Virus record (IMG/VR): IMGVR_UViG_3300020475_000267 | Location: 1 to 39,566 of that record | DNA from: a virus | Reading direction: 5' to 3' (one strand) | Length of the DNA: 39,566 nt | Shown here: positions 1 through 39,566 of the stretch, one piece after another | Layout of the letters: each line of letters starts with the position of its first letter | How positions within the stretch are numbered: position 1 is the stretch's first letter | The notes under the pieces: model-generated | What the model was told of the DNA's origin: nothing | The model's input: the letters and a program-made list of their open reading frames with translations, nothing else | Databases searched by the model: none | Translations under genes and position numbers: made by a program

Positions 1-135
1 GATTCTGGTATTACTTCTGCCTGTTATGACGAATTGGTTGCCGATGGGAACAATTCAGACCCTAAGCAGTTAGAAATTCTAGCACGTGCTATGTGCGAAG
101 AGTTCAAAGATTACATGAGACCACTGTTCTCCTAG
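1..135 (+). CDS. 3' end of an unidentified protein (partial)
   Basis: The window opens inside a reading frame that runs from base 1 to a TAG at 133-135 and gives 44 residues (start DSGITSACYD, end DYMRPLFS). The composition, with many acidic residues and a helical C-terminus (LEILARAMCEEFKDYM), looks like real coding sequence. I do not recognise the family and the start lies outside the window. The following gene starts 79 bases later on the same strand, with a promoter-like element between, so this gene probably ends a transcription unit or reads into the next. Confidence 0.6.
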   Translation, partial: DSGITSACYDELVADGNNSDPKQLEILARAMCEEFKDYMRPLFS

Positions 136-182
136 ACCACTTTATAAACTGTCACCCTCTATGCTTTTTACCTTCGCTTTCT

Positions 183-191
183 TGCTATACT
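183..191 (+). promoter_or_regulatory. Extended -10 promoter (TGCTATACT)
   Basis: TGC followed by TATACT matches a host sigma-70-type extended -10 element. It is placed so that transcription would begin near 198, a few bases before the AAGGA ribosome site and the ATG at 215. No convincing -35 box is visible. A TATAAACT stretch at 143-150 is a weaker alternative. This element also argues that the gene starts at 215 and not at the upstream in-frame ATG at 161, which lies before it. Confidence 0.4.
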
Positions 192-214
192 GTGTATGTA
201 CTCAAGGAAATCTT

Positions 215-520
215 ATGAAACGTCTTGAACTAATCATGGGTCGCAACATTCCCGATAACGGAACTGTTACCGATAGCATGATGAACTCATTCATTAAGCG
301 TGAGATCATGCCACATTTTGAGTATGGCACTTTCATAGATGGCGAAGGTCTCTGGAAAGGTGAACTGGAAAACACTAAGATTTTTTATCTTGAGTGTCCA
401 GACAATGAAGTGGAGGACCACTTATTAAATATGCACTGCATAGCAGCAGCATATAAGAAACAATTCAGACAGGATTCAGTCCTGATCTCAACAGTCCAAA
501 CCAATGCAGTCTTTAACTAA
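215..520 (+). CDS. DUF3574-like small protein
   Basis: The frame is open from an ATG at 161, but the ATG at 215 is preferred because AAGGAA lies 5-10 bases upstream and the peptide before it (MLFTFAFLLYCVCTQGNL) overlaps a promoter-like element. The resulting 101-aa protein resembles the C-terminal core of DUF3574. It has an N-terminal strand with MGRNIPDNG, then FIKREIMPHF, then DGEGLWKG, then an acidic ECPDNEVEDHLL segment, and ends with AYKKQFRQDSVLIST, which matches the family pattern AYKxxFgQeSVLxxx. In bacteria the family is usually attached to a lipoprotein signal, which is absent if the 215 start is right. Its function is unknown. It overlaps or abuts the next small ORF. Family assignment is by remembered pattern, without a search. 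Confidence 0.7.
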   Translation: MKRLELIMGRNIPDNGTVTDSMMNSFIKREIMPHFEYGTFIDGEGLWKGELENTKIFYLECPDNEVEDHLLNMHCIAAAYKKQFRQDSVLISTVQTNAVFN

Positions 521-521
521 C

Positions 522-656
522 ATGATTTCAATTCGTTACTGGTCACAAGATGACCAACGCCACGCAAGATTAATTTCATTTTCAAGTGTGGCGAAAGCAC
601 TTGAGATGTTGGCATTCTATCAGGGTGCAGGTTTCAGATGTGAACTAGCACAATGA
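522..656 (+). CDS. 44-aa hypothetical protein
   Basis: This short ORF starts one base after the TAA of the DUF3574-like gene (TAACATG) and ends in TGA at 654-656. An alternative in-frame ATG at 504 would add six residues and overlap the previous gene. The product is aromatic and basic at the N-terminus (MISIRYWSQDDQRHARL), followed by a predicted helix (SSVAKALEMLAFYQGAGF). The stop overlaps the start of the next ORF (ATGA), which suggests translational coupling. No family is recognised and no clear ribosome site is seen. Confidence 0.5.
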   Translation: MISIRYWSQDDQRHARLISFSSVAKALEMLAFYQGAGFRCELAQ

Positions 657-796
657 GATTTTTTCTTATTGCTTTAGTCATCCTTGGCGGTTGGCACGTT
701 GGCAGTAATGCAATCAAAAAAATGGAAGGCATTACTGAACAGCGTAACAGCCAACTATGTCAAATTGATCCTAGTCTGTGCCAGTCATCAAAGTGA
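653..796 (+). CDS. 47-aa small membrane or secreted peptide
   Basis: The ATG at 653 overlaps the stop of the preceding ORF (ATGA), a typical coupled arrangement. The N-terminus MRFFLIALVILGGWHVGS is one hydrophobic segment of about 15 residues with a positive charge in front, followed by a polar tail (AIKKMEGITEQRNSQ) with two cysteines near the end (LCQIDPSLCQ). It could be a single-pass membrane peptide or carry an uncleaved signal. The function is unknown. It is followed directly by an intrinsic terminator, so it closes the first small operon. Confidence 0.5.
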   Translation: MRFFLIALVILGGWHVGSNAIKKMEGITEQRNSQLCQIDPSLCQSSK

Positions 797-801
797 CCAC
801 T

Positions 802-824
802 ACCCCCTGTTATGGGGGTTTTTT
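802..824 (+). terminator. Rho-independent terminator
   Basis: A six-base-pair stem (ACCCCC at 802-807 with GGGGGT at 814-819), a six-base loop and a T run to 824. It ends the operon that begins near 215. Confidence 0.85.
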
Positions 825-829
825 GTGTG

Positions 830-835
830 TATAAT
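830..835 (+). promoter_or_regulatory. Consensus -10 box (TATAAT), possible leaderless promoter
   Basis: A perfect TATAAT lies only six bases before the ATG at 842. Transcription starting at the usual distance would begin at or very near the start codon. The expected -35 position falls in the preceding terminator hairpin and shows no TTGACA-like hexamer. Confidence 0.5.
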
Positions 836-841
836 TAAAGC

Positions 842-1012
842 ATGAACAAAACAAACGAACTCAACTCTTACTACAACGGACGTGTTCTTGCTAACGCTTC
901 AGCAATGAAAGATCCAGCAGTACTCGCAGCATTTCAAGCAATGCAACAGCGAGCATGGGAAGAACTCAAAACACCATGTGGAGGCACATGGAATATAAGT
1001 GACCGCCACTAG
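842..1012 (+). CDS. 56-aa hypothetical protein
   Basis: An ATG at 842 opens a 57-codon frame ending in TAG at 1010-1012. The product starts MNKTNELNSYYNGRVLANAS, has a helical middle (DPAVLAAFQAMQQRAWEELK) and a short tail with one cysteine (TPCGGTWNISDRH). No family is recognised. The gene is flanked by two intrinsic terminators and has its own consensus -10 box, so it looks like an independent single-gene unit. No Shine-Dalgarno sequence precedes the start. Its codon use (CGT, GCA, AAC) resembles the accessory genes around it more than the structural genes. Confidence 0.55.
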   Translation: MNKTNELNSYYNGRVLANASAMKDPAVLAAFQAMQQRAWEELKTPCGGTWNISDRH

Positions 1013-1027
1013 GTCACTTTTCTCTTT
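997..1027 (+). terminator. Rho-independent terminator overlapping a stop codon
   Basis: A perfect 8-bp stem, AAGTGACC (997-1004) with GGTCACTT (1012-1019), closes a seven-base loop and is followed by a T-rich tract. The TAG stop of the 56-aa gene lies at the loop/stem edge, so the hairpin is partly coding. Confidence 0.8.
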
Positions 1028-1035
1028 GTTCATTT

Positions 1036-1043
1036 TATAAACA
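1036..1043 (+). promoter_or_regulatory. Promoter-like TATAAACA upstream of the GIY-YIG-like gene
   Basis: TATAAACA sits in a T-rich spacer ten bases before the ATG at 1053. It could be a -10 box or a degenerate T4 late element (consensus TATAAATA). It follows a terminator, so some promoter is needed here. The gap to the ATG is short and holds no ribosome site. Confidence 0.35.
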
Positions 1044-1052
1044 TTTTTCATC

Positions 1053-1748
1053 ATGGATCTTCAAAACTCTCTACATCATTTTGGGGCAACCGTTAAGGAT
1101 GACGCACCACAACCAGGCAACACAAACCACAACGGCATCGGTTGCATTTATTTCATGTCATGCCGTGACAACTTCATTACCTCAGACGATTCAAAATACG
1201 TTGCTGTCAAGATTGGTCTATCGCATGATGGCGAAGAGTCAATGCGTAAGGTCATGGAAAAACACGCCACCTCTAACTCAGGTGATTTGTATTTTCATCA
1301 TTTGCTACCAGTCAACAAGTGCGGCACGGTTGAATCATACCTACACCGTAGGTTGAGAAATGACGGTTATTCAACATTGGATTACGTTGGCAATCATGGG
1401 GCATGGAATCGCAAAGTGCCTGAGCGTTACCGTGAGTACTTCATGAATAAGACTGGCGGCAAAGAGTGGTTCATCATCACACTAAGTCAGTTAGCAAAAT
1501 ACTATGAAGCAGCAAAGGCAGCATTCCCATTCAAAGGACTTGCCCCACACGCTGATTCTCTAGAGTGGACAGGCAGCACACCTAAAAACTCAGCATACAG
1601 ATTTCAATTCAACCGTGACGGTCTACCAATCATCCAAACCGCAGGACGTATCGGAAGAACTCACGCAGCAAGAGCATTGAATTTTGCATGGACATATCGC
1701 ATACTCACAGGACTTGCACCCGAAGGTTGCTGCTCACTCACAGTCTAG
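1053..1748 (+). CDS. T5orf172 / GIY-YIG-like nuclease-fold protein
   Basis: This 231-aa protein carries the pattern of the T5orf172 (MUG113-like) branch of the GIY-YIG superfamily. GCIYF at residues 30-34 stands for the GIY strand and VKIGLS at 52-57 for the YIG strand. A helix with R65 follows, then ATSNSGDLYFHHLLPV (72-87), then VESYLHRRLRNDG (93-105), where E94 and H98 occupy the family's conserved E and LH positions, and finally REYF (127-130). Members of this group occur as stand-alone phage genes and as DNA-processing or restriction-associated modules. Here it could cut or nick DNA, but that is inference. The C-terminal 70 residues (to EGCCSLTV) are unassigned. Codon use is CGT-rich, unlike the structural genes. 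A terminator follows directly. Confidence 0.65.
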   Translation: MDLQNSLHHFGATVKDDAPQPGNTNHNGIGCIYFMSCRDNFITSDDSKYVAVKIGLSHDGEESMRKVMEKHATSNSGDLYFHHLLPVNKCGTVESYLHRRLRNDGYSTLDYVGNHGAWNRKVPERYREYFMNKTGGKEWFIITLSQLAKYYEAAKAAFPFKGLAPHADSLEWTGSTPKNSAYRFQFNRDGLPIIQTAGRIGRTHAARALNFAWTYRILTGLAPEGCCSLTV

Positions 1749-1766
1749 CACAGTGGGCAGTTAATT

Positions 1767-1783
1767 AAACCCCTTTGGGGTTT
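1767..1783 (+). terminator. Terminator-like hairpin
   Basis: AAACCCC (1767-1773) pairs with GGGGTTT (1777-1783) around a TTT loop. The T run after the stem is short and a G run follows, so efficiency is uncertain. The position directly after the GIY-YIG-like gene supports a terminator role. Confidence 0.65.
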
Positions 1784-1840
1784 CGGGGGTGTGCCGAGCA
1801 AAATCCAAAACGTCTAACCTACAAAAGTATCCCAACGACC

Positions 1841-1848
1841 TATAAATA
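1841..1848 (+). promoter_or_regulatory. T4-type late promoter (TATAAATA)
   Basis: An exact TATAAATA octamer, the T4 late promoter consensus recognised by the phage sigma factor gp55, lies 58 bases before the start at 1906. It should start late transcription of the small genes and the PAAR gene. A host-like TGCTAGAAT at 1872-1880 could give a second start. Confidence 0.75.
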
Positions 1849-1905
1849 AATTTGCAAAATAAAAAGTTCTGTGCTAGAATTTAGAAAAATTTTCCCAGGT
1901 AAAAA

Positions 1906-2184
1906 ATGACTGAAAAACCCGACTTATTAAATACGCCCCCCACAGACATGCCACAGGTTACAGAGGCAGAAGCAGCACATTCTGAAATGATGGGTGATCC
2001 TGCATATGCAATTGCCACCCATACACATCAGTTGAATAAGTTTGCTGATCTAATTGAAGAATTGTGTGTGAGAGTTATATCAATAGAGAAGAAGATATTG
2101 GATATGGAAGAAGCACAAATGGGCGTTGATCCCAACGATCCTATTAATGGATATCCAGAAGTACAACAACATCAGAACCGATGA
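1906..2184 (+). CDS. 92-aa acidic hypothetical protein
   Basis: The 92-residue product has a disordered, proline-rich N-terminus (MTEKPDLLNTPPTDMPQVTE) followed by a long helix (HTHQLNKFADLIEELCVRV and IEKKILDMEEAQ), probably a coiled coil. It is the first gene after a canonical late promoter. Its TGA stop overlaps the ATG of the next ORF (ATGA). By position it is probably a small structural or assembly protein of the tail, but I cannot name a family. Confidence 0.65.
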   Translation: MTEKPDLLNTPPTDMPQVTEAEAAHSEMMGDPAYAIATHTHQLNKFADLIEELCVRVISIEKKILDMEEAQMGVDPNDPINGYPEVQQHQNR

Positions 2185-2429
2185 GAGAAGAACCAGTAGA
2201 TAAAAACTTTTACAATGAGGTCTTAGATAACTTTGACCAGTTTTGTGATGACTTTGAGTTTGCAGCAGCAAAACGATTTTCAGGAGTAGATAATGATAGC
2301 AGACAACCCCTTGACAATGCAGAAGTACAACGAGTCACTCCTCCTATTGTGCGAGAAGTTGAATCAACTGGAGAAGAGGATTGCAATGCTAGAAACTCCA
2401 CAGTTGATGTACCGTCCACCGAAGTCTGA
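2181..2429 (+). CDS. 82-aa hypothetical protein, overlapping the next gene
   Basis: The start overlaps the previous stop (ATGA), suggesting coupling. The first 37 residues (MREEPVDKNFYNEVLDNFDQ and following) look like a real acidic helical protein. The C-terminal 45 residues are low in hydrophobic core and share their DNA with the start of the next ORF in another frame (2293-2429). Either this is a true 137-base gene overlap, or the 3' part is the relic of a frame change. No family is recognised. Confidence 0.45.
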   Translation: MREEPVDKNFYNEVLDNFDQFCDDFEFAAAKRFSGVDNDSRQPLDNAEVQRVTPPIVREVESTGEEDCNARNSTVDVPSTEV

Positions 2430-2505
2430 GGAATACCAAAGTATTGCCGAGACACTTGACTATCTACATAATACAGTAGAGGAGTTGAAGCAATGGCAGG
2501 AGTAG
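2293..2505 (+). CDS. 70-aa coiled-coil hypothetical protein
   Basis: The start is supported by CAGGAG at 2281-2286, six bases before the ATG at 2293, and by an in-frame TAG just upstream (2287-2289). The product is strongly helical with heptad-like leucines (SLLLLCEKLNQLEKRIAML and AETLDYLHNTVEELK), so a short coiled coil is likely. It overlaps the upstream ORF by 137 bases and the PAAR gene by 13 bases. Its place directly before a spike-tip gene suggests a small tail or baseplate assembly factor, which is inference. Confidence 0.6.
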   Translation: MIADNPLTMQKYNESLLLLCEKLNQLEKRIAMLETPQLMYRPPKSEEYQSIAETLDYLHNTVEELKQWQE

Positions 2506-2795
2506 CAATAATCGGATCTGTAGTTACAACAGCAGACGCATGTAATGTCTCAGGTGTAACTGCACTTGCTGGACCAGGTGCTCCTACAGTATTGGTGAAT
2601 GGTAGTGTTGTTTGTGGTGTAGGTGATCTTACTGCACCTTATCCATCAGGTGTACCTCCTGTTTGCATTAGCAAGACTGGGGTAGTTGCTACTGGAAATG
2701 CTACAGTGTTAGTTAACGGTAAACCAATCGCAAGAATTGGAGATACAACTGATGCTGGTCCTATAACAACAGGGTCTGCTAACGTACTTGCATGA
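2493..2795 (+). CDS. PAAR-motif spike tip protein
   Basis: This is a 100-aa PAAR-repeat protein. Proteins of this family form a sharp conical tip on the central spike (VgrG in type VI secretion, gp5 in T4-like phages, where the T4 counterpart is gp5.4). The characteristic features are the glycine- and valine-rich short strands and the repeated VLVNGxxVxxxGD pattern, seen at residues 33-45 (VLVNGSVVCGVGD) and 72-84 (VLVNGKPIARIGD). AGPGAPT and VATGNATV precede them. Two or three cysteines (C17, C41, C58) are in positions where the family may bind a metal ion. GAGGAG lies upstream of the ATG. The position upstream of gp25 fits a baseplate cluster. Confidence 0.9.
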   Translation: MAGVAIIGSVVTTADACNVSGVTALAGPGAPTVLVNGSVVCGVGDLTAPYPSGVPPVCISKTGVVATGNATVLVNGKPIARIGDTTDAGPITTGSANVLA

Positions 2796-2836
2796 TCTTT
2801 GAGTTCATGCTACAATATTGATAACATAGATTGATT

Positions 2837-2971
2837 ATGGCACTATACAATAACAACGAACATGCAGCACCTCCTGCAAAGGTGACTAGACAAGGTAAGT
2901 CACAGAATACAAAACTTTCTGCGACTTCTCGTAATGGAGCGAAGAAGAGATATAGAGGTCAGGGAAAATGA
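2837..2971 (+). CDS. 44-aa basic hypothetical protein
   Basis: A 45-codon frame from ATG at 2837 to TGA at 2969-2971. The product starts MALYNNNEHAAPPAKVTRQG and ends in a strongly basic tail (NGAKKRYRGQGK). It looks disordered and could bind nucleic acid or an acidic protein surface. The stop overlaps the ATG of the next ORF (ATGA). The family is not recognised. The overlap and the position in a tight late operon support it as a real gene. Confidence 0.5.
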   Translation: MALYNNNEHAAPPAKVTRQGKSQNTKLSATSRNGAKKRYRGQGK

Positions 2972-3117
2972 GTGACGATCTTTCTCGTATTGCCTCAGCA
3001 CTTGAGAGGATCGCAGATTCTTTTGAGAAAGAGTTGCATGTTGACATTGATCATGCCCATATAGATGATATCGGTGAAATACACGGTGACGTGATAACTC
3101 ATCCGAAGCAATTCTAG
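2968..3117 (+). CDS. 49-aa acidic hypothetical protein
   Basis: The ATG at 2968 overlaps the preceding stop, and the frame ends in TAG at 3115-3117. The N-terminus is a clear amphipathic helix (MSDDLSRIASALERIADSFE) of the type found in many short phage proteins, followed by an Asp/His-rich segment (VDIDHAHIDDIGEIHGD) that might bind a metal. The SET gene follows. The DNA of its last eight codons is also open in the SET frame (see findings), so its true C-terminus is slightly uncertain. Confidence 0.55.
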   Translation: MSDDLSRIASALERIADSFEKELHVDIDHAHIDDIGEIHGDVITHPKQF

Positions 3118-3155
3118 AGGAGGTCTCCGACCCCCGAACGCCGACGACTCCGAAA

Positions 3156-3455
3156 ATGACATATCAAGCACTACCAAATGAGTTACATATAAAGGATAGT
3201 CCTATAGCAGGTCAAGGTCTTTTTGCGAAAGAAGATATTGATGCTATGATGTACCTTGGTGTATCCCACGTGGTAGTGGAAGACGAGATAATGAGAACGC
3301 CTCTAGGAGGGTTCATAAATCACTCTGAAGACCCCAATTGCGTGAAATGGTACGAAGACCAAGCTTGGGGTAGAATCTACTATATGAAGACGATTAAAGA
3401 GATTAAGAAAGGAGAAGAGTTATTTTTAAAGTATACCTTTTACAAGGTAGGATAA
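3156..3455 (+). CDS. SET-domain protein (putative lysine methyltransferase)
   Basis: The 99-residue protein is almost only a SET domain. The N-terminal motif is IAGQGLFAKEDI at residues 17-28. The core motif GGFINHSEDPNC is at 51-62 and matches the family's FxNHSxxPNC pattern, which contributes to S-adenosylmethionine binding and the pseudoknot. The C-terminal motif IKKGEELFLKYTFY is at 83-96, where the family has GEELxxxYxxxY. The insert between strands is very short, making it smaller than typical SET domains (about 120 residues). Known SET proteins methylate lysines. The target here is unknown and could be a phage structural or a host protein. An AGGAGG lies 32 bases before the ATG, unusually far. 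The frame is open upstream to 3090, so an earlier noncanonical start or a frameshift entry is possible. Confidence 0.8.
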   Translation: MTYQALPNELHIKDSPIAGQGLFAKEDIDAMMYLGVSHVVVEDEIMRTPLGGFINHSEDPNCVKWYEDQAWGRIYYMKTIKEIKKGEELFLKYTFYKVG

Positions 3456-3461
3456 AAGTCG

Positions 3462-3470
3462 CTAAATATA
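3462..3470 (+). promoter_or_regulatory. Late promoter variant (CTAAATATA)
   Basis: CTAAATA followed by TA lies 33 bases before the gp25 start. It differs from the TATAAATA consensus at the first bases only. Its spacing to the ATG matches the other late promoters here (32-58 bases). It probably drives gp25-gp6-gp7. Confidence 0.55.
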
Positions 3471-3494
3471 ACTGACTTCCTATATTGTCAGTCA

Positions 3495-3887
3495 ATGGCG
3501 AGTACACTGTCCTTTAAGGACATTAATATTACATTTAAGAAGCATCCTGTTACTGATGATTTAGTTGTCAGTAGGGATGCTTCTGCTATTAAGCAAGCAA
3601 TTGTGAATTTGCTGTTGACTAATAAGGGTGAACGATTGATGAATCCTGATTATGGATCTGATATAAGAAGTTATTTGTTTGAACCTCTTGATTTTGGTAC
3701 TGCTAGTCAGATCACAGGTAATATAAGATATACCATAGATAGATGGGAACCAAGGATCAGTATTTTAAATCTTAGTGCGACACCGAACTTTGATGATAAT
3801 GGATTTGATGTTGAAATGACGTATGAGATAAGAGGAACAGACGATCCACCAGTAGCCGTAGACTTCTTCCTTGCAAGGACGAGATAA
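3495..3887 (+). CDS. gp25: Baseplate wedge subunit gp25
   Basis: The 130-aa protein belongs to the GPW/gp25 family, the sheath-initiating baseplate component of contractile tails, which in T4 joins gp6 and gp53 in the wedge. Family features are the N-terminal FKDINITFKKHP, the motif AIVNLLLTNKGERLMNPDYGSDI (about residues 35-57) and the RISILNL strand near residue 90. The length is close to T4 gp25 (132 aa). The TAA stop overlaps the gp6 start (TAATG), so translation is coupled. Gene order gp25-gp6 is the T4-type marine phage order. No strong ribosome site precedes the ATG. Confidence 0.95.
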   Translation: MASTLSFKDINITFKKHPVTDDLVVSRDASAIKQAIVNLLLTNKGERLMNPDYGSDIRSYLFEPLDFGTASQITGNIRYTIDRWEPRISILNLSATPNFDDNGFDVEMTYEIRGTDDPPVAVDFFLARTR

Positions 3888-5692
3888 TGCCATATACCCA
3901 GTTAAACAACCTAGACTTCGCTGACATCAAGACAGCTCTCAAAGACTATATGAGAGCACAGTCAGATTTCACTGATTACGACTTTGAAGGATCTGCAATT
4001 AGTCAGATTCTGGATGTAATGGCGTACAATACGTATTACACCGCATTCAACACCAACATGGTAGTGAATGAGACGTTCTTAGATTCCGCAACCCTACGGG
4101 ATAATGTGGTATCAATTGCGAAACAACTTGGGTATACGCCCAAATCCATTACAGCACCTCAAGCGGCTGTTGATATGGCACTCACATTCACTGGTACAGC
4201 ACCTGCGGAAGTATCACTCAAAGCAGGTAGTGGATTTGTAACTAACTATGATGGCAGTCTATATCGTTATATCTTAAAGGATGATAATAAGGTCTCTGTT
4301 GTTAATAAGGTTGCAACATTCACAGGAGTACCAATCTATGAAGGTTCTCAACTTGTCAGTAATACAGTAGTTGATACTAGTATTAAGAATCAACGCTTTA
4401 TAATTGAAAATGCTGGTATTGATACTAATACATTAAATGTAAGAGTATTTCAGGCAGCAAACTCAAGTATATTCACTGATTATAAAGTAGCAAACAATAT
4501 ATTAGATATTGGTGCAAGTGATAAGGTATACTTTATCAATGAGATTGAAGATGAGAAGTATGAGATATTTTTTGGTGATGGTGTATTAGGTAAGAAGTTA
4601 GAAGATAATAATGTAGTTCAATTAAGTTATATCGTAACTAATGGTACTGCTACTAATGGTGCGAAGACTTTTACCTTTAATGGTCTTATGGAAGATGAGA
4701 ATGGTACTACCATAACTCTTCCGTTTGCTGTTACATCTCTTACTGCATCCTCTATAGCATCTGGTGGTGCTGATATTGAGACTATTGATAAAATTAAATA
4801 TAATGCTCCTAAGTTCTATGGATCACAGAATAGAGCAGTAACTGGTAATGACTACAAAGCAATTGTAAGAAATCTATATCCAGCAACTAGTGACGTTATA
4901 GTGTTTGGTGGTGAAGAACAAGTACCACCTGCATATGGTAAAGTATTTCTTTCTGTAAAACCCACTGAGGCTGCTTCACTCTCATCATTTACTAAAAATG
5001 AGTTAACATCAGAACTTAAGAAGTATACTGTTGCTTCTATAAGACCAGAGTTTGTTGATCCTTCTATACTGTATTTGGAGTTAACCAGTAAAATCTATTA
5101 CACTGGAACAAAGACTCAATTACTTCCACTTGAAATAGCAACTAAGTCATCTAATGCGATAGTTGAATATCTTAAGACATCTCAGACTGAGAAGTTTAAT
5201 GGTAAGTTCAGATATAGTAAATTTATTGGTGTTATTGATAATTCCGATATTTCTATCAATTCCAATGATACTGACATTACTATGAGAAAGGATTTCATAG
5301 CACAGATTAATACATCTGCTTTCTATGAAGTATGTTATCAGAATCCTTTCTTAGTAGATTGTAACAATCCTGTTGTATCATCAACGGGTATGACTGTATT
5401 TGAGTTCCCTACCTATACCTCATATCTAGAGGATAGAAGTGGTAAATTGGTACTATATAGACTAGACCCTGTAAGTGGTGACAAGATTCTATTGAATGAT
5501 TCAGTAGGAACTGTTGATTACACTAACGGTGAAATAATGATGACAGACTTTACTATCCTTAAAGGTACTTTTTCCGACAATCGTATTGAGTTAAGAGTTA
5601 AACCTGCTAATAAGGATATTGAAGTTAAGCGTGAGGCATATCTAGATGTAGATGTGTCAAAGAGTAAATTCGTCGCTTATAAAGAAGAGTAG
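3887..5692 (+). CDS. gp6: Baseplate wedge subunit gp6
   Basis: The 601-aa protein matches gp6 of T4-like phages (baseplate J-like family), which dimerises to form the continuous ring that holds the wedges together around the hub. The N-terminal signature DFADIKTALKDYMRAQ, then DFEGSAISQILDVMAYNTYY (about residues 33-52), is the well-known gp6/gpJ pattern. The J-like core with RAVTGNDYKAIVRNLYP follows near residue 317. The C-terminal region has a strand-rich ending (IELRVKPANKDI). Length is close to the 660 aa of T4 gp6. The start overlaps the gp25 stop and the TAG stop is immediately followed by the gp7 ATG. Confidence 0.95.
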   Translation: MPYTQLNNLDFADIKTALKDYMRAQSDFTDYDFEGSAISQILDVMAYNTYYTAFNTNMVVNETFLDSATLRDNVVSIAKQLGYTPKSITAPQAAVDMALTFTGTAPAEVSLKAGSGFVTNYDGSLYRYILKDDNKVSVVNKVATFTGVPIYEGSQLVSNTVVDTSIKNQRFIIENAGIDTNTLNVRVFQAANSSIFTDYKVANNILDIGASDKVYFINEIEDEKYEIFFGDGVLGKKLEDNNVVQLSYIVTNGTATNGAKTFTFNGLMEDENGTTITLPFAVTSLTASSIASGGADIETIDKIKYNAPKFYGSQNRAVTGNDYKAIVRNLYPATSDVIVFGGEEQVPPAYGKVFLSVKPTEAASLSSFTKNELTSELKKYTVASIRPEFVDPSILYLELTSKIYYTGTKTQLLPLEIATKSSNAIVEYLKTSQTEKFNGKFRYSKFIGVIDNSDISINSNDTDITMRKDFIAQINTSAFYEVCYQNPFLVDCNNPVVSSTGMTVFEFPTYTSYLEDRSGKLVLYRLDPVSGDKILLNDSVGTVDYTNGEIMMTDFTILKGTFSDNRIELRVKPANKDIEVKREAYLDVDVSKSKFVAYKEE

Positions 5693-8600
5693 ATGTCAAA
5701 GACTGCGAATAAGATTTCATTCTTAGTTGATTCTCAACTACCTGATTTCATCAACGAAGAGTATGAACTTTTTGGTAAGTTCATACAAAAGTACTATGAG
5801 CAATTAGAATTACAAGGTCAACCGTATGATATAGTTGAGAACCTTGAAACTTATCGTGACATTGATTTCTACGAGAATAATATATTAAAACAGAGTACTA
5901 CTGTAAGTGGATTGATCAATCCTTCTGATACTACTATAACTGTAGCAGATGCTTCATCTTTCCCTAAAAATGGTGGATACTTTAAGATAGATGATGAGAT
6001 CTGTTTCTATAAGAGTAGAACAGATACTCAGTTTAAAGAAATTAGTCGTGGTGTAAGTGGTAATACAAAATTAGGAGATCTTTATTCCACAAGTACATTT
6101 GTTACTACTCAAGCATCCAGTCATACCAATGGATCTCAGGTACAAAATATTAGTAACTTTTTCTTATATGCATTAATTAAAAGTTTTGAAAGTGAGTACT
6201 TAAATGATTTTCCACAAGCATATTTGAATGATGCTGTAGATAAGAGAACTCTTATTAAAAATATAAGTTCTTTTTACCAATCAAAGGGAACTGATAAGTC
6301 TGTTAAATTCTTATTCAAGTGTTTGGTCAAGGATGATCCAGAACCAGAGATTGCATATCCACGAGATTTTACACTAAAGAGTTCTGAATCTACTTGGGTT
6401 AATAATTATTCTCTTAAAGTTAAAGTACTATCAGGTACAGTAACAGATCTTATAGGTAAAAAGATTACACAAACCAGTGGTATACATGCTTCTGCTATTG
6501 TTGATAATGTACGTTATGATAGTAAGTATGATGGGGAAGATTTATATGAGATCATACTTAACGAAGCAAGTGTAAATGGAGAGTTTTCCACAGCTGCAAG
6601 AACTAAATTAACTGAGTCTATTCTTATTAGTGATACTGTAGGTGATAGGATTGATGTAGAATCTACGATGGGTTGGGATAAGAAAGGTGAGTTTATTATT
6701 GACGATGAAAAATTTACATTTGAAGATAAAAATGTTAATCAGTTTGTAATAAAGACAAGAGAGGGTACTACAACTTATCCTGTAGGTACTACAGTAACAT
6801 ATGGAGCAAATGTATCTGGTTCTAATGTAACTCTATTAGTCTATGGTGTCTTATATAATGCGACTAATGAGACAGATGCACCATACTCAAATGCAGGTGA
6901 TATACTTGAAATATCAGATCCTGGATTCTTAACAAATGATGTAAAGATTTTTGATTCACAGAATAATCTTAGATGGGCGTTGCCTGGTGCTTCTCCTCTT
7001 ATCAGTGATCTAAACACTAACGTATCATCCATCTATGAAGATGGTGAAGGTTATTACATAGCTTCGTCTGGGTTTCCTTCTCATACAGTAGGAACAACTA
7101 ACCAACCTGCTAACATAAAAGATCAGAAACAATTAAAAATTATTAGAAAGACTCCTATTTCTACAACTGAGACTTATGAGACTAAGTATAGAGATGTAGG
7201 TATTGCTACAAATGGTATACCGTTTGCAGGATATAAAGATTCAAGTGTTGTATACAATGGTGCTCTTCAAAAGATTACTGTTAATGCTCGTGGTAATGGA
7301 TATATTGATGCTCCATATGTATTAGTTGATGGTTTATCTAATAAAGCAAAATCAATATTATCTGGACAGGTAGTTGAATCAATAACTATTACAAATGCAG
7401 GGGCATATACTGCTATTCCTACTATTGAGATAGTATCTGGAAGAAATGCTACTGCATCTGCTGTAATTACTAATGGTGTAATTACAAGTATTAATGTTAC
7501 TAATGCTGGAGAATACTATTCAACTCCTCCTGAAGTTAGAATAACTGATAATGCAGGAAAGGGTAGATTTGCTGATTATGTTGCTACAGTTTCAAGTACT
7601 GGTGCTGTAACTGGATTTACCATAGTTAATGGTGGTACAAATTATACAGAAACAAATATACAAGTTGATTTAATTCCTGTTGGTTCTGGTGCAACTGCAA
7701 CTGCAACTATTAAAGAGTGGAGAAAGGACAAGTATTTTATAAACAAAAATAATGTAGACTCTGAGAATGGATATTGGTTCCAGAATTTTGATTCTGCTAA
7801 AGGTTATGGATATGCTTATTATGCATCTCCTACTACGTTAAGAGCAAATGACACAGGATCATCTCATTCACCGATTCTGGGGTTTGCATATGATGGCAAC
7901 CCCATATACGGTGCTTATGGATATACAGATCCTCTAGACGCTTCTAGTGCCATTCTACAGATGAGCTCTAGTTATTCAAGAAATTCTTCTAGGGTAGGAC
8001 CAAGTATAACAACATACCCTTTAGGTACATTTATTGACGATTATACTTTTACTGATGCATCTGGCACATTGGATCAGAATAATGGACGTTTCTGTGTTAC
8101 ACCAGAATATCCTGATGGAACCTATGCATATTTTACTACAGTTGATGGTAATGGAGATCCATTATTTCCATATCTTGTAGGAAAGAATTATTATTCACTT
8201 CCCCTAGATTCCAATTACAATTCTGAAATGACTCAGGATGATTTGCCAATAGGTGCAAATAGATTGAGGACTTCTGGTATATCTAAGAATGGTGTACAAG
8301 CAGTAGCAAAAATTGAAGATGTAACAAGAGGAACTGTATCATCTGCTACAATCCTTAGTAGCGGAACTAATTTTTCTGTTGGTGGTAGATTGGTTATTGA
8401 TAATAGTGGAACTGAAGGATTGGATGTTGCTGGTGAGATAGAATCAGTTAAAGGAAAAACGGTATCATCACTTGAATCTCAAACCACTAAAGCACTTTAT
8501 ATTGAACTTACTAATAATGGTTATCTTTTTGATGGGGATACCATCACACAAACAAATACAGGTGCTACAGGAAAGATAGTTGGTAATGTATTCTCTGCTA

Positions 8601-11600
8601 AGAATTTTGCTCTACGTGCAGTAGCAGGAACCTTTAATAGTACAGATGTACTATCATCAAATACCAAAGTACTTAATTTTATACTTGATCAGAAATCATC
8701 TTATACTAAAGGTGCTACTTTATCTTTTAGTGATGGTATTGCAACAGCAGTAGCAACAGGTGAAGTACTTGAAACAACTATAGATCAGAATAATGTTAAA
8801 GTAAAAGTTTTAACTGGTACATTTAGTGTTTCTACTACTTTATTCTTAACTAGTTCTAATTTAATTAATACTACTGGATCAAAAATTGTTTCTACAACAT
8901 CTTTAAGTGAAAATCTTTCTATCTTTAAATTACAAGATAATGTAGCATTATTAACTACATCTACTGCACATGGTGTTGCTATTGGTGAAGAAATTAATGT
9001 TGATATTAATCCAGATGATGCATCATCTACAACAACATATTATGTAAGGAAAAGAGTTTATCAAGAAGCAATCCTTCAAACCTCAGTTATAGCAACGACT
9101 CTTAGCGATGATAGTATTGGAAGATCTACTATATTAAATGGTGGTGGTGATTATACTGCTGGTACATATAATGACATTGCACTGTCTGGTGGAGCAGGAT
9201 CTGGTGCTAAAGCAACTATAGTTGTTTCTAGTGCTAAAGTTGTTAGTAGTGTTACATTAACTAATAAAGGAACAGGATATAATAGATTTGATATTCTTAC
9301 TGCTGGAGCATCTGATTTGGGTAAATCAAACCCATCTACTAAGCCAGATCTTAGATTGCGTGTTGATCATGTAGGTTTTGCAGCAGAGAACAATATATTA
9401 AATGTTGCCAATGCTGATAAGATTACAATTGATGATAGTTTACAGATTGGTAGTGAAATTGTAAAGGTTACTGCTAAGTCTAGTACTGCTTTAACTGTAG
9501 CAAGAGCACAGAATTCAACTATAGCAGTTGATCATTTTAATGGTGCTACTATATCAGTTTATAATTATGGATATAATATTCCTCTTAATCATCTTGTAGG
9601 CAATACTGTTAAAGATGCTAAGGTACTATCATATGATGCATCTACTCAAAAAGCAGTATTTGTATGGGATTATGATCAGACTACTTCATCAATTAATAAT
9701 ATATCTTTATCTACTGTATTTTATGATAATAGTACAGATAAGAAATTAATACAGATAAATTCAGTTACTAGTCCAGATACTTATTTTGAATTTTCTTCTG
9801 ATAATACAACATTTGTAAGAAATCCAGTATTAGATGTAAAAGAATTTTACAAATATAAGTTTGACACATCTCATAGTTCTATGAGTGGTGTTGGTTTTGA
9901 TATTTCTCCAAGTAGAAACTTTAATCTTGTTACATCAGAGAAAACCACTCAGATAAACAATCAATGGGTTGATCTTAAGTTGGGATTTGGATCAAGAGTT
10001 TCTACTAACACTTATAGTGTTAAAAAACAATCTCCATATAAGAAGTATTACTATTATGATAGAGATGGTCTTGTTAATTCAGAAAAATCATATTTCAATG
10101 TAATCAATGATTCATTACAGGGGTCTAAAATTGCTTTGTATATTACTAGCGATAGAATTCTATATTCTACTGGTATAAAAGCATCTCATGATGGTACAGG
10201 AACTATTACATATGTTTCTAAATCACTATTTTCAGTGGGTGGAATTAATTCAGTCAAGATTATTAATATTGGTAGAGATTATAAGAAAATTCCTATTGTA
10301 ACTGGTATCTATGATAGTGATGGTAATATTGATAATAATATAAGTTGTTATTTAAATAGCATTGATATTGGTATTCCTAGAACTATAAAAATTGAAAATA
10401 ATGGAGGATCTTATCATAATGACCAAACGATAAAATCTAGTGTTAGATCAAATTATATTTTCAGTTTGTCTAATTTCACCATTGATGGATTTAATGTAGG
10501 TGAATATGTAGTACAAAAATCTGGATCAACTGAAGTTGCTAGAGCAAGAGTAACTTCTTGGAGAAAAGGTTCTAATATACTTAATGTATCAAATGTTACA
10601 GGTATCTTTAGAGAGGAGCAACAGATTATTGGATTAGCAGGAGGTAAGACTGCAACTCTTGATAGTATCAGTTATACTGAATTTACTCCTGTTATCAAAA
10701 CATATTTTGATAACATTGGTAAGTATAATTCCGATATTGGTAAGATAAGTGATCAGAATCAGAAGATCCATGATTCATATTATTATCAAGATTTTTCATA
10801 TTTAATTCAATCCAATACTCCAATGAATATTTGGAGATCTTTAATAAAGGAAACCACACACCCTGCTGGATTTAAATTATTTGGTGAAGTTGATATAGAA
10901 TCTTCATCTCAGATTCCTATGAGTTCTAGTACTGTTACTACTCATAATAGTTTTGTAGAACTTAAATCCAATATCACAGTACAGAGTGTTAGAAAACAAA
11001 TTACTCAACATATAGTATCAGCACAGACTACTACAGTTGAAGATGGAGTTGGATCAGTAGCAAAGGATGCTACAAATACTACTGAGATTAAAGCAACTGA
11101 AATTAAATTAAGTGCTGCATTTGATGGAGCATTATCAAATAATGGTAATCTTGCAGGAACAAAAACCTTTGGTATTCTTGATAAAAATAATAACTCTGTT
11201 ACTCCATACAATGCACAAGCATTATTAATTACTCTTGATGGTATATTCCAAGAACCTGGAGTTGCATATACTGTGTCTGGAAGTAATATCACTTTTGCAC
11301 AACCTCCATTGGGTGCAGTAACTAAGAATAGTCAAGCAGTACCTGGAGTTAAGTTTTATGGTAAGAACTATCAGTTCAAGACTGATACATTGAATGCTAA
11401 GTATCTTAGAAAGATTAAGAATATATTCCAGAAAAGTGGAAGATGGATTGATGCTTATAATCAACTTGAGCGTAATAGAGAATATATCCAATCAGAAACT
11501 CTTGGTTGGGCTAAAAATAAATTCCCAACATTAACTTGGGGAACTATAGAATCTAAGTGTTATAGGGATATTGGATTTGTTGTTGATGCTTTGGCAAATG

Positions 11601-14164
11601 ATGTGAGATTTGGTGGTAACTACTACACTGTTACTGCCATTGAGAAGTACTTTAATAACGATATATTAGATTATATTATAGGAGAGCAACAAGAGACCAC
11701 AGAAGCATACAACCATGTTGTAGGTCTTGCTAAACTAGCAATTAACAATACTCTTCCTACAGGCACTTATACAACTGTCACACCATATGCCAATTCAAAT
11801 ATAACAGTTGATCCTGCTACTGATAAGTGTGCTGATGTTGTATCTGCATTAACAACTCTTGGTGAAATTATAGAGAAAACTCTTGGTGGAGGTGTTGGTA
11901 CTGTTCCATTATCTTATCCTGATTATATTGATGGTAAGAATAAGATTTTTGAATTATATTATGATGATGGTACAGGTGTATCAACTGATCCTAATGAAAA
12001 TCTATTAATTGGTATTAGTGGTGTTTTACAACATGATTCTGCTTATAGCATTGATAGAACATCTGTACCAAATAAGGTTGTATTTACTAGTCCACCTATT
12101 TGGGCTCAAGGAGTAAATACAAAGACATTACAGGAAGGTATAGCAATTGATAAGTTCTTTGCTTACAGCATAGGAAATTATTTAAGATGTGAAATTGATA
12201 AGAATGATATCCCAACAGGATCCAATGGTCCTTTCTTGATGCTGAATAGTACTGATAATGAAGTTATTAATGTAACTGATCCTGAGTTTGCTCTTGTATT
12301 CATTGATGGAGTATTACAAAGGGATAAGGATTCATACACTATTAATGGTCCTAGTATTAAGTTCTCTAAGAAGATTTTCCAAGAAAATAATATTGAAATA
12401 CTATATCTTTATGGTAGAGATCTTTCACAAAGTATTACTTTGTATGATTATGAAAGAGGTGAATACTTCAATGAAATAAAACTTACTTTTGATGGTACTT
12501 CTGGATCATTTGATGCATTTAAGACATGGTGGGGTAAGTTTAATGAAACTGATATGGTTGTATATCAAAAAGTTGGTGGAGTAAAGAAATTCATTGGTAG
12601 TCTTAAGAGTTATATTATTGACAGCAATGATGATTTAATTGTTCAGATAGCAGGATTTAATCCTGATGTTGATACATCTATAGCAACATATTTTTCTGGT
12701 TTAGATGATTATAGTGATGAGATATCAATCAATACTTTACCTACATTAGTAACTGTAACTAAAAATTCTGATAATACTTATAAGATGCAGAGAAATGCAT
12801 CTAGGTGGTTGTATGGAACAGTAAAAGCAGATGAAGCATTCTATGTTAGAAAGAATGGTCTTGCAAATTTAAATAAGGGTGATCTTATTAAGATTGATGG
12901 TGAGAATGAGTACAGGACAATTAATAAATTGCCACAGTACTTTGAACCCAAGACTTATATTGCTGGAGATGATCCTTCAAATAGTTTCTTTGGTTCGGTT
13001 GCCACTACAAATTATAACGGTGATGAAGAGGGTGTTGGGTTTGCTGTAACATGTACCGTATCAGGTGGTTCGGTTGACACTATCACATGGGATAAGAACA
13101 TTCCTATATCTGGTTATGATAGAGCACCTATATTGAATTTTGTTCCTGTGGATCAAGCAGGTGGTGGTGCTAGAGCAGAAGTTATTGTTGTTGATGGTAC
13201 TGTTGTAGATATAGTATTAACTAATGGTGGTTCTGGATATACTAAAGCACCAAGAGTTGTTGTTGCAAAACAATATAAGATTAAGAAAGGAAATCGCAAG
13301 ATTGATTCTTTTGTAAACTTAATTTTACATAATCAATTTGCTAGTGTTGCACAACCAGGTCCAGTTAATGCTGAGAGTGATTACAATAGGATTATTTCTC
13401 CTAGTACAACTCCTCCAGGCAGTGCTTTAGTGCAGACAATGATATCTCCTGCTGCTTATGGGGGTACTGTAATAACAGTTGAACTTCCTTCTATTGCACT
13501 TGATCAAGCATCAACATTTACAATTTCAAAAGAATTACTTCTTACATTTAAATCAACTGTAGTTGATAGTTCTTCTACTCCATCAACAGATCCTGTTATT
13601 AAAGTACATCTTGAACTTGATAGAAGTATTGAGTCTCAACCAGTTCTTTCAAATCAAATTTGGAAAGTTACTGTATATCAATTTGGATTCACAGATTATC
13701 GTTTCTGGAGTACTCCTCCTAGTGGTTTTGCTAATACAACTTTAAGACCAACATTCCAAATGTGGGAGGGTGCTAAATTTATGGATACAGGAAACATCCT
13801 ACATAATGGTGTATCTGTTTCCGCATTAACAATTGAGGAGTTTACACGTTGGGGATTTGACCTAGCAGACTTTGCTAATTGGGGTGGATCTGGTATATCA
13901 GATGCTGGATATGCATTTAATGTTGGATATCCAAGTATAAATTATTATTTGGGAAGGATAAACCAGAATTTAAACAGTAGTGATACTATTGTTTATGCAG
14001 AAAATACTACTGACTTCCCTGCAACGGGAACTTTACAATTAGGAAAAGAACAGATCACCTATACTGGTAAACAAAGTGATCGTTTTACAGGATGTACAAG
14101 AGGTGTCAATGGTACTACCGCACAATCGCATGATACCAACGAACCTTACTTCAGAAGTGCGTAA
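5693..14164 (+). CDS. gp7: Giant baseplate wedge protein, gp7 homologue
   Basis: This 2823-aa protein is nearly three times T4 gp7 (1032 aa). Relation to gp7 is seen in two separated places: residues 1-45 with about 180-250 (FINEEYELFGKFIQKYYEQ, then NDAVDKRTLIKNISSFYQSK and KSVKFLFKCL), which correspond to gp7's KRDAVARFFESR and SYKFLFKVLYNEE region, and residues about 1678-1738 (HDSYYYQDFSYLIQ, HPAGFKLFGEVD), corresponding to gp7's SRSYYVMKI and HPVGFGF. Between them are strand-rich inserts: GxGYxxxP beta modules (about 525-680), a YHYH-like domain (about 690-840), and GTF/GDTITQ modules. The C-terminal third has three FLDGVLQ-type modules (near 1841, 2101, 2199), a helical RDIGFVVDALANDV domain (about 1905-2020) and a terminal FPATGTLQLGKEQITY module. 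gp7 initiates wedge assembly with gp10 in T4. It starts directly after gp6's stop. Confidence 0.85.
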   Translation: MSKTANKISFLVDSQLPDFINEEYELFGKFIQKYYEQLELQGQPYDIVENLETYRDIDFYENNILKQSTTVSGLINPSDTTITVADASSFPKNGGYFKIDDEICFYKSRTDTQFKEISRGVSGNTKLGDLYSTSTFVTTQASSHTNGSQVQNISNFFLYALIKSFESEYLNDFPQAYLNDAVDKRTLIKNISSFYQSKGTDKSVKFLFKCLVKDDPEPEIAYPRDFTLKSSESTWVNNYSLKVKVLSGTVTDLIGKKITQTSGIHASAIVDNVRYDSKYDGEDLYEIILNEASVNGEFSTAARTKLTESILISDTVGDRIDVESTMGWDKKGEFIIDDEKFTFEDKNVNQFVIKTREGTTTYPVGTTVTYGANVSGSNVTLLVYGVLYNATNETDAPYSNAGDILEISDPGFLTNDVKIFDSQNNLRWALPGASPLISDLNTNVSSIYEDGEGYYIASSGFPSHTVGTTNQPANIKDQKQLKIIRKTPISTTETYETKYRDVGIATNGIPFAGYKDSSVVYNGALQKITVNARGNGYIDAPYVLVDGLSNKAKSILSGQVVESITITNAGAYTAIPTIEIVSGRNATASAVITNGVITSINVTNAGEYYSTPPEVRITDNAGKGRFADYVATVSSTGAVTGFTIVNGGTNYTETNIQVDLIPVGSGATATATIKEWRKDKYFINKNNVDSENGYWFQNFDSAKGYGYAYYASPTTLRANDTGSSHSPILGFAYDGNPIYGAYGYTDPLDASSAILQMSSSYSRNSSRVGPSITTYPLGTFIDDYTFTDASGTLDQNNGRFCVTPEYPDGTYAYFTTVDGNGDPLFPYLVGKNYYSLPLDSNYNSEMTQDDLPIGANRLRTSGISKNGVQAVAKIEDVTRGTVSSATILSSGTNFSVGGRLVIDNSGTEGLDVAGEIESVKGKTVSSLESQTTKALYIELTNNGYLFDGDTITQTNTGATGKIVGNVFSAKNFALRAVAGTFNSTDVLSSNTKVLNFILDQKSSYTKGATLSFSDGIATAVATGEVLETTIDQNNVKVKVLTGTFSVSTTLFLTSSNLINTTGSKIVSTTSLSENLSIFKLQDNVALLTTSTAHGVAIGEEINVDINPDDASSTTTYYVRKRVYQEAILQTSVIATTLSDDSIGRSTILNGGGDYTAGTYNDIALSGGAGSGAKATIVVSSAKVVSSVTLTNKGTGYNRFDILTAGASDLGKSNPSTKPDLRLRVDHVGFAAENNILNVANADKITIDDSLQIGSEIVKVTAKSSTALTVARAQNSTIAVDHFNGATISVYNYGYNIPLNHLVGNTVKDAKVLSYDASTQKAVFVWDYDQTTSSINNISLSTVFYDNSTDKKLIQINSVTSPDTYFEFSSDNTTFVRNPVLDVKEFYKYKFDTSHSSMSGVGFDISPSRNFNLVTSEKTTQINNQWVDLKLGFGSRVSTNTYSVKKQSPYKKYYYYDRDGLVNSEKSYFNVINDSLQGSKIALYITSDRILYSTGIKASHDGTGTITYVSKSLFSVGGINSVKIINIGRDYKKIPIVTGIYDSDGNIDNNISCYLNSIDIGIPRTIKIENNGGSYHNDQTIKSSVRSNYIFSLSNFTIDGFNVGEYVVQKSGSTEVARARVTSWRKGSNILNVSNVTGIFREEQQIIGLAGGKTATLDSISYTEFTPVIKTYFDNIGKYNSDIGKISDQNQKIHDSYYYQDFSYLIQSNTPMNIWRSLIKETTHPAGFKLFGEVDIESSSQIPMSSSTVTTHNSFVELKSNITVQSVRKQITQHIVSAQTTTVEDGVGSVAKDATNTTEIKATEIKLSAAFDGALSNNGNLAGTKTFGILDKNNNSVTPYNAQALLITLDGIFQEPGVAYTVSGSNITFAQPPLGAVTKNSQAVPGVKFYGKNYQFKTDTLNAKYLRKIKNIFQKSGRWIDAYNQLERNREYIQSETLGWAKNKFPTLTWGTIESKCYRDIGFVVDALANDVRFGGNYYTVTAIEKYFNNDILDYIIGEQQETTEAYNHVVGLAKLAINNTLPTGTYTTVTPYANSNITVDPATDKCADVVSALTTLGEIIEKTLGGGVGTVPLSYPDYIDGKNKIFELYYDDGTGVSTDPNENLLIGISGVLQHDSAYSIDRTSVPNKVVFTSPPIWAQGVNTKTLQEGIAIDKFFAYSIGNYLRCEIDKNDIPTGSNGPFLMLNSTDNEVINVTDPEFALVFIDGVLQRDKDSYTINGPSIKFSKKIFQENNIEILYLYGRDLSQSITLYDYERGEYFNEIKLTFDGTSGSFDAFKTWWGKFNETDMVVYQKVGGVKKFIGSLKSYIIDSNDDLIVQIAGFNPDVDTSIATYFSGLDDYSDEISINTLPTLVTVTKNSDNTYKMQRNASRWLYGTVKADEAFYVRKNGLANLNKGDLIKIDGENEYRTINKLPQYFEPKTYIAGDDPSNSFFGSVATTNYNGDEEGVGFAVTCTVSGGSVDTITWDKNIPISGYDRAPILNFVPVDQAGGGARAEVIVVDGTVVDIVLTNGGSGYTKAPRVVVAKQYKIKKGNRKIDSFVNLILHNQFASVAQPGPVNAESDYNRIISPSTTPPGSALVQTMISPAAYGGTVITVELPSIALDQASTFTISKELLLTFKSTVVDSSSTPSTDPVIKVHLELDRSIESQPVLSNQIWKVTVYQFGFTDYRFWSTPPSGFANTTLRPTFQMWEGAKFMDTGNILHNGVSVSALTIEEFTRWGFDLADFANWGGSGISDAGYAFNVGYPSINYYLGRINQNLNSSDTIVYAENTTDFPATGTLQLGKEQITYTGKQSDRFTGCTRGVNGTTAQSHDTNEPYFRSA

Positions 14165-14173
14165 TTAAATACG

Positions 14174-14181
14174 TATAAATA
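14174..14181 (+). promoter_or_regulatory. T4-type late promoter (TATAAATA)
   Basis: An exact late promoter octamer in the 54-base gap between gp7 and gp8, 37 bases before the gp8 ATG. It is the last clear late promoter before 38599, so it may serve the whole gp8-to-fibre block. Confidence 0.8.
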
Positions 14182-14218
14182 AACCAGATTCAGTCTTACA
14201 AAACACGGCAATTAGACA

Positions 14219-15925
14219 ATGGCAGCTATAATCTCAGAAAAGTTTAGAATCTTCAATGCGAAGCAATTCTTAGAGTCGCTTAGTGAAGCGTCAGCAACCA
14301 ACATGTATTTCTTCGTTGGAAGACCTCAAAAATGGTATGGTTACCTAGAGATCTACAACCAAAGCGGAACTTTCCAAGTTGGCGAAACAATCACTGGTGG
14401 TGGTTTAACCGCTACAATAAATGAGATTCATACGAATAGTCTCCTTGTTACTGCAACAACTACTACAGCAGCACCAGCAGCAGGTAGCACCGTAACTGGT
14501 GGTACTTCTACTGCAACTGCTAAGACAAAGACTTATAGGTATGCAACTGAAGATGCTCCTCCTGCTCCAATAGATAATCAAATTGATAAAACTGCCGTAT
14601 ACGATGATTTGATTGCTGCCAAGCGTATCACATCTACATTTGCTCGTCTTGTTGCTCCTCGTTACAACTGGAGTTTATCAACAAACCCTAAGTTTGATAT
14701 GTACCGTCCTAATTACTCTGTCACACCTGGTGGTGGTGGAGCGATTGGTGTACAGACTGCATTAGGTTCTTCCGCATTATCTGGATCTAAGTATTATGTA
14801 ATGAACTCCAATTATGAGGTGTTCAAGTGTTTGTATAATGGACAGACACCTGCTAATGCAACAGGTATTAATGCAACATATGAACCAAAGACCACTCCTA
14901 CTGCTGGACAAGGTACATATGCAAATGGTCTCTTTACTGAGAGTGCTACTGGATATATCTGGAAGTATATGTACACTTTAGGTACTGCTGATGTTATAGC
15001 ATTCTTATCAAGTGATTTCCTTCCAATGGGAACATATGCTGGTACTGCTGCTGTTGATGGTGCAGTTCATATTGCTGTAATAACAGATGGTGGTGCTAAT
15101 CTACCTACATCTGCAACACTTTATGTTGGTGTTGATGGTGATGGATCTAATGCTAAAGTCAAAATTACAACAAATGGTAGTGGTGCAATTAGTGCTGTAG
15201 AAATGGAAGCAGCTGGAACTGGATACACATATGGTAGTGTACGTTTAGTTAATGGTAATGTATATACTGATGCTGGTCTTACAACAACTGCTACAGTTGG
15301 TGCAACTGCTACTGGTGCTATTGAAGTAATCATGTCACCTGAAGGTGGTCATGGTGCTGATCTTGCTGCTGAATTTTTTGCTAAGAGAGTTATGACGAAT
15401 ATTCGTCTAACTTATGCTGAAGGTTCTGGAGACTTTCCTGTAGATAACGATTTCCGTCGTATTGGAATTATTCAAGATCCATATAACTATGGTACTACAA
15501 CTGTTTCTACTGCAAGTACTCTTCGTGGTACTGCTGCTGTTAAACTAACAGGTAGTGGCGATTATACTGTTGATGAAGAAATTACTCAAACCGTTACTGG
15601 TGGTACTGCTAAGGGTAGAGTTGTTTCTTGGGATGCAACCAATGGTATATTAAAGTATTTCCAATCCCCCGACCTCCACACACATAATGGTAAAGTTCTA
15701 GCATTTGATCATGCTACAAATAACGTGACTGGTGCTACATCAACGACAGCACGTCCTATTGATGCAAACCAAGATACAGCACTAGCTGACATCTCTTTCA
15801 CAGACGGAAAAGCAAACCCTGAGATCGCACCTAACTCTGGAGATATAGTATACATAGAGAACAGAAGACAAATTACTAGAGCTGCTGACCAAATTGAGGA
15901 CATCAAGCTCGTAATTGAATTCTAA
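14219..15925 (+). CDS. gp8: Baseplate wedge subunit gp8
   Basis: The 568-aa protein is the gp8 homologue, larger than T4 gp8 (334 aa) because of inserted strand-rich modules. The N-terminus ISEKFRIFNAKQFLESL followed by MYFFVGRPQKW aligns with T4 gp8's SKFRTEKMLNF and TIFITFGRSEPW. The middle has VAPRYNWS (T4: IPRRDWG), then VFKCLYNG and GYIWKYMYTL (T4: VYRCL and GYVWEYLFEI). The C-terminus YIENRRQITRAADQIED matches T4's YMENRPPIIMAMDQTEE. Inserts are at residues about 45-105 and again around 270-360 and 435-500. In T4, gp8 is a dimer in the peripheral wedge that contacts gp7 and gp10. Confidence 0.93.
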   Translation: MAAIISEKFRIFNAKQFLESLSEASATNMYFFVGRPQKWYGYLEIYNQSGTFQVGETITGGGLTATINEIHTNSLLVTATTTTAAPAAGSTVTGGTSTATAKTKTYRYATEDAPPAPIDNQIDKTAVYDDLIAAKRITSTFARLVAPRYNWSLSTNPKFDMYRPNYSVTPGGGGAIGVQTALGSSALSGSKYYVMNSNYEVFKCLYNGQTPANATGINATYEPKTTPTAGQGTYANGLFTESATGYIWKYMYTLGTADVIAFLSSDFLPMGTYAGTAAVDGAVHIAVITDGGANLPTSATLYVGVDGDGSNAKVKITTNGSGAISAVEMEAAGTGYTYGSVRLVNGNVYTDAGLTTTATVGATATGAIEVIMSPEGGHGADLAAEFFAKRVMTNIRLTYAEGSGDFPVDNDFRRIGIIQDPYNYGTTTVSTASTLRGTAAVKLTGSGDYTVDEEITQTVTGGTAKGRVVSWDATNGILKYFQSPDLHTHNGKVLAFDHATNNVTGATSTTARPIDANQDTALADISFTDGKANPEIAPNSGDIVYIENRRQITRAADQIEDIKLVIEF

Positions 15926-15957
15926 TCTTATCCCCGAAAACAGAGAGATAAAGTGAG

Positions 15958-18900
15958 ATGCCTCAGAAGACGAACCTTAATGTAGCCCCGTACTACGACG
16001 ATTTTGCACAGGATAAGAACTTCTATAAGGTACTTTTTCGGCCTGGGTATTCTATCCAAGCGAGGGAGTTAACCCAGTTACAGTCTAGTCTTCAAAATCA
16101 GATTGAAAGTTTTGGTAAGTACGCCTTTAAACAAGGTGAACTTGTCATACCTGGTGAAGTTGCTCTTAATACTAAACTAAATTTTGTTAAACTATCTTCA
16201 GTAACAGAGATTCCTACTACTGTAGATGGGAATATAGTTTACAAGAAGTATGATATTACCCAATTAAAGGGTCAACAATTAAAAGGTTTAACTTCTGGTG
16301 TTATTGGTAATGTAGTTGAAGCATCTATTGCTACTGAGACTGCTTCTGATGTTGTATATGTTAATTATGTTAACAGTGGTAATGCTGGTAATGAAGATAC
16401 CTTCAGACAAGGTGAGACCTTAGAGGTCGTAGATGGCGTTAATACACCACTCTTAGTGGTTGGAACCGATGGAAGCGTACTTCCTACTAGTATTTCTATT
16501 ACTGATCCTGACACAGGTGTATCGTCATCGCTAATAAGTAATGCGATGGGATATGCTTCTGCTGTTAAAGTAGAAGAAGGAATTTATTTTGTTAATGGAT
16601 TTTTTGTAAGAAATTCTGCTCAGTTACTTATAATTAACAAATATTATGATAATCCATCTGCAAAAGTAGGTTTTAGTATTGTAGAGAGTATAGTCTCATC
16701 TGAGACAGATGAGTCTCTTTATGATAATGCAATTGGATCAAGTAATTATAGTGCTCCAGGTGCAGATAGATTAAAGATTGCTTTAACATTAGTTCAGTAT
16801 GAATATACTGCTACTACAGATAAGAATTTTATTCAATTATTAACAATTAAATCAGGAGCTGTATTAAGTAAGGTAGTACAGACAGATTACAACCTTCTTG
16901 AAAATACTCTTGCAAGAAGAACATTTGATGAGTCTGGTGATTATGTAGTTGATGATTTTTCTCTTGATGTTAGAGAATATTATCAGACAGGTGGTAATTT
17001 AGGTGTTTATCCTTTAGATTCTACTACTAGTAAAGTTAATGAATTTACTGCTACAGTAGCAGCAGATAAGTTGGTTGCTAGTGTTGGTTCTGGTAAAGCA
17101 TATGTTAAAGGATATGAAATTGTTAATAAAGAAACAAAATATTTAACACTTAATAAAGCAAGAGAAACACTTGACCGATCTGATATTCGTTTAAAGACTG
17201 GTGGACTTCCAACATATAAAGTCAATAATGTTTTTGGAACAGTACCTCTTAATGCAGAAGGTTCTGACTTAACTGCATATCCAAATATTTTTCTTTGTTC
17301 TAATTTTAATGATGGTTCTATTGGTTTAAACAATACAGAAATTACAACTGCTATTAAGCAGACTACAGATCGTCGTGGTAACTATTTTGATATTGATAGT
17401 GGAATTAAAACAATTTATGTAAAACTTGATAGTAGTGTTAATGTTGATTTGATTGGTGGTTCTGCTACAACAGATAATGATTCAAGATTAACAGCAATAT
17501 CAAATCTTTGGTTTGTTGTTAACAGAATTGCTGGAGCTTCAACACCTAGTGTGGTTGATTCTGTTTCTTCTATAGCACTTTCTATTGTAAGTAGAATAGA
17601 AGTTGATTCAAATACTTCAAATACTTTTCTTGAGGTTACAGTAACTGGTAAGAAAAATTATCTAGATCAATTCTTTTTAGAGTATGATACTGGAGAAACT
17701 TCTAATAATAGAAAATTATTTTTAACAGAGAATGAAGCAAAGAATGCTTCTTCAACAGAATTTGGAACTATTGTTGATTACAATGAGACTATCACTCCTG
17801 TTATAGGACTTGCTAAACCAAGTAATGTAACTCTTGTTGAAAAAGGTACTGGATTTAATTCTGATGTTGATGTTGTAGTTTCTAAAGGAAGACAATCCAA
17901 TGGAGATGCTGTATATAACACTACATTTGGATTATCTTATTTTGATCCTCAGTTCTTTACTAAAATCCTCTTAGATGAGCCAATTAGTGTTACAGGCAGT
18001 TTCACTAATGGACAATATGTTTATGGTCTTAAAAGCGGTGCATATGGTGTTGTAGAAGGTGCAGCTGATAAAGCATATACTACAACTAAAACATTAATGG
18101 TTAAAACCCTATTTGGAACATTCCAATCAGGTGAACCAATTAGAGATGAAGGAAATAATACACTGAGAATTGCTAAGGATAACACCATTTCTCATTTTAT
18201 TGTTGCTTCTAGAGGAGCAAATTATAATGCAGGAACAAAATTAAGAATAGATGGTGTTGATTATGATATATCTAAAATCAATTTGACATTATCTGGCAAT
18301 AAAGTTATCAGTGCATCTATAGTTAATAGAGATCTTGTTAACGTAGAATATGCAAGACCTCCTATTATTACAGTAGTTAATCCAAGTGGGGGTGCTGGTA
18401 CAGGTGCTTCTGTCATACCAGTTCTTGTAAGAGATTCTGTTTCCACATACACTCCACAAAATGTTAAGTCATTCTTCTGTGAATTTGGTTCTGGTAACGC
18501 TAACACATATACTGCTGATATTGAAATTAATAGAGAAAAGTATGCAGAAGTTAAATCAGTAACAGATTTTACGTTTGGTGGTGAACTTGGTAAAAAGTAT
18601 ATTGAATGTAATGGATTTGGTGGTGATAGTACAAAAGTACTACAACAAGGAGATCTTATACAATTTACTGATTCAACAGATACTACTATTCGTGCAATTG
18701 TACAACAAGCTACACAACCATCTGGTGTATTGAAGTCTAGAGTTTATTTGGATAGATCTTTACCTGCTACTGTAAGTAATAGTAGTGTTGTTAGGGTACG
18801 TCCTGCAATCAGTAACTTTAACCAAGGAAGTCTTCTTTATAAGACAGGAACAAAGCAAGTTAGTTCTCTTGTTTCAAGTGCTGATGATTCAAAAATTTCT

Positions 18901-21900
18901 TATTTTTTAAGAAGAGATTTTGTAAGCACTGGTAGTGGATTAACTAATGGTGGATTTGCTTTTGCTGCTCAATTAGATTATGGAACCCAGAGGTTTGTTT
19001 CATTTACTGAGAGTAATTTCATAATTACTGTTCTTGATTCAGGTACTACATCTGGAAGTTCTCTCATAGCAAAAGGTGATGTAATTTATATTACATCAGA
19101 TCAAGTAAGTATTTCATCTTCAGTTGATGCTTCTAGTGGATTAACTTCTGGTAGTGTCACTTTAAATCTTCCAGATAATTATTTTGGATCTGCATCTTCA
19201 ACATATAGTGCTTTCCCTAAATTGAAGTTGACTGCTACTTTAGAAGTTACTAAAGCAAAACCAAGACTTAAGACATCTATTGAAAATAAGAGAGTTGTTG
19301 TAGATTCTGTTGGTGATAGAGTTATTCCTATTCGTGGAACAGATTATGATACTACTGGTACAACTGTATCAACATATGCTGATGTATATAAATTGAGGTA
19401 TGTTTACATGGGATCGTCATCTGATGCTCCTACAGTAGATAAGAATGGTACTCTTGTTAGTGGTACAAATGTTACTAATAGATTTACATTTGATAATGGT
19501 CAAAGAGATACTCTTTATGATGTTTCTAGAATAGTATTAAAACCAAATGCAGATGTTCCTTCAGGAAAACTTGTAATTGCTTTTGATTATTTTGAGCATA
19601 CAGCAGGTGATTTTTGTACAGTTGATTCATATTTACATGAAGCAGGTGTTGATAAAGGAGATATTCCTGAATATAATTCTCCTGCATTGGGAAATGTTAA
19701 TTTAAGTGATGTTATTGATTTTAGACCTAAAGTAGATAGTGCTGCTATTATTTCTGGATTCCAAAATAGTCCTACAGTTAATGCAACTTTATTAGGTGCT
19801 GCAAATACAAGATCATTTACAGGTAGTGGTGGAATTGTTTCTAGTACACCTGCTCCTGATAGTGGATTAGAATACACATTCTCATTTACACAGAAACAAT
19901 ATTTAGATAGGATTGATGGTATTTTCTTAAATAAAAAAGGATCCTTTATTGTTAAAGAAGGTAATTCTTCACTCAATCCATCTAAACCAGATCCTGTTAG
20001 TGATGCTATAGCATTAGCATATCTTTATATACCTGCTTACACACAATCAAATAAAGATGTAAGAATTTCTCCTGTTGATAATAAGCGTTATACAATGCGT
20101 GACATTGGTAAGTTGGAGAAGCGTATTGAAAGATTAGAATATTACACAACATTAAGTATCCTTGAGCAACAAGCTCTTAATATGGAGATTATTGATAGTA
20201 GTGGAAATAATCGTTACAAGAGTGGGTTTATTGTAGACAATTTTGAATCACATAAAATTGGATCTTTGAGATCTGTTGATTATAATTGTTCTATTGATAC
20301 TCAACAATCTGTTCTAAGATCACAATCAAAAGAAGATTCACTTAAATTAGAAGAAGTTTATACTAGAGATGATCAAAGAACTACTGCTGGATATAAGAGA
20401 ATTGGTGATCGTGTAACTCTTCCATATACTGAAATGGATTTGGTAGGAAATGCATTTGCTACTAAGACTGTTAATCCTAACCCATTTGTTGTTCTTCAAT
20501 ATGTTGGTGATTCATTTATTGGACCTAATGTAGACTCTTGGTATGATAATTCTGTTGCTCCATTAGTAACTGATAATAATACTAATCTTTATTCTATATT
20601 TTTAGCAAAAGATAATATTAGAGATTCATTATCAAGTCTTTATAATTCTTATAAGATTAATTGGATAGGTGCTAATAGAGCATTCTTTAATATTGGATCA
20701 TTTGCTGATACGAATAGCACATTAGCAGAGTCAAGTGTTACCAGTGCTTCTGTTAATAGTTCTTCAAATATTAGTCCTGAAAATAATGAGATAGGTAAAG
20801 GTATTAATACTAAAGGTGTTGGATCTAATGTTGTTGCTACCTCACTATCATTCTTTGCAAGAAGTATACCTGTCAAGTATGTAATTAATCGTCTTAAGCC
20901 AAACACAAAGATATATGTCTTTATGGAAGGTCAAAGTATTGCTCGTTGGGTGTGTCCTGATACAAGATATACAGGTATTGCTGGCAATTCTTTATCTGCA
21001 TTTAATGGTTCTATTACTACAGATGAAAATGGTAATGCTAGTGGAATTGTTTTAGTTCCTGCTGGTCAACCACCAAGAGAGAATACTACTTGGACAGGTA
21101 ATGTAGATACAGTTCTTTATGATAGTTCTGCTAGTGAAGTTAGATTTACTACTGGTGTTAAGACTATTAGGTTTACATCAAGTTCTACTGATGCTGATAA
21201 GAATAATGTAGAAACATATGCTGAGGTCAAGTACTATGCTACTGGAGCTATTCCAAGCAATCCTTCTTCTATTGTTTCCACTTCTCCTGCATTCTTCAAA
21301 TCAAATGAAGGAACTCAGTTAACTGCAAGTAATACTTCTAATCCAATTAGACCTAATCCACTTGCTCAAACATTTAAAGTTGAAAACTTTGATGGTGGTG
21401 TATTTACAACAGGTGTTGATTTATACTTCTCAACTAAGAGTGATAAAATTCCAATTAGAGTTTACTTAACTGATGTACAGAATAGTAAACCAGGTAAGAA
21501 TATTATTCCAGGAACACAGAAAGTTCTTTCTCCTGATACTTATCTTAGAGTAGTTGCTAGTTCTAATCTAACAGTTATAAAAGGAGAAAAGGTAACTGGT
21601 GGAACATCTAATGCTTCTGGTCCTATTTCTAGGGTATTTGATAAAAATAAACTTGAAGTTACTCCATCTTCTGCTGGTGTATTCTCATTAACAAATGAAC
21701 AAGTATATACCTTAGTTCTTGATAATCATACAGGTGTATCATTCCAACAGGATGAGACATTAAGTATACCTTCGTTAATACTTGCTAACAATACTAATAA
21801 CACAACCAATACTCTTAAGATAGTAAAAAATTCTGGTAGAGTAACAGGTTTATCAGTAACAAATACTGGTTCTTCTTATGATTCTGCTATTGTTACTATT

Positions 21901-24165
21901 GAAAGTCCTCAACTTCCAGGTGGTGGTACGTCAACTGCAACTGTAAGAGTTGGTGGTGGTAAAGTGTATAATTCTGAAATAGTTCTTTCTGGTTCTGAAT
22001 ATACTGAACCTCCTGCTGTTGTTATTGCAGGTACTGGAACTGGAAACGCTGGTGCTGTAATATCATCTTCTATTACTATTGATAGTCCAGCAGTTAGAAT
22101 GGGTGTAGCAATTGATGATTCAACAACTAGTGCTGTTAATTCTACAACTCCAACAAACTTTGGTTTTGATTACCCAGTTTATCTAGAGAATGATACTGAA
22201 TATGCTCTTGTACTTGAGACAGATTCTGTTGATTACCTTGTATGGGCATCTAAGTTGGGTGAGACAGAGATTGCCACTAGCACAACTGTCACAACACAAC
22301 CTGCTTTAGGTTCTCTCTTTAAGTCTCAAAATACTAATGCTTGGACAGAGGATCTATTTGAAGATCTTAAGTTTAAAATTCATCGTGCTAATTTTGATAT
22401 TTCTAGAACTGCATCTTTACTTCTAACTAATGAAGAACTTGGTTATGAAAAACTTGATGCTGATCCATTAGAAACTAATGCTGAAGCAAATACTGGTGCA
22501 ACTTCAACACTCTTTAAGAACAATAACTTCAAAGTTAAAGTTAATCATCATGACAATGGGTTTGAAGATTCTGGAAAATCATATGTATTTTTCAAATCAT
22601 CAATTGATGTTGGTGGAGTAACAGCAACTAAGTTAAATTCTGAGTTGTATCAAATTAGTAATAGTGGTGTTGATAGTTATGTTATTACAACATCTAGTAG
22701 AGCATCTTCCAATGCATTTGGTGGTGGTACAAATGTACTAGCATCATATAATAGAAAGTTTGAAAAGGTTCATGCTATTGTTCCAAATCTCTCATTTACA
22801 CAAACTAAAATTGATTCTACAGTTAAGACAACCAATGTTAAACCTGTAGATGATAATGTTGGTACATTTACATCATATACACAATCAGATTATGAGAAGA
22901 CATTTTTGAATGAAGATTTCTTCTTTATTAATCAAAAAATTATTGCATCAACTATCAATGAATCTATTAATAGCATTGAAAGATCTTTAACATATAAACT
23001 TGATCTTTCAAGTACTGTTTCTCATCTTTCACCATTAGTTGATCTATCTAGAGCATCACTTAAGACTATTTCTAATAAAGTTGAGTATGCTGCTGGTAAG
23101 GAAGATAGATTTGGACGCAGAGATCAAATTCTTGAGTTCTATCCTGTATATAAATTCACTGTTACTAATACACATAGCGGAGTTAACATTACAACTCCAG
23201 GAGCTAATGTACAAGGATTAGATACAGTTACTGGTGTTACAAGTAATGCTTCGGGAAAACTTGTTAAAGTTGATGGTTCTACTTTAACAATCGTTGTTAA
23301 GACAATAAATGCATTTCAAGCTGGAGAGACTCTTAAATTTACTACTCAAACAGCATTAAATGATAATGGTACTAATAAAGTTACTGTTGATAATGCTGAT
23401 ATATTAAGAGAAGTTCCAGAATTTCCTAATACAACAGCAGTAAGTAGAGTAACTGGTAGAAGTCCAGATGGATTTGCAAATACTTACGACAATACAATTG
23501 ATGCTGCTATTGTTCTTTGGGATAGTAAAGCAGGTGAATTGACTGTTACTAATGATAAGCAACCAATTAATAATGATTATGCAAGTAAAGTTACTGGTAT
23601 TGCTAACGATCCATTTGCAAGAAATTCAGTTGTTAGTTCACAAGCAAGTGATATTTTCCGTGTAGATGATTTCTTATCATATACTGGACAAACAACTGGA
23701 GAAGAAGGATTCATTCAAGTATCTAAAGTTTCATACACTGATGGTGTAGATTTTATTTCAGAGATTAAATCTAAGAATAGTTCAAGTATTGCTAAGTATG
23801 TAACTAAGGAGGTTGCAATTGAGAATCCAGCAACAGGAATTAATGTCAAGATCACTGCTAATACCAGTGATATAAACAACATAGGACTCCTATATAGAAT
23901 AAAGAAATCTTCATCTCAGGAGAATTTTGAAGATATTGAATGGGTATACTTTAATGGTACAGGTGTACCAGATACAGATACAATTGCTACCTCAGAGAAC
24001 TCTATCAGTGGCATCACTGAGAAGCAATCATCATATCAAGAATTGAGTTATAGCGTTGAAGATCTTCCTGAGTTTTCATCATTTGCAGTGAAACTTGTTA
24101 TGAAGTCACGTAACCCTGCTTACGTTCCAAAAATTCAGGATTTAAGAGCAGTAGCATCATACTAA
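15958..24165 (+). CDS. DUF4815-type giant structural protein
   Basis: A 2735-aa virion protein. The N-terminus has the DUF4815 signature: APYYDDFAQDKNFYKVLF, then RPGYSIQARELTQLQSSLQ and QIESFGKYAFKQG (residues 10-60). The middle has a short coiled coil (KLEKRIERLEYYTTLSILEQ near 1385-1410), an ARSIPVKYVINRLKPNTKIY strand region (near 1635) and an NPLAQTFKVENFDGGVFTTG domain (near 1800). The C-terminus ends FAVKLVMKSRNPAYVPKIQD, a conserved ending in marine T4-like versions. GxGYxxxP and VTGGTSNASG modules like those in gp7 and gp8 are scattered through it. Placed directly after gp8, it is probably a peripheral baseplate or fibre-network component. A role like T4 gp10/gp9 is inference. The gene follows gp8 by 32 bases without a visible late promoter. 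Confidence 0.8.
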   Translation: MPQKTNLNVAPYYDDFAQDKNFYKVLFRPGYSIQARELTQLQSSLQNQIESFGKYAFKQGELVIPGEVALNTKLNFVKLSSVTEIPTTVDGNIVYKKYDITQLKGQQLKGLTSGVIGNVVEASIATETASDVVYVNYVNSGNAGNEDTFRQGETLEVVDGVNTPLLVVGTDGSVLPTSISITDPDTGVSSSLISNAMGYASAVKVEEGIYFVNGFFVRNSAQLLIINKYYDNPSAKVGFSIVESIVSSETDESLYDNAIGSSNYSAPGADRLKIALTLVQYEYTATTDKNFIQLLTIKSGAVLSKVVQTDYNLLENTLARRTFDESGDYVVDDFSLDVREYYQTGGNLGVYPLDSTTSKVNEFTATVAADKLVASVGSGKAYVKGYEIVNKETKYLTLNKARETLDRSDIRLKTGGLPTYKVNNVFGTVPLNAEGSDLTAYPNIFLCSNFNDGSIGLNNTEITTAIKQTTDRRGNYFDIDSGIKTIYVKLDSSVNVDLIGGSATTDNDSRLTAISNLWFVVNRIAGASTPSVVDSVSSIALSIVSRIEVDSNTSNTFLEVTVTGKKNYLDQFFLEYDTGETSNNRKLFLTENEAKNASSTEFGTIVDYNETITPVIGLAKPSNVTLVEKGTGFNSDVDVVVSKGRQSNGDAVYNTTFGLSYFDPQFFTKILLDEPISVTGSFTNGQYVYGLKSGAYGVVEGAADKAYTTTKTLMVKTLFGTFQSGEPIRDEGNNTLRIAKDNTISHFIVASRGANYNAGTKLRIDGVDYDISKINLTLSGNKVISASIVNRDLVNVEYARPPIITVVNPSGGAGTGASVIPVLVRDSVSTYTPQNVKSFFCEFGSGNANTYTADIEINREKYAEVKSVTDFTFGGELGKKYIECNGFGGDSTKVLQQGDLIQFTDSTDTTIRAIVQQATQPSGVLKSRVYLDRSLPATVSNSSVVRVRPAISNFNQGSLLYKTGTKQVSSLVSSADDSKISYFLRRDFVSTGSGLTNGGFAFAAQLDYGTQRFVSFTESNFIITVLDSGTTSGSSLIAKGDVIYITSDQVSISSSVDASSGLTSGSVTLNLPDNYFGSASSTYSAFPKLKLTATLEVTKAKPRLKTSIENKRVVVDSVGDRVIPIRGTDYDTTGTTVSTYADVYKLRYVYMGSSSDAPTVDKNGTLVSGTNVTNRFTFDNGQRDTLYDVSRIVLKPNADVPSGKLVIAFDYFEHTAGDFCTVDSYLHEAGVDKGDIPEYNSPALGNVNLSDVIDFRPKVDSAAIISGFQNSPTVNATLLGAANTRSFTGSGGIVSSTPAPDSGLEYTFSFTQKQYLDRIDGIFLNKKGSFIVKEGNSSLNPSKPDPVSDAIALAYLYIPAYTQSNKDVRISPVDNKRYTMRDIGKLEKRIERLEYYTTLSILEQQALNMEIIDSSGNNRYKSGFIVDNFESHKIGSLRSVDYNCSIDTQQSVLRSQSKEDSLKLEEVYTRDDQRTTAGYKRIGDRVTLPYTEMDLVGNAFATKTVNPNPFVVLQYVGDSFIGPNVDSWYDNSVAPLVTDNNTNLYSIFLAKDNIRDSLSSLYNSYKINWIGANRAFFNIGSFADTNSTLAESSVTSASVNSSSNISPENNEIGKGINTKGVGSNVVATSLSFFARSIPVKYVINRLKPNTKIYVFMEGQSIARWVCPDTRYTGIAGNSLSAFNGSITTDENGNASGIVLVPAGQPPRENTTWTGNVDTVLYDSSASEVRFTTGVKTIRFTSSSTDADKNNVETYAEVKYYATGAIPSNPSSIVSTSPAFFKSNEGTQLTASNTSNPIRPNPLAQTFKVENFDGGVFTTGVDLYFSTKSDKIPIRVYLTDVQNSKPGKNIIPGTQKVLSPDTYLRVVASSNLTVIKGEKVTGGTSNASGPISRVFDKNKLEVTPSSAGVFSLTNEQVYTLVLDNHTGVSFQQDETLSIPSLILANNTNNTTNTLKIVKNSGRVTGLSVTNTGSSYDSAIVTIESPQLPGGGTSTATVRVGGGKVYNSEIVLSGSEYTEPPAVVIAGTGTGNAGAVISSSITIDSPAVRMGVAIDDSTTSAVNSTTPTNFGFDYPVYLENDTEYALVLETDSVDYLVWASKLGETEIATSTTVTTQPALGSLFKSQNTNAWTEDLFEDLKFKIHRANFDISRTASLLLTNEELGYEKLDADPLETNAEANTGATSTLFKNNNFKVKVNHHDNGFEDSGKSYVFFKSSIDVGGVTATKLNSELYQISNSGVDSYVITTSSRASSNAFGGGTNVLASYNRKFEKVHAIVPNLSFTQTKIDSTVKTTNVKPVDDNVGTFTSYTQSDYEKTFLNEDFFFINQKIIASTINESINSIERSLTYKLDLSSTVSHLSPLVDLSRASLKTISNKVEYAAGKEDRFGRRDQILEFYPVYKFTVTNTHSGVNITTPGANVQGLDTVTGVTSNASGKLVKVDGSTLTIVVKTINAFQAGETLKFTTQTALNDNGTNKVTVDNADILREVPEFPNTTAVSRVTGRSPDGFANTYDNTIDAAIVLWDSKAGELTVTNDKQPINNDYASKVTGIANDPFARNSVVSSQASDIFRVDDFLSYTGQTTGEEGFIQVSKVSYTDGVDFISEIKSKNSSSIAKYVTKEVAIENPATGINVKITANTSDINNIGLLYRIKKSSSQENFEDIEWVYFNGTGVPDTDTIATSENSISGITEKQSSYQELSYSVEDLPEFSSFAVKLVMKSRNPAYVPKIQDLRAVASY

Positions 24166-24181
24166 TTAGAGGATCAATCCA

Positions 24182-27100
24182 ATGCCACAAAGAAGTGTAG
24201 CAACCAATTATACATTTGAACAGCAAAGAACTGAGATAAATCTTCTTGCTGCTGATTTCTGGACTCACAAAACTACCGTAGATGGTGCTGCTACTAGTTA
24301 TCTGAAGCATGATGGTAGTAATGACTTTACTGGTGGTACTCTAGCAGTCCCTAATGCCTTCACAATCAACGCTAACAGTGGTGCAGGAACTCTTACGATA
24401 AGTGGCAACCTAAATGTCACAGGGACTACTACAACGGTCAATACGACCAATCTTGATGTAACTGATAAAAACATTACGATTGCTAAAGGAAATACGTCTG
24501 ATGCAACTGCTGATGGTGCTGGTATTACAATTGATTCTGGTACAGATATAACTTGGAATTTTGTTGATGCTAATGATGCATGGGTAAGTAGTATTGGTGT
24601 AGAAGCAACTACTTTCTTGAAAGGACCATACGGTCAGTTTACAGGATCTGGTACTCCTACAACAGGTCAAGGTGTTGAAGTTAATGCACCTGATGCAAAT
24701 ACTGGTCAGATCAGTTCTTATGATAGAGGAAATACTGCATATAAGGATTTAAGAATTAAAGGTGCTGGTATTGATTTTTATGCAGGAAGTACTAATGCTA
24801 TAGTTGGTGGATTCCACAATAGTGGACTTATTATGCAGTCTGGTAAAAATATAGCAGCACAAACACTAACATCTACTGGTGATGTTTCACTAGGTCATAC
24901 ATCTCCTACTGCTAGACTTGATGTTCGCCGTGGTGATGCTGACGGATTAATTGCAGAATTTCATCAAAACACTGGTTATGGAATAGATATTGGTTCTAGT
25001 GTCTCAGATGCGTATATTTCATCTGGTTATAATCAAAACTTTATTATTAAAACAGATCCAAGTTCAGGTCAAGTAGAAAGACTTCGCATCGCAGCAAATG
25101 GTGATGTAACTTTAGGGTATCAAGGTAATAGTTTATATTTCCAGAATGGATTTAATGATAGTAGTGCTAGAATACAAAATGCTGGTTCAAGTAATAATTC
25201 AAACTTAAGATTCTTAACAAGAAGTTCTGGAACTGAAGCAGAAAGACTTCGCATCGCAAGTGATGGTACAATAAGCAAATATCATAATGCTACTGATATA
25301 GCAGCTGCTTTTGGAGGTGGAGGACAAGTTAATGGTGTTACTGCTCTTCCATCAATGGCAGGAGTTCCATTTGTAGTTGCAAAGGATACTGGTAGTTTAA
25401 GATCTGCTACTTTTGCAGGACTGGTAGAAACAGGAGCATTAATTGTAAAGGGTGATAATTCAGCAACATCAAGATTTCAAGTTCAAACAACAAATAGTTC
25501 TCCTGATCTAAGATTGCATACTTGGAATGATGCAAATGGAATGTATGCATTACTTGGGGTTAATGATTATCTTAATGCCAGTGGAAATAATGCAGATGCA
25601 ACCGCAGATAAGAAATCAGCAGGTGTATTCATTGATGGTAGAAGTGGAAAAATAGAACTTAGAACAAAACATGATTCTGGAACTTCTCCAAGTGCTAGAC
25701 TTACTATAACATCATCTGGGTATGTTACTATTACAGATACCCCTACATTATTGATTAAGAATACTAGTACTGTTGGTAATGGAGTTGGTGGTATTACTAT
25801 AGGTAAGGATTATGCAGGTACAGATGGATGTATTCAAATCAATTCAATTAACAGTGGTTCTGACACTGATCATTTAGGAATAGAATTTAAGGTACATCCA
25901 AGTGGTTCTGGTTCTGCTCAACCAGACAGGAAGATGGTTCTTGATCACACAGGAAAACTTGTAATAGGTGAGATTGAAAGTACATTTTATGGCCAAACTC
26001 CAGATTCAGGGCAAGGAGCACAACTAACATTAGTAGGTAACGCAGATGGTGGTAGACCTGGTACAATAAATCTATTTGGTTTTGGTAATACAAGTAATGA
26101 AGCTCATGCAAGAATTAACTTCCAACAACAAACAACTGGAACTAATGGACAAACAACTGCAAGAATAGAAGCAATAAACAGAAGTGGTGCTGAAGATGCT
26201 TCTGATTTGGCATTCTATACCGAAAAAGCAAGTAGTGACTTGAAAAAGAGTTTGATGTTGACTAATAAAGGTGAAGCATTATTATATAAAAATGCTTCAG
26301 ATGCATCAATTGGAACAGCTACCAATCTTTCATTTGATTCATTATATCTTGGAATTGGTGAAAGTGAAGGTGGTATAAATGTTTATAGAACAATTGGATT
26401 TGGATATAGATCTAATACAACAAGTGAATACCCTGCATCAATAGGATGTCAAATAACTGATTGGAGTCAAAATACAAAAGCAGAATTGGTATTCGCAACA
26501 AGAAATACTACTGGTCAAGCTGATGTAGCAACTGAAAGACTACGCATAGAGTCAGGAGGTACTATTAGGACTCTATACGGTGTTCAAAGTGGTGGTAATG
26601 GTACTGGTGGATTCAAATTTACTTCCAACTATAGTGGTAAAGGATTTGATATTGCAACACAGTATGCTACTCAAGGAAATGGTGGAAGTGGTGGTGGTGA
26701 TCCAATGTTCTCAGGTTGGTGGGGACAAAATAATACCTTAAGAATTAATACCGATGGTCAAATAAAGGCAAGAACTCTTGAATTGCAATCTCCTGACACG
26801 GATGCACAATTCGCAAAATATCATGTATTAACTGGGGCAAAACAAGTTAATGGTAATGGAACAACGAATGAATTATTTAAGATAGGTCATAGTGCAATGG
26901 GAAGACTTCAGGTCTATACTTTGCATGGCAAAGACGACTATAGCTCTGGTATGCGTTCTAGAGTCTATGATATTCAGCTCATCTATGGTAACCCATCACT
27001 CCAAGAAGAAAGTTCTCATTCCTCAATGGCTGTTGATGGAACATTGACTGATATAACTGTTGCGTATAATAATTCTAATGGTAGTACCGATTATATTATC

Positions 27101-27205
27101 ACTTCTGCTGTATCTTGGAATGCAACTGGAGCTCATACATCAACTACTCCTTGGGTATACTGGACATGGGAAGGAACAAATTCAATAAGACCTTCTAACA
27201 TATAA
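24182..27205 (+). CDS. Tail fibre / gp10-like structural protein
   Basis: The 1007-aa protein starts with a short arm containing TFEQQRTEINLLAADFW (residues 11-27), a motif shared with two other genes here. A cyanophage-fibre module follows (LNVTGTTTTVNTTNLDVTDK at about 79-98, then IDSGTDITWNF). The long middle is repetitive, with ARLDVRRGD, VERLRIAANGDVTLG, AERLRIASDGTI and TERLRIESGGTI. Such ERLRI repeats are typical of trimeric beta-rich phage fibres. The C-terminal 150 residues (starting near AKYHVLTGAKQ, with GRLQVYTLHGKDD) form a probable globular tip. It has AGAGGATC upstream as a weak ribosome site. The stop overlaps the next start (TAATG). Host-binding or fibre-base function is inferred. 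Confidence 0.75.
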   Translation: MPQRSVATNYTFEQQRTEINLLAADFWTHKTTVDGAATSYLKHDGSNDFTGGTLAVPNAFTINANSGAGTLTISGNLNVTGTTTTVNTTNLDVTDKNITIAKGNTSDATADGAGITIDSGTDITWNFVDANDAWVSSIGVEATTFLKGPYGQFTGSGTPTTGQGVEVNAPDANTGQISSYDRGNTAYKDLRIKGAGIDFYAGSTNAIVGGFHNSGLIMQSGKNIAAQTLTSTGDVSLGHTSPTARLDVRRGDADGLIAEFHQNTGYGIDIGSSVSDAYISSGYNQNFIIKTDPSSGQVERLRIAANGDVTLGYQGNSLYFQNGFNDSSARIQNAGSSNNSNLRFLTRSSGTEAERLRIASDGTISKYHNATDIAAAFGGGGQVNGVTALPSMAGVPFVVAKDTGSLRSATFAGLVETGALIVKGDNSATSRFQVQTTNSSPDLRLHTWNDANGMYALLGVNDYLNASGNNADATADKKSAGVFIDGRSGKIELRTKHDSGTSPSARLTITSSGYVTITDTPTLLIKNTSTVGNGVGGITIGKDYAGTDGCIQINSINSGSDTDHLGIEFKVHPSGSGSAQPDRKMVLDHTGKLVIGEIESTFYGQTPDSGQGAQLTLVGNADGGRPGTINLFGFGNTSNEAHARINFQQQTTGTNGQTTARIEAINRSGAEDASDLAFYTEKASSDLKKSLMLTNKGEALLYKNASDASIGTATNLSFDSLYLGIGESEGGINVYRTIGFGYRSNTTSEYPASIGCQITDWSQNTKAELVFATRNTTGQADVATERLRIESGGTIRTLYGVQSGGNGTGGFKFTSNYSGKGFDIATQYATQGNGGSGGGDPMFSGWWGQNNTLRINTDGQIKARTLELQSPDTDAQFAKYHVLTGAKQVNGNGTTNELFKIGHSAMGRLQVYTLHGKDDYSSGMRSRVYDIQLIYGNPSLQEESSHSSMAVDGTLTDITVAYNNSNGSTDYIITSAVSWNATGAHTSTTPWVYWTWEGTNSIRPSNI

Positions 27206-27432
27206 TGGATCATTTGAAAGTAAAGGACAGTGATCATCTCTACAGGGATGTGAATTCTGGTGCAATCATAAATACCGATAGGTCTTCTTTTGAGAAATAT
27301 AAGAGGTCTAAGTTAAAGTTTCAGAATATGGAACATGAGTTAGATCATCTAAAAGGCGAGATAAGTGAGATCAAGTCTCTATTAAAGCAATTGGTTAATC
27401 CTGATGGTATTACGGAACGTCCCACAAACTGA
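27205..27432 (+). CDS. 75-aa small fibre-associated protein
   Basis: A 75-aa protein between two fibre genes, starting in a TAATG overlap and overlapping the next gene by 29 bases. It has an N-terminal HLYRDVNSGAIINTDRSSFE segment and a coiled-coil tail (MEHELDHLKGEISEIKSLLK). I recall small proteins with an LYRDxxSxAIINT motif beside structural genes in many marine T4-like phages, of unknown function. The coiled coil and placement suggest a fibre or baseplate linker or assembly partner. That role is inference. Confidence 0.75.
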   Translation: MDHLKVKDSDHLYRDVNSGAIINTDRSSFEKYKRSKLKFQNMEHELDHLKGEISEIKSLLKQLVNPDGITERPTN

Positions 27433-30142
27433 TACCTTTGAACAGCAAAGGCAAGAACTTAACGAATTAGCAGTTGATGTACATAATCTGAAGCAACAGG
27501 TTGATACTTTTAATTTGGATGATCTTGTTGACGTTACTGCTTCTGAGGCAACCAATTCACAAATAATTAAATATAACGGTACTGAATGGGTTCTTGATAC
27601 GGACATAATTAGTACTAGTTTTTCTATTAATACTATTGCTGCTAGTGGAGGTGGAGCACTTAGTTATAATAATACTAATGGTACTTTTACTTTTACTCCA
27701 GCAAATTTAAGTCTTTATAGACTCAATACAGCAACACTGAATGATATTCCTGGTGTAACTATAAGTAATCCAGTTAATACCCATGTACTTCAATATGATG
27801 GTAGTGTTTGGAAGAACCAACCTTTTGCTGGTGTTACTGATCTTAATGATGTTGGTAATGTATTAATTACTAATGTACAGAATGATCATATTATTAAATG
27901 GGATGCAACTAATAACAGATGGATAAATGCTGCTAATAGTGGAGGTGGCGGTACTACTATCAATGCATTAAATGATATTCAAAATGTTACTGATATTAGC
28001 ACACAGAATAATCAATTATTAAAATATAATTCTGGTTCTGGTAGTTGGGAGAATTGGACACATAACTTCCTAACTTCATTTACAGAGACAGATCCTATAT
28101 TCAGTGCTTCTGCTGCTGCTGGTATTACATCAACACTGATTAACAATTGGAATACTGCACATGGTTGGGGTAACCATGCTTCGCAGGGTTATCTACTTCC
28201 TGTTCTTACCAATCTACAAACTGACGAAATGATTCGTTGGAATGGAACCAATTGGGTTAATGAACCAACTACGGAGCACTTAGCAGAGTTTAAATCAGAC
28301 TGGACACAACAAGATTCTTCTAAAGCATCATTTATTCTAAACAAACCATCTCTTGCAACTGTTGCAACGACTGGTAGTTTTACAGATTTAACGGCGAGAA
28401 CATTAGCAAATCTAACTGACGTTACTACTTCTGGTGTTGTTAATGGTCATATTTTAAAATACAATGGTACTTCTTGGGAATCTACTTCAGACATAACAAC
28501 TATTGAAGGTCTTTCTAATGTTATTATTACCAACCCTTCAAATGGACAGGTATTAAAATATAATGGAACCAATTGGGTTAATGATACTGATGCTACTACT
28601 TCTGGTGGTGGAGGTGGTTCAACTGTAAGTGTTTCTGATACTGCTCCAGTTGGTCCTAGTAATGGTGACTTATGGTTTAAATCTGATGAAGGACAACTTA
28701 AAGTTTATTATGATGATGGAACAGGAACACCTTCTTCACAGTGGGTAGATACCTCTAACAATGCTGGTGGTGGAACTAGTGGTGGTGGAGGTGGTAGTTT
28801 TATTTCTGTTGGTGATACTCCTCCAACTAGTCCTAGTCCATCACAAGGACATCTTTGGTGGAAATCTAATGAAGGTAGATTAAAGATTTATTATGATGAT
28901 CAAGTAGGAACACCTTCAGAACAATGGGTAGATGCATTTCCAATTATGGATGCACCCACTTATGGATATTCTATATCAGCAGAACAAGGAACAGGAACAT
29001 CTTCCAAGTTTAGATTAACAGGAACTGGAGATGTAGCAGGTACGGATGATATTACATTTATTGGTGCTGGTGGATTGTCAGTAGAAAGAACTGATGCTGA
29101 TACACTAACCTTTAGACAAAGTGCTTCAGGTGGTTCTGGTTATTCTGATAATGATGCTAAGGATGCTGCTGCTGCAATTTTTACAGCAGGTACACATCAA
29201 AATATAACATTTACTTGGGATAGTGTTAATAGGATAATGAACGTCCAGGCACAGGCAGGTGGTGGCGGTGGAGGTACTACGTATGATTTTACTGGTAGTA
29301 GTAATACAAGTAATCAAGCAAAACTTAATTTAGTTGCTGGTAATGGAGATCCAACAGATACAATTGAATTTGCTGGTAGTGGTGGAACTGATGTTGCATG
29401 GGATAGTGCTAACAAGAAGATAACTATTAACAGTGAAGACTATGTAATAGGATCTAATGCTACTGCTAGTGGTGGAGGAGGTTTATCATTAACTGGTAGC
29501 ACCTTTACATACACACCACCTGACTTAGAAAGTTACTTAACATCTATACCTATAGCAGCAGTAGGAACACTTGGTGGTATAAAGGTAGGAAATAACCTTA
29601 CCATAACAGCAGATGGTACTCTTAGTGCGGTTCAAGGTAACTACACATTACCTACTGCTGGTGTTGGATCTAATGGCACTAAAGGTGGTGTTAAAGTTGA
29701 TGGAACTACAATTACTATTGATGGTACAGGAGTAATTACTGCGAATGCAGGAAGCACAACACCATCTATCACTGATATTAGTGGAACTACTTCTTCTGTT
29801 TCTCCAGGAGCAATTACTGATCTAAATATAACAGGGTATAAAGGATATGTTCTATATAAGGTTGTAGTTTCACATGAATCATGGGTCAGAGTCTTTGTAG
29901 ATGATGCATCCAGACAAGCAGATGATACTAGAAGTGAAGGTAATGATCCTGGAGTAGGATCTGGTGTTGTTGCTGAGGTTAGCACACATCAAACAAACCA
30001 GAGTGTTTTAGTTACTCCTGGTGTTATGGGATTTAATAATGATGATCCTAGAACTGATCAGATATATCTTTCTGTTAGAAATAACAGTGCATCAGCAGCA
30101 GCAATTACTGTTACGTTAACGCTACTAAAAATAGGGGAATAA
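27404..30142 (+). CDS. Repetitive tail fibre protein
   Basis: The 912-aa product begins MVLRNVPQTDTFEQQRQELN, which aligns without gaps with the N-terminus of the 1007-aa fibre protein, and this supports the start at 27404 despite a 29-base overlap. The middle consists of about 50-residue units with the pattern LxDVxxxxxxNxxILKYNGTxWVN (for example GHILKYNGTSWEST and GQVLKYNGTNWVND). Two near-identical SDTAPVGPSNGDLWFKSDEG-type modules follow (nt about 28620-28750 and 28800-28935), separated by glycine-rich linkers. The C-terminal part has a strand-rich KGYVLYKVVVSHESWVRVFV domain. The structure fits a trimeric fibre shaft with a small tip. Receptor and partners are unknown. Confidence 0.75.
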   Translation: MVLRNVPQTDTFEQQRQELNELAVDVHNLKQQVDTFNLDDLVDVTASEATNSQIIKYNGTEWVLDTDIISTSFSINTIAASGGGALSYNNTNGTFTFTPANLSLYRLNTATLNDIPGVTISNPVNTHVLQYDGSVWKNQPFAGVTDLNDVGNVLITNVQNDHIIKWDATNNRWINAANSGGGGTTINALNDIQNVTDISTQNNQLLKYNSGSGSWENWTHNFLTSFTETDPIFSASAAAGITSTLINNWNTAHGWGNHASQGYLLPVLTNLQTDEMIRWNGTNWVNEPTTEHLAEFKSDWTQQDSSKASFILNKPSLATVATTGSFTDLTARTLANLTDVTTSGVVNGHILKYNGTSWESTSDITTIEGLSNVIITNPSNGQVLKYNGTNWVNDTDATTSGGGGGSTVSVSDTAPVGPSNGDLWFKSDEGQLKVYYDDGTGTPSSQWVDTSNNAGGGTSGGGGGSFISVGDTPPTSPSPSQGHLWWKSNEGRLKIYYDDQVGTPSEQWVDAFPIMDAPTYGYSISAEQGTGTSSKFRLTGTGDVAGTDDITFIGAGGLSVERTDADTLTFRQSASGGSGYSDNDAKDAAAAIFTAGTHQNITFTWDSVNRIMNVQAQAGGGGGGTTYDFTGSSNTSNQAKLNLVAGNGDPTDTIEFAGSGGTDVAWDSANKKITINSEDYVIGSNATASGGGGLSLTGSTFTYTPPDLESYLTSIPIAAVGTLGGIKVGNNLTITADGTLSAVQGNYTLPTAGVGSNGTKGGVKVDGTTITIDGTGVITANAGSTTPSITDISGTTSSVSPGAITDLNITGYKGYVLYKVVVSHESWVRVFVDDASRQADDTRSEGNDPGVGSGVVAEVSTHQTNQSVLVTPGVMGFNNDDPRTDQIYLSVRNNSASAAAITVTLTLLKIGE

Positions 30143-30147
30143 TAAGG

Positions 30148-32562
30148 ATGACGGTCAATAAAGGAGAAGTTCCAGTAAATCCTAATGGTAGTAATGAACC
30201 CGTTGCAGGGTGGACACAAGCTCATGTGATGGATGCTTTGGAAAAAGTATTTTATCAAATGGGGTGGAATAGTGGAACACAAAAAAATGGTGTTCCTATA
30301 GCAGCTTTATTTCCTGGATATAATACATCTTCATCAAATGATTTTAATAGTTGTATTCGGAATGATACAGATGCACCTTCACATCCTGACGGAAATGGTG
30401 TATGGGGAAGATGTGGTGGTGCTGCACTAACAAATTCTCAGCAAAGAAAAAGGTATTTTTATATAACTAATGCTGGTACACAATCATATGAAATTGCTGA
30501 AGAAATTGAACCAATTAATAATCAATTTGTTAGTAATAATGTAATTACTGTTAATTACATGGGTGATAATCTCACCACAGGAACAAAACTTACATATAAT
30601 GGTCAAGGTACTGCTGTGTTATCACAACTTAGTTCTGGTAATGTCTATTATATGAGAAGGGTTTCTGATAATCAAATTTCATTACATGATACAGCGTCTA
30701 ATGCACAAGATGCTTCTGGAACGGCTGGTATACAATCTGTTACTGCATCATACAATACAGATCCACTAAGATTTAGAACGGATGCTCAAACAAATCCAGC
30801 GATAACAATGTATGTTGGAGATGATGCATATTTTTATACTCACGCAACAACTGATGGTGGTGATTTTAGAGTATGTGATTTTACAGCAGGAGCTTCTTAT
30901 TCATCGGATAGACATTACCATGATTCTACAAATAATACAGATGTTAGTCATGATGTAACTGGTACTGGAGCATGGTTAGATCCATATTATTGGGATACTA
31001 GAAATTTTTATCAGACAGAGAATGAAGTTTTTGATCCTACACAACTTACTGATGTTGGATATCAAGGAGTATATGCATATGGATATGCTAATAGTGCTAA
31101 TGCTTCAATGAAAGGAACTATTACTTTGAATCCTGCATTTAATAATAACACTGCTAATTTCACTAACAAAACATATTGGAAATATACTGTACCTGCTGTA
31201 GGTGGTGGTAGGAGTGAATTGAAATTAAGAATTTATCGTGATGATTATAGTACTGATGCTGGAAAAGTTAGTGCTATTATGATTTGTAGTGAAGCAACAG
31301 GATGGTCTGATAATGAAGTCTTTACAATTCCTGGTACTGCAATAGGTGGTGCTTCACCTGCTAATGATATTGAATTTGGTCTTAATACTAATGAGACTAG
31401 TACTGGTACTGCTGATGGTAAATGTAGTATCCTTACTACTAATCTAGGTTCGGGAGCAAATATGTTCCAGAAACATCCTGATGGTGGATATGGTGTTCTC
31501 AGATTAGAAAATGATTCTAGTAAAAAGTTTGGTCATACTTACTGGGGATTTGCACTACATCCAGATAATTATCAGTTGTCTATTCAGTCTGGATCTGGGT
31601 GGTCTTATCTTAATAAGTTAGGTAAACATTATAAGTCAAGCTCATCATACGAAGGGTTCTTTGGATGTTTTAATGGTGAAGAAGGATTAGATCGTCAAAA
31701 TGTTAACAATCATTTACATAGGTACAATACTACTTATCATACTATACATCAATATGCTACTAGTAATGGTCCAACAACTTACCCGTTGAAGATAAGGTAT
31801 TACAAAGCACAAGCACCACAAGATTCTAATTTTGCTGTGATACAATTTCTCCAAACACAGAATCAAATAGATATACCATTCTTTACTTTCTCTTTAAATA
31901 AAGGAGTAAATTTTGGTGCAAATATTTGGGATTTGGATAAAGTGTGGAATGGTTCTTATACAAATTTCAACACTCAAGATATTGAATATGGTAGTACTGG
32001 TCAAAGTTCAAATTGGGTGGAAACACAATACACAACTCCTGGATATCATTCAGGCAGTTCTGGTCCACATCATGAACCAATAATTAATACTTCATTGGCA
32101 AGAGAAGCAAGTTATGGATATTTGAGAACACCATCAGCTCAGTATCTAGCAAAGACTAGATACGTATCTAATGTTGATACAGAAAATACAAATAATTATA
32201 ATCAAGTTTATACTTATTTTAGAAGTTCTGCTTATGATAAGTATACTGGTAATGATGATCGTGTATATAATTATGCAGATAGACTAAGTACTGTGGGTGT
32301 GGGGTATCATAAACCTATTAAAGGTTTACCAATTAATAATTCTTTAATACCATGTCCATATTATATGCCTGATGATTTTGTAATGATACAGGCAGAAGTT
32401 ACTCCTGGAGCAACAAAATTCCGAACGGGAGATACAGTTACTGTCAGTGCTACTGAGATATATGAGATTATTATTGCTGATAATTTGGTTAATCAAACTG
32501 GATTGGATGGGATTTCTAATAATACTGCAAATGGTATGATATTTGCTGCGAGGACTACATAA
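30148..32562 (+). CDS. Virion structural protein (804 aa)
   Basis: The 804-aa protein starts MTVNKGEVPVNPNGSNEPVA and continues with a predicted helix (WTQAHVMDALEKVFYQMGWN). Residues about 135-190 contain a module (NLTTGTKLTYNGQGTAVLSQ, then GNVYYMRRVSDNQISLH) like the GDxVTYxxxxGxxIxGLxxGxxYYVxRVDxxxxxL repeats found in many phage and bacterial surface proteins. Most of the remainder is aromatic- and glycine-rich with several WxxP and HxDG segments, possibly a carbohydrate-binding or fibre-like surface. It follows the 912-aa fibre by five bases, and its TAA overlaps the next ATG. Structural role is inferred from context and composition. Confidence 0.7.
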   Translation: MTVNKGEVPVNPNGSNEPVAGWTQAHVMDALEKVFYQMGWNSGTQKNGVPIAALFPGYNTSSSNDFNSCIRNDTDAPSHPDGNGVWGRCGGAALTNSQQRKRYFYITNAGTQSYEIAEEIEPINNQFVSNNVITVNYMGDNLTTGTKLTYNGQGTAVLSQLSSGNVYYMRRVSDNQISLHDTASNAQDASGTAGIQSVTASYNTDPLRFRTDAQTNPAITMYVGDDAYFYTHATTDGGDFRVCDFTAGASYSSDRHYHDSTNNTDVSHDVTGTGAWLDPYYWDTRNFYQTENEVFDPTQLTDVGYQGVYAYGYANSANASMKGTITLNPAFNNNTANFTNKTYWKYTVPAVGGGRSELKLRIYRDDYSTDAGKVSAIMICSEATGWSDNEVFTIPGTAIGGASPANDIEFGLNTNETSTGTADGKCSILTTNLGSGANMFQKHPDGGYGVLRLENDSSKKFGHTYWGFALHPDNYQLSIQSGSGWSYLNKLGKHYKSSSSYEGFFGCFNGEEGLDRQNVNNHLHRYNTTYHTIHQYATSNGPTTYPLKIRYYKAQAPQDSNFAVIQFLQTQNQIDIPFFTFSLNKGVNFGANIWDLDKVWNGSYTNFNTQDIEYGSTGQSSNWVETQYTTPGYHSGSSGPHHEPIINTSLAREASYGYLRTPSAQYLAKTRYVSNVDTENTNNYNQVYTYFRSSAYDKYTGNDDRVYNYADRLSTVGVGYHKPIKGLPINNSLIPCPYYMPDDFVMIQAEVTPGATKFRTGDTVTVSATEIYEIIIADNLVNQTGLDGISNNTANGMIFAARTT

Positions 32563-32837
32563 TGCCATATACTCCACAAAATTACAGTTTTCTTACTGGT
32601 ACACTTAATGTAGATTTGCAAGTATATGCACAAGATCAATCTGTAGAATATAAAGAAACAACAGCAACCGATGTTATTCCTGGTCCTTGGTCTTCTGCTG
32701 TTAGAGGAAATTCACCTACAGATGCGATTCAACAAAATTTTAATATTGGTGGATTAGATCGTTCTATTCGTGGATTCTTGCAAGGTAGAAGACCTGCCTT
32801 TAATTTAAAATTCCCTAGAGGATACTATAACAAATAA
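32562..32837 (+). CDS. 91-aa hypothetical structural protein
   Basis: A 91-residue protein starting in a TAATG overlap with the previous gene and ending two bases before the next start. It has aromatic strands (YTPQNYSFLTGTLNVDLQVY), a Trp-containing middle (VIPGPWSSAVRGNSPTDAIQ) and a basic, Gly/Arg-rich ending (GFLQGRRPAFNLKFPRGYYN). I do not recognise a family. Being locked between two virion genes, it is probably a small partner of one of them. Confidence 0.65.
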   Translation: MPYTPQNYSFLTGTLNVDLQVYAQDQSVEYKETTATDVIPGPWSSAVRGNSPTDAIQQNFNIGGLDRSIRGFLQGRRPAFNLKFPRGYYNK

Positions 32838-32839
32838 TC

Positions 32840-35800
32840 ATGGCTATAAATTTTCCCGATAATCCTAATGTTAATGATGTACATACCGAGTCTTCTCTTG
32901 GGAAGAGTTGGAGGTGGGATGGAACTAGTTGGTTAATTTATAGTAGTTCTACTACTGGTATAGGTTATTCTGATCTTTCTGTATCTACAGAAGCAGCACA
33001 GGGTGGTGGATCATTAACTTATAATAATGCAAACGGACAGTTTACATTTAAACCAGCAGCAGGAAGTGGTGGAGGAGCAACTAATTTTACTGGACTTGGA
33101 GATACTCCAAGTTCTCTTACTGCTGGTAAGTGGTTGAAGGTTAATACTGGTGGTACTGCTCTAGAGTGGACTGATGCTCCTACTGGTAATGATACTAATG
33201 ATTATTTAAATACTGCTAGTCTTAGTGGTACTACTTTAACTCTTACTAGGACAGGAACACAATCGTTATCTAATGTTACAGTTGACTTATCATCTTTAAA
33301 CAGTGTTCCTACAACCATTACAGTAGCAAATGAAAGTACAGAAACAGTATGCTATCCGTTGTTCACTACAACAGCTACTGGAAATTTAGAACCTAAAACA
33401 GTAACTAGTTTTAAGTTAAATTCTTCTTCTGGACAATTAGAAGCAGGTAGTTTCAAGAAGACTGGTGGTTCAGCAGCAGAGTTTTTAAAAGCAGATGGTA
33501 GTACAGACAGTACTACTTACTTATCATCAGCTCCATCATATGCTCTTAATGATCTTAGTGATGTAGATGCAACAACTGGAGCAGCAAACGGTAAGATACT
33601 TAAGTATAATGGTGCTTCTTGGGAAGTAGCAGATGATCTAACGGGTGGTGGAAGTGGAAGTCCAGAAATTGTTTGGACTCTTACAGCAAGTGGAACTTCA
33701 GATTATGTTTTCTCTGGTGATGGATTTCCTAATGCAACAGCAGATCCAGATATTACTCTCATAAGAGGTCAGACATATAAGTTTACTAACAATACTGGTG
33801 GACATCCATTTAGAATTCAAACTGATCCTGCACAAGCAGGTGGTGGAACTCAGTATAATAGTGGTGTAACAAATAACGATGCTAGTGGTGCTTCAAACCA
33901 GACATTGATATTTGTTGTGCCAATGAATGCTCCTTCTACATTATATTATCAGTGTACAGCACATCCTGCTATGACTGGTACAATTAATATTCTTGATTCT
34001 TCTATTTCTACTAGTTTAGGTGGATTGACAGATGTTGATACAACTGGTGCTGCAAATGGTAAGATACTTAAGTATAATGGAACTTCTTGGGAGATAGCAG
34101 ATGATTTGACAGGTGGAGGAGGTTCTGCAAACTTTACTGGATTATCTGACACACCTACATCTCTTACTGCTGGTAAGTGGTTAAAGGTTAATGCTGGTGC
34201 TACTGCTTTAGAGTGGACTGATGCTCCTTCTGGTGATACAACATATGATTTGTCAGCAATAGCAGATAGTGGAAATGCAAAGGTTCGTTTAACAGGTTCT
34301 GATAGTACTGACGATGATGTAACTTTTACTGCTGGTGGAGGAATATCCTACGCAGTAACAGGTAATACAGTTCAAATTTCTAGTAGCAATAGTCTTGGTG
34401 CATTAACAGATACTAATATTAGTGGATCTCCTACCGATAATTATGTTCTTACTTATGATCTTGCATCTAGTACATGGGAACCTCAACCTGTTCCAGGTGG
34501 ATCACAAAATTTATTCTCTACATTTGCTGTTGCTGGACAAAGTAATGTTGTTGCAGATACAACCACAGATACATTAACATTTTCAGCTGGTAGTAATATG
34601 ACAATTACTACGGATGCTAATAATGATGTTATTACATTTGCTTCTGCTGGTGCTGGAAGTTTGAATATTAAATATTTACAAGATACTGGTCCTGCTAACA
34701 ATAATTACATCAGTTATTTCACTGGAGTTCTAGGTAGTTATGCAAATTATCAATTTGATACAAATTACCCTACAGGATTCCAGTCTCAATCTTGGAATAA
34801 TTGGGGTGGATGGATCAATCCTTGGAATGCAGGAGGACAGCAAGGTGATGGTTTACTATTCTTTACTTTATCTGATAATAGTGAGACTACTTGGGACTTA
34901 AAATTACATAGTACTTCTCCTAATACTAGTTTAACATCAGGTCAGCAGTGCCGTTGTTGGACATCAACTGATGGTGAAAACTGGGTTTATCAAGGTACAA
35001 ATAACACCATAAGCACAACTACTACAATAAGTATTACAACTGCATATCTTATTGTTACTGATCTTGGAATGGGTTCTGGTAATGAAGTTTATCTAGAAGT
35101 TGGTAGTTCTAGTATTGGAGGTACAAGCTACTTAACTAAAACTGGGTTAAGTGTTAATAAACTTGCTAATAGTGGTACTGGTAATTTAACATATAATAAT
35201 GCAGGAGTACTTACGTATACTCCACCTGCACTTACAGATAATAATGATTATGTAACTAATCTATCTTTATCTGGCACTACATTAACTGCTGAATTTGGCA
35301 ACACTTCATTAAATCAAACTATTGATCTTGCTTCTATTAATACTGATACTAATACACAACTATCATCAGAGGATGTTCAGGATATTGTTGGTGCAATGTT
35401 TACAGGTAATACTGAAACAAATATCACTGCTACTTATGAAGATTCAGATGGAACAATTGATTTAGTTGCTGCTGGTGGTGGTGGTACTAACACAACATAT
35501 GATTTAGCAGCATCAGCAGATTCTGGAAATGCAAAGATTACTTTATCAGGTTCTGATTCTACTGATGATGATGTAACTTTTACTGCTGGTGGAGGAATAT
35601 CATATGCAGTAACAGGTAACACAGTTCAAATTAGTAGTGCTAATAGTCTCGGTGGATTAACAGATACTAATATTACTGGATCTCCTACTGATAATTATGT
35701 TCTGACTTATGATCTTGCATCTAGTACATGGGAACCTCAACCTGTTCCTAGTGGATCAACACCAACTCTTAACGCTGTATTAGGTGCAGGTAATACAAGT

Positions 35801-37402
35801 ACTCTGGCAGCAACAGTTGGAAATCTTACTTGTAGTAATTTAACAGTTAATGGAACTACAACGACTGTTAATAGTAACACTGTAAATATTGGAGATAATA
35901 TACTTGTTCTGAATAGTGATGAGACAGGTACTCCATCACAAAATGGTGGAGTTGAGATTGAGAGAGGTACATCTACCAATGTATCACTTCGTTGGAATGA
36001 GACTACAGATAAGTGGCAGTATACTAATGACGGTACTAACTTCTCTGATATTGGTAGTTCTACTACAGACACAAATACAACATATGATCTTGAAGCATTA
36101 ATATCTCCTGGAATAAAATTAGCAGGTAGTGATAGTACAAATGATAGTGTATTCTTTGATAGTGGCAATGGAATGTCAATATCTCGTACTAATGCAACTG
36201 ACATAGAATTTTCTGTCAATATGATTGACGAAGATGATATGGCATCTAATAGTGATACTAGACCTCCTACTCAGCAGTCAGTTAAAGCTTATGTAGATGC
36301 TAATAGTGGTGGTACTGATACTAATGATTATGTAAACACTGCTGGTATTAGTGGTAGTGTAATAACTTTAGGTAGGACAGGATCGTTATCAGATCTTACG
36401 GTTGATATATCTGGTGCGACTGGTGACGTTGTTCCTGTTGGTACTATAGTTATGTACAATGGTGATACTGCTCCAACTGGATGGATGTTATGTGATGGTG
36501 TAGAAAGAACTGTTAATAATAGTCCATACACTCCACCAGATCTTAGAGATAAGTTTATTGTTGGTGCTGGTAGTAGTTATACTAGAGGAGATGCTGCTGG
36601 TTCTGCTGATGCAGTGGTTGTATCACATAGTCATGGAAGTGGTAATACAGGAAACCAGAGTGCAAACCATAGTCATGACTCTGGAAATTATTCTGGAAAC
36701 TCAAGTACTCATAATGGGCATACTCATGGTTCTGGAAACTTTTCTGGAAATGCAAGTACTCATAACGGACATACACATGGTTCTGGAAACTTTTCTGGAA
36801 ATGCGAGTACTCATAATGGACATACACATGATAAAGGTAACTATTATACAAGTAATCAAAGTGCTAATCATTATCATACAATAGGTAGTAATAAACCTGA
36901 TGGTTCTCCTGGAACATGGAATGTAAGTACTACTGATGGTGCTCATCAACATGGTATTCAGACTGCCAGTTGGGATAACCAGTCAGATTATACTGGACCT
37001 TATATTCAGGGTGGTAGTAATGCGGGAAATGTTAATACTAGATCAGGACAGGGAAATCATAGTCATACAATTAATTTAACTGGTGTAACTACTGGTGGTG
37101 TAGATCAAAATCATTATCATAATATTTACGGAGGAACTTCTGGATCTGATGGAAATCATTCGCATAATGTAAACTTCAGTGGTAATACTGGATCTGATGG
37201 AAATCATTCGCATAATGTAAACTTCAGTGGTAATACTGGATCTGATGGAAGTCATTCACACACTATAAACCATAGTGGTAATAGTGGAAACCAGAGTGCA
37301 AACCATACTCATTCTGTTAATATTAATTCAGAAGGTGTTTCTGGCACTGGAAAGAATCTTCCACCATACTACGCAATAACCTTTATAATAAAAACAGCAT
37401 AA
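32840..37402 (+). CDS. Long tail fibre with cupredoxin-like, tail-collar and HxH domains
   Basis: The 1520-aa protein opens with NFPDNPNVNDVHT and WRWDGTSW (residues 4-31), a common N-terminal module of marine phage fibres. Repeated LTDVDTTGAANGKILKYNGT and DTPxSLTAGKWLKVN units follow. A cupredoxin-like domain at about 275-385 has H322, C372, H375 and M378 in the order of a type 1 copper site. A GTTTTVNSNTVNIGDNILVL module follows much later. Near the end, residues about 1195-1247 form a phage tail-collar domain (PVGTIVMYNGDTAPTGWMLC then DLRDKFIVGAGS). The last 250 residues carry 13 HxH motifs, as in metal-filled trimeric fibre tips such as T4 gp37, and end KNLPPYYAITFIIKTA. It is the best candidate receptor-binding fibre here. 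Confidence 0.82.
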   Translation: MAINFPDNPNVNDVHTESSLGKSWRWDGTSWLIYSSSTTGIGYSDLSVSTEAAQGGGSLTYNNANGQFTFKPAAGSGGGATNFTGLGDTPSSLTAGKWLKVNTGGTALEWTDAPTGNDTNDYLNTASLSGTTLTLTRTGTQSLSNVTVDLSSLNSVPTTITVANESTETVCYPLFTTTATGNLEPKTVTSFKLNSSSGQLEAGSFKKTGGSAAEFLKADGSTDSTTYLSSAPSYALNDLSDVDATTGAANGKILKYNGASWEVADDLTGGGSGSPEIVWTLTASGTSDYVFSGDGFPNATADPDITLIRGQTYKFTNNTGGHPFRIQTDPAQAGGGTQYNSGVTNNDASGASNQTLIFVVPMNAPSTLYYQCTAHPAMTGTINILDSSISTSLGGLTDVDTTGAANGKILKYNGTSWEIADDLTGGGGSANFTGLSDTPTSLTAGKWLKVNAGATALEWTDAPSGDTTYDLSAIADSGNAKVRLTGSDSTDDDVTFTAGGGISYAVTGNTVQISSSNSLGALTDTNISGSPTDNYVLTYDLASSTWEPQPVPGGSQNLFSTFAVAGQSNVVADTTTDTLTFSAGSNMTITTDANNDVITFASAGAGSLNIKYLQDTGPANNNYISYFTGVLGSYANYQFDTNYPTGFQSQSWNNWGGWINPWNAGGQQGDGLLFFTLSDNSETTWDLKLHSTSPNTSLTSGQQCRCWTSTDGENWVYQGTNNTISTTTTISITTAYLIVTDLGMGSGNEVYLEVGSSSIGGTSYLTKTGLSVNKLANSGTGNLTYNNAGVLTYTPPALTDNNDYVTNLSLSGTTLTAEFGNTSLNQTIDLASINTDTNTQLSSEDVQDIVGAMFTGNTETNITATYEDSDGTIDLVAAGGGGTNTTYDLAASADSGNAKITLSGSDSTDDDVTFTAGGGISYAVTGNTVQISSANSLGGLTDTNITGSPTDNYVLTYDLASSTWEPQPVPSGSTPTLNAVLGAGNTSTLAATVGNLTCSNLTVNGTTTTVNSNTVNIGDNILVLNSDETGTPSQNGGVEIERGTSTNVSLRWNETTDKWQYTNDGTNFSDIGSSTTDTNTTYDLEALISPGIKLAGSDSTNDSVFFDSGNGMSISRTNATDIEFSVNMIDEDDMASNSDTRPPTQQSVKAYVDANSGGTDTNDYVNTAGISGSVITLGRTGSLSDLTVDISGATGDVVPVGTIVMYNGDTAPTGWMLCDGVERTVNNSPYTPPDLRDKFIVGAGSSYTRGDAAGSADAVVVSHSHGSGNTGNQSANHSHDSGNYSGNSSTHNGHTHGSGNFSGNASTHNGHTHGSGNFSGNASTHNGHTHDKGNYYTSNQSANHYHTIGSNKPDGSPGTWNVSTTDGAHQHGIQTASWDNQSDYTGPYIQGGSNAGNVNTRSGQGNHSHTINLTGVTTGGVDQNHYHNIYGGTSGSDGNHSHNVNFSGNTGSDGNHSHNVNFSGNTGSDGSHSHTINHSGNSGNQSANHTHSVNINSEGVSGTGKNLPPYYAITFIIKTA
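33083..33194 (+). repeat. Fibre module, copy 1
   Basis: An imperfect direct repeat, the partner of 34130-34241, 1047 bases (349 codons) apart and therefore in frame. It encodes FTGLGDTPSSLTAGKWLKVN and a TALEWTDAP ending. Confidence 0.75.
34130..34241 (+). repeat. Fibre module, copy 2
   Basis: The second copy of the module at 33083-33194, encoding FTGLSDTPTSLTAGKWLKVN. Differences are mostly synonymous or conservative. Confidence 0.75.
34238..34505 (+). repeat. 268-bp fibre module, copy 1
   Basis: A long imperfect direct repeat, the partner of 35492-35759, offset 1254 bases (418 codons), in frame. It encodes TYDLSAIADSGNAK, then VTFTAGGGISYAVTGNTVQI, then SPTDNYVLTYDLASSTWEPQ. Confidence 0.85.
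35492..35759 (+). repeat. 268-bp fibre module, copy 2
   Basis: The second copy of the 34238-34505 module. Long stretches are identical at the DNA level, which suggests fairly recent duplication or ongoing gene conversion. Confidence 0.85.
36677..36829 (+). repeat. Three tandem 51-bp His-rich repeats
   Basis: Units at 36677-36727, 36728-36778 and 36779-36829 encode GSGNFSGNASTHNGHTH (first copy diverged: DSGNYSGNSSTHNGHTH). Copies 2 and 3 are nearly identical in DNA. Confidence 0.9.
37142..37285 (+). repeat. Three tandem 48-bp His-rich repeats
   Basis: Units at 37142-37189 and 37190-37237 are identical, and 37238-37285 is diverged. Each encodes GSDGNHSHNVNFSGNT or a variant. A 22-bp sequence at 36650-36671 recurs at 37286-37307, bracketing the whole HxH region. 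Confidence 0.9.
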
Positions 37403-37899
37403 TGAATTATCGTCGTGATGTAACGAGTGTGATACAAATTGGAGAAGAGGAAACAAGAGTAGAGGGATACTATCATCTTGATAAAACTGTTGTTTGTGAC
37501 TCTGATGAGATTGCTCGTGGTATAGTAGAGAAACTTGATAGATTACAGAAAGAAGATTTTAATAAAATTCATATACCTAAGTTTGATTACTATGCTATGG
37601 ATAATGCTATTAGATATCGTGTTGAATTTATAAAAGGAGCTCCTCTAGGAACAGTATCAAAATTTAAAGGTGATATCTATGATGATATTGTTGAGAGAGA
37701 ATCTGATTGGACATTTGATGATTATGGATATGGCAACTTTGTAGTGGAGTGGAAGACATTAAAAATATATGCTGTTGATTTTACTTCTTATAGGTATATG
37801 CCTGATAGGGAAGAAAGAAGAAGAAAGTGGAAACAGTACACAGAAAAGAATAAATGGGAGTTAGGAATGGTACTAAATAATGGCAGTATTACCCATTGA
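37402..37899 (+). CDS. 165-aa hypothetical protein
   Basis: The start overlaps the fibre stop (TAATG). The 165-aa protein is acidic/basic mixed: NYRRDVTSVIQIGEEETRVE at the N-terminus, a helix (DEIARGIVEKLDRLQKEDF), IHIPKFDYYAMDNAIRYRVE in the middle, then YGYGNFVVEWKTLKIYAVDF, and a basic tail (PDREERRRKWKQYTEK). The GNFVV then IYAVDF pattern is reminiscent of the xNIxxD and xxIDF motifs of APH/lipopolysaccharide-kinase folds, but the catalytic H-D motif and the N-lobe are missing, so I do not assign kinase function. The last three codons and stop lie in a 24-bp repeat that recurs after the oxygenase gene. It is probably a virion-assembly or accessory protein. Confidence 0.7.
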   Translation: MNYRRDVTSVIQIGEEETRVEGYYHLDKTVVCDSDEIARGIVEKLDRLQKEDFNKIHIPKFDYYAMDNAIRYRVEFIKGAPLGTVSKFKGDIYDDIVERESDWTFDDYGYGNFVVEWKTLKIYAVDFTSYRYMPDREERRRKWKQYTEKNKWELGMVLNNGSITH

Positions 37900-37911
37900 T
37901 TATTATGGATC
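37888..37911 (+). repeat. 24-bp direct repeat, left copy
   Basis: A perfect 24-bp direct repeat (begins ATTACCCATTG, ends TTATGGATC), identical to 38614-38637. This copy covers the last three codons and the stop of the 165-aa gene and an ATG at 37905. Confidence 0.95.
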
Positions 37912-37976
37912 ATGTGAATATAATTTATTATGGAACAACAGTTTTTACTAAATCCCGATCATTCTTGGATACTTAA
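37905..37976 (+). pseudogene. Probable orphaned start of the downstream small gene
   Basis: The left repeat copy carries the same ATG-GAT start as the gene at 38631, five bases after the stop of the 165-aa gene. Past the repeat the frame gives only 23 codons (MDHVNIIYYGTTVF and on) before TAA and overlaps the oxygenase start. It looks like the cut-off 5' end left by insertion, not a functional gene. Confidence 0.4.
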
Positions 37977-38583
37977 TCCAAATTTTAAGACCAAGGCTAA
38001 CGTATGGTCGTATATAAAAAATGTTTTTTCTGATGAAGAATGTGATAAGATTATTGAGTATGGTTCTGTTAAATATGGAGATCTTCGTGAGAAAGCGATG
38101 GTAGGTGATTTAAGTTGGGAGAACAATACAAGAGAGGATAATCTTACTAGAAAAAGTGAAATAGTTATGATTCCCAATAATGATAATGAAGTTCATTGGG
38201 TATTTCAAAAATTATGTAGTGCTGTTAATTCTATAAATCAACAAATTTATCAATATGATTTACGTGTCATAGAGAGTATTCAATACTCTACCTATGATTC
38301 TTCGTATAAAGGGTTTTACGAAAAACATAATGATACACGAGTAGTTTCAGACCCATATGGTATTTTTTCTAGAAAATTAAGTTTAAGTGTTCAGTTATCT
38401 GACCCTAATAATTATGAAGGTGGAGAGGTTCTTCTTCATTGGGGAGGAGAACCCCATATAGCTAACAAACTTCGTGGTTCTATAACTTTTTTTCCTAGTT
38501 TTGTTTTACATGAAGTAACTCCTGTAACAAAAGGCAGAAGAGATTCTTTAGTTTCATGGTGTGTAGGTCCAGAATTTAGATAG
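37930..38583 (+). CDS. 2-oxoglutarate/Fe(II)-dependent oxygenase (prolyl-4-hydroxylase-like)
   Basis: The 217-aa protein fits the 2OG-Fe(II) oxygenase superfamily of the prolyl 4-hydroxylase / PKHD type. The N-terminal helix-rich part has VFSDEECDKIIEYG (32-45), as usual. The iron ligands are H133 and D135 in YEKHNDT and H194 in FFPSFVLHEVTPV. R204 in KGRRDSLVSW is ten residues after the distal His and should bind the 2-oxoglutarate C5 carboxylate. Between lie RKLSLSVQLSDPNNYEGGEV and GSITFFPS, both standard for the family. All catalytic residues are present, so activity is likely. The substrate is unknown: proteins, nucleic acid bases or small molecules are all possible. T4-like cyanophages often carry such genes. 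This one is bracketed by 24-bp direct repeats and is followed by a late promoter, which suggests a mobile cassette. Confidence 0.92.
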   Translation: MEQQFLLNPDHSWILNPNFKTKANVWSYIKNVFSDEECDKIIEYGSVKYGDLREKAMVGDLSWENNTREDNLTRKSEIVMIPNNDNEVHWVFQKLCSAVNSINQQIYQYDLRVIESIQYSTYDSSYKGFYEKHNDTRVVSDPYGIFSRKLSLSVQLSDPNNYEGGEVLLHWGGEPHIANKLRGSITFFPSFVLHEVTPVTKGRRDSLVSWCVGPEFR

Positions 38584-38598
38584 GATAAAATTGAGTCG

Positions 38599-38606
38599 TA
38601 TAAATA
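38599..38606 (+). promoter_or_regulatory. T4-type late promoter (TATAAATA)
   Basis: An exact late octamer, 24 bases before the ATG at 38631 and just before the right repeat copy. It lies within the segment that the repeats suggest was inserted. Confidence 0.8.
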
Positions 38607-38613
38607 TTAGTAC

Positions 38614-38637
38614 ATTACCCATTGATTATTATGGATC
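38614..38637 (+). repeat. 24-bp direct repeat, right copy
   Basis: Identical to 37888-37911. Here it contains the start codon of the small gene at 38631 and its upstream five bases. Confidence 0.95.
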
Positions 38638-38861
38638 CTGCAAACTTAAAAATTGAATTTGAGAAGCAAGTTAAAGATGCTGATGTAAAGATTGCTGACG
38701 CAGAAAAGAATTTAGTACAACTTAGGGAATATAAGACAAAACTTCTAGGTGGACTAGAAACACTGGAGTTGCTTAACCCAAAGACCGAGGAAACTCAGGA
38801 TGGAGTCCCAGAGCAATCCACGGATCCCCAACCTCCAGAACCACCTTCAACTGAGAGTTAG
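38631..38861 (+). CDS. 76-aa coiled-coil protein with proline-rich tail
   Basis: The ATG at 38631 is chosen over the in-frame TTG at 38622. The N-terminal two thirds are a coiled coil (IEFEKQVKDADVKIADAEKN then LREYKTKLLGGLETLELL, residues 8-49). The tail is acidic and proline-rich (VPEQSTDPQPPEPPSTES). It resembles small coiled-coil proteins found next to tail-fibre genes, possibly fibre assembly or trimerisation helpers, but no family is identified. A late promoter precedes it, and its start codon lies in the right copy of the 24-bp repeat. Before the presumed insertion it would have started five bases after the 165-aa gene. Confidence 0.7.
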   Translation: MDPANLKIEFEKQVKDADVKIADAEKNLVQLREYKTKLLGGLETLELLNPKTEETQDGVPEQSTDPQPPEPPSTES

Positions 38862-38862
38862 T

Positions 38863-38870
38863 CTAAATAA
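38863..38870 (+). promoter_or_regulatory. Late promoter variant (CTAAATAA)
   Basis: CTAAATAA, 24 bases before the ATG at 38895, resembles the element before gp25. Spacing is the same as for the preceding gene's promoter. Confidence 0.5.
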
Positions 38871-38894
38871 TACGAAGGTATATTGTAGGTAACA

Positions 38895-39458
38895 ATGCCA
38901 GCTACTACCAAGAAGAATGTAGATCCGTCAAATACTATTGAGTTTCAAAGGACGGTCATCAATGATATAGCAGGTGATCTGCACAGTATCTTTACTGGTA
39001 CTGCTGCGATCAATGCTGCTACTATTCAAGTTGCTGGTGCGGATATAGGTTCTATATCAGATCATGATGATAAAACTATATTCTTTTATTATGGTGGATT
39101 CACAGCAGATACTAGTGTAAGTTCTGCTGCTAAGTTAGCAGAAGTTTTTAGTCATGAAGATGCATCTGTAGATATTGATGATGGAGTAACTGTAACGGTT
39201 GATGACCAATGTGCATTAATTATTACTCCTAAAACTAAATATGAGTTTTTCTCTAATGATACAGAAACGACTAATATTCAAAAACTTACAGGATTTGCCG
39301 ACAATATAAGAACATCTGTTGTAAAAGATATTACGTTGGGTGGAACCAAAAGAGTTGGATTCATACCAGTGCCTGATGATTTTATAGATGATGTACCTGT
39401 AGATATAGACGATACTTTCACGCTGACCGTTGATGACGGTGCAGTCCTGATTGTATAA
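38895..39458 (+). CDS. 187-aa structural protein with shared N-terminal motif
   Basis: The 187-aa protein begins with MPATTKKNVDPSN and then TIEFQRTVINDIAGDLH (residues 14-30), which resembles the TFEQQR motif of the two fibre proteins at 24182 and 27404. The rest is strand-rich with an internal repeat: DASVDIDDGVTVTVDDQCAL near residue 90 and PVDIDDTFTLTVDDGAVLIV at the C-terminus. Between lies a probable alpha/beta region (YEFFSNDTETTNIQKLTGFA). It is probably a virion or fibre-associated protein. Its late promoter is a CTAAATA variant. Confidence 0.7.
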   Translation: MPATTKKNVDPSNTIEFQRTVINDIAGDLHSIFTGTAAINAATIQVAGADIGSISDHDDKTIFFYYGGFTADTSVSSAAKLAEVFSHEDASVDIDDGVTVTVDDQCALIITPKTKYEFFSNDTETTNIQKLTGFADNIRTSVVKDITLGGTKRVGFIPVPDDFIDDVPVDIDDTFTLTVDDGAVLIV

Positions 39459-39461
39459 ATA
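39454..39461 (+). promoter_or_regulatory. T4-type late promoter (TATAAATA)
   Basis: An exact octamer overlapping the last codons of the 187-aa gene, 40 bases before the ATG at 39502. Confidence 0.8.
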
Positions 39462-39501
39462 ACACAGAATAGTACTTGCCAAACTTACGGAATAGCATAG
39501 C

Positions 39502-39566
39502 ATGTCAACATTAAGAGTAGACAAGATTAAAGGTCGTACTGGTACGACAGTCACGATACCAGATTC
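39502..39566 (+). CDS. Fibre-type protein, 5' end only (partial)
   Basis: The ATG at 39502 opens a frame that runs off the window. The 21 visible residues, MSTLRVDKIKGRTGTTVTIP and one more, match the stereotyped start of many marine phage fibre and structural proteins (MSTLRVDxIxxRTGxxVxxP). A canonical late promoter precedes it. Confidence 0.75.
   Translation, partial: MSTLRVDKIKGRTGTTVTIPD

Follow-up and report, generated by a model that had tools for sequence, protein, structure and literature searches.

Our analysis of a 39,566-nucleotide stretch of viral DNA (IMG/VR record IMGVR_UViG_3300020475_000267, analyzed over its whole length and referred to as the window), which comes from a marine T4-like phage, suggests that the late promoter and leader of a 76-aa gene (p76) serve as a homology joint at which phages exchange cargo genes. 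A putative oxygenase gene lies at this joint between two copies of a 24-bp direct repeat, of which the upstream copy is probably a relic of the p76 leader, the oxygenase having been joined to it by recombination. The locus has the following features, in order:

32840..37402, + strand: 1520-aa tail fibre / baseplate wedge tail fibre connector-like protein (phrog_677, E 4.5e-40), left neighbour
37402..37899, + strand: 165-aa gene (p165), an open reading frame whose last three codons and stop match the p76 leader
37888..37911, + strand: upstream 24-mer, an exact match to the p76 leader and start codon (ATGGATC); probable relic fused to the p165 3' end
37914..37929, + strand: oxygenase leader, TGAATATAATTTATTATGGA running from here into the start codon
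37930..38583, + strand: cargo gene for a predicted 217-aa, PKHD-hydroxylase-like 2OG-Fe(II) oxygenase (domain and family matches)
38599..38606, + strand: p76 late promoter TATAAATA, placed at the cassette's right end, 15 bases upstream of the downstream 24-mer
38614..38637, + strand: downstream 24-mer, native p76 leader and start, in the same role as in five related contigs (L001-L005)
38631..38861, + strand: 76-aa gene, p76 (phrog_580, E 1.4e-15), fixed right neighbour
38895..39458, + strand: 187-aa gene (p187), function unassigned; right flank for mosaic comparison

The cargo protein exceeds the curated cut-off for Pfam PF13640 (E 1.4e-9; 39.2 bits against a cut-off of 27) and matches phrog_61 (E 5e-30) and 3dkq (E 3e-10). 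By these matches it belongs to the 2OG-Fe(II) oxygenase superfamily and resembles PKHD-type hydroxylases, and it is predicted to be an enzyme. To its left, the 1520-aa fibre protein has a weak collar domain (Pfam Collar, slightly below the cut-off), and near its C-terminus the gene carries tandem histidine-rich repeats of 51 bp and 48 bp (36668-36845 and 37133-37288), whose copy number is prone to change. As for the right side of the cargo, in two cultured cyanophages a p76 relative directly precedes a gene of the neck, namely g13 in S-RSM4 and a neck protein gene in S-H9-1. The window also encodes T4-like baseplate wedge proteins, a 99-aa SET-domain protein adjoining phage baseplate genes (PF00856, E 1e-10; 3156-3455), and a 231-aa protein with a T5orf172/MUG113 (GIY-YIG-like) domain that is possibly a nuclease (1053-1748, 36 kb from the junction).

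The 24-mer ATTACCCATTGATTATTATGGATC occurs as an exact direct repeat at 37888-37911 and 38614-38637, with a copy-to-copy spacing of 726 bp, as the preliminary description of this DNA had reported for both positions and distance. No third copy was found in the whole record with up to 3 mismatches allowed, no match arose in 100 dinucleotide shuffles, and about 1.6e-5 direct pairs of at least 24 bases are expected from base composition. Among exact repeats of at least 20 bases in the window it is the sole one at a gene junction, the rest being located inside repetitive tail-fibre genes. The two copies differ in what they encode. Both had been described as the end of the 165-aa gene, its stop, a spacer and an ATG; this holds for the upstream copy, which consists of the final p165 codons and stop (ATT ACC CAT TGA), then TTATT, then ATG. 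In the downstream copy, the 24 bases make up the 5' leader of p76 and its start (ATG at 38631), and "TGA" is plain leader sequence with no 165-aa gene before it.

To establish which copy is native, we scanned IMG/VR for the exact 24-mer and found it in five contigs (L001-L005), once in each. In every case it lies 15 bases past the start of TATAAATA, and its last bases reach just into the start of a p76 relative; in cyanomyoviruses and T4, NATAAATA/TATAAATA is the late promoter motif (PMC2984593). Since the 24-mer has this place behind a late promoter in all five contigs, the downstream copy is, on this comparison, the normal leader and start of p76 and not a product of insertion. The odd copy is the upstream one, best read as what remains of a p76 leader joined to the p165 3' end, which in the window carries ATTACCCATTGATT. 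Neither the 24-mer nor its 20/21-mer core was found outside the five contigs, prokaryote genomes included; the 24-mer marks a single junction in the window and occurs once in each related record, all of these records being genome fragments. The leader folds no better than its shuffles (z 0.2 to 1.4) and matches no Rfam family, and no terminator-like site was found on the plus strand at the junction. A full second promoter in the p165 end (CTAAATAA) was rejected as chance, the alignment extended beyond the 24-mer scoring 51 against 48 for the exact 24-mer.

Two further features of the fused junction were observed. The orphan ATG of the upstream copy (ATGGATC) opens a 23-codon frame at 37905-37976 that overlaps the oxygenase start out of frame. 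In addition, the junction contains a sigma-70-like TTGATT-17-TATAAT at 37896-37924 (10/12), with its -35 in the 24-mer and its -10 in the oxygenase leader; sigma-70-like sites show no excess (7 found, 7.7 expected from shuffles).

Comparison with the related contigs provided empty, filled and alternative versions of the site. In L003, L004 and L005 a 111-aa gene (p111) is followed by the late promoter, the 24-mer and p76, with no oxygenase. L002 carries p111, the same oxygenase (92% aa identity), the promoter, one exact 24-mer and p76. Nucleotide identity between L002 and L003 is 92% for p111, 93% for p76 and 96% for p187, and the two contigs differ by a clean oxygenase insertion of about 700 bp with both ends at the late promoter. 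This pair sets a filled site directly against an empty one for the same cargo and shows that the oxygenase can occur without the 24-bp duplication. The preliminary description had suggested looking for empty sites with one 24-mer between p165 and p76; empty sites exist in L003-L005, with p111 rather than p165 as the left gene. No genome was found in which p165 is joined directly to p76 without the oxygenase, and in the nearest relative of p165 (L052) a 61-aa gene lies between the two. The oxygenase occurs at the p76 junction in two genomes only (the window and L002), with unlike left edges, and its leader was found outside the window in L002 only. When the whole locus was searched against phage records for near-identical DNA, no match emerged.

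The oxygenase is 95.1% identical between the window and L002 at the nucleotide level (654 bp), whereas the rest of p76 is 76.6% and p187 75.0% identical. Because the value for the oxygenase far exceeds the 75-77% of the genes to its right, the oxygenase appears to have moved as a cassette. Together with the filled/empty pair and the relatives with other cargo, this bears out the earlier proposal that the oxygenase and the late promoter downstream of it form an inserted cassette. The similarity to L002 sets in abruptly at 37914, directly behind the upstream 24-mer, and this point hence marks the left edge of the cassette. Rightward, the similarity runs through the promoter and leader into p76. 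Since the start of p76 in the window is as close to oxygenase-free L003 as to L002 (91-93%), the right crossover can only be localized to the leader or to sequence beyond it.

The p76 leader appears to be a site of exchange well beyond this cassette. Across 39 loci, the genes directly before it belong to 18 unrelated families, and most of these loci have a late promoter of the TAAATA type ahead of p76. Three mosaic pairs have their breaks at or beside the leader: L003/L004 (93% identity upstream, 20% downstream), L002/L004 (p111 96%, p76 63%) and L004/L005 (p111 76%, p76 98%, downstream 99%). The leader itself keeps 93-100% identity across the window and L002-L005, with the sequence changing on either side of it. 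In S-RSM4 (L078, 1-6474), several genes annotated as oxygenase, "DNA endonuclease" or ferrochelatase stand one after another immediately ahead of the p76 relative and g13, and by PHROG resemblance some of these are probably oxygenases despite their annotation. Because S-RSM4 has this oxygenase run just upstream of p76, we regard the region upstream of p76 as a recurrent entry region for oxygenase cargo.

Within this general pattern the window stands apart. A search for the 24-mer around other cargo had been suggested; other cargo was found, in that p111 lies beside a single copy, and none of 30 other loci has a second upstream leader copy comparable to that of the window. Thus the arrangement in the window is a one-off product of the joint and not its standard form. 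When the left flank of the L002 oxygenase was aligned with the leader, its score was reached by 0 of 5000 shuffles with the promoter included and by 46 of 5000 without it. This flank looks like a decayed leader, the resemblance being weak once the promoter is left out, and therefore older rounds of exchange at the same joint are possible.

A stronger proposal, which we consider rather doubtful, is that the p76 late promoter and leader are a dedicated joint under selection, a sequence that T4-like marine phages keep constant for trading cargo. Each package would then comprise a gene, a trailing late promoter and a leader, traded just upstream of the neck genes as a late-gene counterpart of the PeSL cassettes considered below. 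Against a joint of any kind, conservation of the 24-mer may serve expression only, the breaks falling there since gene boundaries tolerate them.

The order of events, and the recombination enzymes involved, we infer as follows. In T4-like marine phages, a variable region of tail-fibre and cargo genes is bounded on its right by p76 as the first constant gene, and co-infecting phages would recombine at or beside its promoter-leader, replacing the gene upstream. In a first step, the 3' end of p165 would have been joined to a p76 leader, perhaps through microhomology at the six-base ATTACC overlap. In a second step, the oxygenase cassette of an L002-like phage, with promoter and leader already at its right end, would have joined in at a point a few bases inside the old p76 start, by an illegitimate join on the left and an ordinary homologous exchange on the right. 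The old leader would thereby have become the upstream copy and the incoming leader the downstream one, and recombination between the repeats would be able to remove the 726 bp. The site shows no integrase, endonuclease or stem-loop.

An unlikely alternative is that the same structure arose by template switching in one step, in which the p165 end invaded a p76 leader at ATTACC, copied about 24-27 bases and switched to the oxygenase leader; the upstream copy would then be templated filler, and an ancestor with p165 next to p76 would never have existed. The upstream copy does begin at the six-base overlap with the p165 codons and end where the L002-like oxygenase leader starts, and the p165-p76 intermediate was not found. 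Moreover, T4 UvsX and Dda cooperate in template switching (PMC3016280). However, this route demands three joins in a single event, and two ordinary exchanges give the same product.

The preliminary description had proposed instead that a mobile element placed the oxygenase into a p165-p76 junction and duplicated a 24-bp target. A perfect repeat at the edges, the tidy junction restored by removing 37912-38637, and the existence of empty sites are all in keeping with this version, which we nevertheless judge very improbable. In six genomes, the window included, the 24-mer is the pre-existing p76 leader, and it is conserved in oxygenase-free genomes; in L002 the same oxygenase is accompanied by a single exact copy and has a left edge unlike that of the window; and, as noted above, no comparable duplication was seen at the other 30 loci. 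The oxygenase is the only gene encoded in the unit, from which transposase, integrase and endonuclease are absent. Likewise, there is no homing endonuclease gene among p165, the oxygenase, p76 and the 187-aa gene, the nearest nuclease-like gene being the one 36 kb off at 1053-1748.

We attach a similarly small probability to an assembly chimera, in which two strains were joined at the 24-mer and the upstream copy exists in no real phage. The record is a single metagenomic one, and strain mosaicism is high at the p76 junction. Against this, a chimera needs a real molecule in which the 24-mer is followed by the oxygenase leader, and no other contig shows one; 24 bases are also short for a final assembly k-mer. 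Finally, it is highly improbable that the duplicated leader was kept as a translation or promoter signal for the oxygenase or the 23-codon upstream frame, with recombination incidental, for although the fused junction creates the sigma-70-like site and a reading frame running into the oxygenase begins at the relic ATG, promoter-like sites are no more frequent than in shuffles, no RNA structure is apparent, and L002 has the same gene without a duplicated leader.

The left partner of the junction, p165, has no Pfam match and no strong PHROG match. A single-sequence search of viral contigs found no relatives, and these were found through an alignment only, in L048, L052-L061, L067, L068 and L074-L076 and also in S-TIP37; p165 was absent from 26 records of phages bearing p76 or the oxygenase. 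The nearest relative, in L052, is 70% identical, and its similarity fades before the point of the 24-mer, where the sequence goes on to a 61-aa gene and, after it, a p76 leader that differs. The relatives in L053-L061 and S-TIP37 likewise have other C-termini, and the ITH C-terminus of p165 is present in none of the aligned relatives. Members of the p165 family turn up repeatedly next to tail-fibre and 2OG-oxygenase genes, in marine phages of both T4-like and T7-like type. We considered p165 and the oxygenase as an old inherited pair, from S-TIP37, and rejected this, the S-TIP37 oxygenase not being close (23% over 126 aa).

The predicted model of p165 is confident (pLDDT 88.7), and its best named structural matches, the S-TIP37 relative aside, are almost all protein kinases. 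The top VIA-align 2 match is a 208-residue chain of the Arabidopsis KEOPS complex, which we take to be the small kinase subunit Bud32 (Z 8.9, rmsd 3.4, 134 aligned), a Z near 8-9 being one that alone can reflect a common arrangement. Residues K28, D107, N112 (D-x4-N) and D126 are among those invariant in 14 p165 relatives, and they correspond to the pattern of kinase catalytic residues. Because kinase structural matches and invariant catalytic-type residues coincide, p165 may represent an undescribed minimal kinase-like family of marine phages, as predicted from model and sequence.

The locus offers an unusually clear mosaic boundary of T4-like phages, in which the short conserved sequence can be named and empty, filled and alternative-cargo versions are at hand. 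It makes testable whether mosaicism at gene boundaries is driven by short common expression signals or by random joining and later selection. It also points to a route by which auxiliary genes, such as oxygenases, could enter the late region of marine T4-like phages, bringing the promoter of the next gene with them.

The preliminary description knew of no described mechanism for this layout, which is too strong, as a repeat-flanked insert with single-copy relatives has been published for mycobacteriophage LRRHood. There, 29-bp direct repeats enclose a 1.35-kb insert, one lying where a gene ends and the other ahead of the following gene; relatives lack the cargo and have one copy of the repeat, and general recombination at the repeat was invoked (PMC3029335). 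In the same report, about 50 bp are involved in the indel at gene 68 of Island3/Brujita, and the 29-bp sequence of LRRHood was not found beyond its own subcluster (PMC3029335). The window resembles LRRHood in having its cargo between two short direct-repeat copies and in its single-copy, cargo-free relatives L003, L004 and L005. It differs in the phages and genes involved, in that its repeat is the late-promoter leader of a fixed gene, and in that a near-identical cargo phage is known. Conserved boundary sequences have been proposed for phage mosaicism as a general concept (cited in PMC3029335), and the joint is similar to this concept, in the outline given there, in being a short conserved intergenic sequence that acts as an exchange point.

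Cyanophage mobile gene cassettes carry host-like genes, many of them 2OG-Fe(II) oxygenases, in variable islands of the structural region (Sullivan 2010, PMC3037559), and cyanophage hyperplastic regions are reported by Millard 2009, as cited in PMC2984593. The window shares with such cassettes an oxygenase cargo in the structural region, as does S-RSM4 with its oxygenase run upstream of p76 and g13. Unlike those cassettes, which are linked to endonucleases or tRNAs and located at g15-g18, the unit in the window has neither and lies before g13.

PeSL cassettes of T4-type phages (Arbiol 2010; Comeau 2014) consist of an early promoter and a stem-loop, as outlined in PMC4503421. Like the PeSLs of that outline, the joint is a portable expression signal tied to a cargo gene, common to several loci and providing homology for shuffling. 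In contrast to them, it combines a late promoter (TATAAATA) with a leader that has no structure, and the coding strand carries no terminator-like stem-loop; because its promoter is late and a stem-loop is lacking, the junction falls outside the PeSL definition. The closest precedents are the LRRHood 29-bp repeats and the T4 PeSLs, to which the identity of the repeat as a promoter-leader adds a new detail.
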